Positions 1 through 64,000 of a DNA stretch of 64,000 nucleotides are shown here, one piece after another. The first letter of the stretch is position 1, and the number at the start of each line of letters is the position of its first letter. The notes under the pieces were generated by a model. It was not told the DNA's origin, made no database searches, and saw only the letters and a list, made by a program, of their open reading frames with translations. Source of the DNA: Clostridium sp. DL-VIII (GTDB taxonomy: Bacteria; Bacillota; Clostridia; Clostridiales; Clostridiaceae); assembly GCF_000230835.1 (NCBI RefSeq), contig NZ_CM001240.1:4676779-4740778 (forward strand), written 5' to 3'. Made by a program: the position numbers and the translations under genes.

Positions 1-302
1 TTTTCTATTTTATTTCTTTCCACTAATCTGCCCATTAAAAAGGCAATTACTCCAACTCCAATACCTGTCTGTACACAGAAAAGCAAGCTCTCTACCTCTC
101 CTGGCAATTCCCCACCAATCCAAGTTTCCATAACTGGCTTAAACCATGGCTTATACTCAGTACCTGTAATCTCCGAAACTACTTTGCTTCCTGCATCATC
201 AGATCCACCAAATTCTGCTCCTTTTAATGTAAATAAAGGGATAACTGCTATAATCGCAGCAATTGTTAATAGACTTATAACTGTCTTTTTAGTCTTCGAC
301 AC
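1..302 (-). CDS. cbiN: CbiN, cobalt ECF transporter accessory subunit (3' end cut by window edge)
   Basis: Small membrane subunit that pairs with CbiM in the cobalt energy-coupling-factor transporter. The frame opens at a GTG (MSKTKKTVISLL) with a GGGAGG ribosome site 6-11 bases upstream, and has one N-terminal membrane segment, an extracytoplasmic stretch with the family motif EFGGSDDA, and a second membrane segment (GIGVGVIAFLMG). About 100 codons are visible and no stop is reached, close to the usual CbiN length, so only the last residues are missing. The start overlaps the end of cbiM by 14 bases, which suggests translational coupling. It is the last visible gene of the operon. Confidence 0.88.
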   Translation of the reverse strand, partial: MSKTKKTVISLLTIAAIIAVIPLFTLKGAEFGGSDDAGSKVVSEITGTEYKPWFKPVMETWIGGELPGEVESLLFCVQTGIGVGVIAFLMGRLVERNKIE

Positions 303-1053
303 TATTTTTCCCTCCCTTCACTAATCCGAGGCCTGCCAATTCAGATTTTGCATATGTTTCAAGGCCTATTATAATAACTACTGTTAGAATTCCTTCGATA
401 ATTGCAAGTGGAACTTGTGTTGGCGCAAATACTGCAAGGAATTTAGCTGCTGATGCCATAACACCACCATTTTCTGATGGATATGCTAGTGCAAGCTGAA
501 AACTTGTTATACAATAAGTAAATACATCACCAATTGATGCCGCTAGGAAAATCCCTACATATTTATTGATTTTGAGTATTTGACATAATTTATATATTCC
601 GTAAGAAACAAATGGGCCTGCAATAGCCATAGAAAATGTATTAGCACCAAGAGTAGTTATTCCTCCATGAGCAAGCAAAATCGCCTGGAAAATAAGTACA
701 ATGATTCCTAAAATACTAACTGCGGCTGGTCCAAACAATATTGCACCAAGTCCAGTACCAGTCATATGTGAGCAGCTTCCTGTTACTGATGGAATCTTTA
801 AAGATGAAAGTACAAATACAAATGCTCCAGCCATGGCCAAAATTGTGATTGATCTACGATGCTCAGACACTGTTTTCTTAATTGATAAATAGCCGGTCAC
901 TAAAAATGGAACACATACAACACCCCATATAATGCAAAATTGTGGTGGAAGATATCCTTCCATAATGTGCATGGCATTAGCTGCTGGAGCCACTCCAAAC
1001 ACTAAAGCAAATGCTGCTGCTAAAGCAACAATTCTCTTTTCTTTTTTATTCAT
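289..1053 (-). CDS. cbiM: CbiM, cobalt ECF transporter substrate-binding membrane subunit
   Basis: Polytopic S component that binds Co2+ and passes it across the membrane. The 254-residue protein begins with a cleavable signal (MNKKEKR, hydrophobic core, PAANA) directly followed by MHIMEGYLPP. In the CbiM/NikM family the mature N-terminus supplies Met1-His2 as metal ligands, so the visible AxA-MH junction fits exactly. At least five further hydrophobic segments follow, with the conserved SCSHMTGTGLGAILFGP stretch that carries another metal-site His. It is the third gene of the riboswitch-led cbiQ-cbiO-cbiM-cbiN set; a 119-base gap separates it from cbiO. Nickel is the alternative substrate, but the cobalamin riboswitch upstream favours cobalt. 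Confidence 0.93.
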   Translation of the reverse strand: MNKKEKRIVALAAAFALVFGVAPAANAMHIMEGYLPPQFCIIWGVVCVPFLVTGYLSIKKTVSEHRRSITILAMAGAFVFVLSSLKIPSVTGSCSHMTGTGLGAILFGPAAVSILGIIVLIFQAILLAHGGITTLGANTFSMAIAGPFVSYGIYKLCQILKINKYVGIFLAASIGDVFTYCITSFQLALAYPSENGGVMASAAKFLAVFAPTQVPLAIIEGILTVVIIIGLETYAKSELAGLGLVKGGKNSVED

Positions 1054-1172
1054 TTTTCTCCCCCTCCAAAAGCTTCTGATATTTATATAACCAAAAGCTA
1101 AATAATAAAATCATATAAATTCAGCTGAAGTATAGAACTCCATCTTAAAAATTTTATTTATAATCCATATTC

Positions 1173-1994
1173 TCATAGTATGTCTTTAAATTCCTGTATG
1201 CTTTTAGGATAGGCTTTTATATCTTTTAAAATCTGTTTTTCTACAAGAGATTCATAAACCTCAATTAGGGTTGGCTGTTTTAAATTTGCCGCTTTTAAAA
1301 TTCCCATATTTTGAAATATCTCAAGTGGTGATCCATCTGCAATAATTTTTCCTTCACTAAACACTAGGACTCTTTCAGCCCATCTATATGCAAAATCCAC
1401 ATCATGTGTAGAAATAAGCATTGTCTTTCCTTCAGCTCCAAGCTTTAGCAAGACTTCTTCTAACATCATTGCATTTAATGGATCCAAAGCCGCTGTTGGT
1501 TCATCAAAAATTACAATTTCTGATTTCATTGCAATAATATCAGCAATACTAACACGTTTCTTTTCACCGCCACTTAAATAATGAGGCGGGCGATCTTTTA
1601 AATTACAAATATTCATATATTCCAGAGCTTCATCAACTCGTTTTAATACTTCTTCTTTTGGAAGTTTTAAATTCATAGGTCCAAAGCCAACTTCAGCCTT
1701 AACTGTAGATGCGATAATTTGATTGTCAGCATCTTGAAATACAATTCCTATATTCTTTCTAAGTTCATTTAAATTTTTTTTATTAATAACCATATCCCTG
1801 TAAATAATTTTCCCCTGCTCAGGTGTAAGTACACCATCTACGTTTAAGAAAAAGGTAGACTTTCCCGAACCGTTTGAGCCAATGACAGCAATTTTGTCAC
1901 CCTCATAAATATCCACACTTACTCCATCTACGGCAGATTTTCCATTTCCATAGGTATAATATAAATCTTCAATTTTTAGTATTAACTTCTTCAT
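1173..1994 (-). CDS. cbiO: CbiO, cobalt ECF transporter ATPase
   Basis: Cytoplasmic ATPase that powers the CbiMNQO importer. The 273-residue protein has a Walker A (GSNGSGKST, about residues 39-47), the Q-loop region (IGIVFQDADNQI), the ABC signature LSGGEKKRVSIA, Walker B IVIFDEPTAALDP and the switch histidine in ISTHDVDFAY. The DADNQ form of the Q loop is characteristic of ECF-type A subunits. The C-terminus has the usual extension after the ATPase fold (GILKAANLKQPTLIEVYESL). It lies between cbiQ (67-base gap) and cbiM. Only one ATPase gene is present, as in dedicated group I ECF systems. Confidence 0.93.
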   Translation of the reverse strand: MKKLILKIEDLYYTYGNGKSAVDGVSVDIYEGDKIAVIGSNGSGKSTFFLNVDGVLTPEQGKIIYRDMVINKKNLNELRKNIGIVFQDADNQIIASTVKAEVGFGPMNLKLPKEEVLKRVDEALEYMNICNLKDRPPHYLSGGEKKRVSIADIIAMKSEIVIFDEPTAALDPLNAMMLEEVLLKLGAEGKTMLISTHDVDFAYRWAERVLVFSEGKIIADGSPLEIFQNMGILKAANLKQPTLIEVYESLVEKQILKDIKAYPKSIQEFKDIL

Positions 1995-2061
1995 GATTTT
2001 TCCTTTCTAAGCGTATGAAAATAAATAACCAGCAAATGCACTTGCTATTTTGGAATGTTTT

Positions 2062-2877
2062 TTATCTTGTAAAGCTCCAAAGCAAAATCAAAAAAATTAT
2101 AAATAATATTGCAAAAACAATTTGTATTATTTCTATTTTTTTATCTTCTTCTAAAAATACAAGTTCTCCATCATAACATCTAGCTTCCATAGCATCATAA
2201 TAAGCATTTGCTTTCTTAAGTGAAATAATAAGCATGTTACTTGCTATACTTCCAAAGGTATAGCAAGAAGTTCTAAAATCACAATAACCTTGGCGCGACT
2301 TTGCAGAATTTTTCATTTTAGCGGAGACGTCCATTAAAATAAATATGTAGCGATAAATAAGGCTCATCAATTCCACAATAATCTTTGGCACATGCGCGTT
2401 TCTAAGCACAGAAATAATCTCAAAAGTTGGAGTTGATAATGTCATCATCTGTAGAGCACTAATAGCTGCAAAAATTTTTAAAATTAAAAATGTCATTTTC
2501 TTAAGCTGAATAATTGAAGTAAATACATAACCAAATCCAAGATATAAGTTATACTGTCCTATTGGCTGTTTTGAAAAATCAATGGCAATAGTAAAAGTAC
2601 TAAGTAAAATAAAAGTAATTGGAATTGCCAGTATTGGCAAGTATTCAGTTAATGGGATCTCACCTTTAATAACTGTAACATATGCCATTGTAATTATTAC
2701 TGCAATAGATACATATGGATTATCAAATGCAATGCAAAGAATTAGTGTTAAAATTGATAGATATACTTTAAATACAGCGTTCCACTTTCTAATTTTTGAA
2801 GCATAAGCATAAAAATCAATTGAATATCCTTCTCCATGTTTATGTCCAATTTTATGGTTATTGATAGTCTTTCCCAT
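2062..2877 (-). CDS. cbiQ: CbiQ, cobalt ECF transporter T component
   Basis: Membrane coupling subunit that connects the ATPase to the substrate subunit. I start at the ATG giving MGKTINNHKIGHKHGEGYS, because GGGAG lies 8 bases upstream; the upstream in-frame ATG at 2919 has no ribosome site. Several hydrophobic helices (SILTLILCIAFDNPYVSIAV and others) are followed by the T-component coupling-helix region (AKMKNSAKSRQGYCDF and DAMEARCYDGE), the usual Ala-Arg-Gly type contacts with CbiO. It is the first gene after the cobalamin riboswitch but separated from it by an unusually long 0.4 kb leader. The gene order Q-O-M-N differs from the common M-N-Q-O. Confidence 0.9.
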   Translation of the reverse strand: MGKTINNHKIGHKHGEGYSIDFYAYASKIRKWNAVFKVYLSILTLILCIAFDNPYVSIAVIITMAYVTVIKGEIPLTEYLPILAIPITFILLSTFTIAIDFSKQPIGQYNLYLGFGYVFTSIIQLKKMTFLILKIFAAISALQMMTLSTPTFEIISVLRNAHVPKIIVELMSLIYRYIFILMDVSAKMKNSAKSRQGYCDFRTSCYTFGSIASNMLIISLKKANAYYDAMEARCYDGELVFLEEDKKIEIIQIVFAILFIIFLILLWSFTR

Positions 2878-3007
2878 CTCACATCTCCCTTGTATTTTGG
2901 TCATTATACAGATAAACAAATCAAGAACTTGATTTATTACTTGTAATTTTTAGATTGAGTGAACTAATAAAGAAACCATATATAATTATAAGTAACAAGT
3001 TAAGGAT

Positions 3008-3103
3008 GAAATCTCTCTTTAGAAAGATTTCCCAAATATACTTTTTGAAAAGCGTATAGGCTTTTCTTTCTTAACTCATAACTTATAACTCTTAACTCAT
3101 TAA
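3008..3103. repeat. Hairpin and heptamer direct repeats in the cbi leader
   Basis: Between the riboswitch terminator and cbiQ lie about 430 bases without a gene. They contain an inverted repeat (GAAATCT and AGATTTC, 3008-3031), a second small hairpin around 3050-3065, and four head-to-tail heptamers at 3071-3098 (TTAACTC, ATAACTT, ATAACTC, TTAACTC). On the opposite side of the hairpin a diverged copy (AACAAGTTAAGG) is present. This looks like a small dispersed intergenic repeat, but that needs a genome comparison. I see no reading frame with a ribosome site here. Confidence 0.5.
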
Positions 3104-3313
3104 GATTGTCACCGCTTTTGTTATTACCTTAACTTATAAAAAAGTATACGTTATAAGTCTGGTTCATATGTTGCATATCTGAATTTTATGCAAAATAAAA
3201 AGTCCTTCTAACAAAAGGGTTAAAAAGACATAATAAAACCTGTTCACTCATATAAAATGCACAAATAAACTGTTATTAAAACGCTCCCCCTATCACTCGT
3301 AGAGTTTAGTCAC

Positions 3314-3362
3314 ATAAAAAAATAACAAGGCAATATACCATTATATTTTCCATGTGCCTTAC
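3314..3362 (-). terminator. Intrinsic terminator of the cobalamin riboswitch
   Basis: On the minus strand AAGGCA and TGCCTT pair around a 22-base loop and are followed by a run of seven T (GTTATTTTTTT). It lies immediately after the riboswitch aptamer, so it is the likely expression platform: ligand binding should favour termination before cbiQ. Confidence 0.7.
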
Positions 3363-3363
3363 G

Positions 3364-3535
3364 GTGCCAAATATAGGCAGGTCTTCTGACTTAAGAATTA
3401 TCATTCGAATACGCCTTCCCTATTTCTAAGTGACATAATATGTATTCAAACTCCTCCAATACAGCTACGGGATAGTTTAGGATTCTCACCTAATTCCCTT
3501 TTAATCAACTAAAATTTATTTTAATCAAACCTATA
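3364..3535 (-). promoter_or_regulatory. Cobalamin (adenosylcobalamin-type) riboswitch
   Basis: Read on the minus strand the conserved cobalamin aptamer blocks occur in order: AAAAGGGAATTAGGTGAGAA, then TCCCGTAGCTGTA, then GGGAAGGC, then AAGTCAGAAGACCTGCCTAT. These match the family consensus (GGGAA..GGTG..AATCC, CCCGC/TAGCTGTA, GGGAAGGC, GCCAGGAGACCTGCC) with only minor changes. A terminator follows directly, and the first gene downstream is cbiQ, so the role is repression of cobalt import when B12 is sufficient. Confidence 0.95.
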
Positions 3536-3628
3536 TTTTCTTATTAAATTTTACTTTCTCAACTATGTTTTTATATTATATCATAAATTGTTTATGGTAA
3601 CCAATGAAAGTTTTTTATTATATAGATT

Positions 3629-4525
3629 TTATTCTTTTTCTAAGCATTGATATATTTGATCTAAATTATATCTCATAGCTTCTATATAATCCTTGTCATC
3701 TTCTTTTGATTCTAACGTCAATATTGGCACAACAACAGCTCCAACCTCATTAGCCAAAGTTTCTGAAACTTTTGGGCTAGCAAGTTCCTCAGAAAAAACA
3801 GTACTTATATTATTTTCTCTGCAGAAATTAACCAAATCCTCCAATTGTTTAGGAGTGGGTTCCCCTTCAGCAAATAAATTTTCTACTGATTTCTGAGTTA
3901 ATCCAAAATCTCTGCATAGATATCCAAAGGCAGCATGTCCTGTTACAAAATCTTTTTTACTTAATTTATCAAATTTAGGTTGATATTCATTATATAAATC
4001 CTCTAATTCGCCTTTAAATTTATTATAATTTTCTTCGTAATAATCTTTATTCTTTTCATCTAATTTAACTAAAGTATTTTTTATATTTTCAGATTGTATT
4101 TCTGCATTCTTTAAACTAAGCCAACTGTGAGGATCAATAGCATTATCTTCTTTCCTAGCTTGTACTCCTTCACTTGAATCTACAATAAGTATATCTTTAT
4201 CCTTAATAGTATCATTGACTTTATCCACCCACGTCTCCATGCCTAAGCCATTATAAATAAAGGCCTTTCCTTTAGTTAATTCCTCAAAATCCTTAGTTTT
4301 AGGCTCATAATCATGCGGCTCTACATTATCTGGAACTAAACACGTAATATCCACTTTGTCTCCTGCAATCTCTTCTGCAAATTCCTTTAGGGGATATATA
4401 GAAACCACAATACTTAACTTACCGTCTTCTGCCTTTTGCGCTGTAGTTTTTGTATCAGCTCCACATCCTATTAATGTAATACCAATTAAGCTAGCTAAAA
4501 CTCCTGAAATAATTTTCTTTTTCAC
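3629..4525 (-). CDS. Zinc/manganese-type ABC transporter substrate-binding lipoprotein
   Basis: Extracellular lipid-anchored metal receptor of the cluster 9 (ZnuA/AdcA/TroA) family. Translation starts at a GTG with GGAGG 7 bases upstream. The signal peptide ends in a lipobox (ITLIGC, Cys21). Metal-ligand motifs are visible in order: EPHDYEP (first His), DPHSWLS (second His), TGHAAFGY (third His), and the FSEELASPKVSETLANEVG segment near the acidic ligand. The His-rich loop of typical ZnuA is absent. No permease or ATPase gene adjoins, so its transporter partners must be elsewhere. Upstream (about 4550-4568) TTGCATTTGCA-like repeats may be a Zur site, but I cannot confirm this. Confidence 0.85.
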   Translation of the reverse strand: MKKKIISGVLASLIGITLIGCGADTKTTAQKAEDGKLSIVVSIYPLKEFAEEIAGDKVDITCLVPDNVEPHDYEPKTKDFEELTKGKAFIYNGLGMETWVDKVNDTIKDKDILIVDSSEGVQARKEDNAIDPHSWLSLKNAEIQSENIKNTLVKLDEKNKDYYEENYNKFKGELEDLYNEYQPKFDKLSKKDFVTGHAAFGYLCRDFGLTQKSVENLFAEGEPTPKQLEDLVNFCRENNISTVFSEELASPKVSETLANEVGAVVVPILTLESKEDDKDYIEAMRYNLDQIYQCLEKE

Positions 4526-4797
4526 ACTTGCACCTCCACATGCATATGATTTGCATTTGCATTTTACATTTAATAAAATTACTATTCCAAGGCAAATATG
4601 TCAATACCAATTAAACATAACCTATTTACTTCTTGCTTTTTCAGAATTTTAGAGATGTAGTTTTATATATTCTACAAAATTGCAAAATGAAGTGATGATA
4701 TTCCTGATGTGAAATACAAATGTGATATAAAAAAATTAAAATGCATATAGATTTGAAAGAAAATGGACTGCTTTTATATGCTTATTTTATAAATTTT

Positions 4798-4825
4798 AGC
4801 AGGATATAAATTATAATATCCTGCT
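4798..4825 (-). terminator. Hairpin terminator after the kinase-like gene
   Basis: AGCAGGATAT and ATATCCTGCT form a perfect 10-bp stem with an 8-base loop just past the stop of the 4832 gene. The following T tract is interrupted, so strength is uncertain. Confidence 0.55.
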
Positions 4826-4831
4826 TTATAT

Positions 4832-5296
4832 TTACTTAGAATGATAATATTTTGATCTAACTTCACTTGTAAAACCATAATCAATAATAACAGGTTTTCC
4901 TTTTATTATTCCCCAATTATTTTTTCGCTCGAAGTCACCTAGCAGCAAATCATAACTTTTTCGTATATTTTGCATTTTATCTAAGTTTCTTAGTTCATTT
5001 TTATTCGAAACTTTAAAATAATTACATATATCTAAAATATTATTTACTCGCTTTGCTTTTTCCATTATTAAATAGCTAAAATCCTCTGATACTTGTATGA
5101 CCTTTGCAAATAAATCCGATTTGTCACAACACGAAATTTTGTACTCATTTTTATTTTGTTCAATACCAGCTTTATTTTTTGCTATTTTAATTACATAACC
5201 ATTACCTAAATCAAATACATTCCTGCAGGAACCAGAACCAATATATCTATAATATCCTTTTTGTATATTTAACATAATTTGATTAAATACACTTGT
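4832..5296 (-). CDS. Small protein-kinase-like protein
   Basis: I choose the ATG at 5296 (MTSVFNQIMLN) because AGCAGGTG sits 6 bases upstream; in-frame ATGs at 5368 and 5317 lack a good site. About 154 residues. The sequence carries a miniature kinase pattern: glycine-rich loop YRYIGSGSCRNVF, an invariant-Lys-like strand VIKIAKN, a Glu in the following helix (NKNEYKIS), a hinge-like YLIMEKAK, then GDFERKNNWG and VIIDYG, positions equivalent to the catalytic loop and DFG. The usual HRD is not present. The family is not one I can name; it may act on a small molecule or protein, or be inactive. It is a single gene with its own terminator. Confidence 0.6.
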   Translation of the reverse strand, partial: TSVFNQIMLNIQKGYYRYIGSGSCRNVFDLGNGYVIKIAKNKAGIEQNKNEYKISCCDKSDLFAKVIQVSEDFSYLIMEKAKRVNNILDICNYFKVSNKNELRNLDKMQNIRKSYDLLLGDFERKNNWGIIKGKPVIIDYGFTSEVRSKYYHSK

Positions 5297-5395
5297 CATT
5301 AAAAACACCTGCTTCATGATAATCTCTTTATAGTCTTTAGTAAACATCTTACATACTATCTTATTCATTCCGCAGTTAATTGGTTCATTTATAAT

Positions 5396-5455
5396 AAAAG
5401 CCCATTATGTTTTCTGGTAAGCTCTTACTAAGTGCTTTGAAAACATTAATGGACA
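5396..5455 (-). terminator. Terminator after the transglutaminase-like gene
   Basis: Long hairpin with arms around GTTTTC / GAAAAC plus CCATTA / TAATGG-type extensions, followed on the minus strand by CTTTTATTAT. Confidence 0.6.
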
Positions 5456-5478
5456 AAAATTACATATATTAAGTTTGC

Positions 5479-6429
5479 TTAATCAGCATGTGGGTAGGCA
5501 CTAATATCCCATGAATGATCTGCACTCATTTCATCATCAGTTAAATTATAATAATCATATCGTAAAACATTCTCATATGAAGATACCGGATCATCCCAAG
5601 TACAGTCTACATGACGCCACTTGCCATCTATATATACCAAATTCCATGCATGATCTTCTCCACCGGCTGTTCCTGCAACAACCATCGATTTAATGCCAGC
5701 TGTAGTAAACATTTTTTGTGCAAGGAGAGCATATCCCTCACAAACTCCTGTATGCTTAATTAATGTATTGTATGGATCAAATATAGAGTAAGATTGATCA
5801 TAACTAGTATTGTTAATTATCCAATCATGTATAGCACGTTCCTTTTCAGACTGACTCATACTATCTGGAGCAATAGCTGCAAGTATTTCTTTTACTCTTC
5901 CATCTAAATCAGCCGCCATTTCTGCTGTCATCTTATAAGTACAAGTAATTTGCATGTTAATTGGACCAGAACCATAACTAGACATGTCTACTTTATAATC
6001 TGATACATTGTACATTTCATATGGATTTGTAATTTTCAGCTTATTTATCACGGATTCTATAACACTTTTTACACTATCCATCTTTATATCACTGCTTGAG
6101 CATTGTATATTAAAGGTTGGATTTTCAACACTGACATTTTTCAATATTTCTTGGCTTATTATATCACTGGCTGAATTTGTCCAAGCTCCACTGCTATTTA
6201 AGTAATATCCATCAATAGATGTATCATGTGCCATATAGCCATTTGAATAAAAATAATACCAATTTTTATCTATTAATCTCCATCCTGTAGCCCAGCCTGA
6301 ACCCTCAGTATACCACCATCCATTACTGCTACTTTTCCATTCTGCATTTGCTCCAATTGGATTAAGCGCTACCACTGAAACTGCTATTAATGCACTCGAT
6401 ATCAATTTTGTTAACTTTAATTTCTTCAT
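5479..6429 (-). CDS. Secreted cell-wall-binding transglutaminase-like protein
   Basis: Exported protein with choline/cell-wall binding repeats and a transglutaminase-like domain. I start at MKKLKLTK, since AGGAGG lies just upstream; the ATG at 6447 overlaps that site. A signal peptide ends near GANA. Two to three aromatic repeats follow (GWWYTEGSGWATGW, NWYYFYSNGYM, GYYLNSSGAW), the kind that binds wall polymers. The C-terminal half has the papain-like triad: Cys in HTGVCEGYA, His in GEDHAWN, Asp in HVDCTWDD. The fold is known for peptidase or cross-linking activity; the substrate is not shown. It stands alone between two terminator-like regions. Confidence 0.83.
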   Translation of the reverse strand: MKKLKLTKLISSALIAVSVVALNPIGANAEWKSSSNGWWYTEGSGWATGWRLIDKNWYYFYSNGYMAHDTSIDGYYLNSSGAWTNSASDIISQEILKNVSVENPTFNIQCSSSDIKMDSVKSVIESVINKLKITNPYEMYNVSDYKVDMSSYGSGPINMQITCTYKMTAEMAADLDGRVKEILAAIAPDSMSQSEKERAIHDWIINNTSYDQSYSIFDPYNTLIKHTGVCEGYALLAQKMFTTAGIKSMVVAGTAGGEDHAWNLVYIDGKWRHVDCTWDDPVSSYENVLRYDYYNLTDDEMSADHSWDISAYPHAD

Positions 6430-6610
6430 CTGTTTGCCTCCTCTCATATATTTGTATATTGTAATTTTATACCAATTATTGATGCTATTTAATATAAAAT
6501 TTTATAAGATTTTATAAATAAGCAGTTACAAAATTATTATCGATACCTATTAGTTTTCTCTTCACCGTTGCTTTCTTCCATATTAGGATAAACAAACCAT
6601 AAACTCACTT

Positions 6611-7225
6611 CTATTTCTGCACTATATAATCCACATATCCTTGCTTTATGTTTTCACCCTCAAATATTCTTTCTAAAACTCTATTTTCTTTAAAGATTAT
6701 TTTCATATCCTTAAAGTATTCTTCGGCTTCTTCAATACCGTAATAAGCATGAACAATTTTTTCTCCATCCTCGACCTGCAAAAATTCCCCCTTACCAACC
6801 TTTTCTCCTCGTCCAAAACTTTCATCATTTATGGTAAGAAAATTTATAAAACAAATTCCTCCTGGTTTCAAAACTCTTTTTATCTCTCTTACAGCTTTTA
6901 CTATTTCATCTTTCTTCATATGAAAAATTGTATTATAAGAATAGATATAGCTAATTGTCTCATCTTCAAAAGGAAGTTTTCTTATATCTCCCTTAGTAAT
7001 ATTAAGCTCAACATTATGTTCTTCAGAAAATTTTTTAGCTTTTTCAATTTGAGAGTCACTAAATTCAATTCCATATGTCTTATATCCATATTCTGAAAAA
7101 AGTGCAAGTGGTGGACAATTTCCTCCTGCCCCACAATCCAAGACACTTTTTTCTAAAGTAATCTCATTATTATTACAATAATTTAAAAATTTATATAGCT
7201 GTGTTTGTCTAAATACTAATTTCAT
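6611..7225 (-). CDS. Class I SAM-dependent methyltransferase
   Basis: A 204-residue Rossmann methyltransferase. Motif I is VLDCGAGGNCPPL (residues about 28-40), acidic end of strand 2 in YGIEFSD, motif II-like ITKGDIRKLPFEDETIS, and the FHMKKDEIVKAVREIKRVLKPGG post-motif typical of Methyltransf_11 proteins. GGAGG lies 6 bases before the ATG. The substrate cannot be deduced and no neighbour is functionally related. The 7226-7490 stretch upstream holds no gene. Confidence 0.82.
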   Translation of the reverse strand: MKLVFRQTQLYKFLNYCNNNEITLEKSVLDCGAGGNCPPLALFSEYGYKTYGIEFSDSQIEKAKKFSEEHNVELNITKGDIRKLPFEDETISYIYSYNTIFHMKKDEIVKAVREIKRVLKPGGICFINFLTINDESFGRGEKVGKGEFLQVEDGEKIVHAYYGIEEAEEYFKDMKIIFKENRVLERIFEGENIKQGYVDYIVQK

Positions 7226-7490
7226 AAAAATCCTCCATAAGCTTAAAAAATAACTTAAAGAATTCCAACAATTCTCTTAAGAATAATAATACTCGTGCTC
7301 CTAATTTATAGCAAGAGTATCCATATCTACAATAAAAATCTTACTAAGGTAACCCAATTATAAACATCATGTATGATATTATCGATAAATAGAAATAAAA
7401 ATTGTGATTATGTAATTAAGACTATAGATTAATAACTATGCCTGTTACACAATTCAAAAACTAATCGAGTAAATAAACTTTATAATTATT

Positions 7491-7536
7491 AAAAAATGAA
7501 AGCCAATTGCGTCAAACAATTGGCTTTCATTTTTTA
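7491..7536. terminator. Bidirectional terminator after cadA
   Basis: AATGAAAGCCAATTG and its exact complement form a 15-bp stem with a 7-base loop, flanked by A-run and T-run on both sides. It closes the cadC-cadA operon. Confidence 0.85.
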
Positions 7537-7542
7537 ATATTA

Positions 7543-9975
7543 TTATATATTTTCTGTTTTCATTGCTCTCATTGCATTTAAAACAGCAATAAGTGCTACT
7601 CCAACATCTCCAAATACTGCTTCCCACATAGTTCCCAGACCTGCTGCTACTAATACTAATATTACTAGTTTAACTCCTAATGCAAAAACTATATTTTGCA
7701 TTACTATACTTCTTGTTTTCTTTGCTATCTTTATAGCTGTAGCGATTTTTGAAGGCTCATCTGTCATTATAACTACATCAGCAGCTTCAATTGCTGCATC
7801 TGAGCCAACACCGCCCATTGCTATACCGATATCAGCTCTAGCCAATACTGGAGCATCATTTATTCCATCTCCAACAAACACAATTTTACCTTTATTAGAT
7901 TTCTCTTTAAATAATGCTTCCAGCTTTTCAACTTTTTGATCTGGCAATAATTCAGCATGAACTTCATCTAATCCTAATTCTTCAGCAATCTTAATTCCAA
8001 CAGTTTTATTATCTCCTGTGAGCATAATACTTTTCTTAATCCCAATATTTTTTAATGCTTTTATAGCTTTTGCTGAATCCTCTTTTACCTCATCTGATAT
8101 AACTATATATCCTGCATATTTTTTATCTACAGCAATATGAACTACAGTTCCTATAGTCTCAACTTGCTTATAAGGTATATTTTCTTCATTCATTAACTTA
8201 TAATTACCAGCAAGTACCTCTTTTTCATCAAGGAGAACCTTAACACCATGACCTGATATTTCTTTATAATCTTTTATTTTATCTTTACTTATTTCTTTAT
8301 CATACGCCTTTAATATAGATGCTGCTATTGGATGGTTAGAGTAATTTTCTGCATAGGCTGCTAAATTCATAAGTTCCTCTTTTGAAATATCATTTTCCGG
8401 TTTTATTTCTGTTACCTTAAATATCCCCTTTGTGAGTGTTCCTGTTTTGTCAAACACAACCATTTCAACAGAATTTAATGCTTCAAGATAATTTCCACCT
8501 TTAACTAATATTCCATTTTTTGATGCTCCACCTATTCCTCCAAAGAAGCCAAGAGGTATAGATACAACTAAAGCACAAGGACAAGAAACTACTAAAAATG
8601 CTAATGCTCTATAAATCCACTGTGAAAATGTTGCTCCTTCTATGACAAGTGGTGGTATTACCGCTAATGCCAATGCTGCAAATACAACTGCCGGAGTATA
8701 AAACCTTGCAAATTTTGTTATAAAATTTTCTGTTGGAGCCTTTTTGCTGCTTGCATTTTGAACTAAATCCAATATTTTAGAAACAGTAGAATCCCCAAAT
8801 TCCTTCTCAACTTTTATTGTTAAAAGACCATTTTTGTTAATAACTCCACTTAAGATGCTATCTCCGACTCCTACTTCCCTAGGAACACTTTCACCTGTTA
8901 ATGCAGCCGTATCTATCATAGAATTACCTTCAATTACTTTCCCATCTAAAGGAACTTTCTCTCCTGGTTTTACTACTACTACATCTCCTGTTCTCACTTC
9001 TTCTGGTTCCACTTTTTTAATATCATCATTTATCTTTAAGTTAGCAAAATCTGGTCTGATATCCATAAGCGCTGATATAGACTTTCTTGAACGATTAACC
9101 GCCATATCCTGAAACATTTCTCCTATTTGGTAAAAAAGCATAACTGCTACACCTTCAGGATATTCACCTATAGCAAAAGCACCAATAGTTGCAATAGTCA
9201 TTAAAAAATTTTCATCAAAAACTTGGCCCTTGATTATATTCCTACATGCACCTAGAACAACTTCTCCTCCTACAAGCACATAACTTACCAGATATAAAAT
9301 AAGCTCCACTGAATTAGGAAATTTCATAGCAGTTGCTATTCCAAATATTATAGCACCAATAGCAAGTCTAATAATCTCACCCTTATTATTTTCCTCATCA
9401 ATTTTTTCATTTTTGCTTTTTGACAATTTATCTGTACTATCAATCAAAATCACTTTTACATCTGGTTCGATTCTTTTAACTATTTTTTTAATATCATCAA
9501 AAATATCATTTTGCTTCGATGAATCTTCTATTTCTATAGTAAGCTTTGTGGATACGAAATCTACAACTGCAGACTTCACGCCATCTAAATTATTAGATTC
9601 TCTTTCTATTTTTGCAGCACAGTTACCACAGCATAATCCCTCTAGTAAAATTTCCTTTTTAAAAACTTTCTCATTGACTTTTTCTCTAACTTTAACATGA
9701 GATTCAATACTTGTTACAATATTAGTTATCATTTCTACTATTTCTTCTACTCTACTAGCCTCTTTTATTTCTAATATTAAAGTTTTAGTAAGAAAATTTA
9801 CGCTTGCAGAATTAACTTCATCTAATTCACTTATTCTTTTCTCCATTTTAGCTGCACAATTTGCGCATCCAAGTCCCTCTAATATAAATTCTTTTCTTAT
9901 TTTTTTTATGCTGTCTTTATTAGATAATTTAGCTTTCTTAACATTGCCATTAACTATTTTTATATTGCTTGCCAT
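7543..9975 (-). CDS. cadA: Heavy-metal-exporting P1B-type ATPase (Cd/Zn/Pb class)
   Basis: Integral membrane metal pump. Two N-terminal HMA domains carry CxxC sites: GLGCANCAAK (Cys37/Cys40) and GLCCGNCAAK (about Cys116/Cys119). The membrane metal site is SCPCALVVS, the phosphorylation site DKTGTLTKG, the HP motif SNHPIA, the ATP-binding TGDN, and the hinge GDGINDAPVLARADIG. CPC together with a cadC-type regulator indicates Cd2+/Zn2+/Pb2+ rather than Cu+. At 810 residues it is of normal length for a two-HMA pump. It follows cadC by 28 bases and is surely cotranscribed. Doubled HMA domains are less common than single ones in CadA. Confidence 0.93.
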   Translation of the reverse strand: MASNIKIVNGNVKKAKLSNKDSIKKIRKEFILEGLGCANCAAKMEKRISELDEVNSASVNFLTKTLILEIKEASRVEEIVEMITNIVTSIESHVKVREKVNEKVFKKEILLEGLCCGNCAAKIERESNNLDGVKSAVVDFVSTKLTIEIEDSSKQNDIFDDIKKIVKRIEPDVKVILIDSTDKLSKSKNEKIDEENNKGEIIRLAIGAIIFGIATAMKFPNSVELILYLVSYVLVGGEVVLGACRNIIKGQVFDENFLMTIATIGAFAIGEYPEGVAVMLFYQIGEMFQDMAVNRSRKSISALMDIRPDFANLKINDDIKKVEPEEVRTGDVVVVKPGEKVPLDGKVIEGNSMIDTAALTGESVPREVGVGDSILSGVINKNGLLTIKVEKEFGDSTVSKILDLVQNASSKKAPTENFITKFARFYTPAVVFAALALAVIPPLVIEGATFSQWIYRALAFLVVSCPCALVVSIPLGFFGGIGGASKNGILVKGGNYLEALNSVEMVVFDKTGTLTKGIFKVTEIKPENDISKEELMNLAAYAENYSNHPIAASILKAYDKEISKDKIKDYKEISGHGVKVLLDEKEVLAGNYKLMNEENIPYKQVETIGTVVHIAVDKKYAGYIVISDEVKEDSAKAIKALKNIGIKKSIMLTGDNKTVGIKIAEELGLDEVHAELLPDQKVEKLEALFKEKSNKGKIVFVGDGINDAPVLARADIGIAMGGVGSDAAIEAADVVIMTDEPSKIATAIKIAKKTRSIVMQNIVFALGVKLVILVLVAAGLGTMWEAVFGDVGVALIAVLNAMRAMKTENI

Positions 9976-10003
9976 GGTTACGCCTCCTCTTGCTTAAATA
10001 AAT

Positions 10004-10369
10004 CTACTTTTTCTCTGATATATGGGCTAATCCCTGATCAAAAATCCTCTTAACATGTTCATCTTCTAACGAATAATAAACTACTTTACCTTCTCTTTTA
10101 TATTTAACTAATCTTGCCTGCTTTAAAACTCTTAGTTGGTGCGAAATAGCTGATTGTGTCATTCCAAGTAAGGCTGCTATGTCACAAACACACATTTCAT
10201 CTTCAAACAATGCACACAATACTCTTATTCTCGTGGAATCTCCAAGAACTTTAAATAAATCTGCTAAATCATAAAGTGTTTCTTCCTTTGGGATAATTTC
10301 CTTAACTTTATTAACTATATCTTCATGAATTATAGTACAATTACAAACTTCAATGTTTCTATCTTCCAA
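10004..10369 (-). CDS. cadC: CadC-type ArsR/SmtB metal-sensing repressor
   Basis: Winged-helix repressor that releases DNA on binding Cd/Pb/Zn. The CadC alpha3N metal-site cysteines are visible: EVCNC near the N-terminus and EMCVCDIA in helix alpha3. The recognition helix is MTQSAISHQLRVLK and the wing KREGKVVYYSL; DEHVKRIFDQGLAH matches the alpha5 region. I place the start at a TTG (LEDRNIEVCNC) with AGGGGG 9 bases upstream, giving 121 residues, the normal CadC length. The ATG at 10411 extends the protein by 14 residues but lies at the predicted transcription start and inside the operator, so it is unlikely to be used. Confidence 0.9.
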   Translation of the reverse strand: MEDRNIEVCNCTIIHEDIVNKVKEIIPKEETLYDLADLFKVLGDSTRIRVLCALFEDEMCVCDIAALLGMTQSAISHQLRVLKQARLVKYKREGKVVYYSLEDEHVKRIFDQGLAHISEKK

Positions 10370-10387
10370 AACACTAATCCCCCTCGT

Positions 10388-10446
10388 ATGAACATATGAA
10401 TACTTGTTCATATGTTCATTATATTCAAAGACTAAAAATATGTCAA
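10388..10446 (-). promoter_or_regulatory. cadCA promoter with overlapping CadC operator
   Basis: On the minus strand a consensus promoter TTGACA (10446-10441), 17-bp spacer, TATAAT (10423-10418). A palindrome with 12-base arms, ATGAACATATGA (10388-10399) and TCATATGTTCAT (10408-10419), covers the -10 end and the start region. This is the placement expected for autorepression by a SmtB/ArsR protein. Confidence 0.85.
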
Positions 10447-10602
10447 TAGAATAGGAAATATTTTCTGATGAAATATTTTATTTAGTTTATGTGTAATTTT
10501 AACCTTTATATATTCAATATTTCTGCATTTTCAAATGCTACTCTATGTATTAATGTCTCTATTATTTGATTTTTATTCAAAGCATAGAGAATTTCATTAT
10601 AT

Positions 10603-10646
10603 AATTAAAACCAGCTAATAGATTCCTCTATTAGCTGGTTTTAATT
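10603..10646. terminator. Bidirectional terminator after the flavodiiron gene
   Basis: Perfect 19-bp arms built on AAAACCAGCTAATAG and its complement with a 6-base loop; T-rich on the minus strand. It separates the fpr operon from cadC. Confidence 0.85.
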
Positions 10647-10719
10647 CATATTTTATAATTTTGAGATTATGAGCTTATATTTATATTACTCTAAAATTTT
10701 ACACTGTTGTTTATTTAAA

Positions 10720-11919
10720 TTACTTCATAGATTCAATAATACTATCAGCTAAAGCATCCATTGAGTCTGCTTCATCTTCTTTCATTGCTGAACTTATTGT
10801 CATTTGATTATCTAAAATAGTCATATTCTTCATTTCGTCTAGAAGTTCACTCATTAATTTTGCAGATTGAGGCGCCCATGAGCCATTTTCTATAAGTGCA
10901 AAGGTACGTTTTTGAAGATTCAAAGCCTTCATGTCCATTATATAATTTAGTATTGGTGGATAAATTTTTAAATTATAAGTTACAGAAGCTAAAACCACAT
11001 GGCTGTATTTAAAAGTTTCAGAAATTAAATAAGAAACATGAGTTTTTGAAGCATCATACATAACTACATTTGTCATTCCTTTTTTAACTAATCTTGTTGC
11101 TAAATCGTTAGCAGCTGCTTCTGTTCCTCCATACATTGTTCCATAAACTATCATTACTCCCTTTTCTTCTGGTTCATAGCGGCTCCATTTATCATACTTA
11201 TCTAAAAAATATCCAAAATCATTACGCCATACTGGTCCATGCAATGGGCAGATAGTCTTTATTTCTATAGTACCAGCCTTTTTTAAAAGTGCTTGAACAT
11301 GTGGGCCATATTTTCCTACTATATTTGTATAGTATCTTCTTGCATCATCAATCCAATCACGATCAAAATTTACTTCATCATTAAACATTTTGCCGTCTAA
11401 GGCTCCAAAAGAACCAAAGGCATCAGCAGAAAACAATACACCATTAGTAGTATCATATGTTACCATTGCTTCTGGCCAATGAACCATTGGAGCTGATACA
11501 AAGGCAACAGTGTGTTTTCCGAAGGACATTGTATCTCCCTCTTTAACTTTTATTATATTATCATCTATATTAAAACCAAACTGATGCATAAACATAAAAG
11601 CTTTTTCAGTACATACAATTTTTACGTTTGGATATCTAAGAACAATTTCTTCAATGCATGCTGCATGATCAGGTTCCATATGGTTGATTACCATATAGTC
11701 TAAGTCTCTATTTTCTAAAATACCTTTAATATTCTCAAGAAATTGACGACAGATTGACCAATCCACTGTATCAAATAGCACAGTTTTTTCATCTAAAAGC
11801 AAATACGAATTGTAAGAAACACCTCTTGGAATTGGATGTACATTTTCAAAAAGAGCAAGGCGCCTGTCATTACCGCCAACCCAATAAAGATCCTCAGTTA
11901 TATTTCTAACACAATACAT
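10720..11919 (-). CDS. fprA: Flavodiiron protein (class A flavoprotein, O2/NO reductase)
   Basis: Cytoplasmic enzyme that reduces O2 to water or NO to N2O, normally fed by rubredoxin. N-terminal metallo-beta-lactamase-like domain has the diiron ligands HMEPDH (His80, Glu82, Asp84, His85), APMVHWPE, SADAFGSFG and CPLHGPVW. The C-terminal flavodoxin domain binds FMN through VYGTMYGGTEAAAN (from about residue 258). Length 399 is standard. It follows the dehydrogenase/rubredoxin fusion by 55 bases, which gives it an electron donor in the same operon. Its role is therefore oxygen or NO protection in an anaerobe; which gas is not decided by sequence. Confidence 0.92.
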   Translation of the reverse strand: MYCVRNITEDLYWVGGNDRRLALFENVHPIPRGVSYNSYLLLDEKTVLFDTVDWSICRQFLENIKGILENRDLDYMVINHMEPDHAACIEEIVLRYPNVKIVCTEKAFMFMHQFGFNIDDNIIKVKEGDTMSFGKHTVAFVSAPMVHWPEAMVTYDTTNGVLFSADAFGSFGALDGKMFNDEVNFDRDWIDDARRYYTNIVGKYGPHVQALLKKAGTIEIKTICPLHGPVWRNDFGYFLDKYDKWSRYEPEEKGVMIVYGTMYGGTEAAANDLATRLVKKGMTNVVMYDASKTHVSYLISETFKYSHVVLASVTYNLKIYPPILNYIMDMKALNLQKRTFALIENGSWAPQSAKLMSELLDEMKNMTILDNQMTISSAMKEDEADSMDALADSIIESMK

Positions 11920-11974
11920 GAATTTATTCCTCCTTTACGCTAAAACAAATTTTCAGTTTTACTTCTTATAGAAA

Positions 11975-13882
11975 TCAGACTTCAATAAACATGTCTTTTT
12001 CTTCACCACAAGCAGGGCAAGTCCATTCTTCTGGAATATTTTCAAAAAGAGTTCCAGGAACTATTTCACCTTCTGGGTCTCCTATACCAGGATCATATTC
12101 ATAACCACAGCCATTACATACATAGTGCTTCCATGTAGGAACTACTTTCTTTGGAACTGCTCTCTTCATCTTCTTCATTGGCGGAGCTTCTTTCTTTGGT
12201 TCTCCATTATCTAAAGCAGAAGTGAGTAGAGGTAAGACTTCCATTAAATCCCCAACAATACCATAATCCGCATTTTTGAAAATTTTTGCATTTGGATTAA
12301 TATTTATAGCGACTATTGTTGTTGCATCCTTTATACCTTTCAAATGTTGTCCTGCACCTGAAATACCGCAGGCAATATAAAGATTTCCATTAAACTTTTG
12401 ACCAGACATACCAACATATCTATTTAGCGGAACATATTTAAGAGTTTCAGCTACTGGACGAGATGATCCTACAGTGGCACCAGCCTGAGCTGCTAAGTCT
12501 TCTATAAGCCTCATATTTTTCTTTTCCCCAATACCTTGTCCTGCACTTACTACTCTGTCTGCTTTACTGATAGGAGTATTCATAGGAATTCCAACAGTAA
12601 AATCATAGCCATCTGCTTTAAGAGCTTCCACAAGCGCATTAACTTTTTCCTTCAAAGTTCCATCTTTAAAGATTACCTTTTTACGATAACCTGTTATAGG
12701 TCCACTTTGTGAAGTTTTAGTTACCTGCTCATTCTTTGGCATCTTTCCTATGATATGAGCTGCTATAACAACACGTTGAATTTCATTAGTTCCTTCATAT
12801 ATTGTACAAATTTTCGCATCCCTGTAAGCACGTTCAACTTCCATGCCTTTAAGGTATCCGCTTCCTCCAAATATTTGAAGGGCATCATTAACAATCTCAA
12901 GACATACATCTGAAGCATATTGTTTTGCCATAGCTGATTCCATGCTATAAGCTTCATGATTTTCTTTTAACTCTGCGGCACTATAAATTAGTAATCTAGC
13001 TGCTCTAAGCTTTGTTGCCATATCTGCTAATTTAAAAGATATAATTTGCTGCTGGCATATTGGTTTCCCAAATTGAATTCTTTCCTTCGAATACTCTAAG
13101 GCATTTTCATAAGCACCTTGAGCAATTCCAAGTGCTTGAGATGCTATACCAATACGTCCCCCATCCAATGTGGACATGGCAATTTTAAAGCCATCTCCTT
13201 CTTTACCTAATAAATTTTCCTTAGGAACTTTTACGTCATTGAAAATGAGCTCTGCTGTTGCCGATGAACGAATTCCCATCTTATCGTAATGTTTACCAAA
13301 GCTAAAACCTTCTGAACCTTTTTCAACAATAAAGGCACTTATACCTCGAGTACCAATATTCGGTGTTGTAACTGCAAATACAACATAAATATCTGCTTCA
13401 CCACCATTTGTTATAAAAATTTTTTCACCATTTAAAATGTAATGATCTCCCTCCAAAACTGCAGTGGTTTCTGTTCCTCCAGCATCACTGCCCGCATTTT
13501 CTTCTGTAAGACCAAATGCCCCAAGCTTTTCTCCCTTTGCAAGAGGAACTAAATACTTTTGCTTCTGCTCCTCAGTTCCATATGCAGCAATTGGATATGT
13601 TCCTAAAGACGTATGAGCTGAAAGAACTACTCCTGTTCCACCATCAACTCTTGATAACTCCTCCACTGCAATTGCATAACTTAATACATCTAAACCTGCT
13701 CCGCCGTACTCTTTAGAATACGGAATTCCCATCACACCCATTTGTGCTAACTTTTGAACTATTTCTGAAGGGAATTTGTTTTCTTGATCCAACATAAATG
13801 CAATAGGTTTAATTTCCTCTTCAGCAAATTCTCTAATTTTTGTTCTCAAATTCTCATGTTGTTCAGTAGTCTTAAAAAACAT
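11975..13882 (-). CDS. Acyl-CoA dehydrogenase / EtfA FAD domain / rubredoxin fusion
   Basis: A 635-residue three-part redox protein. I start at [12 protein letters not shown], which has GGAGGTG 6 bases upstream; the ATG at 13969 has no such site. Residues 1-382 are an acyl-CoA dehydrogenase (FAD signature [15 protein letters not shown], catalytic Glu in [13 protein letters not shown]). Residues about 400-560 match the C-terminal FAD domain of EtfA ([39 protein letters not shown]). Residues 585-635 are a rubredoxin with CNGC and CPAC (Cys 589, 592, 622, 625) and the EEWTCP hallmark. The EtfA N-terminal domain and EtfB are lacking. Inference: electrons pass from an acyl-CoA through the two FADs and the iron to the flavodiiron protein downstream. 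Confidence 0.92.
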
Positions 13883-14034
13883 AAATGCACCTCCCTTTAA
13901 TAATACGGTTTTTTTATTACATATTATAAATATCCAAAATACTCTCATTATATGAGCAAAATTCTTCAAAGCAATCTAGCTTACCAATTATTTTTTTGCT
14001 TTATATTCCATATATTGAATCATTCATCTAAATT

Positions 14035-14079
14035 GTATACCTAAACCGTATAGTTTAATTGTATACTTCATTGGTATAC
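14035..14079. promoter_or_regulatory. Four GTATAC-type hexamers at 13-bp period
   Basis: GTATAC at 14035, GTATAG at 14048, GTATAC at 14061 and GTATAC at 14074: each start is exactly 13 bases after the previous one. They lie 150-200 bases upstream of the dehydrogenase fusion in a stretch of about 470 bases that holds no gene. Regular phasing points to a cooperative operator rather than chance. The regulator is not known to me. Confidence 0.55.
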
Positions 14080-14281
14080 TTTTCAAGTTCAAACCGCTCC
14101 TTTTTCTGTCATAATAATCCATATGATGGTGTATGTAGTTATATTTTTAAACTTTCGTCACTTTTGCTCTGATTATCTATTGAAATCGTTTATTTACTTG
14201 AAAATACCAGAATTTTTTTAATATAATATCACATTACTCTCATTTATATAAATAAAATCGTCACATAGAGATAACAAATAA

Positions 14282-14320
14282 TTAAAACCACAGAGCTTTG
14301 CTGTTCTCCATGGTTTTTAA
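14282..14320 (-). terminator. Terminator after the MFS transporter
   Basis: On the minus strand AACCA..GAG and CTC..TGGTT pair around a short loop and are followed by TTTT. It is a few bases past the stop of the 14353 gene. Confidence 0.65.
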
Positions 14321-14352
14321 TATTACTTCTTTTATGTATTGTTCTCATTGTT

Positions 14353-15564
14353 TTATTCTTTTCTCTCAGCATATTTATTAGTTCTAATTGATAATGATAT
14401 AATAAACGATATAGACACTGTAAAAATTACAAATAAAAAAACTCCATTATAAGATCCATTAAACTTTGTTATCATATAGCCCATAATTGATGGTGAGATA
14501 ATTCCTGCTAATTGCTGTCCAAAATCAAAGATACCTGTTGCTGTTCCTATGAATTCCTGCTCCATATATTTTAGTGGTATAACGAAGATTGCTGTAGAGG
14601 ATATCCCTACAGCTACTGTCGTTATAGTTAAATAAAAAAGAGCTAAGAGAACGGTACCTGCAGTATACATAAGATAAGTAAAACCTCCTATTATTGCAAA
14701 TGCTATACATAAAAATACTCTCTCTCTACCTGACATTAATTTATCTAGAAGCCAGCCGCTAAAATTCATGAACAAAAAAGTTATAAGCCACGGTATAGCT
14801 GAAAGTTTTCCCATAGTAACTACATCTAGCTGCCTAACATTTATCCAGTACGAAGGCATCCAAGAAGTCATTCCCCACATAAAAACACCAATACTAAACT
14901 GCATCATGGCAAGTTTCCAAACAAGCTGAATCTTCATAACTTCTTTTAAAGGTGCTTTTTTTGCAATTTCTTTTGTAGTTTTTTCACCTTCATGATTATT
15001 GTTTCTGAATACTATAAAAAATGCTGCTGAAATTATTAAGCCACATATACCAAACAAATAAAATGAACTCCTCCATCCTCTGCTAGCTGTTAACTCAGAG
15101 ACAACAAATGTTCCAAATGCACATCCAATAGCCCATGCTGATATTAAAAAAGATTTAGCTCTAGCACGTTTTTCTTTAGGAAAAAGTTCTGCAATAGTCA
15201 CTGAACTTGCGGAAGGAAATCCACCTTCACAAGCTCCAAATATAAAGCGAATTGCAACAAGTGAAGTAAATGACCAAGCTGCTCCAGTAAAACACGTAAA
15301 CACTGACCACAATACCATAATAGTAGTAACTATTTTCTTTGATCCAAACTTATCTGCAAGGTATCCTCCAATAAGACTCATAAAAGAGTAGCTAATAAAT
15401 GAACTACTCATCATAAATCCTATTTGACTGGTATTTAATCCAAACTCTTCAGAAATAGATGTTGCTGCCACATTAATCGCTGTTTTATCAAGGTTTCCGA
15501 AAGTCCACCCTAAGAATAGAATTCCTAAAATTAATAAGTTTCTGTTTTCTTTTAAAGCTTTCAT
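14353..15564 (-). CDS. MFS transporter, anion:cation symporter type
   Basis: Twelve-helix carrier of the major facilitator superfamily, 403 residues. Loop 2-3 has the MFS signature (GGYLADKFGSKKIV), helix 4 carries RFIFGACEGGFPSASSV, and ELFPKEKRARAKS follows, a pattern of the ACS family (hexuronate, galactonate, phthalate transporters). With GH28 and KdgK elsewhere in the window a uronate is a possible substrate, but this is inference only. It is a single-gene unit, with a hairpin terminator of the neighbouring two-component system upstream and its own downstream. Confidence 0.82.
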   Translation of the reverse strand: MKALKENRNLLILGILFLGWTFGNLDKTAINVAATSISEEFGLNTSQIGFMMSSSFISYSFMSLIGGYLADKFGSKKIVTTIMVLWSVFTCFTGAAWSFTSLVAIRFIFGACEGGFPSASSVTIAELFPKEKRARAKSFLISAWAIGCAFGTFVVSELTASRGWRSSFYLFGICGLIISAAFFIVFRNNNHEGEKTTKEIAKKAPLKEVMKIQLVWKLAMMQFSIGVFMWGMTSWMPSYWINVRQLDVVTMGKLSAIPWLITFLFMNFSGWLLDKLMSGRERVFLCIAFAIIGGFTYLMYTAGTVLLALFYLTITTVAVGISSTAIFVIPLKYMEQEFIGTATGIFDFGQQLAGIISPSIMGYMITKFNGSYNGVFLFVIFTVSISFIISLSIRTNKYAERKE

Positions 15565-15737
15565 CTTATAGTCTCCCTATGTATTTCTAATTTCAATAGC
15601 GTAATTAGATTTTTTATGACATAGAAATACTTTTTCACAATAAACTGCTTATTATTCACTTTTCATCTTAAAGCATAGCTGACATTGATAATATTCTCCT
15701 ATATTGCTACCTGATAATTTTATATTAAGTAAATAAA

Positions 15738-15766
15738 AACTAGCTTAATATTAATCTAAGCTAGCT
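15738..15766 (-). terminator. Terminator of the LuxR-type two-component operon
   Basis: CTAGCTTA and TAAGCTAG arms with a 9-base loop, followed on the minus strand by TTTTTATTT. It lies 70 bases past the response-regulator stop. The rest of 15565-15834 holds no gene. Confidence 0.7.
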
Positions 15767-15834
15767 TATATCTGAAAAACTTATATTTTATTAACAACTA
15801 TTTTGAGTATGATTAGTTGTCTATATACTTTCTT

Positions 15835-16488
15835 CTATACATCTCCTTTGCTTATGAACACAGCTAATTCAGTTCTACTATTTAATTCTATTTTTTCAAG
15901 TATTCTTGTGACATAATTTTTTACAGTTCCTTCTGTTAAAAAAAGAAGATTACAAATCTCTTTATTGCTTTTACCAGTTGCAATTAATTTTGCAACTTCC
16001 TTCTCTCTTGCTGTAAGTAACTCTAATTTATCATTATTCTTCTCAACTTTGTCTTGCTTTTCATTGTTAATCGAATTAAAAGCCTTAACTATTTTTACTG
16101 TTACCCCTGGATCAAAGAGCATATCTCCATTATAAACTGCCTTTATAGCTTTAATTATATCTTCAGAGCCTGCATCTTTTAAAAGGTAGCCGTCAGCTCC
16201 ATTTTCAATAGCCTTAAATATATATTCATCCTCATTAAAAGTTGTAAGAATTATAACTTTTATATTTTCATACTTTTCTTTAACAGTTTTAACTGCTTCC
16301 ACTCCATCCATTATTGGCATTCTCACATCCATAAGAATAACCTCTGCATTTAACTTTTCCAACAGTTTAATTAATTGTTCTCCATTTTCCGCTTCTCCAA
16401 TTAAGTTTATTTCCTCATATAAACTTAAAATCATCTTTAAACCTTGTCGTACTATTTCCTGATCATCTACTAATATAACATTAATCAT
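15835..16488 (-). CDS. NarL/LuxR-family response regulator
   Basis: 217-residue two-domain regulator. Receiver: acidic pair in LVDDQE, phospho-acceptor Asp in VILMDVRMP (about residue 54), Thr in ILTTFN and Lys in LLKDAG. The C-terminal LuxR HTH has LTAREKEVAKLIATGKSNKEI and GTVKNYVTRILEK. It is separated by 3 bases from the kinase gene upstream, so they form one operon. Possible targets are the divergent membrane protein at 17911 and the operon itself, a common layout in Firmicutes; not shown by sequence. Confidence 0.9.
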   Translation of the reverse strand: MINVILVDDQEIVRQGLKMILSLYEEINLIGEAENGEQLIKLLEKLNAEVILMDVRMPIMDGVEAVKTVKEKYENIKVIILTTFNEDEYIFKAIENGADGYLLKDAGSEDIIKAIKAVYNGDMLFDPGVTVKIVKAFNSINNEKQDKVEKNNDKLELLTAREKEVAKLIATGKSNKEICNLLFLTEGTVKNYVTRILEKIELNSRTELAVFISKGDV

Positions 16489-16491
16489 ATA

Positions 16492-17562
16492 TTATATTTC
16501 CTCCATAAAAATTGGGATGCTTATATTTATACCAAAGCCTGTGATTTCATCACTAAAATATTCTACTAATCCATTCAATGAAGCTATTCTATTTTCAATT
16601 CCTATTAAGCCATTTGATTTTCTGATTTCCTTGCATCTCATTCCATTATTACTTAAAACAAGCTTTATATTTTTAGTTTCTTTTATAATGTTGATATTGA
16701 TTTCCGTTGCTTTTCCATGTTTTATACTATTAGTTATGAATTCTTTAACCGTTAAATACATGGAGTTCTTAGTAGCCGAACTTAACTTATCTATATTCTC
16801 AATAGTTTTAAAATTTATTTTTATATTATTAAGCATATGAAAATTATTAATTATTTCTTTAATTGAATCATTGAAATGCGTAATTTCTCGTTCTTTCTTA
16901 AGTAGGCTCACTGCTTTTCTTAAGTTTGAAATACTTGATTTTGCGATTTCTTCAGATTTAATTAATACCTCTTTCACCTTATCAGGCTGTGCATCACAAA
17001 TCTTTCTTGCAAACTCTAGGTGCATAGTTAAAGCCATTAGTGAATGACCTACTGAATCATGAAGTTCCTGGGCCATCATGTTTCTCTCTTTTGAAGCTGT
17101 TAATTCTTCTACTTCTAATATATATTGGTGAAGTCTTATGTTTGTATGTTTCAATTCCTCATTTAATTTATTTACTTCTTCTTTTTCTCTTCTGACAGCT
17201 TTTATAGAATATGCTATGCTGGCTACTGCAAAATAATTTAGAAGACTAATACCTAACTTTGATAACTTATCCACAGTATTAGGTACCCCTAATTGAAGAA
17301 TTAATATTGTCAGAAATAACAACATATGCACTAGAATTAAAATTTTTATTTTTTTTGCTTTTATTCCCAAAAGCTCTACTAATGAAAAAAATACATAGAT
17401 ACTAATACCTATTCCATTTATGAAATATGCTATTAACATAACTCCACAAATAGTCAAAAATAATGATAAATAGTATGTAAAATTCAAATTATTAACTAAC
17501 TTCGTCGTTCTTATATAATCATTTATCGTTAGTATAATACCTAAGCTTAGCAATAATACCAT
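16492..17562 (-). CDS. Sensor histidine kinase, HisKA_3/DesK type
   Basis: Membrane kinase for the regulator at 15835. From the first in-frame ATG it has 356 residues: five or so membrane helices, a coiled-coil, the HisKA_3 phospho-acceptor motif ELHDSVGHSLMALTMHLEF, and a GHKL ATPase domain (KEFITNSIKHGKA, GLIGIENRIASLNG). The ATG at 17562 has no ribosome site, and the same frame stays open upstream without a usual start codon through another hydrophobic helix (FEILFIYIYIYSSYSNRIFP). A good start lies at 17651 but in another frame; see the entry for that site. The true N-terminus is probably longer than the ATG at 17562 suggests. Confidence 0.82.
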   Translation of the reverse strand: MVLLLSLGIILTINDYIRTTKLVNNLNFTYYLSLFLTICGVMLIAYFINGIGISIYVFFSLVELLGIKAKKIKILILVHMLLFLTILILQLGVPNTVDKLSKLGISLLNYFAVASIAYSIKAVRREKEEVNKLNEELKHTNIRLHQYILEVEELTASKERNMMAQELHDSVGHSLMALTMHLEFARKICDAQPDKVKEVLIKSEEIAKSSISNLRKAVSLLKKEREITHFNDSIKEIINNFHMLNNIKINFKTIENIDKLSSATKNSMYLTVKEFITNSIKHGKATEININIIKETKNIKLVLSNNGMRCKEIRKSNGLIGIENRIASLNGLVEYFSDEITGFGINISIPIFMEEI

Positions 17563-17629
17563 AGGAAAAATTCTATTGCTATAGGAAGAATAAATATAGA
17601 TATAAATAAACAGTATTTCAAAACTATTA

Positions 17630-17663
17630 AGTATTTTTTTGACAAAGACATTTTTACGACCTC
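17630..17663 (-). other. Well-placed start and A7 slippery run ahead of the sensor kinase
   Basis: On the minus strand GAGG (17663-17660) is 8 bases before an ATG (17651). It reads MSLSKKYLIV in a frame that ends early. Six bases into the coding part is A AAA AAA T (T7 on the plus strand, 17634-17640), a classic -1 slippery heptamer; a -1 slip there enters the kinase frame (MSLSKKILNSFEILF). Either a frameshift is needed for full-length kinase, or one A has been lost from an A8 run. Confidence 0.55.
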
Positions 17664-17910
17664 ATTTTAAATATATTAAAGAGAATAAAAAATTCAATTA
17701 TGCTCAATTTTAATCTCGACAAGATCACTGATAAATAATATTTAAAGAAAATTAAATTTAAATATCCTCTTATTTTCAAATTATATCATTGTATATATAT
17801 TGAGCAATATATGACTTAAGTAATATATTTTTTATAACTTAAGTAACTACAAATATAACTTATTATGTATTAAGATTTATCCATAGAAAAAAATTAAGTA
17901 GGTGAAAGAT

Positions 17911-18438
17911 ATGAATTATTTACAAACACAAAATTTATCCCAGTTATTTGTAGTTATTTTATTGCTGGCATATACTATATACAAGCAAATTATATTAAGA
18001 CCTGTTAAGCCAAAGAAATATGTAATATTACCTATAATATTTTTATATCTTACTTTTAACGCAATGGCTAATCTAAGTCCTGATATTATATATAAAGAAG
18101 CTGCACCTTTATTTCTTCTTGCTTCAATAGGATTGATATCTGGAATAGCGTCAGGCATGGTAACAAAAATATTTACTGGAGAAGATGGAATTTTATATCA
18201 GCAAGGGGGAATAGCTGCCGCAATAGTATTATTCTTCACAATCCCTATACGCTATATACTAAGGCACTCGCTAATATCTACTTCTGAATTTGTGGTACTT
18301 AATAATGCCGGTGTTTCTTACCTTATAATGTTCTCTTCTCAGCTTATAAGCAGAAGCTTAACTATATTTATAAGGTGTCCTATGATTTGGTCTCTTTTTC
18401 TAGATCAGCGAAAAAACAGAAGAAAAAAAATTTCATAA
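17911..18438 (+). CDS. CcdC-like (DUF1453) multipass membrane protein
   Basis: A 175-residue protein with about five hydrophobic helices and a basic C-terminal tail (LDQRKNRRKK). ATG at 17911 is chosen because AGGTG lies 6 bases upstream; GTG at 17902 overlaps that site. The pattern of an N-terminal helix followed by ILRPVKPKKY and a central GEDG loop resembles the CcdC/DUF1453 family of Firmicutes, whose function is not established. It is divergent from the LuxR-type two-component operon, so it may be its target. A terminator follows directly. Confidence 0.65.
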   Translation: MNYLQTQNLSQLFVVILLLAYTIYKQIILRPVKPKKYVILPIIFLYLTFNAMANLSPDIIYKEAAPLFLLASIGLISGIASGMVTKIFTGEDGILYQQGGIAAAIVLFFTIPIRYILRHSLISTSEFVVLNNAGVSYLIMFSSQLISRSLTIFIRCPMIWSLFLDQRKNRRKKIS

Positions 18439-18458
18439 TAAAATTCTTTATATAAAAC

Positions 18459-18497
18459 AAACAGGATATCTACTTTAATTTATAGATACCCTGTTTT
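18459..18497. terminator. Terminator after the CcdC-like gene
   Basis: AACAGG-TATCTA and TAGATA-CCTGTT arms with a 10-base loop and T-run on the plus strand; A-rich on the other side, so it may also serve the minus-strand symporter. Confidence 0.75.
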
Positions 18498-18624
18498 CAC
18501 TTTTTCATTAATATTAAAAAATAAACTCAACAAGCTAAGTTATATATGCATTTCCCAATTCTTGTTAATTAAATTTATTTTAACCTATTTAAATTATGGT
18601 TACTCTGAATATTTCCTATTTCAT

Positions 18625-19890
18625 TTATGCTGTCTTTTGAATAGATACAAAATATTCTTCTGCCTCTTTCTTATTATATTTTCTTTCCCATTTAGATATA
18701 ACAACAACAGCTAATGAGTTTCCAATTACATTAACGGCAGTTCTTGCCATATCAAGAATACGATCTATTCCTGCAATGAAAGCTACACCTTCTACTGGTA
18801 TTCCTACCGAACCAACAGTAGCTAATAATACTACAAAGGATGCACCAGGAACTCCTGCCATACCTTTTGAAGTAAGCATTAATACAAGTACTAGGTTTAT
18901 TTGAGTAGCTATCGGTAAATGTATTCCATATATTTGTGCTATAAAAAGTGCTGCAATAGCCTGATATAATGTAGATCCATCCAAGTTAAACGAGTATCCT
19001 GTCGGCACAACAAATGATGCAATCGCCTTTGGACATCCAAACTTCTCCATCTTCTCCATAAGTTTTGGTAAAACTGCTTCAGAACTTGCTGTAGTATAGG
19101 CAAGAATAAGTTCATCCTTTAAAATTCTTATAAGTTTTACAATGCTTGTCCCAGATATTTTTGCAACAGAACCAAGAACAATAAATACAAAAAGAATCAT
19201 TGCTACATAAACAGTAATGATTAATTTTCCTAATGGAATCAAAGATGCTACTCCAAACTTAGAAACAGTTACCCCTATTAATCCAAATACTCCAAGTGGA
19301 GCAAGTTTCATTATCTGATTTGTTACCCAAAACATCGCATCAGCTACACCTTGAAAAAAAGAAAGAACTGGTTTTCCTTTTTCTCCAATTGAAGCAACAC
19401 CCAAACCAAACATAACTGAGAAGAATATAACTGGAAGTAAATCTCCCTTCGCAAGTGAATCAAAAATGTTAGTTGGAACAATATTTACAAAAGTGCTAAT
19501 AAAACTATGCTTAGATGCATCATTTGCCGTATTCATATACGAATCAATACTTACTGTTGAAAGCTGCTCAATATTTATACCAGTTCCTGGATGTGCTAAA
19601 TTAGCTATCACTAAACCTATTATAATAGCAACAGTTGTTACTAACTCAAAATAGAGTATTGTTTTTCCTCCTATTTTACCTACCTGCTTGATGTCCCCAA
19701 CGCCTGCTACACCAACAACAAGCGATGAAAATACTATTGGAACTACAATCATTTTAATTAAGCGGATAAAAATATCCCCAAATGGTTGTAAATATGATGC
19801 TACAGCTGGATTACCGTAGAACATAGCTCCTACTATAATACCAAGTATAAGCCCAATAAGAATTTGAATTGCTAATCCGATTTTTTTCAT
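18625..19890 (-). CDS. Dicarboxylate/amino acid:cation symporter (DAACS)
   Basis: Sodium- or proton-coupled carrier for glutamate/aspartate or C4-dicarboxylates. I start at MKKIGLAIQ, with AAAGGGG 8 bases upstream; ATG at 19908 is in front of that site. About 421 residues. Family motifs are visible: the serine-rich hairpin-loop region in AYTTASSEAVLPKL, FVVPTGYSFNLDGSTLYQ (TM7/HP2 area), LTSKGMAGVPGASFVVL, and the substrate-site DRILDMARTAVNVIGN with Asp and Arg. The Arg in DMART favours acidic substrates. It stands alone, with a 0.45 kb upstream stretch that shows no gene and only the terminator of the kinase at 20343. Confidence 0.88.
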   Translation of the reverse strand: MKKIGLAIQILIGLILGIIVGAMFYGNPAVASYLQPFGDIFIRLIKMIVVPIVFSSLVVGVAGVGDIKQVGKIGGKTILYFELVTTVAIIIGLVIANLAHPGTGINIEQLSTVSIDSYMNTANDASKHSFISTFVNIVPTNIFDSLAKGDLLPVIFFSVMFGLGVASIGEKGKPVLSFFQGVADAMFWVTNQIMKLAPLGVFGLIGVTVSKFGVASLIPLGKLIITVYVAMILFVFIVLGSVAKISGTSIVKLIRILKDELILAYTTASSEAVLPKLMEKMEKFGCPKAIASFVVPTGYSFNLDGSTLYQAIAALFIAQIYGIHLPIATQINLVLVLMLTSKGMAGVPGASFVVLLATVGSVGIPVEGVAFIAGIDRILDMARTAVNVIGNSLAVVVISKWERKYNKKEAEEYFVSIQKTA

Positions 19891-20257
19891 TATAATAGCC
19901 CCTTTCAATAATTTATAATTTAAAATTTTCCCTCTTTCATTCCTAAAAATAGAATGAATATCAATGAAATTTTCTATATTAGATTAAGAAATTTGAAATT
20001 TCTAATTATATAAAATTCATTAAAATGTTTACTTGTACAGAAATAATATCACCTTACAAACATTTTGTAATTTTTCATAATCAGCTATTAATCCAATATA
20101 ATTATTTTAAAATTTTATATAAAAAATTAAATTTACAGCAAACATTATAGCATAAAATATTGCTATTTTATTCTTTTGTTTGAAAATTCTAAATTTTTTT
20201 TCTTATTTTTCTTATTACTTAAGTTGTTTTAATGCAAATAGGCCATTAATAAAAAAT

Positions 20258-20294
20258 AACCATCAAAAACCTAAACTTTAGATTTTCGCTGGTT
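20258..20294 (-). terminator. Terminator of the envelope-glycosylation operon
   Basis: AACCA and TGGTT outer arms with an inner CTAAA/TTTAG stem, located about 50 bases past the kinase stop. The remainder of 19891-20257 shows no gene or clear site. Confidence 0.55.
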
Positions 20295-20342
20295 TAATAA
20301 TTAATGATAAATAAGGTTTTTAGTGCTTTTTCTTACGACTTT

Positions 20343-21725
20343 TTAGCTTTTATAAATCTTCACATAAATCTCAAACGTATTACTATTACACTCTGCCCAA
20401 ATTTCACCATTGTGCATTTCTACTATATTCTTTGAAATAGCCAAACCTAACCCTGAACCACTTACTTTAGAATTTCTAGATTTATCACCTCTATAAAATC
20501 TATCAAAAATCATTAATATATCTCCAGAAATTTCGCTCGCCATTTCATTTTTAAATGCAATAGTTGCGTATTCATTACAATCAATTGAATTTACATATAT
20601 ATCTGTACCTTCAATTCCATACTTAACTGCATTTGATAATAAATTTTCGAAAACCCTTCCTAATTTACTAGAATCAACATTCAAAATCACTTTAGACATT
20701 TTAAATTCTTTCTTAAAATTCATATTTTTCTTTTGGGCTTCTATAAATAATTCTCCAATGCTTTGTTCTAATATCTCAACTACATTCACTTCGCTTTTAT
20801 TTAAGGATATCCCACCGGATTCCAACTTTGAATATTCAAATAAATCCTCAATAAGCTGCTTTAACTTATAAGCTTTTTCTATGGATATATCAGTGTACTT
20901 TTCTTTATTTCCCTGTGAAGTTTTTTCATCTCCCGTAAGCTGTAAGTAGGCTATAAGCGACGTTAATGGAGTTCTTAAATCATGAGAAACATTAGTTATC
21001 AGTTCACTTTTAAACTTTTCCTGAGCCCTTTCCTTTTCCATATTTTCCTTAAGTTTTTCAGCCATATCATTCATGCTTTGAGCTAGAAATCCTAGTTCAT
21101 CATTGCCTTTTCTCTTTATTCTATAATCTAAGTTTCCACTTGAAAATTCCTCAGCTCCTTTTGCCATTGTTTTAATGTACTTTACTTTTCTATTTATTAA
21201 AAAGAACATTAAAATCATTGCTGCAATAATAGGTGCCAATAAAATCCAGAACATTTCAGTATCATCTAATCCTTTATACCATTGCTTATACTTTCTATAT
21301 ATAAGCAATTTTTCAGGTTTATTATCTATTGTAATATCATAAATCTGATAAAAATTTTCATCTTCATATTTTCTTTGAAACCACCCGTATAATTTATCCA
21401 TATCAAATCTATCTTCAGTGACATTATTAGATTTTAATAATATTTTTCCTTCAATATCTATAACAGCAGCATTTACATTATATAACCTTGCAACATTGTT
21501 CAAATATTCCTCGCTGGAATCATCATTTCGATTTACAAATTTCTCTGTATCAACAAAAGCACTGTTAAAATCATTAATATCTCCAGCTGGACTATTTATA
21601 TAAATCGAATATATAATTCCACCAATTCCACCTGCTATTATAAAAAAACTAAGTATATTCATTAATGTAAATTTTATATTCAAACTATGTAAACTTCTTA
21701 TCATCTTTTTTTTCAACTGATCCAC
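20343..21725 (-). CDS. Membrane sensor histidine kinase with HAMP domain
   Basis: 460 residues: N-terminal membrane helix (residues about 18-42), extracytoplasmic sensor of about 120 residues, second helix (ILLAPIIAAMILMFFL), HAMP linker, then HisKA with phospho-acceptor VSHDLRTPLTSLIAYL, N box NLLSNAVKYG and the G boxes (SGSGLGLAISKNIVEMHNG). It is the last gene of the operon that begins at 25010, 55 bases after its response regulator. The tie to glycosyltransferase genes suggests it senses an envelope state or an envelope-active drug; this is inference. Confidence 0.9.
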   Translation of the reverse strand: MDQLKKKMIRSLHSLNIKFTLMNILSFFIIAGGIGGIIYSIYINSPAGDINDFNSAFVDTEKFVNRNDDSSEEYLNNVARLYNVNAAVIDIEGKILLKSNNVTEDRFDMDKLYGWFQRKYEDENFYQIYDITIDNKPEKLLIYRKYKQWYKGLDDTEMFWILLAPIIAAMILMFFLINRKVKYIKTMAKGAEEFSSGNLDYRIKRKGNDELGFLAQSMNDMAEKLKENMEKERAQEKFKSELITNVSHDLRTPLTSLIAYLQLTGDEKTSQGNKEKYTDISIEKAYKLKQLIEDLFEYSKLESGGISLNKSEVNVVEILEQSIGELFIEAQKKNMNFKKEFKMSKVILNVDSSKLGRVFENLLSNAVKYGIEGTDIYVNSIDCNEYATIAFKNEMASEISGDILMIFDRFYRGDKSRNSKVSGSGLGLAISKNIVEMHNGEIWAECNSNTFEIYVKIYKS

Positions 21726-21780
21726 TCCTACTGCTTAAACATATTTAAAAGAAATCCTACATATGTCTAGTCTATTTATT

Positions 21781-22482
21781 TTATTGTTTATCAATCTTAT
21801 ACCCTACACCCCATACTAATTTTATATATCTAGGTTCTTTAGGATTAATCTCTATCTTTTCTCTTATATTTCTTATATGAACAGCTACAGTATTATCAGA
21901 ATTAAAAAAAGGTTCATCCCACACTTTTTCATATATCTGCTCCGTACTTAAAACCCTCCCAAGATTTAATGCTAAAACTGTTAATATATCAAATTCCCTT
22001 GGAGTTAACCTGACAAACTTGTCATCTACAAAGACTTCCCTTGTAGCTCTATTTATAACAAGTCCATCTACACATATCTCATCGCTGTTTTCTTCCCTTG
22101 GCTCATTAAAACTTGTGTTTCTTCTTATCTGAGATTTCACCCTAGCCACGAGCTCTAAAGGATTAAATGGCTTTACAACATAATCATCCGCACCTATATT
22201 TAAGCCTAAAATCTTATCACTATCTTCACCTTTAGCTGATAGCATTATTATAGGCATCTTCTTTTCTTCTCTTATTTTTAAGCATGTCCTAATGCCATCT
22301 AATTTAGGCATCATTATATCTAAAATTATCAAATCTAGATTAGTATTCTCTAATTTTTCTAAAGCTTCTAATCCATCACATGCTGTAATAACCTCAAAGC
22401 CTTCATTAACTAAATAAATTTCAATAACTTCTCTAATATCTTTTTCATCATCTACCACTAATATTGATTGCTTCTTTTCCAT
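21781..22482 (-). CDS. OmpR/PhoB-family response regulator
   Basis: 233 residues. Receiver: DDEKD acidic pair, phospho-acceptor in LIILDIMMP (about residue 54), Lys in VVKPFNP. Winged-helix DNA-binding domain: RLTPREFDILTVLALNLGRVLS and SDNTVAVHIRNIREKI. The start overlaps the end of the glycosyltransferase gene upstream by 25 bases, so translation is probably coupled. Membrane transferases and regulator are thus made from one message. Confidence 0.92.
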   Translation of the reverse strand: MEKKQSILVVDDEKDIREVIEIYLVNEGFEVITACDGLEALEKLENTNLDLIILDIMMPKLDGIRTCLKIREEKKMPIIMLSAKGEDSDKILGLNIGADDYVVKPFNPLELVARVKSQIRRNTSFNEPREENSDEICVDGLVINRATREVFVDDKFVRLTPREFDILTVLALNLGRVLSTEQIYEKVWDEPFFNSDNTVAVHIRNIREKIEINPKEPRYIKLVWGVGYKIDKQ

Positions 22483-23726
22483 TTTTTACTCCCTGCCTTT
22501 AAACTTACAAACTTCAACACATAATCACTCGAAAAAATAATCACTAAAGGCATAAGCGGATATGCATATCTGCTGCATGTATAGTATGGTAAGTATACTA
22601 AATTCATCACTATTATACTTAATGCAATTACCTGCTTTCCTAAATTCCACTTTTGTGATCTAACAGTATTAATAATGCTAATAACAGCTGTTATTAATAT
22701 AAGATAATGTTCTAAGAATGCCCACTTATAGGTAATCCCTAAAATTTCGTACCAGTAAAATGGTTCATACCAAAAATATAAAGTCTTTCCAATGGTGTAC
22801 CAATAAATAAATTTTAGAGGTTCTTGTACTCCATATTTCTCTAATCTTTCCATTCCTGCTTCTATTTCGTATTCGTTGCTTTGTATAAAATTTTCACTGT
22901 GCCTATACTCTACACCCCATCCGTTACTTTGATCATAATTAATGAAAGTTCCTTGCAAAAAAGGGTTTCCACTAGACTTAGTAAATGGTATAAACATATT
23001 AAAATCTTTATAGTTCCTTATCCACCAGGATGACATTATTATACAAAATATACATATTACTATACTAGCATACTTAACCATTTCTTTCACCTTATACCTA
23101 TTTTTAATCCAAACAATAAATATAACTATTAGATAAGCTGCTATTGTAGGTTTAAACAAACACCCAAAACTCCAAACTATGCCTGCTTGTACATAATGTT
23201 TTGTTTTCTTAGTTTCTAGTGCTACAATGCTCAAATATACAAGAAGTAAAAATATAAACTTAAATACAGTCTCCATAAGTATAAGATTTGCTGCATATAT
23301 CTCAACTATATAAATTGAATCGATAATACAAGCTGCCAAAGCTGCCTTTTTATTAAAAACCTTTCTTCCTATCAAAAATATTAAATTTAAACTGCCAGCC
23401 TGCAAAACAATTTGAAATATCCTAAATGCCATAATTGCTTGGAATTTACCGAATAATATTACAAAAGGTGATAATATAAGTGTGAGCCCTGGCATTATGT
23501 ATACTGTGGACTTGCTTACATTTTCATATGAAAATATCCCACTTTGTACTAAATTCCAAGCACTTCTTATATATTTAACATCATCATTATCAAATTGTTC
23601 TAAACTTCCGAGAAGTGTTGAATTTCCATATTTAAAACTTGAAATTGATGCTATTACTATAAACAATATTTCTACTAATATAAGTCCTAATTTAATCTTT
23701 TTGTCTTCCTTAAACACATGAATCAT
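22458..23726 (-). CDS. GT39/PMT-like membrane glycosyltransferase
   Basis: Polytopic glycosyltransferase using a lipid-linked sugar. I start at MIHVFKEDKK, 7 bases after AGGA; in-frame ATGs at 23729 and 23744 are alternatives. After the first helix comes the FDNDDVKYIRSAW motif, whose DD matches the catalytic acidic pair in the first extracytoplasmic loop of GT-C enzymes. About ten more hydrophobic helices follow, with several aromatic residues in the outer loops. Within the operon it follows a GT2 enzyme and an SMR-type protein, the arrangement of three-component glycosylation systems (charge the carrier, flip it, transfer the sugar). Acceptor unknown. Confidence 0.8.
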   Translation of the reverse strand: MIHVFKEDKKIKLGLILVEILFIVIASISSFKYGNSTLLGSLEQFDNDDVKYIRSAWNLVQSGIFSYENVSKSTVYIMPGLTLILSPFVILFGKFQAIMAFRIFQIVLQAGSLNLIFLIGRKVFNKKAALAACIIDSIYIVEIYAANLILMETVFKFIFLLLVYLSIVALETKKTKHYVQAGIVWSFGCLFKPTIAAYLIVIFIVWIKNRYKVKEMVKYASIVICIFCIIMSSWWIRNYKDFNMFIPFTKSSGNPFLQGTFINYDQSNGWGVEYRHSENFIQSNEYEIEAGMERLEKYGVQEPLKFIYWYTIGKTLYFWYEPFYWYEILGITYKWAFLEHYLILITAVISIINTVRSQKWNLGKQVIALSIIVMNLVYLPYYTCSRYAYPLMPLVIIFSSDYVLKFVSLKAGSKKWKRSNQY

Positions 23727-23791
23727 CATTTCTTCCTTTCTCATTAATATTGTTTTACCCTGTAATCATTAGATGTTATCTAAGCTTGATA

Positions 23792-24139
23792 CTATTTACC
23801 AGCAATAATAAATGCTCCCATAATAATAAATAATGCCCCTAAACCTTTACTAGGTGTAAAGCTTTCCTTAAATATTAAAACTCCAGCTAATATTCCAATT
23901 ACATAACATAAACTTTGGAAAGGATATATTCTGCTGAGTTCTTCTTTTGATAATATATAAATCCAAATTCCTGTGGCAAACACATAAACAATTCCTCCAC
24001 CCAATATGTATAGATTAAAAATTATATTAATAATTTCATGTATAGAAAAATCAAAATTGCTTTTATTTACTCCAAACTTCCATAATATTTGACCACAAAC
24101 CAGCATTATAATGTTTATGAACAATAAAATATATATCAT
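23792..24139 (-). CDS. SMR/EamA-type small membrane protein, probable lipid-sugar flippase
   Basis: 115 residues with four hydrophobic helices, the size and layout of EmrE/ArnE-like proteins. Motifs: CGQILWKFGVNKS in helix 1, the GGIVYVFATGIWIYIL helix 2, LSRIYPFQSLCYVIGILAG in helix 3, and GLGALFIIMGAFII in helix 4. In Arn- and Csb-like loci such proteins flip undecaprenyl-phosphate sugars. Its ATG overlaps the stop of the 49-residue gene upstream (ATGA), and the GT39-type gene follows. Drug efflux is the alternative, but context favours flipping. Confidence 0.75.
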   Translation of the reverse strand: MIYILLFINIIMLVCGQILWKFGVNKSNFDFSIHEIINIIFNLYILGGGIVYVFATGIWIYILSKEELSRIYPFQSLCYVIGILAGVLIFKESFTPSKGLGALFIIMGAFIIAGK

Positions 24140-24285
24140 TTGTATTCATGCTCCTTTATAAATTGCCATATAACAGCATTTTCTTGAACTAATCTAACTA
24201 GCTTTTTCTTAATCTCAACTATTTGCATAATTGAATATGCTGTTATAAAGGATAATATTATAAACAAAATTTCCACTAAACTCAT
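24136..24285 (-). CDS. 49-residue small membrane protein within the glycosylation operon
   Basis: A short gene with a strong ribosome site (AAGGAGATGAGATC then ATG). It encodes a single hydrophobic helix (SLVEILFIILSFITAYS) followed by a charged amphipathic tail (EIKKKLVRLVQENAV, KEHEYK). Its start overlaps the GT2 stop as ATGA and its stop overlaps the next ATG, also as ATGA. This double four-base coupling is strong evidence that it is translated. No family recognised; a scaffold or regulator of the transferase/flippase pair is possible. Confidence 0.75.
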   Translation of the reverse strand: MSLVEILFIILSFITAYSIMQIVEIKKKLVRLVQENAVIWQFIKEHEYK

Positions 24286-25010
24286 GATCTCATCTCCTTT
24301 TCAAAATTATTATTCAAATAAACTTGTTTCTGAGCCACCATTAATGTTGCTATTGTAACTTTAATCATGTAATAGATTGACTTATTAAATGTTATAGATG
24401 ATTTTCCTTTATTTCTCTGCCTCATATTTACACCAATCTCTTTAATCGTGAGCCCATTTTTGTATGCATATACTATAGTTTCTACTTCTGGATAATCCTT
24501 TGGATAATATTTCGCAAAAAGTCTTATTCCCTTTTGATTTATTATTCTGTAACCTGAAGTAGTATCATAATAATTATTCTTACATAATATAGAAACTAAT
24601 TTAGAAAAATACTTTATACCTACTGCTCTAAATATACTTGGTATATAATTTGTTTTTTCAACAAACCTTGAACCTATAACCATGTCAAAATCATTTTCCT
24701 CCATTTGTTCAATTAGTTTTTTCAATTCTCTAGGATCATGCTGTCCATCTCCATCTATTTGCACAGCCACATCATAATCTTTTTTTAATGCGTAAATATA
24801 ACCAGTTTGAACTGCTCCTCCTATTCCTAAATTTTCATTTAAATTTATGACTTTTGCCCCTGCTTTTTTAGCTTCCAAATACGTATTATCTTTAGAACCA
24901 TCATTTATAACTATAATATCTGCATGCATGTTATTGTTTTTTATAGAAGCTACTACATTATATATATTTTTTTCTTCATTATAAGCTGGTACTATAATCA
25001 AACACTTCAT
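24282..25010 (-). CDS. GT2 family glycosyltransferase (dolichyl-phosphate mannose synthase-like)
   Basis: 242 residues from MKCLIIVPAYNEEKN, which has GAGGAGGG 5 bases upstream. GT-A features: PAYNEEKNI, VINDGSKDNT (first acidic site), IQIDGDGQHDPRE (DxD-type metal site DGD), and MVIGSRFV. The YYDTTSGYRIIN and NMRQRNKGKSS motifs are typical for DPM1-like enzymes that load a sugar on a polyprenyl phosphate. No C-terminal membrane pair is evident, unlike CsbB. First gene of the operon. Confidence 0.87.
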   Translation of the reverse strand: MKCLIIVPAYNEEKNIYNVVASIKNNNMHADIIVINDGSKDNTYLEAKKAGAKVINLNENLGIGGAVQTGYIYALKKDYDVAVQIDGDGQHDPRELKKLIEQMEENDFDMVIGSRFVEKTNYIPSIFRAVGIKYFSKLVSILCKNNYYDTTSGYRIINQKGIRLFAKYYPKDYPEVETIVYAYKNGLTIKEIGVNMRQRNKGKSSITFNKSIYYMIKVTIATLMVAQKQVYLNNNFEKEMRS

Positions 25011-25196
25011 TAAATCCCTCCTCATTCCCATTGTTGGTATGATTAAATTTTAATAATAAAAATTTAAGAACTATTTACTAAATTTATGAAGAATTTATTA
25101 AGTTATCTTTTGTAATATAAAAACTATAGATGAATTGTATTACTCCAAGAATTTTTTACAGTACATGTATTTACTTTCTTTTTTGAAAAACAAAAA

Positions 25197-25227
25197 AGAA
25201 ATACCTAAACTTTCTCTAGGTATTTCT
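25197..25227 (-). terminator. Terminator after the GH30 gene
   Basis: AGAAATACCTA and TAGGTATTTCT, perfect 11-bp arms and 9-base loop, then TTTTTTG on the minus strand. Confidence 0.85.
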
Positions 25228-25276
25228 AAACAATATATTTTTATAATTTGCTGTTCTTTATATCTTCAAAAATAAA

Positions 25277-26608
25277 TCAACCATCTATTATTAAGGTATT
25301 GAACGAATGTGCTTTCATATTAAAGTTATAATTTATACCTTTAATATTAAAAGTTACTTCCTGAATATCATCAAAAGGATTTAATATTTCTAATATGATG
25401 CTCCCATCTGGATTTTCAAAAGCTAGAGCATTTCCAGCATAGTCTCCTTTTAATCCCTTCATAATTGCTCCTTGCTTTATATATTTTGAAAAGTGCCTCA
25501 TTAAGTAATATTCTGGATTATATTTAATTTCCTTATTATCCTTCACTGTAATTAAAGAATTCTGATTCCATCCCCAGGTACTGCCTCCTCCTTCTTCAAG
25601 TACCATATTCCAATAAGTATACGCACACGCTCCATTTATTAAGTATGTCCATATCAAATTAAATACATATTCAGCATATTCAAAGCTGTTTTTCCCATCT
25701 CCACATTCACTTTCTGTTTGTATCAACTTCATTTCTGGATATGCCACTTTGGTTTGCAGCAAGGCATGCTTTCCCCCCCATTGATATCCAACACCACTTA
25801 TATATTTTTTAGCTTCCTTATCACTTAGTACAGTATTCGCAAAATTATTATATTGGCCAAACTGCCAGTTACTGTCTCCATAATCATCATAAGGTGAATT
25901 CAATGTTCCAAGCCATATTTCTGTATCCATTTTACTTTTTTCAAATAATGGTCCAATGTAATTTTTCACAAAATCACGTAATTCTTTCCCTGACCAAACA
26001 CAAGAAGGAAATTTTTGATCTGCTATTGGTTCATTTTGTATATGAACTTGATTAATTTTAATACCTTCCTTTTCATATTCCTCAATGAATCTCTTAAAAT
26101 AAAGAGCATATGCCTTTAAATTTTTTTCTTCCCATATTAAAGTTCCAAAGTTATATACAGGAGGAGATTTCATCCACGTTGGTGGACTCCATGGAGATGC
26201 AAATAAATTAAGCTTTCCGCTATATTTTTCTGCATCTTTAATATAAGGAATTAAATATTCCTTATCCCTTTCTATACTAAAATTTCTCATTTCATAATCG
26301 CCTTGGGCCTCATTTAGACTATACCAGTTTGCTGAATAATCATTTGCGCCAATGGGTAGTCTGCAATAAGTAAAATTACACTCTTCTACTCCAAATAAAT
26401 TTCTTAGCACTTCTTCCTTCTTTTGTGTAGAGATTTTATTTAAAGCTATATATCCAAGCTCATTAAAACATCCACCAAACCCTTCCATAGTCTGATATGA
26501 TTGTCCATCTAGTTTTAAGACATGATATAATTTTTCAGCTCCTGCACATACTTTACTGCTTACTAAATTTTCTTGCTGAGTCGTTGAAATTAAAATTCCA
26601 CTCTGCAT
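25277..26608 (-). CDS. GH30 family glycoside hydrolase
   Basis: Retaining beta-glycosidase of the glucosylceramidase/beta-1,6-glucanase/xylanase family. I start at MQSGILIS, 8 bases after GGAGG; ATG at 26623 is part of that site. Conserved blocks: MEGFGGCFNE at the barrel entry, CRLPIGANDY, FASPWSPPTWMKSP, acid/base Glu in HIQNEP (about residue 193), nucleophile Glu in QTESECG (about residue 299), and the beta-sandwich tail ending HSFNTLII. No signal peptide is seen, so it acts inside the cell on imported oligosaccharides. It is the last gene of the importer/YesMN operon, 1 base after the regulator. Confidence 0.88.
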   Translation of the reverse strand: MQSGILISTTQQENLVSSKVCAGAEKLYHVLKLDGQSYQTMEGFGGCFNELGYIALNKISTQKKEEVLRNLFGVEECNFTYCRLPIGANDYSANWYSLNEAQGDYEMRNFSIERDKEYLIPYIKDAEKYSGKLNLFASPWSPPTWMKSPPVYNFGTLIWEEKNLKAYALYFKRFIEEYEKEGIKINQVHIQNEPIADQKFPSCVWSGKELRDFVKNYIGPLFEKSKMDTEIWLGTLNSPYDDYGDSNWQFGQYNNFANTVLSDKEAKKYISGVGYQWGGKHALLQTKVAYPEMKLIQTESECGDGKNSFEYAEYVFNLIWTYLINGACAYTYWNMVLEEGGGSTWGWNQNSLITVKDNKEIKYNPEYYLMRHFSKYIKQGAIMKGLKGDYAGNALAFENPDGSIILEILNPFDDIQEVTFNIKGINYNFNMKAHSFNTLIIDG

Positions 26609-26609
26609 A

Positions 26610-28169
26610 TTAATTACCTCCATTTTCCCTAAATTCAGTTGGAGACATTCCTGTTTGCTTTTTAAAGGCTAAAGAGAAATAATTTGTATCCCTATATCCT
26701 ACTAAAGTAGCTATTTTCCCAGTCTTCATACTAGTGGTCTCTAATAATGATTTTGCTTTTTGTATTCGCTTACGAATAATATAGTTATTGCAGCCTTCCC
26801 CTGTGCTTTGCTTAAATAGTTTTGAGAAGTAAGTTGGAGTCAAATAAAGCATTTCTGCAATACTATAAACTGAAATATCTTCATTTAAATGCTCTTTAAT
26901 ATACAGCTTTGCTTTTCTTATAATTTCATGGCTTTCTCCAATGTCAGTTTGGAGCATCTGCACTATAAAATCTCTAGTTATTTTAACTGCATCATCTCTA
27001 TTACAACTTTGAAGGGAGATTAATAAAGAATTTAACTTATTATCTGCTGATACTTCTCCTTTTTCCATCATATAGGCAAAATATACTCCTCCACCAATGT
27101 CAAAACATGTTTTCTTCACTAATGAAGTAGACAGATTATAAAATTCTATTATTTCTGTATAAGTCTCATAGATTTCCATCACCTTTTCTAAATTATCTAT
27201 ATTATCTATCATATTTTTGCGAAGCCCCTGTACCCTCTCGTTAAACAAGCTTAAATGTAATTCCATGTGCTCTTCTGTAATAATTCCATCATAAGAGCTC
27301 CTATTATTAAGTAACACATACGCATCATTATATGAAATATTTATCTTATTGAATCCACATACAACACTGCCTAAAATTACTTTTTGATTGATATCATATT
27401 CATTTTTTAAATACGTGATTAAATGTTGTATTCTCCGAGTTACCTCTTCTAACTCTTCTCGTACAAATATAGCAATTATTACATTTTTATTTTTATCCTC
27501 AAACGTAATTCCTTCTTTTGGGGAGTCAAACAATTCAATACAGGTGTTTTTAATAGATAAATTTAATAATTCAAAGTGCTGTTTCCATGCTAAATTATCA
27601 TCTATAACTGGACATAACAATGCAATTTGCAGCATTTCATCTTTATCATAGGAATACTCTTCTAATACTGTACTAATCTGATTAGTTTTAGTTAGATCAT
27701 AAAGTAAATTCTGCATTATCTGCTCAAGCTTTAATTGTTCAGTTACTCCTTGTATCCTCCTGTTTATCTTCTGCTTATGAATTACTCTTTTTTCATTCTC
27801 TAAATTTTCAATTAATCTCTCAATAGCATTTTCAAGTTCTATCTCATCTACTGGTTTTAAAAGATAATCCTCAACCTTCATCCTGCAGCATTTTTGAGCA
27901 TATTCAAAATTATCATATCCTGTTAGTACTATTACTTTAAGTTTTGGATTTAACAAATTAATTTTTTCAACTAAAGATAATCCGCTCATCTCAGTCATAC
28001 ATATGTCTGTAATCATAATATCAAAGGTTTCTTTTTCCATAATATTTAAAGCTTCAAATCCAGAGGATGCCATTTTCACATTATTAATTTTGAGCTTTTC
28101 CCAGGGAATAACGTTACATATCCCTTTTCGAATCATCTCTTCATCATCCACAACTATAGCCTTATACAT
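26610..28169 (-). CDS. YesN-type AraC response regulator
   Basis: 519 residues. N-terminal receiver (VDDEEMIRKG, phospho-Asp in IMITDICMTEM, VLTGYDNF, Lys in LLKPVDE), a middle region with helix-rich linker, and a C-terminal AraC domain with two HTH units (ISVYSIAEMLYLTPTYFSKLFK and TGKIATLVGYRDTNYFSLAFKKQTGMSPTEF). It overlaps the kinase gene by one base. Likely activates the importer operon in response to the sensor kinase. Confidence 0.92.
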   Translation of the reverse strand: MYKAIVVDDEEMIRKGICNVIPWEKLKINNVKMASSGFEALNIMEKETFDIMITDICMTEMSGLSLVEKINLLNPKLKVIVLTGYDNFEYAQKCCRMKVEDYLLKPVDEIELENAIERLIENLENEKRVIHKQKINRRIQGVTEQLKLEQIMQNLLYDLTKTNQISTVLEEYSYDKDEMLQIALLCPVIDDNLAWKQHFELLNLSIKNTCIELFDSPKEGITFEDKNKNVIIAIFVREELEEVTRRIQHLITYLKNEYDINQKVILGSVVCGFNKINISYNDAYVLLNNRSSYDGIITEEHMELHLSLFNERVQGLRKNMIDNIDNLEKVMEIYETYTEIIEFYNLSTSLVKKTCFDIGGGVYFAYMMEKGEVSADNKLNSLLISLQSCNRDDAVKITRDFIVQMLQTDIGESHEIIRKAKLYIKEHLNEDISVYSIAEMLYLTPTYFSKLFKQSTGEGCNNYIIRKRIQKAKSLLETTSMKTGKIATLVGYRDTNYFSLAFKKQTGMSPTEFRENGGN

Positions 28170-29944
28170 TAATTATTCTCTCCTTTACCTTTAGGTAATA
28201 GAACATCTACTGTAATTCCACCATATTCATTTTTTCTATAATATAAACCATACCCGCTGCCAAACAATATTTCTATTCTCTTATGGACATTTCTCAATCC
28301 ATAGCCTGTCTTCTCATCAAATATTGATATAGAATTATTTACTTCATCAATTTGTTCCTGCTCCATTCCCACTCCATTATCAGCAACTGATATTATTATC
28401 TTATCTCCTTCTTCCTTTGCACTCACAAATATCTTTCCTTTATATCCATCCTTAACTCGTATTCCATGATAAATAGAATTTTCTATTAATGGCTGCAGGG
28501 TAAGTTTAGGTATTAATACGTTTTTAAATGTATCATCTATACTTATTTCACACTCAGCAATATCGCCATATCTCATATTCTGAATAATCAGATAATTCTC
28601 TACATTAGCTAATTCCTGAGAAAGAGATATAATATCTTTTCCCTTGCTTAAACACAATCGATAAAAATTAGCCAAAGCTTTTACCATTCTTGATACATTC
28701 TTATTTCCATCTAATAAAGCCTGCCAATGTATACACTCTAAAGTATTATATAAAAAATGAGGTTTAATCTGAGATTGTAATCTGTTTAATTCTATCTGCT
28801 TAATCTCTGACTGCTCTTTTTTTATCCTATACATAAGTATATTAATTTCTTCAATCATAATATTAAAGCCGTTTGCCAATTGTTTAAAATCTTTACCTTC
28901 ATATTTTTGTTCCATTCTAACTTCAAGATTTCCCATAGACACCTCTCTCATTTTCTTTACAATAGTATCCATAGGTTTATATAAATTATTACTGAGTTTA
29001 TAACAAGCTATACTTATTAATACCCCAGCTCCTAATACCAATATTATTATTATAAATATCACCGTATTAGTATCTTTCAGCATTGATTCCCTCGGTATCT
29101 CTCCTACCATATACCAATCCCAATTATCGAGTTTTTCATAGATAATCATCTTATTTCCTATTTTTTGCTGTCCACTCTTTCCATGCAGTACATCCTTATA
29201 AAGGCTTTCAGTTCCAATTAGGGATTTATCTTCATTTGATATTATAATTCCATCCTTATCTGTTAAATACGTTTGTATTTTTAACCCCTTATCTAAATTA
29301 GAATAGAACTCTTTAATATTTTTTTCTCCAATTCCTATAACTAAAAATCCAGTGTATTTATTAAAATTGTATTTATCATTAATAGGTTGATAGACATTTA
29401 GAACATACTGATCTGGATAAAACACTTTTCTCTTCATGCTTATTTTTAAATTACCAAAATTAGTGTCCACTGCATCCTGATAATCTTTTAAGGTCTGAGT
29501 TCTAAAATCATTACTTGTCCACGTCTCTCCTACATATATTAATTCTGGCCCATCAAATTTTACTAATGCAATATAATCTATATAGCGGTTTGAATCTAGA
29601 GAATATCGTATTGAAGAATAAGCATCACTTGTATCCTTATTATAATTTTTTGAAGTCAGCCTATTATTCATTAAAAATTCTTTTACACGATCATCTCCTG
29701 TAATTATATTTGATGTTCCAATAATGTTCTTTAAGGTTATATTTAAAATATCTGTTACAGTTTCAAACTGTCCCTGCACTAATCTACTGGATTTTCCCGT
29801 AATTTCTTTTCCCGCTAACTGATAAACTGCAAAAATTACAAAGCTATTGGTAATTAAAACTGCTGAAATAAAGAATATAGTTATCTTTTGGTTAAATTTC
29901 ATTCTAGAAAGTTTATTTATTATTTCTCTTAACCCTTTATACAT
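28169..29944 (-). CDS. YesM-type sensor histidine kinase
   Basis: 591 residues: N-terminal helix, large extracytoplasmic dCache-like sensor (about residues 40-290), second helix (TVIFIIIILVLGAGVLISIAC), HAMP, then the His_kinase motif QIKPHFLYNTLECIHWQA and a GHKL ATPase (LIENSIYHGIR, DNGVGM, GYGLRNVHKRIEILFG). Paired with the YesN-type regulator; this kinase type is tied to polysaccharide uptake in Firmicutes. It follows the second permease gene by 68 bases. Confidence 0.92.
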   Translation of the reverse strand: MYKGLREIINKLSRMKFNQKITIFFISAVLITNSFVIFAVYQLAGKEITGKSSRLVQGQFETVTDILNITLKNIIGTSNIITGDDRVKEFLMNNRLTSKNYNKDTSDAYSSIRYSLDSNRYIDYIALVKFDGPELIYVGETWTSNDFRTQTLKDYQDAVDTNFGNLKISMKRKVFYPDQYVLNVYQPINDKYNFNKYTGFLVIGIGEKNIKEFYSNLDKGLKIQTYLTDKDGIIISNEDKSLIGTESLYKDVLHGKSGQQKIGNKMIIYEKLDNWDWYMVGEIPRESMLKDTNTVIFIIIILVLGAGVLISIACYKLSNNLYKPMDTIVKKMREVSMGNLEVRMEQKYEGKDFKQLANGFNIMIEEINILMYRIKKEQSEIKQIELNRLQSQIKPHFLYNTLECIHWQALLDGNKNVSRMVKALANFYRLCLSKGKDIISLSQELANVENYLIIQNMRYGDIAECEISIDDTFKNVLIPKLTLQPLIENSIYHGIRVKDGYKGKIFVSAKEEGDKIIISVADNGVGMEQEQIDEVNNSISIFDEKTGYGLRNVHKRIEILFGSGYGLYYRKNEYGGITVDVLLPKGKGENN

Positions 29945-30012
29945 ATTGTTATTCCTTTTTATAAATATTTTGTATATCAGAAATAATACTTCCTATGTTT
30001 ATTATGATATTT

Positions 30013-30864
30013 TTACCCTTTAACTGCCCCTGCCATCATACCTTTTATCAATTTATCTTGTCCAAAAATAAATGCTATGATCATTGGTAACATAGAAATA
30101 GTAAGCACTGACATGATCATTGGAACATTCATTGTATATTGTCCTTGATATTCCCAAATAGCAAGAGGTAATGTTCTGTTAGGCAATGTCTGAGTTAAAA
30201 CCAAAGCAAAACTAAATTCATTCCATATAGCGACACCATTATAAATAGCCAAAGTTGCAAGCCCTGGCTTTACTAGTGGCAACATAACATTATAGAATAT
30301 CTTATATTTACTACATCCATCTATTTCAGCTGCTTCTTCTAACTCCTTAGGTATAGCCTGCATAAATGTAACTAATATAAAGACTGAAATCGGTAGATTA
30401 AAAGCTACGTACGGACCTATTAGCGCCCAAGGACTATCATATAAACCCATCTTATTAGTCATTAGGAATATAGGTAGAAGTGTTACGTGAACTGGTACTG
30501 ACATACACGCTACTATTATACCATAAATTGGTTTATTTAGTTTAAATTTGAACCTAGATAATGGATATGATGCACATGCACTTAAGAATAGTAAAATTAC
30601 CAATGAAACTATAAGTACTAATATACTGTTTTTTAAATAAATAAATATGTTTCCCTTAAATACTTCAATGAAATTCTTTAAATACAAACCTTTTGGTAAA
30701 TCAAATACACTTCCCATGAGCATTTCAAATTGCTGCTTAAATCCTGCGAGCAACATAAATATAAAAGGAACTATTGTAATTAAAAGCCAGACTACTGCAA
30801 GTATTCCAATGATAACTTTTATAGATATTTTTTTTATTGATAAATCCTGCTTCATAATAATCAC
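30013..30864 (-). CDS. Carbohydrate ABC permease, MalG/LplC type
   Basis: Inner-membrane permease of a CUT1 importer. GTG start with AGGA 6 bases upstream, overlapping the stop of the previous permease by 4 bases. Six helices; the coupling EAA motif reads ELEEAAEIDGCSKYKIFYNVMLPLVKPG. C-terminus ends GMMAGAVKG, a family signature. Works with the permease at 30861 and the lipoprotein at 31903. Confidence 0.9.
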   Translation of the reverse strand: MIIMKQDLSIKKISIKVIIGILAVVWLLITIVPFIFMLLAGFKQQFEMLMGSVFDLPKGLYLKNFIEVFKGNIFIYLKNSILVLIVSLVILLFLSACASYPLSRFKFKLNKPIYGIIVACMSVPVHVTLLPIFLMTNKMGLYDSPWALIGPYVAFNLPISVFILVTFMQAIPKELEEAAEIDGCSKYKIFYNVMLPLVKPGLATLAIYNGVAIWNEFSFALVLTQTLPNRTLPLAIWEYQGQYTMNVPMIMSVLTISMLPMIIAFIFGQDKLIKGMMAGAVKG

Positions 30865-31763
30865 ATCTCTTCCTTTCTATTTAATGCCTTAATTGTAACT
30901 AAGGATATTATTGTTATAAGAATAAACATTCCTGAGGCAATTGTAGACCCATATCCCATTCTTTGAGATAAAAAGGCATTTTTATACATATATGTTGCCA
31001 TAAGTTCTGATGCATTACCTGGTCCTCCACCTGTCATAACATATATAAGATCAAAATACTTTAATGATCCAACCATTGATAATACTATTGCACTCTTAAT
31101 AGCAGGCTTCATAAGTGGAAGTGCTATCTTCCAAAAATACTGACTCTTTTTAGCACCATCGATAATTGCTGCTTCATATAAATCTGCAGGTATATTGCTA
31201 TATCCAGCTAAGAAATACACCATATAAAAAGGTATAAACTGCCAGCATATTGCTACAGTAATAGTTAATAATGCTGTCTTAGGGTTCCCTAATAAATCTA
31301 TTGAGTGTCCTCCAAATAATTTAGAAATTCCAGTTACTATACCAGAACTTGCGTCTAAGGCATATTTAAATAAATAACCAATGGCAACAGATGACATTAG
31401 CATTGGTATAAACCAGATTACTTTAAACACATTTAACTTCTTTCCACCAAAATCTAAAAAAGTTGCAAGCGCCATACCTATTGGCAATTGAACAATTATA
31501 GATAAAACCATAATGATTATATTATTTAAAAAAGCTTTTTTAAATACTGCATCCCCTAAAAGTTCTTTCCAGTTATTTAAACCTACAAATGCCTTATTCG
31601 ATGCAAATCCATTCCAGTTATAGCAACTTAAATTGAAAGAATATACAATTGGATATGCTATATATACTATTAGGAATAAAAATGCTGGTACAAGAAATAT
31701 AATTGCTGCATTTCTTGTTGACGCAGCACGCCTTTTAGCTAAACTACTATTTTGTGTCCGCAT
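30861..31763 (-). CDS. Carbohydrate ABC permease, MalF/UgpA type
   Basis: 300 residues, six helices after a basic N-terminus (MRTQNSSLAKRRAAS). The EAA loop is DLYEAAIIDGAKKSQYFWKIALPLMKPA. The YVMTGGGPGNASELMATYMY segment is typical for the sugar permease family. No ATPase gene is present in the operon, so it probably shares a general MsmK-type ATPase encoded elsewhere, as is usual for CUT1 systems in Firmicutes. Confidence 0.9.
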   Translation of the reverse strand: MRTQNSSLAKRRAASTRNAAIIFLVPAFLFLIVYIAYPIVYSFNLSCYNWNGFASNKAFVGLNNWKELLGDAVFKKAFLNNIIIMVLSIIVQLPIGMALATFLDFGGKKLNVFKVIWFIPMLMSSVAIGYLFKYALDASSGIVTGISKLFGGHSIDLLGNPKTALLTITVAICWQFIPFYMVYFLAGYSNIPADLYEAAIIDGAKKSQYFWKIALPLMKPAIKSAIVLSMVGSLKYFDLIYVMTGGGPGNASELMATYMYKNAFLSQRMGYGSTIASGMFILITIISLVTIKALNRKEEM

Positions 31764-31790
31764 ACTGTCTCTCTCCTTTTCATAATTAAT

Positions 31791-31879
31791 TTAGCTGCTG
31801 TAAAATTTATTCATCATATATTTTTTAATCTTTGTGATTTAAAATCAATATTATGAAAATATTATTTTACAACAGCTTT
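31791..31879 (-). other. Intercistronic stem-loop after the binding-protein gene
   Basis: AGCTGCTGTAAAAT and its near-complement (one mismatch) are separated by about 60 bases between the binding-protein and first permease genes. Such hairpins often protect the upstream message and give excess binding protein. No T-run follows. Confidence 0.45.
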
Positions 31880-31902
31880 AATCTTAATTTATGTTGCTAT
31901 AA

Positions 31903-33216
31903 TTATTTATTTTTTGCTTTATAGGCATCCATAGCCGCCTGTAATTCTTTATCTGAATCTTGAGGAGTCTTAGTTAAACCAAATATCTCTTGGCAAGTTG
32001 ACTTGTGTACTTCTGCAACTTCTGCTGGCAAGTATTGGTCATACCATAATTGAACTCCCTTGGCACTATTAACTGTATCTAAGATTTTTTGTGTCAAAGC
32101 ATCATCAGGCTTGAAAGATTTAAGTGGAATAATTTTACCTAATTTCTTACGGTCTTGTAATGCTTGATCATCTAATAATGATTGAATTAATTTAAAAGCT
32201 CCCTCTTTATCTTTGCATTGTTCTGAAATTGAATATAAATTATCTCCAACAGTTCCTGCGCAAAGTGATTGGTCAGCTGTTGAACCTTCTAATGCTGGGA
32301 ATGGGAAGAATCCTAATTTACTCATAAAGTCTGGATTTTCACCAAGTACTGTACCTGTGAACCATGATCCCATTAAATCCATAGCTGCATCACCTTTATA
32401 TAATGCTTGTCTAGCTTGGCCACTATCATCATCCATACCATTAAATCCATCTATAAAGTATCCTTTTTTAACCCAGTCTTGAATCTTATTTCCTGCATAT
32501 TCAAATGCGGGATTTTCAAAAGAACCCTTTCCTGATGCTGCGTTTGTTAATGGGTCAAGACCACCAAATCGAGTTGCCAAATACATGAAGTACATTGATC
32601 CTGTCCATTTTGTAGCATTAGCTAATGCAAATGGTGTTACTCCGTTTGCTTTTAACTTATCACAGACAGCTTCTAAGTCTCCAATAGTTTTTGGTTCTTG
32701 TAAACCATACTTTGCAAAAATATCTTTATTATAGAAAAATCCTGCAACGGATACGTTTTCAACAGGAACAGCATAAATTTTGCCATTATATGAAGATTGC
32801 TGAATACCTGCATCTATAAATTTATCTTTATAGTTATCCTTGTTCATAAAATCTGTCAGATCTGCGATTTTTCCTGAATTAACATAATCGATTAATCCTG
32901 ATCCTCCCCATTGAATAAATACATCTGGAGTTTGATTGGAACTCATTGCCATAGATAGTTTTTGTTTGTAAGAGTCATTAACCTGATCAACAACTTCCAC
33001 ATCATATTGAGGATTTGCTTCCATAAACCTCTTTACAGAAGCCTTTATTGCATCTGCTGCTGTTGATGTTTGAATATGCCATAAGGTCAATTTTGTCTTT
33101 CCTGATGATGCACTTCCACTTGTCTGAGTAGAAGTATTTCCACAGCCAATCATAAGTGTAGAAGCAATAGCTGCAGTCATTATGATTGATGCTATCTTCT
33201 TAAAATTCTTATTCAT
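31903..33216 (-). CDS. Sugar ABC transporter substrate-binding lipoprotein
   Basis: 437 residues. Signal peptide with lipobox MIGCGN (Cys25), then a cluster 1 solute-binding fold (KTKLTLWHIQTS, NPQYDVEVVDQVN, TPDVFIQWGGSGLIDYV, GKIYAVPVENVSVAGFFYN, GDAAMDLMGSWFTG). First gene of the importer-YesMN-GH30 operon; sugar is probably an oligosaccharide with beta linkages that GH30 cleaves. The 250 bases upstream hold no gene; I see no convincing operator there. Confidence 0.9.
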   Translation of the reverse strand: MNKNFKKIASIIMTAAIASTLMIGCGNTSTQTSGSASSGKTKLTLWHIQTSTAADAIKASVKRFMEANPQYDVEVVDQVNDSYKQKLSMAMSSNQTPDVFIQWGGSGLIDYVNSGKIADLTDFMNKDNYKDKFIDAGIQQSSYNGKIYAVPVENVSVAGFFYNKDIFAKYGLQEPKTIGDLEAVCDKLKANGVTPFALANATKWTGSMYFMYLATRFGGLDPLTNAASGKGSFENPAFEYAGNKIQDWVKKGYFIDGFNGMDDDSGQARQALYKGDAAMDLMGSWFTGTVLGENPDFMSKLGFFPFPALEGSTADQSLCAGTVGDNLYSISEQCKDKEGAFKLIQSLLDDQALQDRKKLGKIIPLKSFKPDDALTQKILDTVNSAKGVQLWYDQYLPAEVAEVHKSTCQEIFGLTKTPQDSDKELQAAMDAYKAKNK

Positions 33217-33466
33217 ACAATTTTCCCCCCATAATTATTAATATAATTAGCACATCTAAATATTACCATCTATAACAATAAATAAAAATTGAATAATTCA
33301 TCTTTTATCTATAATTTTATATGTTTGTGTAAACATTTAAATAAATCAATTATTAGCTGATTTTTTATAAAACATCATAATACAAAATAGTGCATCCAAG
33401 TTAATGATATCCATAAAGCAATTCCATATTTATGCATCATTATAATAAAATTTGCTATTTTATTAT

Positions 33467-33508
33467 AAAAAAGTAGCAGTTCCAAAACAAATTGATAACT
33501 GCTACTTT
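33467..33508. terminator. Terminator after the SH3 protein gene
   Basis: AAAGTAGCAGTT and AACTGCTACTTT, perfect 12-bp arms with 15-base loop. Located 90 bases past the stop of the 33595 gene. Confidence 0.65.
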
Positions 33509-33594
33509 CGTTCTCTGCATTTCTTATTTATATCATGTAAAATTTTATAAAAATAAGATCCTCAATTTTCACTGAATTTATAACCGCTTCTTTT

Positions 33595-34638
33595 TTATCT
33601 CCAATAACTATCACTTAATCCATAATTTTTATCTAAATCAAGTATAAATCCATGAACAGTTCCTGACCCATTAACTATAGCCATCTTTCTTAAACGGATA
33701 TCTTCATTATTAGTAACCGAAGTGTCTGCCACTGCATTTGCAATAACCTTTAGTAAATCTTTTTCAGCCATATTAGGATTTTTTGAACGAGCTGCATCAA
33801 TAATTTGTGCGGCTTCTGGGCTTATACCTCCATTCTGGACTGCTATATCAAAAGCAAGAGCAAATCCCCTTACTGTTTTTAAATTATACTTATCACATAT
33901 AATCATTGCCTGCTCAGTTTTATATGCTTCAGCATCAAATTCAATGTTTATAAAATGCTGATTATTAGATAAATTAACTAACTGTGAATACCAAGGCTGT
34001 GAAATTGCATTTGCTGAATTATTAATAGACTTTGCCCATGCAAGTTGATTTTCTGTAGTATCAAGTATCATGTTATGAATAGCATCATAGTTTGTCCCAA
34101 AAATGCTCTTCATTTCAGCATTATACTCCCTATCCATCCTATTAAGAAGCGGCTGCAAAGTCCCTTGACCTATACACCATTGAAGGTATCCTAAAGATAA
34201 CCCTTGTCCATCAAAATTTCTTGCAACTTGATTTAAATTTCCAATCTCAAACTGCTTGCTAACATTTTTTGCAACATTAATTACACTATCTGTTGGAGAA
34301 GTATAATGTTTTATGTACGCATCACTCACATATCCAATGCTGTTATTATACATAATCTTATCCCATACAATACCGCTTCCCTGTGCTGTACCTAAAATTT
34401 GAACGTTGTCATAATTATATAAATTTCCTTCTATACTTCCATTTAAATCTGGAGTTGATCTTACTTTTAAATCAATTTGAAGTTCTGGATTATATACATA
34501 CGCTTTATTATTAACTATATAACCTTCAGTTTTACTTTGATCTACCGTCGCTGCACTTGCATTAACTCCGTCAAATGAAATACTGCCAGCTGCTATTAGT
34601 AGACTTAGTAAACTTAAAAGTATTCTCTTTCTTACCAT
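33595..34638 (-). CDS. Secreted SH3-domain protein with lysozyme-like region
   Basis: 347 residues. Signal peptide (MVRKRILLSLLSLLIAAGS to about ASA), a bacterial SH3 domain at about 40-110 (LKVRSTPDLNGSIEGNLYNYDNVQIL, then IGYVSDAYI), then a helical domain with NFDGQGLSLGYLQWCIGQGT, a block common to a group of clostridial putative muramidase or chitosanase-like proteins. I do not recognise a complete catalytic set, so activity on peptidoglycan is inference. Stand-alone gene. Confidence 0.7.
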   Translation of the reverse strand: MVRKRILLSLLSLLIAAGSISFDGVNASAATVDQSKTEGYIVNNKAYVYNPELQIDLKVRSTPDLNGSIEGNLYNYDNVQILGTAQGSGIVWDKIMYNNSIGYVSDAYIKHYTSPTDSVINVAKNVSKQFEIGNLNQVARNFDGQGLSLGYLQWCIGQGTLQPLLNRMDREYNAEMKSIFGTNYDAIHNMILDTTENQLAWAKSINNSANAISQPWYSQLVNLSNNQHFINIEFDAEAYKTEQAMIICDKYNLKTVRGFALAFDIAVQNGGISPEAAQIIDAARSKNPNMAEKDLLKVIANAVADTSVTNNEDIRLRKMAIVNGSGTVHGFILDLDKNYGLSDSYWR

Positions 34639-34808
34639 TTATTCAGCCCCTCCCAATATACATATATTTTATATTTTACCACACAATTATAGAAAAGTCA
34701 TCTTCTCTCTATTTTAAATAAAAATCACTTAACTTTACTATTTATTATGAATATAATAAATAGAGCCAATCATATACTTTAATAAAATTATTATATTTGA
34801 GGTATTAA

Positions 34809-35108
34809 ATGAGTGCTAAACAATTAACTTTCTATCAATTGCTATATGAAAAAATTAAAGATAGTCATAAACATTATGCAAAGAAAATTTTATATGAACT
34901 CTATCCAGATAAAACTCTTAATCAACCGGATATCCTCTCAAAGTTTGCTAATAAACATTTAAAAATAGTAAAAGCTTCTATAAAGGATCTTGAAGAATGC
35001 AATTTGATTAAGGATACCAACACATCAAAATCACCAAGTAGTGAAAAAAAATATATACTTACCACTCACGGTAAACAACTCGTTGAAGAAGATAGCAATT
35101 TCATGTAA
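34809..35108 (+). CDS. Small winged-helix-like protein
   Basis: 99 residues, GAGGT 6 bases before the ATG. Predicted pattern helix-helix-HTH (NQPDILSKFANKHLKIVKASIKDLEECNLIK) followed by a wing-like strand pair (KKYILTTHGKQLVEE). This resembles MarR/PadR-like small DNA-binding proteins, but with no family hit I can name. It has no partner gene. The following 160 bases contain a weak hairpin at 35195-35231 (CCCGC / GCGGG) and no gene. Confidence 0.6.
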   Translation: MSAKQLTFYQLLYEKIKDSHKHYAKKILYELYPDKTLNQPDILSKFANKHLKIVKASIKDLEECNLIKDTNTSKSPSSEKKYILTTHGKQLVEEDSNFM

Positions 35109-35268
35109 TATACGAAGACTATAAAATCTTCTTGCTTAACTCTATTCTATAATGTATAAACGTAAACATGGATATTATAACTTAAAAATCAAAAATGCCC
35201 GCAAAAGTCCAATATGAATTTTCGCGGGTGTTGCATCAAAAGTAAAAAGACTCTCTTTAAAAATTTAC

Positions 35269-35376
35269 CTAAAACCACATAAAAATGAACTCTTTAAATT
35301 CCTTAATTGTTCTAAATATTTTATCTTGTTTTAATCTTTTTAGTTGATCTAAATCAAATATCATTGCCTTTATCAT
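35269..35376 (-). pseudogene. HAD-phosphatase N-terminal remnant
   Basis: Directly after the acetyltransferase stop an ATG opens MIKAMIFDLD, the HAD motif I (DxD) start of beta-phosphoglucomutase-like phosphatases. After ten residues the similarity ends and a stop comes at codon 36. The start is 3 bases past the acetyltransferase stop, so it looks like the stub of a downstream operon gene lost by deletion. Confidence 0.5.
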
Positions 35377-35379
35377 TTA

Positions 35380-35577
35380 TTACTCCTCCACACTAAGTTT
35401 TTTAATTACTCTGCAAGGATTCCCAACTGCAACACAATTCTCAGGTATATCCTTTGTTACTACGCTTCCAGCTCCAATTACACTATTTTTTCCAATAGTA
35501 ACTCCTGGTAAAATAATAACTCCTCCACCAACCCAAACATTATCTTCAATCTTAACTGACAGAGCATAAGTCCGAAC
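35380..35577 (-). pseudogene. Maltose/galactoside O-acetyltransferase, C-terminal half (split by IS)
   Basis: Reads [20 protein letters not shown], then [20 protein letters not shown] and a final [17 protein letters not shown] block, the left-handed beta-helix C-terminus of Maa/LacA acetyltransferases, ending SVEE stop. It starts at the GTTC that abuts the IS91-like element. The missing first part is at 37191-37586, and the two rejoin in frame (AFF then VRTYA). Confidence 0.9.
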
Positions 35578-35626
35578 AAAAGTGTCTGCGACACGCTCCT
35601 TCGGAGAAATTATTATTAGTTAAATT

Positions 35627-35662
35627 AAAAACCATAGAGATTGCTGTTCCTCTATGGTTTTC
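35627..35662. terminator. Terminator within the IS
   Basis: AAACCATAGAG and CTCTATGGTTT arms with short loop and flanking A/T runs, at the end of the passenger ORF. Confidence 0.7.
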
Positions 35663-35665
35663 TTC

Positions 35666-35860
35666 TTATAGTTTATAACTTTTGCCATATACCCCATTGT
35701 ATTCTTTAGGTCTCATAACTCCGCCACATTTTTCGCATGAAAAACAAGGCGGTTCATCTATATTACTTTGATCCATCTCATCAAAGTATTCTACAACCTC
35801 CCTAGGTATATTTTCTGTTATTCCACAATTTAAACATTTATATGGTATTATATCTTTCAC
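35666..35860 (-). CDS. IS-borne zinc-ribbon-like small protein
   Basis: 64 residues, with two CxxC pairs (YKCLNCGI and PCFSCEKCGG) spaced like a zinc ribbon. It follows the transposase by 15 bases inside the element. Function unknown; it may assist transposition or be a passenger. Confidence 0.6.
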   Translation of the reverse strand: MKDIIPYKCLNCGITENIPREVVEYFDEMDQSNIDEPPCFSCEKCGGVMRPKEYNGVYGKSYKL

Positions 35861-35875
35861 TTAACATCCCTCCAA

Positions 35876-37105
35876 CTATGTTGTTGTCGGCTTTATTTTA
35901 CCATATAGTACTCCTTTTGCAATTGCATATATTTCCAGGATGTTTTCTAATTTTTCTTTCCCTTCACTTATAAATTTATCTTTAAAATATTCTCGCATCG
36001 AGCCGTATCGTGGATACACTATATCATTAAATCTCATCTTACCACCACATTTAGAACATTTGCATGGATCTACCCCAAAAGACGCAAGAATTCGATATTC
36101 CCACTTTTCTATTGATTTCTTAATTTGTATTATTTTCTTATCTATCATCTTGATAAATTGATCTTTATCCTTACATCTCCTCGAATACAGTCCAAAATAT
36201 CTCACCATTTTAAAATTCTTGTCTGGTATATGTATTATAACTTTTTTTATAAACTCAAAGACTGACACTTTCTCTATTATTTCTTTATTGTCTTCATGTC
36301 TTTTATATTTAAATGTTACACTTTCACCATCATACGCAATTATTCTTGATTCTGCTATCGCAGGTCGTCCAACATATCTTCCAATATATTTTGCAGCTAT
36401 CTTTGCTGATTTTATTTCATTTTTAGCATGAACATAAAATCCATCTTTATTATTTTTATATATTTTGTTCTTTAATCGTTTAAAACTATCTTTATTTCCT
36501 TCTCTTTTTATTATTTCATCTAATAATATTTTTTGCCATCTCTTTCTTAATGCTTCATACGAAAAATATTTAAAATTTCTCCAGGTAGTTAGCTTGCCCT
36601 TTCCACCTTCTGTAACCATCATGTGGACGTGGGGATTCCACTTTAAATCTCGTCCAAAAGTATGTATAACTGCTATAATTCCAGGTATAAATTCTTCTTT
36701 TTTATTTTGCTTATACATCCAACTCGTAACAGCTTTAGCTGCACATTGCGGAAGTAACTTCAGCCTATCTCTTTCTCTTCCGAAGTAATTTCTAAGTTCC
36801 TCTGGTATTGTAAATACCATATGTCTATGCTTTACATTTATTAATTTTCCCAGCATTCCATTAACCCAATTATCAACATAAACCTTTCCACATGATGTAC
36901 AAAATCTACTTTTACAAGTGAACCCAACTTTCTTTATTTCGCCACATTCCTTACATTTTAATTCAATATAACCATTACTTATATCCTTGCATTTCATAAC
37001 TTTTTTTACTTCTGCAATAACACTAGGTCTAATTCTGTTTTTATATCTTTTATAAAATTCATTCCAATTTTCCTCTAATATTCTTCTTAATTTACTCTTA
37101 ATCAT
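35876..37105 (-). CDS. IS91-family transposase
   Basis: 409 residues. N-terminal zinc-binding domain (LKCKECGEIKKVGFTCKSRF then CTSCGKVYVDNW), then the HUH motif WNPHVHMMVTEGG of Rep-like rolling-circle transposases, and conserved YIGRYVGRPAIAESRI. The C-terminal part contains a CxxC pair (PCKCSKCGGKM) and YFGLYSRR with catalytic-type Tyr. Length and motif order are those of IS91/IS801 elements. Apparently intact. Confidence 0.88.
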   Translation of the reverse strand: MIKSKLRRILEENWNEFYKRYKNRIRPSVIAEVKKVMKCKDISNGYIELKCKECGEIKKVGFTCKSRFCTSCGKVYVDNWVNGMLGKLINVKHRHMVFTIPEELRNYFGRERDRLKLLPQCAAKAVTSWMYKQNKKEEFIPGIIAVIHTFGRDLKWNPHVHMMVTEGGKGKLTTWRNFKYFSYEALRKRWQKILLDEIIKREGNKDSFKRLKNKIYKNNKDGFYVHAKNEIKSAKIAAKYIGRYVGRPAIAESRIIAYDGESVTFKYKRHEDNKEIIEKVSVFEFIKKVIIHIPDKNFKMVRYFGLYSRRCKDKDQFIKMIDKKIIQIKKSIEKWEYRILASFGVDPCKCSKCGGKMRFNDIVYPRYGSMREYFKDKFISEGKEKLENILEIYAIAKGVLYGKIKPTTT

Positions 37106-37181
37106 TTCATCAATTTACCACATATATTTTCCTAATGCAAGTCTACACCGCGCTTTCAGCAAGCGCGATTTTTATACTTTC

Positions 37182-37586
37182 CTATACAATAAAAAATGCT
37201 TGTCCACTACTTTCTTTCCAATCTTTCAACAAACGTTCTTCTACCTTTACCGGATGAGTGGCTGTATATATTTGAACATTAGATGCAATTAAAACATTAT
37301 TGCCAATCTCTATTTTATTGCAATCTATAAAGGTACAATTAATATTAATAATGACATTATCTCCTATAGATATATTCCTTCCATAATCACAATAAAATGG
37401 TGTATCTATCTTCACGTTAGAGCCAACTTTCTCTAATAATTCATTAAGAATATTTTCCTTCTCTTTTACAGTAGCTATGAAATTATATTGATGTGTAAGC
37501 AATCTAGCCTTACTGATTATATTAGTAAGTTCCTTATCAATACAGTTAAAAACATCACCTTTCATACATTTATCTAGTTCACTCAT
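37182..37586 (-). pseudogene. Maltose/galactoside O-acetyltransferase, N-terminal half (split by IS)
   Basis: Starts with GGAGG and ATG (MSELDKCMKGDVFN). It has the Maa N-terminal domain and the first hexapeptide coils (GSNVKIDTPFYCDYG, IGDNVIININCTFIDCNKI, and the active-site His in YTATHPV). It runs into the IS at AFF and stops after IV. The gene is divergent from the AraC regulator at 37702, which may have controlled it. Confidence 0.9.
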
Positions 37587-37701
37587 GAGTATACCTCCTA
37601 TATATTGTTTATGATTATAATCATAAGTATAATGTTATATATTAAGATGTTATATATTTATATCGTTATATTTTATAACAATATTATCATATGGAGGATT
37701 T

Positions 37702-38610
37702 ATGGGAATTAAAAAATTAAATATCTATGAAAATCAGTTAGAAGACAGGGAATATGCTAGAAATGATAGTTTTCCTTTCCGAATTGGCTATGAAGAAATC
37801 ACTAATTATGTTGGATCTACTTTTCAATGCCACTGGCATCCAGAACTAGAATTTGCATATATAAAAAGTGGATCAATGTTATATCAAGTAAATAACACTC
37901 AATACCTTGTTAAAGCCGGAGATGCTATGTTTGTAAATCAAAACTGTCTACATTCCGGAACATCTTACCGAAGTTTAAATTGTGAATATTTTGGAATGAC
38001 CTTTCTTCCAGTTTTATTATCAGGACATAAAAACAGTATTTTTGAAAGTAAATATTTAGCTGAATTAATTACTAGTGAACGAGTACCTTTTGCATATTTT
38101 AATTGTATGGACGATGAAAATAAACATATAATTTCAACTTTATTAGAAATAGAAAAAGTATATAATGAAAAACTTGATGGTTATGAATTATTGATTCAAA
38201 GTAAGTTGTTTGAGTTAATATTCCATCTTTATAAAGATGTTTATTGTAAACTTCCAAAAGAACCACTTAAAAATCATAAAAATGTTATACAAATAAAAAT
38301 TGCCTTAGACTACATTCATGCTCACTATAAAGAAAATATAGCTTTAGATGATATAGCTTACGCATCAAATCTCAGTAAAAGTTCCTGCTGCCGATTATTC
38401 AAGAAAATCGTACACGAGACACCTTTTAATTACCTTTTAAAATATCGTATTCAGAAGAGCATTCCTTATTTACTAAATGATGGATTGAATATTACTGAAA
38501 CTGCAGCTTTAATAGGATTTTCTAATAGTAGCTATTTTACAGAGATATTTCATAGATTATTAGGAATTACACCTTCAGAATATAAAAAGAAGTATTTATC
38601 AGATGAATAA
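37702..38610 (+). CDS. AraC-family regulator with cupin sensor
   Basis: 302 residues. N-terminal cupin (FQCHWHPELEFAYIKSGSMLYQVNNTQY, GDAMFVNQNCLHS), helical linker, C-terminal AraC domain with two HTH units (IALDDIAYASNLSKSSCCRLFKKIV and NITETAALIGFSNSSYFTEIFHRLLGITPSEYKK). GGAGG lies 6 bases before the ATG. In the divergent gap is a palindrome TATGATTATAATCATA (37608-37623), a possible operator. Sugar sensing is likely but the ligand is not known. Confidence 0.85.
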   Translation: MGIKKLNIYENQLEDREYARNDSFPFRIGYEEITNYVGSTFQCHWHPELEFAYIKSGSMLYQVNNTQYLVKAGDAMFVNQNCLHSGTSYRSLNCEYFGMTFLPVLLSGHKNSIFESKYLAELITSERVPFAYFNCMDDENKHIISTLLEIEKVYNEKLDGYELLIQSKLFELIFHLYKDVYCKLPKEPLKNHKNVIQIKIALDYIHAHYKENIALDDIAYASNLSKSSCCRLFKKIVHETPFNYLLKYRIQKSIPYLLNDGLNITETAALIGFSNSSYFTEIFHRLLGITPSEYKKKYLSDE

Positions 38611-38787
38611 GTTCTATTTTTTCAATTTAACCCTTACTAAACTTACAAATAGCATCAATTTTTATTCCTTAAATCTCTTATAAAATATTATTCTTTATCT
38701 TTATAAAACTTTAACTTGAGTTTTAACCTATGCTATAGTATTATATATATTCACTACAAGTTAGAATAATTTAAAAGGAGCAATTAT

Positions 38788-40026
38788 ATGACACAACCTT
38801 CAATGTCAATGTCTTCGTTTTTCCGGAACAGATTTGTTCAGGTCATTATGATTTCTTCCATTTTCTTACAAATAGGAATATGGGTTCGTAACTTTGCCAT
38901 ATTATTATTTGTAATGGATAAGACAGATAATAATCCAATTGCAGTTTCCCTAATTTCAGTTGCTGAATTTGCACCAATATTTATATTTTCATTCATAGGA
39001 GGAACTTTTGCAGATAGATGGCGTCCAAAACGTACAATGGTCTGGTGTGACTTATTAAGTTCTGTTTCAGTTTTTGCAGTTCTCCTTACAATAATATTTG
39101 GAAGCTGGCAGGCTGTGTTTTTTGTAACCTTTATTTCATCGATTTTATCTCAGTTTTCTCAGCCTTCTGCAATGAAGCTATTCAAAATTCATGTTCCAGA
39201 AGAATTTATGCAGACAGGAATGGCTATTTTTCAAACTCTTTTGTCTATATTTATGATCATAGGACCAATGCTCGGTACAATTGTTTTTCAAAAGTTTGGA
39301 ATAGATGTTTCTATATCAATAATGGGAGTAGCTTTCTTTCTATCAGCTTCAGTATTAACGCTATTGCCACCTGATAAGATAGTTGAGAAAAAAGAGAATT
39401 CAAATAATTTCTTGGAAGAATTAAAAGAAGGCTTCAACTATGTTTGGCAGGAAAGAGCCTTAACTATTCTAGGCTCTGTATTTGCAACTGCAGGTCTTGC
39501 TGTTGGAATTATACAGCCGCTTGGAGTTTTTCTAATAGTAGAAAGATTAGGCCTTCCTAAAGAGAATCTTCAGCTACTGCTTATGGTAAATGGAGCAGCC
39601 ATGTTTATTGGCGGCGGTTTAGTTATGACCATATCCAAAAAGGTAATGCCTCAAAAACTTCTTGCAGTAGGACTTTTAGTAAATGCTATTTCAATGGTTG
39701 GTATGGGGTTGTCCTCAAGCTGGATTGTCATACTCATGTTTCAATTCTTTAATGGATTTTTCATGCCTTGCATTCAGATTGGAATTAACACACTGATTTT
39801 GCAGCTTACAAAAGCTGAATTTGTAGGAAGAGTAAATGGAGTCTTAAATCCTATGTTTATGGGATTTATGGTAATTACTATGTCACTTACTGGCTGGCTT
39901 AAAAGTCAATTTTCATTAACTGTTCTTTACATTGCAGCAGGATTGCTTTTCCTTATAGGAACTCTGTTGACATCGTTAATTTTTAATGTTTCAGTTCAAA
40001 ATGAAACAGATTCCGCAGAACAGTAA
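38788..40026 (+). CDS. MFS efflux transporter, macrolide-efflux-like (MFS_3)
   Basis: 412 residues, 12 helices. Loop 2-3 has GGTFADRWRPKRTMVWCD, as in MefA-like and TetV-like exporters; helix 5 motif C-like segment IIGPMLGTIVF. AAGGAG lies 8 bases upstream. It is monocistronic and closed by a strong terminator. Substrate is not predictable from sequence; drug export is only a family tendency. Confidence 0.82.
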   Translation: MTQPSMSMSSFFRNRFVQVIMISSIFLQIGIWVRNFAILLFVMDKTDNNPIAVSLISVAEFAPIFIFSFIGGTFADRWRPKRTMVWCDLLSSVSVFAVLLTIIFGSWQAVFFVTFISSILSQFSQPSAMKLFKIHVPEEFMQTGMAIFQTLLSIFMIIGPMLGTIVFQKFGIDVSISIMGVAFFLSASVLTLLPPDKIVEKKENSNNFLEELKEGFNYVWQERALTILGSVFATAGLAVGIIQPLGVFLIVERLGLPKENLQLLLMVNGAAMFIGGGLVMTISKKVMPQKLLAVGLLVNAISMVGMGLSSSWIVILMFQFFNGFFMPCIQIGINTLILQLTKAEFVGRVNGVLNPMFMGFMVITMSLTGWLKSQFSLTVLYIAAGLLFLIGTLLTSLIFNVSVQNETDSAEQ

Positions 40027-40046
40027 TTGATAAAATATCAGCTTTT

Positions 40047-40094
40047 ATTAAGATACCTAAAATGTCACTTATGTAACATTTTAGGTATCTTAAT
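40047..40094. terminator. Bidirectional terminator after the MFS gene
   Basis: Arms ATTAAGATACCTAAAATGT and the exact complement (19 bp) around a 10-base loop; flanked by T-rich sequence. Confidence 0.85.
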
Positions 40095-40167
40095 TTATTT
40101 TAAATAATCATTATAAATATGTAATATTTTTCAATTATATATAGCTTATTCAATGTAATTCTACTTT

Positions 40168-40434
40168 TTATTTATACAATAATTTATTATATCCTTCAAA
40201 TACATTATCATTAACAACTGGCACAATATCTATAAATAATGCTTCATATCCAGGAATCTCTTTTATAGCTGCTTTAATCATTTTTATACCTTGCATATCA
40301 TCAACTATTGTTTCAAAAAACATTCTAAAACCTTCAACCTTTACAGATCTAAAAACATTTTTATCATCTACTTTTACACTTTCTACTGCTTTTATAATAT
40401 CTTCCTGTCTCCATACACAATTTACCAAAATCAT
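40168..40434 (-). CDS. Uncharacterised 88-residue protein, possibly a gene remnant
   Basis: ATG overlaps the stop of a 38-residue frame upstream (ATGA), with GGAGG inside that frame serving as ribosome site. No domain recognised; the sequence is mixed alpha/beta (EDIIKAVESVKV, VEGFRMFFETIVDDMQGIKMIK, ALFIDIVPVV). It may be the tail of a larger protein whose start is the upstream frame. Confidence 0.45.
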   Translation of the reverse strand: MILVNCVWRQEDIIKAVESVKVDDKNVFRSVKVEGFRMFFETIVDDMQGIKMIKAAIKEIPGYEALFIDIVPVVNDNVFEGYNKLLYK

Positions 40435-40547
40435 ATTGCTCCTCCTTCTTCACCAGCACCCCAGATTATTATCTTTTTCCCGCTTGCCTTGCTGATATAC
40501 CTTTCAATTTCCATACTTTTAATTACATTTTCAAAAAAACTTGCCAT
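40431..40547 (-). CDS. 38-residue frame with Rossmann-like start (possible truncated gene)
   Basis: ATG with GGAG 7 bases upstream; reads MASFFENVIKSMEIERYI then KKIIIWGAGEEGG and stop. KKIIIWGAG is the first strand and nucleotide loop of proteins with a WGAG-type Rossmann start. The frame then ends and overlaps the 88-residue frame by four bases. It looks like the head of a gene with most of the middle lost. Confidence 0.4.
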   Translation of the reverse strand: MASFFENVIKSMEIERYISKASGKKIIIWGAGEEGGAI

Positions 40548-40607
40548 ATTATACTCCACTCTTAACTCAATATTATTCCAATAATAAATTTAAAATAGTG
40601 CAATCTT

Positions 40608-42266
40608 TTACCTTTCTATGTCTTTCCAACTTATATTAAAGCTTATTCTCCAAAGAATTATATTAATAATAAGAAGTATGAATGCAAATATTCCAACATA
40701 TATAATATTATTTATAATTGCTATGTGTATTGCTGCAAATATTCCAATAAAAATTAATGTTATCACTCCTGGGCCTATAAGTTTGCCGCTATCAACTATA
40801 GCAAATTTCACACTGAAAGGCATCGTTTTATTTGACATTTTAAAATATATCAAGGCTGATATTAACAAAACTAAAAACATTGTGATTAAGTCCATAATTA
40901 TCGATGGCCCCTTTAAAACTAAAAATATTATAGCTAATAATACATAAATCGGTATAATTAATTTGAATAAAGTTCCCTTTACTGCTCCTTTTAATATCAC
41001 TCCAGGATCTTTTATTGGCAATGTTTTATATATAAATGCGCCTTTATAGTTATCACTATTATTTATATAAGCAGTGCAAAAGCATAACATTAATACACTT
41101 ATATATATTAACAATTGTGCTTTCCCATCACAGCTTGTCTGAATGCTTTCGATAAACGATTTTCTTCTATCAGTAAACATAAATACGACCGGTATAAATA
41201 CCGCCATTGCAAGAGATGGATATACCTTAAGCTTAAAATTTCTTTCTGTTGCTATCATATTTTTAGTAAATATAAACATACTTTTTTCAATTTTATCTTT
41301 GCAAACTAAATTCGCTATAAATTCTTTTCCTTTTTTATTTCCACGAATTATGTTTCCTCCATTATCATTTAACTTTTGAAGATTCTTTTCAAAATAAGGT
41401 ACTACTTTTTTAATATAAAACATAATCAATATAACTGGTCCAACTACAGCCAGTGCAGATAAGACCATCAAAAATTTATTTCTATCTCTATCAATTAATA
41501 TTCCAAAAGGGGCTGCAAACCACATGGACGGAAGTAGAGCATGCCAAAGCTTTGGCACATAAGCAGTCTTAATACCTGTAATAGCAAAAATTCTACTAAA
41601 TAACTGATATCCAAAAGTAAATACAAATGCTACAAAAATCTGAAAATAGTTTATAATATCCTTTAGTTTTTCTCCATCAAAAAGCTTCAAAACTATGGTA
41701 TATAAAAATGCCGTTATTACTATAACTATTAGAGTTAATAATATATTTTCTATAATAAAAATTGGTGGAAATATAAATCCATATTTTATTGTTCCAAAGA
41801 TTAAAGGAATAAAATTTAAAGACAAGGATATGCCCATAAGATATACGCATATATGGGTTAGCTTTGCAGCATTAAAAGTTTTACTGTCTATTGGCTTTGG
41901 TAATAGTATATTTTTTTCTTGTACGTCCAATAAAACTGCTGAAAAATCTGATATCATAAGAGATACCATCATAAATAAATTTACGCCTATAACAATGTTT
42001 ATATTTCTTAACGCTGATATCTTACTTGTCAACATTAGCCCAATAAAAATACTTAAAAACCCATTAAACAAAAGTAATCGTATATAATTATTTTTATCTT
42101 CATTTTCAACAGATTTCCTATTGTTATTTAAAACAGTACTTACTCTTCGTCCGTCCATAGTTAATTTTATTTGTAAAATCATCCTCATAATATCATAGTT
42201 AACGCCAGATTTTTTATATAAAACTTGAAATTTATCTAATAGCTTTAATATTCTAAATTCTTTCAT
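40608..42266 (-). CDS. ABC exporter membrane subunit
   Basis: 552 residues with about twelve hydrophobic helices and no ATPase motif; architecture of large ABC-2-like permeases (YthQ/ATP-binding export in Firmicutes). It follows its ATPase gene by 2 bases. Cargo unknown. Confidence 0.72.
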   Translation of the reverse strand: MKEFRILKLLDKFQVLYKKSGVNYDIMRMILQIKLTMDGRRVSTVLNNNRKSVENEDKNNYIRLLLFNGFLSIFIGLMLTSKISALRNINIVIGVNLFMMVSLMISDFSAVLLDVQEKNILLPKPIDSKTFNAAKLTHICVYLMGISLSLNFIPLIFGTIKYGFIFPPIFIIENILLTLIVIVITAFLYTIVLKLFDGEKLKDIINYFQIFVAFVFTFGYQLFSRIFAITGIKTAYVPKLWHALLPSMWFAAPFGILIDRDRNKFLMVLSALAVVGPVILIMFYIKKVVPYFEKNLQKLNDNGGNIIRGNKKGKEFIANLVCKDKIEKSMFIFTKNMIATERNFKLKVYPSLAMAVFIPVVFMFTDRRKSFIESIQTSCDGKAQLLIYISVLMLCFCTAYINNSDNYKGAFIYKTLPIKDPGVILKGAVKGTLFKLIIPIYVLLAIIFLVLKGPSIIMDLITMFLVLLISALIYFKMSNKTMPFSVKFAIVDSGKLIGPGVITLIFIGIFAAIHIAIINNIIYVGIFAFILLIINIILWRISFNISWKDIER

Positions 42267-42268
42267 AG

Positions 42269-43054
42269 CTATACCTCTTCAACTAAAGAAACAAATTCTT
42301 TAGCAATGTGTCCATGTTCATTAAAACCTGTTAATTGATTGAATATTTCCTCTAAAGAACTTTCCTTTTTACTATTTTTAAGTTCTTCAAAACTCCCATC
42401 TGCTGCTATTTTTCCATTATTAATAAGTACAATCCTATTACTCACTTTCTCAACAACATCCATTATGTGAGAAGAATAAAATATAGTTTTTCCTTCTTTA
42501 GCAAGATTGCTCATAATTTCTTTAAATATCATAACGCTATTAGCATCAAGCCCACTTAAAGGTTCATCAAAAAATAGTATATCTGGATTATGAATCAAAC
42601 TACATATTATAAGTAATTTTTGCTTCATTCCCTTTGAATAAGATGATATTCTAGAATGCATAACCCCTTGAACTGAAAACAACCTCATAAGCTTCTCTGC
42701 TCTTTCAATAAGTTTTTCCTGTTCTAATTCATATATCCCACCTAAAAAACTTATATACTCAAATGCAGTTAAATTTTCATATATATCTGCAAGCTCTGGA
42801 ACATATCCTATTTTCTTCTTATACTCTACATTTCCATTACTTATATCCTGCCCTAATATTTCTACTTTCCCTTCATAGCCTTCTATTATACCAAGCATTA
42901 TTTTTATAGTTGTACTTTTACCAGCACCATTAGTTCCTATATACCCTATTACCTGCCCTCTTGGGATCTCTAAATTTATACCATCAAGTACATACTTATT
43001 TCCATAACTCATTCTCAGATCTTTAATCGATATTATACTCTCTAAATTTTCCAT
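42269..43054 (-). CDS. ABC exporter ATPase
   Basis: 261 residues: Walker A YIGTNGAGKSTTIK, Q-loop YVPELADIY, signature YSKGMKQKLLII, Walker B ILFFDEPLSGLD, switch His SSHIMDVV. DEPLSGLDAN and MKQ signature are as in DrrA/CcmA-like export ATPases. It forms a two-gene unit with the 40608 permease. The gap to the tetR gene (43055-43333) holds that gene's terminator and no ORF. Confidence 0.9.
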   Translation of the reverse strand: MENLESIISIKDLRMSYGNKYVLDGINLEIPRGQVIGYIGTNGAGKSTTIKIMLGIIEGYEGKVEILGQDISNGNVEYKKKIGYVPELADIYENLTAFEYISFLGGIYELEQEKLIERAEKLMRLFSVQGVMHSRISSYSKGMKQKLLIICSLIHNPDILFFDEPLSGLDANSVMIFKEIMSNLAKEGKTIFYSSHIMDVVEKVSNRIVLINNGKIAADGSFEELKNSKKESSLEEIFNQLTGFNEHGHIAKEFVSLVEEV

Positions 43055-43237
43055 AACTTTGCTCCTTCTAAAAGCACCAAATGTGTATATTTAATATTCT
43101 ATTTTTAACATAAAATATACTAATAGCATACCAAATATATATTTAAATGTAAATTAACGTAAAAAATCTTATTAAGGCAACTCACAGTTAGATTAATTAT
43201 TATTTTAATTATATAAATATTCTTACTTGAATTTCAA

Positions 43238-43282
43238 ATAACCCACAAGAATCCAAAATCAATTTTAAATTTTGTGAGTTAA
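43238..43282 (-). terminator. Terminator after tetR-type gene
   Basis: AACCCACAA and TTGTGAGTT arms around an AAAAT/ATTTT inner pairing, about 50 bases past the stop. Confidence 0.5.
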
Positions 43283-43333
43283 TTATTCCGATAGAGTATA
43301 TCTTCTGTACATGGTGATATTTTGTATTAATTT

Positions 43334-43978
43334 TTATTTCTTCTTATAATTTATACAATCTTCAAATAAGCAATACAGCATATTAACACATTTTTCAATA
43401 TATAAGTCTACATCTTCAATTTTATTATCAAAAACAATTTTATGGCATACATCATCTATAAGAAAAAGCGAGTAATGTAAAAATATTTCTTCTTCCTTTT
43501 TACTATTAAAAGGTAAAGACAACACTTTAAAAATCTCTCTTATCTTATCTTCTCTTTCTTGATTCTCTTTCGTTCTAACTGCAGCTATATCCTTATCTAA
43601 AAGTGTTAATGCTTCCATTTCATTATGAAAGGTTTTTGTAAAGTCATGAAAATCTACCATCATTTTTATAAATATTTTAAACAACTCTTTTGCTTCTTCA
43701 GCATTATTAAGTTGCTTATTTTTATTTTCTACCCAAAAATCATGAGTTGGGTAATCAAACTTTTTGTTAAATCTTTCAATCACTTTAATATAAATTTCTT
43801 TCTTATCCTCAAAATAGGCATATACAGAACCAGTTGCAACATCTGCTTCTTTAGATATATCCGCAGTCGTAGTATTATAATAACCTTTTTCATTAAATAG
43901 TTTATAAGCTGCATCTAATATTCTCTCATATTTTTCTAAAGCCCTTTTTTGAGTTGGTATCCTTGTTTTTCTCTCCAT
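43334..43978 (-). CDS. TetR-family repressor of the divergent exporter
   Basis: About 214 residues. ATG at 43978 has AGGTG 6 bases upstream; GTG/ATG at 43987/43984 are alternatives. N-terminal HTH: RILDAAYKLFNEKGYYNTTTADISKEADVATGSVYAYFEDKKEI in family order, with the recognition helix at ATGSVYAYF. C-terminal ligand domain is helical. It is divergent from the DHA2-type MFS gene and the shared region carries two operators. Confidence 0.88.
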   Translation of the reverse strand: MERKTRIPTQKRALEKYERILDAAYKLFNEKGYYNTTTADISKEADVATGSVYAYFEDKKEIYIKVIERFNKKFDYPTHDFWVENKNKQLNNAEEAKELFKIFIKMMVDFHDFTKTFHNEMEALTLLDKDIAAVRTKENQEREDKIREIFKVLSLPFNSKKEEEIFLHYSLFLIDDVCHKIVFDNKIEDVDLYIEKCVNMLYCLFEDCINYKKK

Positions 43979-43996
43979 TATCATCACCTGCTTTAA

Positions 43997-44102
43997 TGAT
44001 AAAAGATAAAAAAATAAAAGTCAACAAAATATGAAATTCATTTCATGTATTGACTTTTAAATTTTACCAGTATATCATATGAATATGAAATTAATTTCAT
44101 AT
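43997..44102. promoter_or_regulatory. Back-to-back promoters with two TetR operators
   Basis: Plus promoter TTGACT (44050-44055), 17 bp, TATCAT (44073-44078). Minus promoter TTGACT (44025-44020), 17 bp, TATCAT (44002-43997). Operators: ATGAAATTCATTTCAT (44031-44046) between the two -35 boxes, and ATATGAAATTAATTTCATAT (44083-44102), a perfect 20-bp palindrome just after the plus -10. Same core ATGAAAT. Confidence 0.8.
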
Positions 44103-44129
44103 TTAAAATTATAATTTATGGAGGTTATC

Positions 44130-45800
44130 ATGCATAAAAAGCAAAAAGTATTAGCGTTTATTTCATTAGCAATAGCTTGTTTTCTAACAGTACTAGATTC
44201 AACAATAGTAAATGTATCACTACCATCTATGGCTAATTATTTCAGTACAGACATAACAGGAATATCTTGGGTAAGTACAGCTTACTTAATTCCTTTTTCT
44301 GCTCTTTTAATAAACTTTTCAAAACTTGCAGATATTTATGGACGAAAGAAGTTATTTTTAATTGGTCTTATAATTTTTGGTTCTTCCTCAATATTTTGTG
44401 GACTTTCTACTTCACTTTCTATGATCATTATTTTTAGAATTCTACAAGGTATAGGTGCCGCGATTCTTGCACCACTTGCCATCCCCCTAGGCATTGAGTT
44501 ATTTGGCAAAGATGCCATGTCAAAGCTCGCTGTTATAGTCGGCATGACAATCTCCATATCTGCAGCTTCTGGTCCTGTAGTAGGTGGAATTTTAAATGAA
44601 GCCTTCGGTTTTAAAGCTATATTCTATGTGAATGTGCCGTTTATCATTCTCTCTCTGATCTTCGGAGCTAAACATCTTCGAGAGTGTTATGATAGAACAA
44701 TTGAAAAAAAAGTAGATTTTATTGGTTCTATATTATTAGCTTATGGAATTGGAGCACTAACCTTTTTACTTGTTAAAGGTAGTGCCTATGGCTGGGGAAG
44801 TTTAAGAATTATTACTTTAATCGCAACTTCAGGAATTTCAGTTATTTCTTTTCTCATCTACGAATTTAACTCTAAGAATCCAATGATAGAATTTAAACTT
44901 TTTAAAACTAAAAGTTTTACTTCTTCCGTAACAATAGTTGGAGTAATATTCTTTGCCTATATGCCTATTTCTTATTTGATGAATTTCTATTTAGAAAATC
45001 AACTTGGTTATACAGTATTAAATGCAGGAATGACATTAGGTATAGTTAGTTGTGTTTCCTTTTGTGCATCTCCAATTTTCGGAATTATATCCACAAAATT
45101 TGGAGCTAGAATCATTTCTCTACTTTCTATAATTTTTGTATGTATTGGTGATTTCATGTTTGTATTTATGAATAGTTCTAACAATATAAAATTAATTCAT
45201 ATTGCTTTCATAATAGTAGGACTTGGAGTTGGTGCAACTTCACCCTTGTATAAAACTGCTTTTGATGAAATCTCTAAAGATAAAAATGGTATTGCCTCAG
45301 GAATATTAAATAGCTTTAGACAATTGACCGCATGTCTAGCTATAGCTTTGGTTTCAACCTTGAGCAGCTATTATACGACTCAAGCTATAGATAATTCAAA
45401 AAATAGAATAATGGATTTAGTTAATAATAATGTAATTCTTGAAGAACAAGTAAAATCTACAATATGCGATAGAATTAAAAATATAGATACTAGTCAAAAT
45501 AATTCGTTCTCAAAGGACATGGTTGATAAATTAATTGACGACAAAGAGAATACAATATTAGCTTCTGTTCCTGATAATATGAAACCAACAATTAAAGAAA
45601 ATTTTAACGTTCAAACAAAAGAGATTTATAAAATTCTAGATGAAATAACTATCATAAAAAATGATGAAAGTAATAAGGTTTATAATAAGTGCTTTTTATT
45701 TACAGCAATTATTTCAATCTTTGGATTAATAGCAGTACCTTTTAATAAAAAAACAAAAAATAAAACTGAATTAAGCAAAGCTAAACCAGAATTAGCATAA
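44130..45800 (+). CDS. DHA2-family MFS multidrug exporter (EmrB/QacA type)
   Basis: Starts at MHKKQKVLAF with GGAGG 5 bases upstream. About 556 residues, with 14 helices expected. Motifs: VLDSTIVNVSLPSM in helix 1 (DHA2 motif D1), KLADIYGRKKLFL in loop 2-3, RILQGIGAAILAPL, and GPVVGGILNEAFGF (motif C of antiporters). An extra extracytoplasmic loop of about 90 polar residues lies before the last helix. Controlled by the divergent TetR. Exports a drug or hydrophobic compound with proton exchange; substrate unknown. Confidence 0.88.
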   Translation: MHKKQKVLAFISLAIACFLTVLDSTIVNVSLPSMANYFSTDITGISWVSTAYLIPFSALLINFSKLADIYGRKKLFLIGLIIFGSSSIFCGLSTSLSMIIIFRILQGIGAAILAPLAIPLGIELFGKDAMSKLAVIVGMTISISAASGPVVGGILNEAFGFKAIFYVNVPFIILSLIFGAKHLRECYDRTIEKKVDFIGSILLAYGIGALTFLLVKGSAYGWGSLRIITLIATSGISVISFLIYEFNSKNPMIEFKLFKTKSFTSSVTIVGVIFFAYMPISYLMNFYLENQLGYTVLNAGMTLGIVSCVSFCASPIFGIISTKFGARIISLLSIIFVCIGDFMFVFMNSSNNIKLIHIAFIIVGLGVGATSPLYKTAFDEISKDKNGIASGILNSFRQLTACLAIALVSTLSSYYTTQAIDNSKNRIMDLVNNNVILEEQVKSTICDRIKNIDTSQNNSFSKDMVDKLIDDKENTILASVPDNMKPTIKENFNVQTKEIYKILDEITIIKNDESNKVYNKCFLFTAIISIFGLIAVPFNKKTKNKTELSKAKPELA

Positions 45801-45809
45801 GAAAATTCC

Positions 45810-45848
45810 GGCATATATGTATAATCAATAATTGCAAACATATATGCC
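45810..45848 (+). terminator. Hairpin after the DHA2 exporter gene
   Basis: GGCATATATGT and ACATATATGCC, perfect 11-bp arms; the T-run is poor (TCTTTG). Confidence 0.55.
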
Positions 45849-45965
45849 TCTTTGATTGCATATCTTTATGTTTAAAATCATTATTACTAAATACTAATAT
45901 TATCTTTTCACTATGATAATTATCTTACTTATAGTAAAAACTATCTTAAAAATGGAGTTGATTTT

Positions 45966-46763
45966 ATGAAAACTACAATTTATTATTTCTCTGGGACTGG
46001 GAATTCATTAAAAATTGCTAAGGACTTAACTGTCAAATTAGAAAATGCTGATGTTGTATCTATTACAAGTATAATGAAAAAAAATGATAGTGTTCCTATC
46101 ACCGCTGATAAAATTGGCATTATTTATCCTGTATATATTTGGGGTATTCCAAAAATAGTATCTAAATTTATAAAGAAAATCCAAACTGATAATAAAGGCA
46201 AATATTTTTTTGCTATAGCAACTTGTGGCGGTAAAGTCGCTGGTTCTTTATTGCGCTTGTCTAAAGAACTATCTTCAAAAGGTTTTAAGCTTTCCTTAGG
46301 CTTTTCACTGGTTCTTCCTTCAAATTATATTCCTTATGTTCCTAAAGACGGTGATGATACTACTGACAATCAACAAAAGCTATTTACAGTTGCGGAAAAA
46401 AGATTAGATGAAATAGTATCATTAATAAAAAATAACAAATCCGCGAAAATAGAAAAAGGATCATTAAAAGATTGTCTTATACAAACAGGATTAATTTATA
46501 GATTTGCCTCTACTGCAATTCATAAAATGGATAAAGGATTTTGGACAACCACTGATTGTACTTCATGTGGATTATGTGAAAAGATATGCCCTATGAAGAA
46601 TATTGTACTAAGAGAGGATAAGCCTGTTTGGCTTCATAAATGCGAAATGTGCTTTAGATGTTTAAATTACTGCCCTAAAAGTGCTATACAATTTATGAAA
46701 AATACTGAAGGCAAAAAAAGATATAAAAATAACTTTGTAAGTTTAAATGAAATAATAGATTAA
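45966..46763 (+). CDS. EFR1-family flavodoxin-ferredoxin protein
   Basis: 265 residues. N-terminal flavodoxin-like domain with FMN loop FSGTGNSLKIA and IIYPVYIWGIPK; C-terminal 2[4Fe-4S] ferredoxin (CTSCGLCEKICPMKNI and CEMCFRCLNYCPKSAI). This arrangement is the EFR1 group, putative redox carriers of anaerobes. Single gene, with an upstream 160-base gap and terminator downstream; partner not evident. Confidence 0.88.
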   Translation: MKTTIYYFSGTGNSLKIAKDLTVKLENADVVSITSIMKKNDSVPITADKIGIIYPVYIWGIPKIVSKFIKKIQTDNKGKYFFAIATCGGKVAGSLLRLSKELSSKGFKLSLGFSLVLPSNYIPYVPKDGDDTTDNQQKLFTVAEKRLDEIVSLIKNNKSAKIEKGSLKDCLIQTGLIYRFASTAIHKMDKGFWTTTDCTSCGLCEKICPMKNIVLREDKPVWLHKCEMCFRCLNYCPKSAIQFMKNTEGKKRYKNNFVSLNEIID

Positions 46764-46837
46764 GAATTTTTATAGAATACATTTTTATACAGCAAGACTC
46801 TTCTATAACCTTAATTTCCAATATGTACACATAAAGA

Positions 46838-46874
46838 CAGGTAGTCTAATTTTAACTTTAATTTAGACTACCTG
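46838..46874. terminator. Terminator after the EFR1 gene
   Basis: CAGGTAGTCTAA and TTAGACTACCTG, perfect 12-bp arms. Confidence 0.7.
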
Positions 46875-46954
46875 ATATTATTCATAAAGTAATAAAAAAT
46901 AAATACTTGTTTTTCTTCAAATTTAGCATTTCTATTACTTATAATATAAAAAAT

Positions 46955-47659
46955 CTAACTATTAGAAATTGCAAAGTAACATGGGATTTCTAAAAAGTTT
47001 TGCCCATTTGAACCTGGTAAATTAATAAAATGACTTTCTGGATTTACATCGCTCCAATTCTTAAGTTCAATAGATTCTTGTATCGCATCCCGTTTCACAC
47101 TAGTTATGTATCGATCTCGTGGTGTCTCAAAATATGAAAAAGCAATATTTTCATGTATTGCAATTGATTGATATTTATCTCCTTTAAAGCATCCTTCTTT
47201 TACTATAGCGTAATGATGATAAATATAAGAATATAGTTTATTAGGATATAATATTGCAATGCGTCCACATATTTTGTCTGGATGAACAGGTCTTTTCCAT
47301 TCTTCTAAACTTTCAGGATAGGCAAAGCAATAAATATGGAACATTGGAACCCATACTCGATTACTGTCGATACCCGGCCAAACCATTAAAAAAGCTTCAA
47401 GAGGCTCGAACACTTTTTCTGCTATTTGATGGTAGATTTCATTATTATTCACATCTTCAAGTTCTTCTTTTTCTATGATATATTCTATATATAGAAATAC
47501 CATATTTTTATAGTGAAAAAGAGCACAGGTTAAAATTTTATTATTACTAATTTCCACTGAAGCTTTTTGCTTACATTCTTCTAGAGCCTCTTTAAAAAGT
47601 TCATTATAAGAATCGTCCTTTAAATTTGCTCTATAATGACATCTTAAAACTGTCTTCAT
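46955..47659 (-). CDS. Unknown protein coupled to a GH28 hydrolase
   Basis: 234 residues, no signal peptide or membrane helix, no domain I can name. Rich in aromatic and His residues (YSYIYHHYAIVKEG, MFHIYCFAYPE). Its start is 2 bases after the GH28 stop, so both are one translational unit. Position suggests a role in pectin oligosaccharide handling, for example mutarotase or isomerase, but no motif supports this. Confidence 0.7.
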   Translation of the reverse strand: MKTVLRCHYRANLKDDSYNELFKEALEECKQKASVEISNNKILTCALFHYKNMVFLYIEYIIEKEELEDVNNNEIYHQIAEKVFEPLEAFLMVWPGIDSNRVWVPMFHIYCFAYPESLEEWKRPVHPDKICGRIAILYPNKLYSYIYHHYAIVKEGCFKGDKYQSIAIHENIAFSYFETPRDRYITSVKRDAIQESIELKNWSDVNPESHFINLPGSNGQNFLEIPCYFAISNS

Positions 47660-47661
47660 AA

Positions 47662-49008
47662 TTATTCACGTTCCTTTATAGAAATATTCACTTTGCTGCA
47701 CTCTTCAATTTCATATACCCTATTATCTACTACATTATAAGGTTCCACATATTTTACGCTTCCATTTATCTCAAGATTGTCTGTATATCTAGAATATACT
47801 ACCGGAATTGTATGAGAATAAACATTACGTTCAGAAGGCTGCTCATCAAAAACATCAGCAGGTTGTGTTCCTTGCTTCTCCATCGTCAAATCAATATTTC
47901 GAATTGATATATTTCGAATACGTGAATCCTCTTCGCCTGCAATAAATATGCTTGATTCACATTTCATATAAATATTGTCAAAAGTAATATTTTGAATTTT
48001 CCCTGGAAATTTATGCTGTGAATTTCTATATGTAGCACTAATGAATATCGGCTCTCCTTTTCCCCACCATCTTGGCGCAAAACTTCGCTCTGGGCAATCT
48101 GCATATCGTTTAGTGTTGCCTGATATATGATGGATATGAATATCCTCAATAGTTGCACCATCCCTTACCCATATTCCTACTCCCCGTGAGCAGTCACGGA
48201 ATACACAATCGCTTAATATGACATTACGAATAGCGTTAAAGGTTTCTGTACCAATTTTTAACGCACTATCATGAGAATATAAAATACAATTGTTGATAAC
48301 TATATTTTCGCAGCTTCCATATTTAGCTGCCATAGGTTCGGAATTCTTTATAACAATAGCGTCATCTCCAGCTTTAATAATGCAGTTACTGATAACAACA
48401 TCTTTGCAGGTATCAGGATCTATACCATCATTATTAGCTCCACGCTGATCATTTAAAATTTTTATACCATTTACGATAACGTGTTCACAACCTGCCATAT
48501 GTAATGTCCAAAATGCAGCATCCTTAAAGGTGATATCCTTTACAACTAAATTCTTAATATTTTCAAAAAAAGTTGTTCTAGGACGTAATTCTGTCCTTAT
48601 GTTTAGAGGACATTCATGGAAGCCTCCATCTGCATTATCATCATAGAATATTTTATCACCTTGGCCATAAATTGTGCCTTGACCTGTAATACTTATATTT
48701 TCTTCATGGAAAGCACATAGAAAACAGCCCCCTTCCCAACCAATATCTTTATTATCATCTTCAAAGTTTTTAGCAAAATCTATTAAATCTTCTTGGTGGA
48801 TACTGCAACTTAAATAGGCTCCGCTTTCTAAATGAAGATCAATGTTACTCTTTAAAATTAATGTTCCACTTAAAAAATTTCCTTTTGGAATAATGACACG
48901 ACCTCCACCACCTGCAGTACACTCATCAATTGTCTTTTGAATAGCCTCACGGTTATTTGTTATTCCATCTGGTTTAGCTCCATAATTCAAAATATTATAA
49001 TCTTTCAC
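47662..49008 (-). CDS. GH28-family glycoside hydrolase (polygalacturonase-like)
   Basis: 448 residues, no signal peptide, so intracellular. The parallel beta-helix start is the usual NYGAKPDG...AIQKTIDEC.GGGRV.IPKG. The catalytic acid region is present: NNDGIDPD and IKAGDDAIVIK. The GHG motif of classical enzymes is replaced by CSRGVGIW and the RIK by WVRDGA, so this belongs to a divergent branch. Exo-acting cleavage of imported oligogalacturonide or rhamnogalacturonide is plausible. No transporter gene adjoins. Upstream 49009-49340 holds no gene. Confidence 0.8.
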   Translation of the reverse strand: MKDYNILNYGAKPDGITNNREAIQKTIDECTAGGGGRVIIPKGNFLSGTLILKSNIDLHLESGAYLSCSIHQEDLIDFAKNFEDDNKDIGWEGGCFLCAFHEENISITGQGTIYGQGDKIFYDDNADGGFHECPLNIRTELRPRTTFFENIKNLVVKDITFKDAAFWTLHMAGCEHVIVNGIKILNDQRGANNDGIDPDTCKDVVISNCIIKAGDDAIVIKNSEPMAAKYGSCENIVINNCILYSHDSALKIGTETFNAIRNVILSDCVFRDCSRGVGIWVRDGATIEDIHIHHISGNTKRYADCPERSFAPRWWGKGEPIFISATYRNSQHKFPGKIQNITFDNIYMKCESSIFIAGEEDSRIRNISIRNIDLTMEKQGTQPADVFDEQPSERNVYSHTIPVVYSRYTDNLEINGSVKYVEPYNVVDNRVYEIEECSKVNISIKERE

Positions 49009-49340
49009 CGTTTATCTTCCCCTTTATTAAATATTCCTTTTAATGATATGGCATTTATTTTTTCATTAAAATTCCACAACTTTTTATTTTTTGTTTCTTA
49101 TGTGTTGTTGTGGCTTCTTGTATTATATAATTTATTATCTCACATAATTCAAAATAAATAAACACTTAAAATGCTTTGTTTTGCTTTTATTTTGTTGTAA
49201 ATTGGAAATTAAAATTCATAAGCAAACTTAAATATTATATTTTAATACGTAACTTTTACTTTATATTTTTCCTAATTTATTAACACACTTCTTTAATTCT
49301 AATTTTTTTGTATTCCGTAAAATTTATTCACATAAAGAAA

Positions 49341-49367
49341 AAGCCTAGTAGTACCATTACTAAGCTT
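49341..49367 (-). terminator. Terminator after the sigma-like gene
   Basis: AAGC.TAGTA and TACTA.GCTT arms with one mismatch, followed on the minus strand by TTTTTC. Confidence 0.6.
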
Positions 49368-49443
49368 TAAATTAATTGTTTTATTTAAACGCCTCACTAA
49401 CGTTCTCATTTAGATTGCTTTCAATTCATAGATTAAATTCACA

Positions 49444-49857
49444 TTAACATATATATCTTTCCATTTTCTGTGCGGCTTGTTTTTCTAACTGTTTAATTCT
49501 TTGATATGACAAATTAAGTTTATCTTGAACCACATAATATCTTCTATGTTCTATATGAATTATTTGTATAATATCCCTTTCTTCTTCTGTTAATATTGTC
49601 ATTGCATTTTCTATTTTTTTTAGTTCTCTTCTTCTAGCCGCCTGCTCTCTATATAATTTGTCTTTCCTTTCCATCAGCTTTTCTGCCTGTATCTCTACAC
49701 TTGAGGTGATTTTATATGTTTTACCTGTTCTTTCTTCGAGTTTTTGTCCACTTATTCCAAGTATCTCTTCTTCAAGTTCCTGAACTCTTATATCTATATC
49801 CTGTATATCAGCTAAAATTTCCTTATATCTACTTACCTTATCAATAATTCTATTCAT
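49444..49857 (-). CDS. Phage-type sigma-70 region 4-like regulator (DUF1492-like)
   Basis: 137 residues from MNRIIDKVSRY, which has AAGGAGAG ahead; ATG at 49917 lacks a site. Long coiled-coil (about 10-85) followed by a sigma region 4-like HTH (TILTEEERDIIQIIHIEHRRYYVVQDKLNLSYQRIKQLEK in family order). Such proteins regulate late genes in phages. No other phage gene is near, so it is a relic or was adopted by the host. Confidence 0.65.
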   Translation of the reverse strand: MNRIIDKVSRYKEILADIQDIDIRVQELEEEILGISGQKLEERTGKTYKITSSVEIQAEKLMERKDKLYREQAARRRELKKIENAMTILTEEERDIIQIIHIEHRRYYVVQDKLNLSYQRIKQLEKQAAQKMERYIC

Positions 49858-49956
49858 ATAATCACTCTCCTTATTCTCCATAAAAAATACCGTAAATTCA
49901 TTTCGAATATACGGCATTTAAAATTATATTTTTTATTTCTCAATTTAGTAAAAATG

Positions 49957-50532
49957 TTATCCTTTAATACTTTTCACAAAACTGTCCTTATCTTCTTGAT
50001 TTTCAAATAAGCTCAACCAATCACATATTTCTATAGCAAAATCGATAAATGCTATTCCTTGAGCTGTTATTATATTTTTATCTCTTACAACTCTTCCAGA
50101 AACAAAATTTTCTCTTGGGAAAGGATCCTCTTCTCCAAATACTTCAATATGCTTTGATGTCCACTTATTAATAGGTGTAGTATATTTAACTTCTTTTAAT
50201 ACACCTGCTTTTGCTAAAAAGAAAGTTCCAGCTCCACATATGGCTCCAAGTAATTTCTTTTTTAAATTAAGCTTATTAATCAATTGCATTAGTTCAGGTC
50301 TAGCCTCACCATACCAACCTCCACATATTATTAAGCCTTCTGCTTCCTCATTTAATACTTCAGAAACTAGTTTGCTTGGCTTGTACAATATTCCTGACCT
50401 GCTTCTTATTATTTTATCATCATATGCAATGGTAACTATTTCTTTACCGGCATCCGCCGCCAGCAGATGAAGAATAAATGCGATTTCATAGTCAGTCATA
50501 TTATCAAAAATAAATACCAATATCTTATCCAT
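49957..50532 (-). CDS. DJ-1/PfpI family protein
   Basis: 191 residues from MDKILVFIF (AGGAGG upstream). The fold motifs are AEGLIICGGWYGEARPEL and the nucleophile elbow GAICGAGTFFLAKAGVL with the reactive Cys. The family includes chaperones, glyoxalase-like and regulatory proteins; role cannot be deduced. Single gene. Upstream 50533-50805 holds no gene. Confidence 0.85.
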   Translation of the reverse strand: MDKILVFIFDNMTDYEIAFILHLLAADAGKEIVTIAYDDKIIRSRSGILYKPSKLVSEVLNEEAEGLIICGGWYGEARPELMQLINKLNLKKKLLGAICGAGTFFLAKAGVLKEVKYTTPINKWTSKHIEVFGEEDPFPRENFVSGRVVRDKNIITAQGIAFIDFAIEICDWLSLFENQEDKDSFVKSIKG

Positions 50533-50805
50533 CTCATATTCCTCCTTTTTAGGCATATTATAGAATTAATGTATTGATATTATATCATAATTTCTAAATA
50601 CCACATTATTAAATTTTCAAAGATCATAATTTTATTAATATTAATATATAAGTTTTCTTTCATTTAATTTTTCTATATTACTAATTTATACAAAAATAAT
50701 TTTTATACTGTAAACCTAACTGGCAGTATTGTTATTAGGCTAAGATTTTTTTACTACATTTAACATACTAACCTTTCGAGCTTCCACCTCTCAAATTATT
50801 GCCAA

Positions 50806-51012
50806 TTATTCTGCTATTTTTAAATCCTTAAATATTTCATCAATTGTGCACTCATAAATTTCTGCAAGTTTTTTTATTACTTTTGGTGATGGGCTTGCCC
50901 AACCTTGTTCCAATTTGTAAAATGTACTTTTGCTTATGTTAAGTGCATCTATTACCGTTTCACTTTGAATACCTAATTTTAATCTTCTTAATCTTATTGG
51001 TGTTAGCTTCAT
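50806..51012 (-). CDS. Xre-family small HTH regulator
   Basis: 68 residues from MKLTPIRLRRLK (GGGAGG upstream). One Cro/cI HTH: SETVIDALNISKSTFYKLEQGWASPSPKVIKKLAEIYECTIDEIF in order, that is, nearly the entire protein. Target unknown; no partner toxin gene is near. Confidence 0.82.
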   Translation of the reverse strand: MKLTPIRLRRLKLGIQSETVIDALNISKSTFYKLEQGWASPSPKVIKKLAEIYECTIDEIFKDLKIAE

Positions 51013-51300
51013 TTTTTCTCTTCCTCCCACTTAAAAATCTCTCTTAATAACTATCTTGTCTCAACATAGTTATATTTTATCATAAGCGCCGATACGAACA
51101 AACATTCGCTTTGTGGCAAAAACCTATAATTTTATTAACTATATTACTCTTTCTTTCATTTTCTTTCGCTTCCTTAAATTTCCTAATTATTTTATCAGTA
51201 TAACCGATTGTATTTTTAATTTCTTCCATAAATATATTAATACTTTCGTATTTATTATCTAGATTTTCTTTGGAATAAAGCTATTATTAAAAAAATAAAA

Positions 51301-51345
51301 ATAAGGAAAATAATAAGATTATCTACTCCTTATTATTTCCCTTAT
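51301..51345 (-). terminator. Terminator after the nitroreductase operon
   Basis: Long near-perfect hairpin ATAAGG.AAATAATAAG / CTTATTATTT.CCTTAT, with T-run on the minus strand. The rest of 51013-51300 shows no gene. Confidence 0.75.
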
Positions 51346-51388
51346 TTTTGTTATTAATTTAAAATATTTTTCTTTCTATTATAACTTT

Positions 51389-52213
51389 TTACTGCCATGT
51401 AATCTCTAAAGGCTTTCTATCTACCAATCTTTTAAAACTATATAGCGGATATCCTATCAGTAATCCGCCTGTTACCACTCTCTCCTTAGAAATATTCATT
51501 AACCTTAAAAGGGGTTCATATTCTGTCATAGCACAATATTCAAATAATCCTGACCAGCAACTTCCAAGCCCCAATGTTTGAGCATATAACTGCACATATG
51601 TTAATGAGAAATGTGTATTGTCACGACCGAGTGCTTGTTGATCTCTTTTTGCTGTTGCAACCACTAAACATGGGGCTTCTCTTAAAATAGTATCTTTGTT
51701 CTCCTCACGATATTGATTTATAGTTGAAGCAGTATTTTGCACCCATGGTGAATTCTTCAATGCACCATTTTTTATAGATTCTTCCGCCCAGTCAGCTATA
51801 ACTGAAGCAATCTCTTGTAGAATAATGCGATTATCAATAACATGATATGAAATTCCTTGGGAATTGCAGGCTGTTGGTGCAAATCTACCTATATCTAGAA
51901 GTTTATAAACTGTATCACGAGATACTTCTTTTTTCTGAAATGATCTAATGGATCTTCTAGATCTAAGAAAAATGGCAGCAGTATCGGAATTGATCAATTT
52001 ATCTTCTCGTATTTCAACTTGTTTCTGTAGTGGGCTTTTTGTGTTATCTAAGGCACCATTTGGACAAACAGCTACACAATGACCACATTCAATACAAAGA
52101 TCCTTAGCTACTTTGGGTCCTGAATCACTCATTACTAAGGTTCCTCTACAGATTTTTACACACAAGCCACATTTAATACATTTTTCAGAATTTACTATAA
52201 TAAAATCATCCAT
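51389..52213 (-). CDS. Ferredoxin-nitroreductase fusion protein
   Basis: 274 residues from MDDFIIVNSEKC. N-terminal 2[4Fe-4S] ferredoxin: CIKCGLCVKICRGTLV and CIECGHCVAVCPNGAL. Then a nitroreductase domain (RSRRSIRSFQKKEVSRDTV, FAPTACNSQGISYHV, LGRDNTHFSLTYVQLYAQTLGLGSCW in order), FMN dependent. Common in anaerobes; reduces nitro or quinone-like compounds. It is 34 bases after the NTF2-like gene and divergent from the SDR gene, with shared operator sequences. Confidence 0.9.
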   Translation of the reverse strand: MDDFIIVNSEKCIKCGLCVKICRGTLVMSDSGPKVAKDLCIECGHCVAVCPNGALDNTKSPLQKQVEIREDKLINSDTAAIFLRSRRSIRSFQKKEVSRDTVYKLLDIGRFAPTACNSQGISYHVIDNRIILQEIASVIADWAEESIKNGALKNSPWVQNTASTINQYREENKDTILREAPCLVVATAKRDQQALGRDNTHFSLTYVQLYAQTLGLGSCWSGLFEYCAMTEYEPLLRLMNISKERVVTGGLLIGYPLYSFKRLVDRKPLEITWQ

Positions 52214-52247
52214 ACATTCTCTTCCTTTCACATCGTTTCATTTTAAT

Positions 52248-52601
52248 TCACCTGTTTCCAGCAAGCAAAATTTCTAACTTAGTTACCATTCCTTTTACTA
52301 CAGAGAAATGAAAATCTAATAGAAGAGGATCTGGAAGCCCTGCTTTATCAAAATCACCATCCACTTTAGCTGTAATTACATCTATTGAATTCTTTTTAGC
52401 AGTATTTATAACTTCTAATTTGAGCTTAACAGCAAAGTGATGCTTTAAACTCCACTCTTGGATTTTATCTAAACCAATGTACTCTTGCCCTTCATCAATT
52501 ACAATAGCATTCTTATCAAAAATTGAAATAAACTTATTAGAATCTGAATTATTTGATGAGTTGAAATAAGTTTTAATAGGTTCTTGTAATTTTATATTCA
52601 T
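52248..52601 (-). CDS. SnoaL/NTF2-like protein
   Basis: 117 residues, with the cone fold pattern of SnoaL/DUF4440 proteins (PIKTYFNSSNN, FISIFDKNAIVIDEGQEYIGLDKIQEW, AKVDGDFDKAGLPDPLLLDFHF, MVTKLEIL). Could bind a small organic molecule or act as isomerase. First gene of the operon with the nitroreductase. The perfect-loop operator lies 72 bases upstream. Confidence 0.78.
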   Translation of the reverse strand: MNIKLQEPIKTYFNSSNNSDSNKFISIFDKNAIVIDEGQEYIGLDKIQEWSLKHHFAVKLKLEVINTAKKNSIDVITAKVDGDFDKAGLPDPLLLDFHFSVVKGMVTKLEILLAGNR

Positions 52602-52672
52602 TAGTGTATCTCCTTTATAACTCTATTTTTTAATGTTTATTTTATATGATTGATCCCTTCTAAATATATCAA

Positions 52673-52704
52673 ATATAACCTGACGACATCACGTCAAGTT
52701 ATAT
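52673..52704. promoter_or_regulatory. Palindromic operator O1 (nitroreductase side)
   Basis: Arms ATATAACCTGAC and GTCAAGTTATAT (one mismatch) flank an 8-base core GACATCAC. In reverse orientation the core is GTGATGTC, 7 of 8 identical to that of O2. Confidence 0.7.
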
Positions 52705-52793
52705 AGCAAAATTAAAAATAAATCTAGTCTAAAATATTAACCATAGTTACACGCAAATTCAGAGTATAATATCCTGGTATTATGAAATAAATA

Positions 52794-52845
52794 AGTATAA
52801 CCAGGTAAACTTGACATGATGTCGTCAAGTTTACCTGGTTATACT
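52794..52845. promoter_or_regulatory. Palindromic operator O2 (SDR side), 52 bp
   Basis: Perfect 22-bp arms (left 52794-52815, right 52824-52845; inner ends CTTGAC and GTCAAG) around core ATGATGTC. No T-run follows, so an operator is more likely than a terminator. It is about 90 bases before the SDR start. No regulator gene of matching type is adjacent. The 52602-52935 intergenic region holds no gene. Confidence 0.7.
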
Positions 52846-52935
52846 AATTAAATAAGGCACATTCAGAATAATAACTAATCCACTTTCTTTAATATGCCTA
52901 AAATTAATTAATTTATTTAGGAGGTATTTTTATTT

Positions 52936-53733
52936 ATGAAAAATATTTTATCGTTTGATATTAACAAAGAACTTGATGGTAAACGCGTACTTGTAACAGG
53001 TGGAACTAAAGGTATTGGGAGAGCAATTGTTGATCGTTTACTTAACGCTGGTGCAACAATAATAACAACTGCCCGAAGTATACCTAATGACTTACCTAAT
53101 TCTGTTGGCTTCATTCAAGCAAATGTAAGCACACCAGAGGGCACTGAAAAAATTATTAGTGAAACCATTGATAGGCTTGGTGGTTTGGATATTTTAATAA
53201 ACAACGTGGGGGGTTCCTCATCATCCACTGCCGGAGCATTAACCTTAAATGACGACGACTGGCTGCAAACGTTCAATCAAAATCTTTTTTCAGCTGTACG
53301 ACTTGATCGTGGATTTCTACCATCTATGATTAAACAGCAAAAAGGTGTAATAATTCATATCTCATCTATCCAGCGAAAACTTCCTGGAATAATGACTATG
53401 TCATACTCTGCTGCTAAGGCAGCTTTAACCAATTACAGCAAAAATCTAGCTACACAGTTTGGTGGAGATGGCATAAGAATAAATACGATTGCTCCTGGTT
53501 TTACAGAAACAAAAGCCGCTGAACGCCTCATTGAAAGAATGGCACAAAATTCCGGAACTGATTATAATGGAGCACGTCAAGAACTAATGGATAACCTCGG
53601 CGGCATACCACTTGGCCGTCCTGCAAAACCTGAAGAAATTGCTGAGCTTGCTGCTTTTCTTGTATCAGACAGGGCTTCTTACATTACTGGCAGTGAGCAT
53701 ATTATTGATGGTGGAATAATTCGAACTATATAG
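52936..53733 (+). CDS. SDR-family oxidoreductase
   Basis: 265 residues. Rossmann TGGTKGIGRAI (TGxxxGIG), NAG-like NNVGG, catalytic Ser in HISSIQR, YSAAK (Tyr and Lys), and PGFTETKA. Family: short-chain dehydrogenase, classical. AGGAGG is 10 bases upstream. Divergent from NTF2/nitroreductase genes and presumably coregulated through O1/O2. Substrate unknown; xenobiotic or quinone-like carbonyls fit the context. Confidence 0.88.
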   Translation: MKNILSFDINKELDGKRVLVTGGTKGIGRAIVDRLLNAGATIITTARSIPNDLPNSVGFIQANVSTPEGTEKIISETIDRLGGLDILINNVGGSSSSTAGALTLNDDDWLQTFNQNLFSAVRLDRGFLPSMIKQQKGVIIHISSIQRKLPGIMTMSYSAAKAALTNYSKNLATQFGGDGIRINTIAPGFTETKAAERLIERMAQNSGTDYNGARQELMDNLGGIPLGRPAKPEEIAELAAFLVSDRASYITGSEHIIDGGIIRTI

Positions 53734-53749
53734 TGCAAGAGTAAACACA

Positions 53750-53777
53750 AAAAAACCTGCTAAATGCAGGTTTTTTT
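53750..53777. terminator. Bidirectional terminator between SDR and kdgK
   Basis: AAAAAACCTGC and GCAGGTTTTTT arms with a 5-base loop; works on both strands for the convergent genes. Confidence 0.9.
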
Positions 53778-53795
53778 GCTATATACGTATTTATA

Positions 53796-54791
53796 TTATC
53801 TTTTTTCTTTACCTGTAGCATCACCATACATAAGATTTTCAACTTCAGCTACTGTTGAAAGGTTAGCATCACCCATCATACTATATTTTAGGCATGAACC
53901 AGCTGTTGCAAACTCAATGATATCTTGAGTTGAATATCCTGATGTTATTGCATATATAAGTGATGCAGCAAAAGCATCTCCTCCACCTATATTATCTATA
54001 ACATGTATATCGTACTTCTTAGCATTATAGAATTCTTTTCCATCATATAATACTGCTGTCCAGTCTACATCTTCTGCTGTAAATCTATTTCTTAAAATTA
54101 TTGTAGCATACTTCATATTGAATTTTTCTACAAACTTTTTAAGTATCTCGTTACAATCTGCTTTTTCATCTATTGGCTCACCTAATGCCATTTGTGCTTC
54201 ATCAAGACTTCCAAGAGATACATCACAATATGGTAGAAGTTCTCTTATTGCTTTGCTGAATGCTTCTTTATTCCATAGAGTTTCTCTAAAGTTTAAATCC
54301 ACACTTATTGTTAATCCTTTTTCCTTAGCTGCTTTTACTGCATCTAAAGTAATCTTTGCACATTCTTCTGAAAGCGCTGGAGTTATTCCTGAAAAATGGA
54401 ACCATTCTGCTCCTTCAAAAATTTTGTCCCAATTAAAGTCTTCTCTCTTAGCTGTTGCCATTGAAGAGCCTTTTCTGTCAAATGTAAACTTAGTTGGTCT
54501 TTGAGATTCTCCGTATTCACTGAAATAAATACCTATTCTTTCTCCGCCTCTAACTATGTCTTTAGTGTCAACTCCATATTTTCTTAATTCATTTATTGCG
54601 CATTGTGCTATGTCGTTATCTGGAAGTTTAGTTACGTAACTTGTTTCCTTTCCAAATACAGCAAGTGAAACTGATACATTTGCTTCACTTCCACCATAAA
54701 ATGCATTAAACTGCTTAGATTGAGAAAATCTGTCATACCCTACTGGCGAAAGTCTAAGCATCATTTCTCCTATTGTTACTATCTTTCCCAT
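53796..54791 (-). CDS. kdgK: 2-keto-3-deoxygluconate kinase-like PfkB sugar kinase
   Basis: 331 residues from MGKIVTIGEMMLRLSP, with AGAGGTGG upstream; ATG at 54872 would extend through non-conserved residues. PfkB pattern: GGSEANVSVSLAVFG near the start, SVDLNFRETLW, and the ATP/anion-hole motif DNIGGGDAFAASLIY with catalytic Asp. GEMMLRLSP and GGSEANV match KdgK, final steps of uronate catabolism. With the GH28 gene in the window it fits pectin use. A LacI-type operator lies 62 bases upstream. Confidence 0.82.
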   Translation of the reverse strand: MGKIVTIGEMMLRLSPVGYDRFSQSKQFNAFYGGSEANVSVSLAVFGKETSYVTKLPDNDIAQCAINELRKYGVDTKDIVRGGERIGIYFSEYGESQRPTKFTFDRKGSSMATAKREDFNWDKIFEGAEWFHFSGITPALSEECAKITLDAVKAAKEKGLTISVDLNFRETLWNKEAFSKAIRELLPYCDVSLGSLDEAQMALGEPIDEKADCNEILKKFVEKFNMKYATIILRNRFTAEDVDWTAVLYDGKEFYNAKKYDIHVIDNIGGGDAFAASLIYAITSGYSTQDIIEFATAGSCLKYSMMGDANLSTVAEVENLMYGDATGKEKR

Positions 54792-54852
54792 TTTTCCACC
54801 TCTTATGATAATTTTAGTTAATATTATTCTATTTATAAAGAATATTTTTATC

Positions 54853-54874
54853 TTTTGGAACACGTTTTCCAAAA
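54853..54874 (-). promoter_or_regulatory. LacI/KdgR-type operator upstream of kdgK
   Basis: TTTTGGAA and TTCCAAAA arms around CACGTT with a CG near the centre, the form of LacI-family sites. No regulator gene adjoins. The region 54875-55170 holds no gene. Confidence 0.55.
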
Positions 54875-55173
54875 ATAATATGTTCTATAAAATTATATTC
54901 CAAATCGTTATAAGTTTCAAAGTATCGTTGAGTCTGTTTTTGTCAAATAACATAAAACTACTGCTCATTCATTCGTATATAGGCATATTCCTTAAATTTA
55001 ATAATTTTCCACAATAGCACTTTGCATGAATTATCTTGTGATAATATTCTTCAATTTAAATACTTATTCTTCTTAATTTAAAATTTTATAATATATCCAT
55101 AACTTTAATCTAAAATAGTGCTCAACAATTATTACAAGCATATAACTTATCTAAATAAACAATATTTTACTTG

Positions 55174-55202
55174 TTGAAATTATTTTAGCATTATGTTATA
55201 GT
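55174..55202 (+). promoter_or_regulatory. Promoter of the ABC-F attenuator leader
   Basis: TTGAAA (55174-55179), 17-bp spacer, TATAGT (55197-55202). Start expected near 55209, 25 bases before the leader ATG. Confidence 0.7.
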
Positions 55203-55233
55203 ACTTATTAACAAACCGATTGGAGGTGGAAAG

Positions 55234-55254
55234 ATGATTAACTTTTCTTGCTAA
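55234..55254 (+). CDS. Leader peptide MINFSC of the ABC-F attenuator
   Basis: Six codons and a stop behind a strong site (GGAGGTGG, 4 bases before the ATG). Its mRNA (TTAACTTTTCTTGC) can pair with GCAAGAAAGTTATTAATC at 55314-55331, and the same 55314 segment can pair with the right arm of the terminator. A ribosome stalled by a drug on this peptide would free segment 2 and open the downstream gene. Confidence 0.8.
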   Translation: MINFSC

Positions 55255-55313
55255 TATTTTAAAGCATAATAAACTTATAAAGGCGAAAACATCGCTTGTT
55301 TTATTGTGCTTAT

Positions 55314-55432
55314 GCAAGAAAGTTATTAATCTTTTCACTCGTACGGTATATTTTAATCACACCTAAAAATGGTTTGATTTTGCTGTATTTATTGAGCTGC
55401 AAGAATTAACTTTCTTGCAGCTCAATTTTTTA
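55314..55432 (+). terminator. Attenuator: antiterminator segment and terminator
   Basis: Terminator with perfect 15-bp arms (55391-55405 and 55412-55426), loop TTAACT, then TTTTTT. Segment 55314-55331 is complementary both to the leader-peptide region and to TTAACTTTCTTGC in the terminator. A separate hairpin (AAGCA..AATAAA / TTTATT..TGCTT) occupies 55262-55312. All parts of a ribosome-mediated attenuator are in place. Confidence 0.85.
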
Positions 55433-55449
55433 TACAGGAGGATAAATTC

Positions 55450-56928
55450 ATGTCTTTAATAAACGTAACAAATTTAACTTTTGCCTATGATGGCAGCTAT
55501 GATAATATATTTGAAAAAGTAAACTTTCAAATAGATACTGATTGGAAACTAGGTTTTACAGGAAGAAATGGAAGAGGCAAAACGACATTTCTTAATTTAC
55601 TCCTTGGCAAATATGAATATAGTGGTAGTATTTCTTCTAATGTAACCTTTGAATACTTTCCTTTTAAGGTAAAAAATACAGATTATCTTACTATTGATGT
55701 AGTTGAAGAGATTTATCCAGACTTTCTTGAGTGGAAATTAATGCGTGAGCTTTCTTTACTTGAAGTTTCTGATGATGTTTTATACCGCCCTTTTAATTCA
55801 TTATCTTATGGAGAGCAGACAAAAGTACTCCTTGCAGCTTTGTTTCTTAAGGAAAATAGCTTTTTATTGATTGATGAGCCAACAAATCATCTTGATATGA
55901 ATGCAAGAGAACTTGTTAGTAACTATCTTAATACTAAAAAAGGTTTTATTTTAATATCACATGACAGGGCTTTTCTCGATAACTGTGTTGATCATATTCT
56001 TTCAATCAATAAAACCAATATCGAAATTCAAAAGGGTAACTTTTCCTCATGGTGGGAAAATAAAAAAAGACAAGATGGTTTTGAGCTTGCAGAAAATGAA
56101 AAACTTAAGAAAGATATTAATCGATTATCTGAAGCTGCTAAACAAACAGGCAGCTGGTCTAACAAAGTAGAGAAAACAAAAAACGGAATGCGAAACTCTG
56201 GTTCAAAAGTGGATAAAGGCTACATTGGACATAAAGCTGCTAAAATGATGAAGCGCTCTAAATCAATTGAAACCAGACAACAGGCTGCTATTGATGAAAA
56301 ATCTAAGCTTCTTAAAAATATTGAAAACTCTGAAAGCCTAAAAATTTCTCAGCTTCCGTATCATAAAGGCAAACTTGTAGAACTTGAAAATGTATCAATA
56401 CTTTATGGTGATGCTACTATCTGCAAGGATGTAAGCTTTACTATCGAACAAGGTGATAGATTAGCCCTTATAGGTAGAAATGGTTGTGGAAAATCAAGTG
56501 TTATGAAACTTATTTATGGTAATGATATAGATTATACAGGCACTTTTAGAAAAGGAAGTCAGCTTAAAATATCCTATGTCTCACAAGATACATCTAATCT
56601 TAATGGTAATTTAACCGATTATGCTAGAGATAATGATATTGATGAAAGTCTTTTTAAATCTATTTTAAGAAAACTTGATTTTTCAAGAACTCAATTTGAA
56701 AAGGATATGTCAGCTTTTAGCGGTGGACAGAAGAAAAAAGTATTAATTGCCAAAAGCCTTTGTGAAAAAGCTCATTTATATATCTGGGATGAACCTCTTA
56801 ATTTTATAGATGTTATCTCTCGTATGCAAATAGAAGAATTATTACTGTCATACTTACCAACCATTTTATTTGTGGAACATGATAGTGAATTTTCAAAGAA
56901 TATTGCAACAAAAATTTTTGAATTCTAG
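55450..56928 (+). CDS. ABC-F ribosome-protection protein, Lsa-like
   Basis: 492 residues, two ATPase domains with no membrane part. First: GRNGRGKTT, LSYGEQTK, FLLIDEPTNHLD. Second: GRNGCGKSS, FSGGQKKK, LYIWDEPLNFID. Linker of about 100 residues (interdomain, with KRQDGFELAENEKLKKD) contacts the ribosome. N-terminal MSLINVTNLTFAYDGSYDNIF and length are like Lsa proteins that give lincosamide, streptogramin A and pleuromutilin resistance. The attenuator upstream supports antibiotic-induced expression. Confidence 0.88.
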   Translation: MSLINVTNLTFAYDGSYDNIFEKVNFQIDTDWKLGFTGRNGRGKTTFLNLLLGKYEYSGSISSNVTFEYFPFKVKNTDYLTIDVVEEIYPDFLEWKLMRELSLLEVSDDVLYRPFNSLSYGEQTKVLLAALFLKENSFLLIDEPTNHLDMNARELVSNYLNTKKGFILISHDRAFLDNCVDHILSINKTNIEIQKGNFSSWWENKKRQDGFELAENEKLKKDINRLSEAAKQTGSWSNKVEKTKNGMRNSGSKVDKGYIGHKAAKMMKRSKSIETRQQAAIDEKSKLLKNIENSESLKISQLPYHKGKLVELENVSILYGDATICKDVSFTIEQGDRLALIGRNGCGKSSVMKLIYGNDIDYTGTFRKGSQLKISYVSQDTSNLNGNLTDYARDNDIDESLFKSILRKLDFSRTQFEKDMSAFSGGQKKKVLIAKSLCEKAHLYIWDEPLNFIDVISRMQIEELLLSYLPTILFVEHDSEFSKNIATKIFEF

Positions 56929-57042
56929 TGATTTATATAAATTACACTATATAAATTTCAATTATAAATTGCTATTACATTTAAATATATTAAGTAAAGA
57001 CTCATAATTTAAATTAGCAGTATGATAATAAAATTTATATAG

Positions 57043-57107
57043 AAAAGCACTCATTCTGAACTGCTCTCTGTCTACTTGACAAGGAGCAGTTTATAGAATA
57101 GTGCTTT
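57043..57107. terminator. Terminator between ABC-F and tag genes
   Basis: Long interrupted hairpin AAAGCACT..ATTCT..ACTGCTC / GAGCAGT..AGAAT..GTGCTTT. Convergent genes lie on either side. Confidence 0.75.
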
Positions 57108-57118
57108 AACCATTTTCA

Positions 57119-57712
57119 TTATTTATATGTAACAGGATATTTTTTTATTAAGTCCTCATACATAAAACAGTCGCAAACATGATCATTTATAATACCACTG
57201 GCCTGTAAATGAGAATATACAGTGATAGATCCGAGAAATTTAAAACCTCGTTTCTTTAATTCCTTACTTATCTCATCAGATAATTCATTTTTAGATGGTA
57301 TATTTCCAGATTGATGTTCTTTGTAAATCACTGTTTTTCCATCTGTAAAGCCCCATATGTATTTATCAAAAGAACCATATTGCTCTATTATTTCTTGAAA
57401 TTTTTTTGCATTATTGATGACTGCTTCTACTTTTCTTCTTGATTTTATCATTCCATCAATCAGTAAGATTTTTTCTATTTTCTCTTCTCCATATTCAACT
57501 ATTTTATCAAAATCAAAATTATCAAAACACTGCCTGAAAACTTCTCTCTTTTTAAGCATCAACTTCCAGTTTAATCCTGCCTGCATTATCTCTAGTGTGA
57601 TAAATTCAAACTGCTTTCTATCATCATGAACAGGTATTCCCCATTCACGATCATGATAATCCTGCATTATTCCTTCATCTAAACACCAACTGCATCTTTT
57701 TTTCTCTAACAT
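57119..57712 (-). CDS. tag: DNA-3-methyladenine glycosylase I
   Basis: 197 residues. Zinc ligands at the ends: CSWCLDEG near the N-terminus, HDREWG, and HVCDCF at the C-terminus. Catalytic-site motifs FEFITLEIMQAGLNWKLMLKKRE, FDNFDFDKI and GFKFLGSITVYSHLQASG are diagnostic. Removes 3-methyladenine from DNA. Followed upstream by the HD gene with 28 bases gap. Confidence 0.95.
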   Translation of the reverse strand: MLEKKRCSWCLDEGIMQDYHDREWGIPVHDDRKQFEFITLEIMQAGLNWKLMLKKREVFRQCFDNFDFDKIVEYGEEKIEKILLIDGMIKSRRKVEAVINNAKKFQEIIEQYGSFDKYIWGFTDGKTVIYKEHQSGNIPSKNELSDEISKELKKRGFKFLGSITVYSHLQASGIINDHVCDCFMYEDLIKKYPVTYK

Positions 57713-57740
57713 GTTCTATCCTTTCATACCTTAAAATTAA

Positions 57741-58328
57741 TTATTCAAAGGCTTTCATTGATTCATTCACAGATTCTTCGCAAGACCTCATTGCAAAAAT
57801 TGTTTTTTCTAAAAGTTCATCTAAACTCCATCCAAGCATTTCTGCTCCATACTTAATAACATCTCTAGAGCATCCTGCAGCAAATTTTTTATCTTTAAAC
57901 TTCTTCTTTAAGCTAGATAATTCCATATCCATTACGCTCTTTGAAGGGCGCATTCTTGCTGCTGCACCTATTAAGCCTGTTAATTCATCCGCTGCAAATA
58001 ATACTTTCTCCATAGTGTGCTCAGGTTTAATTTCAACACAAATTCCATATCCATGACTACATACTGAATGAATTATCTCTTCACTTACATTGGCTTCTTT
58101 CAATAATTCTTGTGCTTTTATACAATGTTCTTCTGGCCACATTTCAAAATCAATATCATGTAAAAGTCCCACGATCCCCCAATATTCAGCTTCTTCTACA
58201 TAACCAAGCTGCTCTGCGTACCACTTCATAACGCCTTCAACTGTAAGACCATGAAGTATATGAAATGGCTCCTTATTATATTTTTTAAGCAAATCAAATG
58301 CTTCTTCCCTTGTAATTGTATTATTCAT
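57741..58328 (-). CDS. HD-domain phosphohydrolase-like protein
   Basis: 195 residues from MNNTITREEAFD (GGGAGG upstream). Metal-binding HD motifs: HGLTVEGVMKWYA, GLLHDIDFEMWPEEH, and CSHGYG, AADELTGLIGA. Usual function is hydrolysis of a phosphate ester; often annotated as hydrolase. Probably cotranscribed with tag. Confidence 0.82.
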   Translation of the reverse strand: MNNTITREEAFDLLKKYNKEPFHILHGLTVEGVMKWYAEQLGYVEEAEYWGIVGLLHDIDFEMWPEEHCIKAQELLKEANVSEEIIHSVCSHGYGICVEIKPEHTMEKVLFAADELTGLIGAAARMRPSKSVMDMELSSLKKKFKDKKFAAGCSRDVIKYGAEMLGWSLDELLEKTIFAMRSCEESVNESMKAFE

Positions 58329-58503
58329 TATAGTTCCTCCCTTTTTATTTTTCTCTATGCTTACGCTAAAATAACTTATTCTCATTATATCCATTTTACC
58401 AAAAAATTTCTTTATATAATACCTTTTCTTATTTATATGGTAATTTCTTGTATCGAAAAATAAGAAATACCAAAAGATACTTCTTATCCTTTAAGCAATC
58501 CAC

Positions 58504-58761
58504 TTATTTCTTCCATCTTTTAAGATTAGGAAGTGTTTCTTGTAAAAGCCTTTTCGCTTCAACTTCAGTCATCCCAGCCTCCTTCATAAAAGGAACACAA
58601 ATTTCAATTTCTTTCTCCATAGTTACATTAGGAGAAGTGAAATTTCCTTTCTGATAACAATAAATACAATACTCTTCATTGTTACTTCCATCATTATTTG
58701 TACCAAGAACTTCTTTAGATTCCATAGGCATGCCGCAGCTTTGACAAATTAAATTTTCCAT
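58504..58761 (-). CDS. Zinc-ribbon protein with short helical tail
   Basis: 85 residues. CQSCGMP and CIYCYQKG zinc-ribbon pairs at the N-terminus, followed by a helical domain (TMEKEIEICVPFMKEAGMTEVEAKRLLQETLP in order). Belongs to the putative zinc ribbon family found with DNA-binding and stress proteins. Single gene. Confidence 0.8.
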   Translation of the reverse strand: MENLICQSCGMPMESKEVLGTNNDGSNNEEYCIYCYQKGNFTSPNVTMEKEIEICVPFMKEAGMTEVEAKRLLQETLPNLKRWKK

Positions 58762-58896
58762 AAAAATATCCTCCTTATTTTAGAATAAATACTTAATTTT
58801 GATTCTTACATTCTTATTATAATTAGCCAAAACTGACAACTGCATGTCACATTTATTAATAGCTTTAAAATTTTCTTCCATAATGCTCATAGTTTT

Positions 58897-60192
58897 TTAA
58901 ATTTCATCAATATTGATTATCTTTTCTTCTCCACTAGACATATCTTTAAGTTTCACTTGTCTATTTAAAACCTCCTCTTCTCCAACAAGCACTACATTTG
59001 CTATTTCTAATTTATTGGCATAGTTAAGTTTTTTCTTAAGCTTATCGTCTTCAAGATATATCTCTGCATATTTTTGTTTTTCCAATAATCTCTTATATAC
59101 CTCACCACAATATTCTAAGGTATTTCCAATTGGAATAATCAAATACTCTATTGATTTTTCCACTTTATAATTGTCAATAAACCCTATTTCCTTTAACACA
59201 AAAAATAACCTTGTGAGACCAATTGATATTCCAACTCCAGGCAGGATACTATCTGTGTAATTTTGAGCCAAGTTATCATATCTCCCCCCTGAACATATAG
59301 AGCCATAGTTTTCATTTCCTATTAAGAATGTCTCAAATACTGTTCCCGTATAATAATCAAGTCCTCTTATTATCTTTAAATTTATTACATGCTCCTTATC
59401 TTTTACTCCAAAAAGCTTTAGCATTTTTTCAACTGAAACAAGCTCCTCAATACCTTTTTCAAATTCCTCTGAATTTATATTTAATTTTTTTAGTTTTTCA
59501 ATTATTTCTTCATTACTTCCATTAATGTTGATGATCTTATTAACAGCATCGGCTTTTTCTTTTCCAACCAGTTCATCTAAAGATTGCTTAAATTCTTCAG
59601 CCCCTATTTTATCGTACTTATCAATTAATCTCATAACCTCAGTTGTATTTATTATTTCTAAACTCTTCAAAATCTCCGTTAATATTTTCCTATTATTTAT
59701 TTGGAATTTATAGTTCTTTAGACCAATAGCTTTAAATCCCTTTGATACCAAGCTTATTACTAAGGCATCGTTATTAATGCTAAGTTCATTTTTTCCTATA
59801 ATATCAATATCACACTGATAAAACTCTCTATATCTTCCCTTTTGATTTCTTTCTCCTCTAAAGACTTTTCCAACCTGATATCTTTTAAACGGAAATATAA
59901 GTTCATTAAAATGTTGAGCAGCAAATCTAGCAAAAGGCACTGTTAAATCAAATCTCAAAGATAAATCATTATTTCCTTTAGTAAATCTGTAAACCTGCTT
60001 TTCTGTTTCCCCTGCACTCTTAGCAAGCAACACCTCTGATTTTTCAATAATAGGTGTGTCCATTTCTAAAAATCCATTCTCCTCATATACTTTTGTTATT
60101 TTTCTTAATATATCCTTAAATATTTTTTGTTCCTTAGGCAATAGCTCCATAAACCCCGGTAATATACTTGGCTGTATTTTATTAATTTTCAT
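58897..60192 (-). CDS. hisS: Histidyl-tRNA synthetase, archaeal/eukaryote-like branch
   Basis: 431-residue class II synthetase. Motif 2 region LRFDLTVPFARFAAQH and FRGERNQKGRYREFYQCDIDIIG, HisA motif RGLDYYTGTVFE, motif 3 GGRYDNLAQNY and GVGISIGLTRLFF, then the C-terminal anticodon-binding domain (about residues 335-431). The LRFDLTVPFAR and YREFYQCDIDI forms are those of archaeal/eukaryal HisRS; the usual bacterial LRPEGTA is not present. It is preceded by a histidine leader peptide and terminator. Could be a second HisRS; paralogues are common in Clostridia. HisZ is unlikely because the anticodon-binding domain is present. Confidence 0.9.
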   Translation of the reverse strand: MKINKIQPSILPGFMELLPKEQKIFKDILRKITKVYEENGFLEMDTPIIEKSEVLLAKSAGETEKQVYRFTKGNNDLSLRFDLTVPFARFAAQHFNELIFPFKRYQVGKVFRGERNQKGRYREFYQCDIDIIGKNELSINNDALVISLVSKGFKAIGLKNYKFQINNRKILTEILKSLEIINTTEVMRLIDKYDKIGAEEFKQSLDELVGKEKADAVNKIININGSNEEIIEKLKKLNINSEEFEKGIEELVSVEKMLKLFGVKDKEHVINLKIIRGLDYYTGTVFETFLIGNENYGSICSGGRYDNLAQNYTDSILPGVGISIGLTRLFFVLKEIGFIDNYKVEKSIEYLIIPIGNTLEYCGEVYKRLLEKQKYAEIYLEDDKLKKKLNYANKLEIANVVLVGEEEVLNRQVKLKDMSSGEEKIINIDEI

Positions 60193-60246
60193 AATTCTAT
60201 TCTCCTCCTAACATTTATTTCACAAACTTATTTTTACTTTAATATA

Positions 60247-60282
60247 CAAAAAACCATGCAGGCGTATCCTCCTGCATGGTTC
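60247..60282 (-). terminator. Attenuator terminator of hisS
   Basis: On the minus strand AACCATGCAGG and CCTGCATGGTT form an 11-bp stem with 8-base loop followed by TTTTTTG, 55 bases before the hisS ATG. It follows the His leader peptide, so it must be bypassed for hisS transcription. Confidence 0.85.
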
Positions 60283-60307
60283 AATAAATTACTACTAACA
60301 TTTAATT

Positions 60308-60388
60308 CATCACCATCAGCAGATACAAGCCTATAATTTATAGACTTGAATCTGCTTTTAAACAGACCAAGTCTTACCGATGATGATG
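60308..60388 (-). promoter_or_regulatory. Alternative hairpins of the his leader
   Basis: His codons CATCATCATC (60388-60379) can pair with GATGGTGATG (60317-60308), with one G-U. Nested inside is a strong stem GCAGAT..CAAG..CTATAA / TTATAG..CTTG..ATCTGC (60318-60358). The segment CTGATGGT can instead pair with ACCATGCAG of the terminator (one bulge), a possible antiterminator. Confidence 0.6.
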
Positions 60389-60424
60389 TATAAAATTTAT
60401 TAATTTCATATTAAATGCTTTCAT
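60374..60424 (-). CDS. Histidine leader peptide of hisS
   Basis: Sixteen codons, MKAFNMKLINFIHHHR, then TAA. AGGAGG lies 7 bases before the ATG. Three consecutive His codons near the end and a terminator between it and hisS are the pattern of amino acid attenuation, as in the enteric his operon. A ribosome waiting for charged tRNA-His would stop at HHH. Confidence 0.8.
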   Translation of the reverse strand: MKAFNMKLINFIHHHR

Positions 60425-60635
60425 AACTTTTCCTCCTGAGATTTAATTGTTATTATTATATATTATAAAAAATCCTTTTTCAATTATTATTTTAAGATTC
60501 TAATATAAATTATTTTTGGATTTTTTATATGTTGCAATTGTTTTTCTACATTTTCCATCTGGATATTTATTTAGCAGATAGACATCCTAACTGTAATTTT
60601 ATTATTGAAACATATATAACATAAATGTTTTATAT

Positions 60636-61361
60636 TCACTCTTTTATATGAAAATATAATTCTGGCATATTCTCATTAATAGTAGAAAATTCAAATCCTC
60701 GCGATTTATAATACTTTATTATTTTAGGAAGAGCCTTATATGTATTCTCATTTGCATCCGTGCAATGCATAAGAAGTATTATAGTTTGTAATTTTTCGCT
60801 TCCCTTTTTAACTTTTCTATATATCTTATTAGGTGATAGTTTTGGGTTTACCCCATCTGTCGCATCTAAATTCCAATCATATACCTTAAAATTATTATCA
60901 TGTAATCTTTTTAAAAAACTTTTATTAAGATGCTTTGCACTGCCGCCAGGAAACCTAAGTATATTGGGTGAAATACCAATAACTCTGTTTATCTCGTTAC
61001 GGCATTGAATCATTTCTTTTATAAATGTATCTTCATTGCCATAAATCTCTTTATAATCATGAGTATAACTATGAAGCCCTATATTATTTCCTTCATTATA
61101 AATTCTTTTTACCATCTCTTCATTGCATTTAATCTGATTGCCTATTAGAAAAAATGTTGCATTAACCTTATACTTTTTTAATACATCGAGAATTTCATTT
61201 GTTACTATAGGACTAGGTCCATCATCAAAGGTTAAATAAACTTTTTTCCCGCCTACTTCTTTAGATTTTGCAGAAACACTACCTATATTTTGATTGAATA
61301 TAAAAATAATAAGAAATATACTTATAACAATAAATAAAATATGCTTTAATTTATTCTTCAC
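60636..61361 (-). CDS. Polysaccharide deacetylase (NodB domain)
   Basis: 241 residues. N-terminal membrane anchor or signal (HILFIVISIFLIIFIF), then NodB homology: LTFDDGPSP (catalytic and metal Asp), HSYTHDY (metal His), LRFPGGS and a late LLMHCTDANE with His. Deacetylates peptidoglycan or a similar polymer at the surface. Single gene; 61362-61529 upstream holds nothing clear. Confidence 0.9.
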   Translation of the reverse strand: MKNKLKHILFIVISIFLIIFIFNQNIGSVSAKSKEVGGKKVYLTFDDGPSPIVTNEILDVLKKYKVNATFFLIGNQIKCNEEMVKRIYNEGNNIGLHSYTHDYKEIYGNEDTFIKEMIQCRNEINRVIGISPNILRFPGGSAKHLNKSFLKRLHDNNFKVYDWNLDATDGVNPKLSPNKIYRKVKKGSEKLQTIILLMHCTDANENTYKALPKIIKYYKSRGFEFSTINENMPELYFHIKE

Positions 61362-61529
61362 TTATCTTCCTCCTAGTATCACCTACTATATAATTAAAAA
61401 AGTCTTTATTTCTTATTATTTTCTTATTCCAAAGTTTATATTTATGGTAATTTTAAGTACTTGATGATTATAGAAAATGTCTCTTCTATAATTTATCCAA
61501 TTATAATTATTAAATTTGATAGGAATTAC

Positions 61530-62510
61530 TTATTTAAAATGTAGTATAACAATCACTTTTGTACCCTTACCCTCTTCGCTCTCCACATTTATACTCCCTT
61601 TATGCATATCTACAATCCATTTCGCTATAGATAATCCTAATCCAGTGCCTCCTCCTTTTTCTTTAAAACGTGATTTATCTATAATATAAACTCTATCAAA
61701 GTACTAATCTCATCCTTTGGTATTCCTATTCCATTATCGCTAACAGTTATCATTACAAATTCCTTACATATTTCTGAATTAATTTTTATTTTCCCCCCAT
61801 CTATCTAATAGATTAGCATATCCCTGAACAACTGCAATTGGGGTTCTTAGCTCATGAGAGGCATCTGATACAAATTGTACTTGCATATAAAAAGAATTCT
61901 GAAGCCTATCTATCATATTGTTAAAAGTATTTGCAAGTCTTTTCAACTCATCATCCGCACCTATAATGTTTATTCTTTCTTTTAAATTGTTTATACTTAT
62001 ATTTTCAGCAGTTTTAGTTATATAATCAATTGGCTTTATCATCCTCTTACTTACTATATATTCTACTATAATTGAAGCAATAATTCCTATTAAATCAGCG
62101 ATAGTCATAAGTACAAATACCATTTTCATAAAATCATATTCATTCTGCATATCTTTTACTATCTGAAAATATATTGTCCCATATTTCTGACTTTTATATT
62201 CGACACTTTTATATCCAAAATGTTTTTCTTCATCTTCTAAGTGTCCTACTTTATCATCTCAATATTCAATATTGCTTTCAAGGCCTTTTACACTTATCGG
62301 AAAATCTTCCGAGGTACTTATTAATTCTCCACTTTCCTTTGCTATCCTTATTGATATATCCTCTTTTGAAGATATATCTGAAAAGATTTCATTATCTGAT
62401 AAATCTAATTGCTGATTTTGTGCTGTAACCATGTTTAGTATTATTATCTGAGTATCTTCTATATCACTATCTGCTTCCTTATACAAGCCACTTTCTACAT
62501 TTTATACTCA
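61530..62510 (-). pseudogene. Decayed sensor histidine kinase
   Basis: Pieces of one HAMP-type kinase lie in order: sensor part (62259-62486, DTQIIILNMVTAQNQQLDLS), membrane helix, HAMP and phospho-acceptor SDASHELRTPIAVVQG (61779-62150), then [42 protein letters not shown] and end at 61530. The frame breaks at least three times and the region between the H box and the SDNG segment is mostly missing. No response regulator adjoins in the window. Confidence 0.85.
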
Positions 62511-63037
62511 TCTCATTGTCTTCAATAATAAAATATTATATATCAATTTCTCTTTTATTTATATACATATATTATTTTTATAAATATCAAATCAGTTGTT
62601 TATTATCAAACAAATAATTTTGCAATAACCTAATATAAATTCAAAAAGAGCTGCTTTAAAAACAACTCTTTTGAGAAATATGAATAAAATTTCAAAAAGA
62701 TTTTATATAAATTTCCGGTGACGACTTCCAGAAATTAAAGAATACCCGAAAAATATTTTGATGATGAAAAAATATTTTTCCTCTCGTTATTATAATAAAT
62801 CTTTTTGCACCATCATTATTGCATTGTAACATTAAAATCAGATTAAAATACCATTAGAATAACATTATAAATATTGCTATAATCTAATTTTTTTAAATAA
62901 AATACTATATTTTATAAGTCTTAATAAATCTTCATTTTTTGTTTTTCCAACAAATGTAATTATGTTAAAATATTTATATAAAATTAAACTATTTTAATAA
63001 TTTCTTTTAAAATGATGATTATACGAAGAGGAATTAA
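62511..63037. other. Gene-free stretch
   Basis: AT-rich, with one hairpin at 62648-62673 (CAAAAAGAG / CTCTTTTGA). No supported ORF or clear site. Confidence 0.4.
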
Positions 63038-63460
63038 ATGATTAGAAAAAGATCTTATGGCGCTATCATATATAGAAAATATGGTTCAGATGTTAAATTC
63101 ATAGCAATCAAAAGTAAATCAAATGGATATTGGGGTTTTCCTAAAGCCTAGATGGAAAAAGGTGAAAATGAAAAAGAAACTGCCAAGCGTGAAGTCCTTG
63201 AAGAAACCTGGCTAAATATAACCTTCCTTGACGGATTTAAAACAAGAATAGAATATAAACTTCCTGAAGGAAGAATAAAAGAAGTAATTTTTTTCATAGG
63301 GAAAATATCAGATAGAATTCTAAATTCGCCAAAAGAAGAAATTCATGAATTTAAATGGCTCACCTACGATAATATGCTTAATTTATTGACCTATCAAAAT
63401 AGAAGAAAGGCTTTAATGGAAGTTAATAGATTTTTAAATAATTTAAATTCAGATAAATAA
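63038..63460 (+). pseudogene. Nudix hydrolase gene with in-frame stop
   Basis: MIRKRSYGAIIYRK then GYWGFPKA followed by TAG (63149-63151) where other Nudix proteins have KGH, then MEKGENEKETAKREVLEET. The Nudix box keeps its Glu residues but EETG is EETW. The remaining 102 residues could be started at the ATG after TAG, but without the first strand. Two lesions in the core argue for a dead gene. Confidence 0.75.
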
Positions 63461-63626
63461 TAGATTTATCACAATTCAAACTATATAAGAACCATTAAAT
63501 ATGATATAATTAAAATAATTAACCATAAAATTATCTAAATGATGTGACACTTTATGCCTAATCTAAAAAAGGAATTTGGAGAATGTTTAATTTATACTTT
63601 TGAAGATATAAATGCAAAAATACACA

Positions 63627-63705
63627 TAAAAAAACCGCATCTTCCTAATATGCTCCCTTTTAGGCAGACATATGAAAAACAAAAATTTGGAAATGCGGTT
63701 TTTAA
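63627..63705. terminator. Terminator for the FabH-like gene
   Basis: AAAAACCGCAT and ATGCGGTTTTT, with TTCC/GGAA inside, and a loop of about 40 bases. T-runs on both strands. It lies about 100 bases past the stop of the FabH-like gene. Confidence 0.65.
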
Positions 63706-63801
63706 TATACTAAAATTATTATAATTTCGTTTAATATAATACCAAATTAATTTCTTCTAAATTAATAAATACTTTTAATAATGTCCATTTTAATTACTCT
63801 A

Positions 63802-64000
63802 TTACCATTTAAGTAACACTGCTCCTGAAGATAGTCCTGCTCCAAAAGCTACGAACAGAATAATATCGCCTCTATTTATGAGTTTTTTCTCTAAAGCTTC
63901 ATGCAATGCAATCGGAATAGTTCCTGCCTGTGTATTAGCTACTTTATCTATATTTACATAAATTTTATCTTCATCTATATTCATCTTGCCAGCAGCTGCC
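63802..64000 (-). CDS. Beta-ketoacyl-ACP synthase III-like protein, C-terminal end (cut by window edge)
   Basis: 66 codons visible, 5' part outside. Reads KIYVNIDKVANTQAGTIPIAL, with the Asn of the KASIII triad (GNTSAA region, here ANTQAG), and ends ILFVAFGAGLSSGAVLLKW, the family C-terminus. The GN to AN and SAA to QAG changes suggest a specialised synthase rather than the housekeeping FabH. Confidence 0.82.
   Translation of the reverse strand, partial: AAAGKMNIDEDKIYVNIDKVANTQAGTIPIALHEALEKKLINRGDIILFVAFGAGLSSGAVLLKW

Follow-up and report, generated by a model that had tools for sequence, protein, structure and literature searches.

A predicted ribosome-read histidine attenuator ahead of a second histidyl-tRNA synthetase gene in Clostridium

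How might the gene for a second histidyl-tRNA synthetase (HisRS) be controlled in a Clostridium that also encodes a housekeeping HisRS? In this phylum, synthetase genes are expected to be controlled by T-box riboswitches (RF00230), which also sense tRNA charging, yet here a widespread second HisRS appears to be wired to a leader that is read by the ribosome. The gene in question, hisS2, lies on the minus strand of a 64-kb stretch of the Clostridium sp. DL-VIII genome (the window), and the DNA ahead of it was predicted to encode a histidine leader peptide followed by nested hairpins and a strong terminator. We conclude that this region is very probably a classical ribosome-mediated transcription attenuator, one that reads the supply of charged tRNA-His and controls a second HisRS made on demand. 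Its interest lies in its spread through clostridia, in the small histidine regulon that it may define, and in a trend that separates spare from sole synthetases.

The hisS2 locus and its genome

Read along the minus strand, between about 60483 and 58897, the features follow one another in the order promoter match, Shine-Dalgarno (SD) site, leader ORF, nested hairpins, terminator, second SD site and hisS2 (Table 1). An ORF with tandem His codons and a ribosome-binding site, predicted to be translated, is separated by an intrinsic terminator (60282-60251) from a structural gene, for histidine--tRNA ligase, that is tied to the amino acid of the leader. HHH is unique to this leader among the 86 SD-preceded mini-ORF starts (8-30 aa) of the window; 20 mononucleotide shuffles of the window gave 1246 starts of this kind, none with HHH. 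The predicted nested hairpins and strong terminator were recovered on RNA folding: positions 60240-60435 reach -68.2 kcal/mol against -35.9 in shuffles (z -8.9; 0 of 200 shuffles as good), and the terminator is the sole terminator-like site within 60200-60640, for which the shuffle mean is 0.0. In this fold CAUCAUCAUC pairs with GAUGGUGAUG, which is the pairing of His codons with a downstream segment that had been proposed. The promoter match is weak alone, with three promoter-like matches around the leader against 4.2 expected in shuffles.

Table 1. Features of the hisS2 locus, in window positions
Feature	Position	Strand	Remarks
Promoter match, sigma-70-type, 5' of leader, TTGAAA-17-TATAAT	60455..60483	-	11/12 positions
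SD site of leader ORF, CAGGAGGA (AGGAGG)	60431..60438	-	
Leader ORF, 16 codons, MKAFNMKLINFIHHHR + TAA	60374..60424	-	kept in relatives
Segment A, three tandem His codons, CAT CAT CAT	60380..60388 (60377-60388 with CGG)	-	pairs with 3' part of segment D; compensatory changes in relatives
Segment B, AGACTTGGTCTG	60363..60374	-	predicted partner C once His codons are covered
Segment C, GCAGATTCAAGTCTATA	60339..60355	-	predicted partner B (starved) or D (replete)
Segment D, TATAGGCTTGTATCTGCTGATGGTGATG	60308..60335	-	replete: predicted partners A and C; starved: predicted antiterminator with terminator arm E and the loop
Intrinsic terminator	60251..60282	-	5' arm E 60271-60282, 3' arm F 60251-60262, then U-run; stem covaries in 36 relatives
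SD site of hisS2	60201..60210	-	
hisS2, histidine--tRNA ligase, non-housekeeping branch, 431 aa	58897..60192	-	TIGR00442

The reported lack of T-box features held up: RF00230 has no match at the Rfam gathering score in the 64-kb window, and it is not among the 13 weak Rfam matches (E up to 10) within 60150-60600. The proteobacterial his operon leader (RF00514) works in the same way as the proposed attenuator, but its model does not match the window element, giving nothing at the gathering score in the window and nothing at E up to 10 in 60150-60600. A stray match of the trpB ncRNA motif RF04312 (34.7 bits, E 0.0034) fell under the 59-bit cut-off and was set aside. Elsewhere in the window, a cobalamin riboswitch (RF00174, 93.6 bits) lies at 3359-3549 on the minus strand.

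The product of hisS2 passes the HisRS model TIGR00442 (376.5 bits, cut-off 286.75) and fails both the HisZ model TIGR00443 (205.3 bits, cut-off 271.65) and NF009085, the model of the PRK12420 histidine--tRNA ligase (276.1 bits, cut-off 540). It retains RGLDYYTG (from residue 276), in place of which the HisZ of the same genome has PGLNYYTG, as well as GGRYDNL (from residue 302), and an anticodon-binding domain is present. The enzyme had been called archaeal/eukaryote-like; the unusual branch stands, but the affinity is not solely archaeal or eukaryotic, since the best solved relative by E-value, ahead of the entries labelled 'cytoplasmic' HisRS, is 3net, which is listed just as histidyl-tRNA synthetase and which we take to be cyanobacterial. 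In sequence hisS2 is nearer to 3net, 6nhi, 'cytoplasmic' HisRS and 1wu7 (presumably archaeal) than to 1qe0 or 1kmm (presumably the S. aureus and E. coli enzymes). Its named relatives in a protein search, annotated 'histidine--tRNA ligase', include proteins from Clostridium sp. BL-8 (97%) and C. beijerinckii (81%).

A search of the genome (6.48 Mb, one contig) confirmed the suspected second hisS: besides hisS2 it holds two HisRS-like genes, housekeeping hisS and hisZ, so that the window enzyme is a second HisRS. The housekeeping gene (C1:2943079-2944329; TIGR00442, 514 bits) precedes aspS, and hisZ (TIGR00443, 322 bits) is followed by hisG, hisD and further ORFs, which we read as probably the remainder of the histidine pathway. 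T-boxes are common in this genome (29 matches, 20 of them over the gathering score) yet absent from the hisS2 leader, where the sensor would instead be the translating ribosome. None of them lies near hisS2, housekeeping hisS or the hisZ operon, and an Rfam scan of housekeeping hisS-aspS and of the hisZ operon found no T-box or other element over threshold. A covariance model of the hisS2 element (R1), built from 26 leaders, finds it once in this genome (E 0.01), with no match at housekeeping hisS-aspS or in the hisZ-hisG-hisD stretch (L006 and L007). A TrpR-family protein, of the family of HisR, is also encoded in the genome.

The predicted switch

We propose that segments A to F pair in two alternative ways. 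When His-tRNA is ample, the ribosome would move past the three His codons, A and C would sequester D in a long hairpin, leaving E and F to form the terminator, and transcription would end ahead of hisS2. A shortage of His-tRNA would stall the ribosome on the His codons, so that it covers A; B would then pair with C, the freed D would join E in an antiterminator, and the polymerase would continue into hisS2. The outcome would be a second HisRS on demand beside the housekeeping enzyme. We infer that the leader is translated and stalls ribosomes, that transcription terminates in the cell, and that the enzyme serves as a spare. The second HisRS had been suggested to be His-sensing; the attenuator is indeed of the histidine type, although its signal would formally be charged tRNA-His and not free histidine.

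The switch was calculated with minimum-energy and partition-function models without co-transcriptional kinetics. In the minimum-energy fold of the window transcript up to the terminator loop, with no ribosome, D is held by the His codons and segment C. Masking 9-18 nt from the first His codon in a transcript ending in the terminator loop exchanges A:D and C:D for a B:C hairpin, shortened at the 18-nt mask, and a D:E antiterminator. The full transcript, including the 3' arm, has the terminator in its fold in every masked state, so the switch requires that the antiterminator form before the 3' arm is made; timing matters likewise in known attenuators. As an attenuator would demand, masking the His codons flips the predicted fold, and the exclusive structures are kept in relatives.

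Over 48 leaders of hisS2 loci (described below), the mean upstream pairing of the terminator 5' arm is 0.33 with no ribosome; it rises to 0.58 with the ribosome at the first His codon and 0.60 at the second, and is 0.46 or 0.40 once the ribosome is placed on the stop codon. Masking raised this pairing by 0.24 on average, as against -0.02 in shuffles, and by more than 0.3 in 19 of the 48 (the terminator of L110 is misplaced in both figures). The behaviour is uneven: in L118, L123 and L128 the predicted arm pairing is the same at all ribosome positions, several more leaders barely shift, and between the His stall and the stop codon the pairing falls by more than 0.2 in just 15 of the 48 and rises by more than 0.2 in one. 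For 36 of the 48 leaders, aligned after the 12 less alike were omitted, RNAalifold replaces A:D and C:D by B:C and D:E under the mask and restores C:D when the mask passes the stop codon, a state in which the base of the terminator arm is still bound by three pairs. A mutually exclusive antiterminator chosen by ribosome position is thus found by calculation, though not in every relative.

In the same 36 leaders, 98.0% of the 1257 cells of the replete structure are paired and nine pairs carry double changes; double changes fill 52 cells, compared with 13.7 in shuffles (0 of 500 as many) and no more than 12 when partners are slid. Like the other shuffle comparisons, this excess is inflated by the relatedness of the sequences. 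The strongest covarying pairs join alignment columns 46 and 47 to segment D, with double changes in 16 and 8 sequences. Depending on the sequence, these columns correspond either to the final His codon or to the one directly after the His run, which means that leader codons and their partner in D changed together. The antiterminator is paired in 96.5% of 930 cells, as against 35-49% with slid partners. Its double changes fall in three pairs (0.9 in shuffles, reached by 19 of 500) and six cells (1.0 in shuffles, 0 of 500), figures exceeded by the slide -1 control with four pairs and 11 cells. The antiterminator pairing is therefore well kept, while its covariation is weak and by itself unconvincing. 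Calculation shows the parts of the element and that they are conserved, covariation in the replete structure, and a switch once segment A is masked.

Distribution of the leader and the spare-enzyme trend

The enzyme is widespread, with hisS2 present in 36 of 68 genus genomes (E 1e-80), 93 of 206 family genomes and 75 of 391 genomes of a class sample (both E 1e-60). We scanned 104 loci, namely the window locus and L037-L139, which include 28 loci from the class search. A distinct SD-preceded leader ORF holding HHH or HHC precedes 48 of them, and a terminator-like hairpin lies between leader and gene in all 48 (energies -9.7 to -25.9); the original prediction had named this comparison of leaders and terminators among clostridia as a check. 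The leaders end in HHHR, HHHQ, HHHH, HHHC, HHHY, HHHS, HHHT and similar, those of L073, L118 and L120 running a few residues past HHHR. Their N-termini vary, with length differences of whole codons, and little of the peptide is conserved outside the His run, in which codons differ as CAT or CAC alone except for HHCH in L064. HYH replaces HHH in five further loci (L053, L105, L129, L131 and L136; e.g. MINISFNSQVKLHYHR). Such a leader was found at only 9 of 80 loci taken from genome contigs, so distant hisS2 genes are mostly without one.

Several minor observations belong here. Three loci of uncultured Clostridia (L224, L262, L266) have HHH leaders before hisS2 with a common tail, HHHIYSMSA or HHHNYSMSA. 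At L115, L119, L121, L126, L132 and L134 a leader ORF was not found, and a terminator-like hairpin is kept, immediately ahead of hisS2, close 3' of a box that looks by eye like TATAAT. A T-box lies 5' of two distant hisS2 orthologues (L074:1181-1405 and L205:1216-1448); by our own reading of the alignment, the specifier triplet of both is AAC (Asn) and not His. In 15 scanned loci of distant relatives, the tRNA genes seen beside hisS2 are for Lys, Thr, Gly and Cys and none for His; they were treated as chance neighbours.

Model R1 matches in 35 of 67 genus genomes (E 0.01) and in 54 of 206 family genomes, at 58 places (E 1e-4). At 49 of the 58 a same-strand hisS2 match, in two cases an interrupted copy, follows within 500 bases; this figure is partly circular because 26 such leaders built the model. 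The remaining nine (L299-L303, L305, L307-L309) lie elsewhere. At L300:968-3412 (genome G014, contig C10) a second full-strength copy, with the leader MKAFNFVKENLIHHHT, stands before genes for a family-3 solute-binding protein, a permease and an ATPase. The permease passes TIGR01726, and among solved structures the best relatives of the binding protein are by name largely amino-acid binders; the models leave the substrate of the transporter unsettled. At L307:790-990 (genome G103, contig C14; 42.8 bits, E 1.6e-5) an HHHR leader, MINIVVMKSKVEFHHHR, and a terminator in the same layout are followed by genes for a HisZ-like protein (218 bits, under the cut-off of 271.65) and by hisG, hisD and hisC, all three over their model cut-offs; the hisS2 of that genome is without a leader. 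An element before this transporter and these his genes fits a histidine signal. Among the other places are relics: L299 and L302 have the element ahead of truncated hisS2 pieces, the piece at L301 lies at a contig end, and at L303 and L305 little of the element beyond its terminator is left. In the weak partial matches at L308 and L309 an SD-preceded HHH leader was not found.

A housekeeping hisS is found in 155 of the 206 family genomes (E 1e-60), and its presence can be set against that of the leader at 91 hisS2 loci in 90 family genomes (G146 has two), partial, interrupted and PRK12420-type copies being excluded. Where the genome has a housekeeping hisS, a leader precedes 44 of 48 hisS2 loci (40 with HHH or HHC, four with HYH); where it has no match, a leader precedes 10 of 43 (eight HHH, one HYH and one doubtful, L088), and, several genomes being incomplete drafts, some of these absences may be gaps. 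In the genus alone, the leader is present at 30 of 30 loci with the housekeeping gene and at one of six without, that one being HYH. The association is strong with phylogeny ignored (Fisher p 1.3e-11). On the best hisS2 tree the leader needs 10 changes and the housekeeping gene eight, and of seven independent pairs 4.1 on average point in the same direction and 0 in the opposite one (sign test, median p 0.125), so that after phylogeny the association is a trend and not significant. There are exceptions both ways: an HHH leader where no housekeeping hisS was found in G145, G146, G153-G155, G160 and G161, and a housekeeping hisS but no leader in G072, G074, G083 and G087. The direction of the trend is the one expected if attenuation suits a spare enzyme and not a sole one.

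It is an even call whether these patterns amount to a dedicated histidine attenuator regulon in Clostridiaceae, in which mainly a spare HisRS stays off while His-tRNA is sufficient, genomes with a housekeeping hisS retain the switch, those with hisS2 as sole HisRS tend to lose it, and the element has moved to histidine biosynthesis genes and an amino-acid transporter. If this is true, the state of the leader is a genomic marker that tells an inducible spare synthetase from a sole essential one. The element can be located with the covariance model; it connects hisS2 to histidine biosynthesis genes and an amino-acid transporter, and may flag genomes in which a synthetase is inducible rather than essential. 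Through close relatives, the question of why a second, amino-acid-controlled synthetase is kept becomes testable.

Alternative readings and known attenuators

Could the hairpins be a tRNA- or ligand-binding riboswitch, T-box-like, with the HHH frame incidental? The many T-boxes of this genome and those upstream of the orthologues L074 and L205 would speak for it, but no T-box matches at the window leader and the specifier of those two is AAC, not a His codon. Moreover, HHH survives synonymous changes while the remaining peptide varies, and the best covarying columns map to the final His codon or to its neighbour just after the run; we consider such a riboswitch highly improbable. These codons also bear on the notion that the short ORF encodes a functional His-rich peptide, for example a metal-binding one, and that the terminator just ends upstream transcripts. 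The SD site and start codon are good and His runs can bind metal; against this, little is conserved besides the His run, pairing and covariation tie the leader codons to segment D, and 49 of the 58 family places of the element precede a hisS2 match, while elsewhere it stands before his genes and an amino-acid transporter. A functional peptide is accordingly barely conceivable.

A further doubt accepts the attenuator and concerns the enzyme, which might charge something else or be a HisZ-like regulator, given that housekeeping hisS and hisZ are already in the genome. We consider this very unlikely, because hisS2 passes the HisRS model and fails that of HisZ, keeps RGLDYYTG and an anticodon-binding domain, and at 43 of the 91 family loci sits in a genome without a housekeeping hisS match at E 1e-60. 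Ribosome-mediated attenuation of a second HisRS thus remains our preferred reading.

Leader-peptide attenuation is itself known; what is new is its Clostridium hisS2 members and the spare/sole trend. The element is of a known kind because histidine leader peptides before the HisRS paralogue hisS* and before hisZ of bacilli were reported in 2010 (Naville & Gautheret 2010, PMC2965389). As described there, the bacillus leaders likewise combine a run of His codons in a short ORF with a premature terminator, ahead of a HisRS paralogue; the same leader type stands before hisZ in bacilli and, in Clostridiaceae, before hisS2 and the hisZ-like gene of L307. PMC4833913 cites a separate 2010 survey for hisZ of C. 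difficile and of species of the B. cereus group. Histidine attenuators of his operons have been described in the B. cereus group, in Peptostreptococcaceae and Lutispora, and in Erysipelotrichales (Ashniev et al. 2022, PMC9413887), a paper whose main text also describes the mechanism of the proteobacterial his leader. According to that text these systems, too, comprise a leader with 3-5 His codons, a terminator and an antiterminator, in Firmicutes. They differ in controlling the his operon and not hisS2 ('hisS' occurs 0 times in the main text), and the hisZ-hisG-hisD stretch of the present genome has no match of the hisS2 element model. In a search of main texts, covering few subscription journals, we met no previous account of the Clostridium hisS2 leader.

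The enzymes concerned are probably also distinct. We take the bacillus hisS* to be of the PRK12420 subfamily, from which the window enzyme differs by scoring 276 against a cut-off of 540. In Clostridiaceae, HHHH leaders (MFINYCLIKKLHHHHRKHL) stand upstream of the PRK12420-type HisRS genes L152-L154, and model R1 matches these leaders weakly (L153, 22.7 bits, E 0.009; L152, 18.8 bits, E 0.07; L154, 13.6 bits, E 0.86). Eight further loci from a PRK12420 search of the phylum (L280-L287) comprise five without an HHH leader, one that could not be placed, and two with one, L283 and L287. Together with L152-L154, these two indicate that histidine leaders recur before non-housekeeping HisRS genes of another subfamily.
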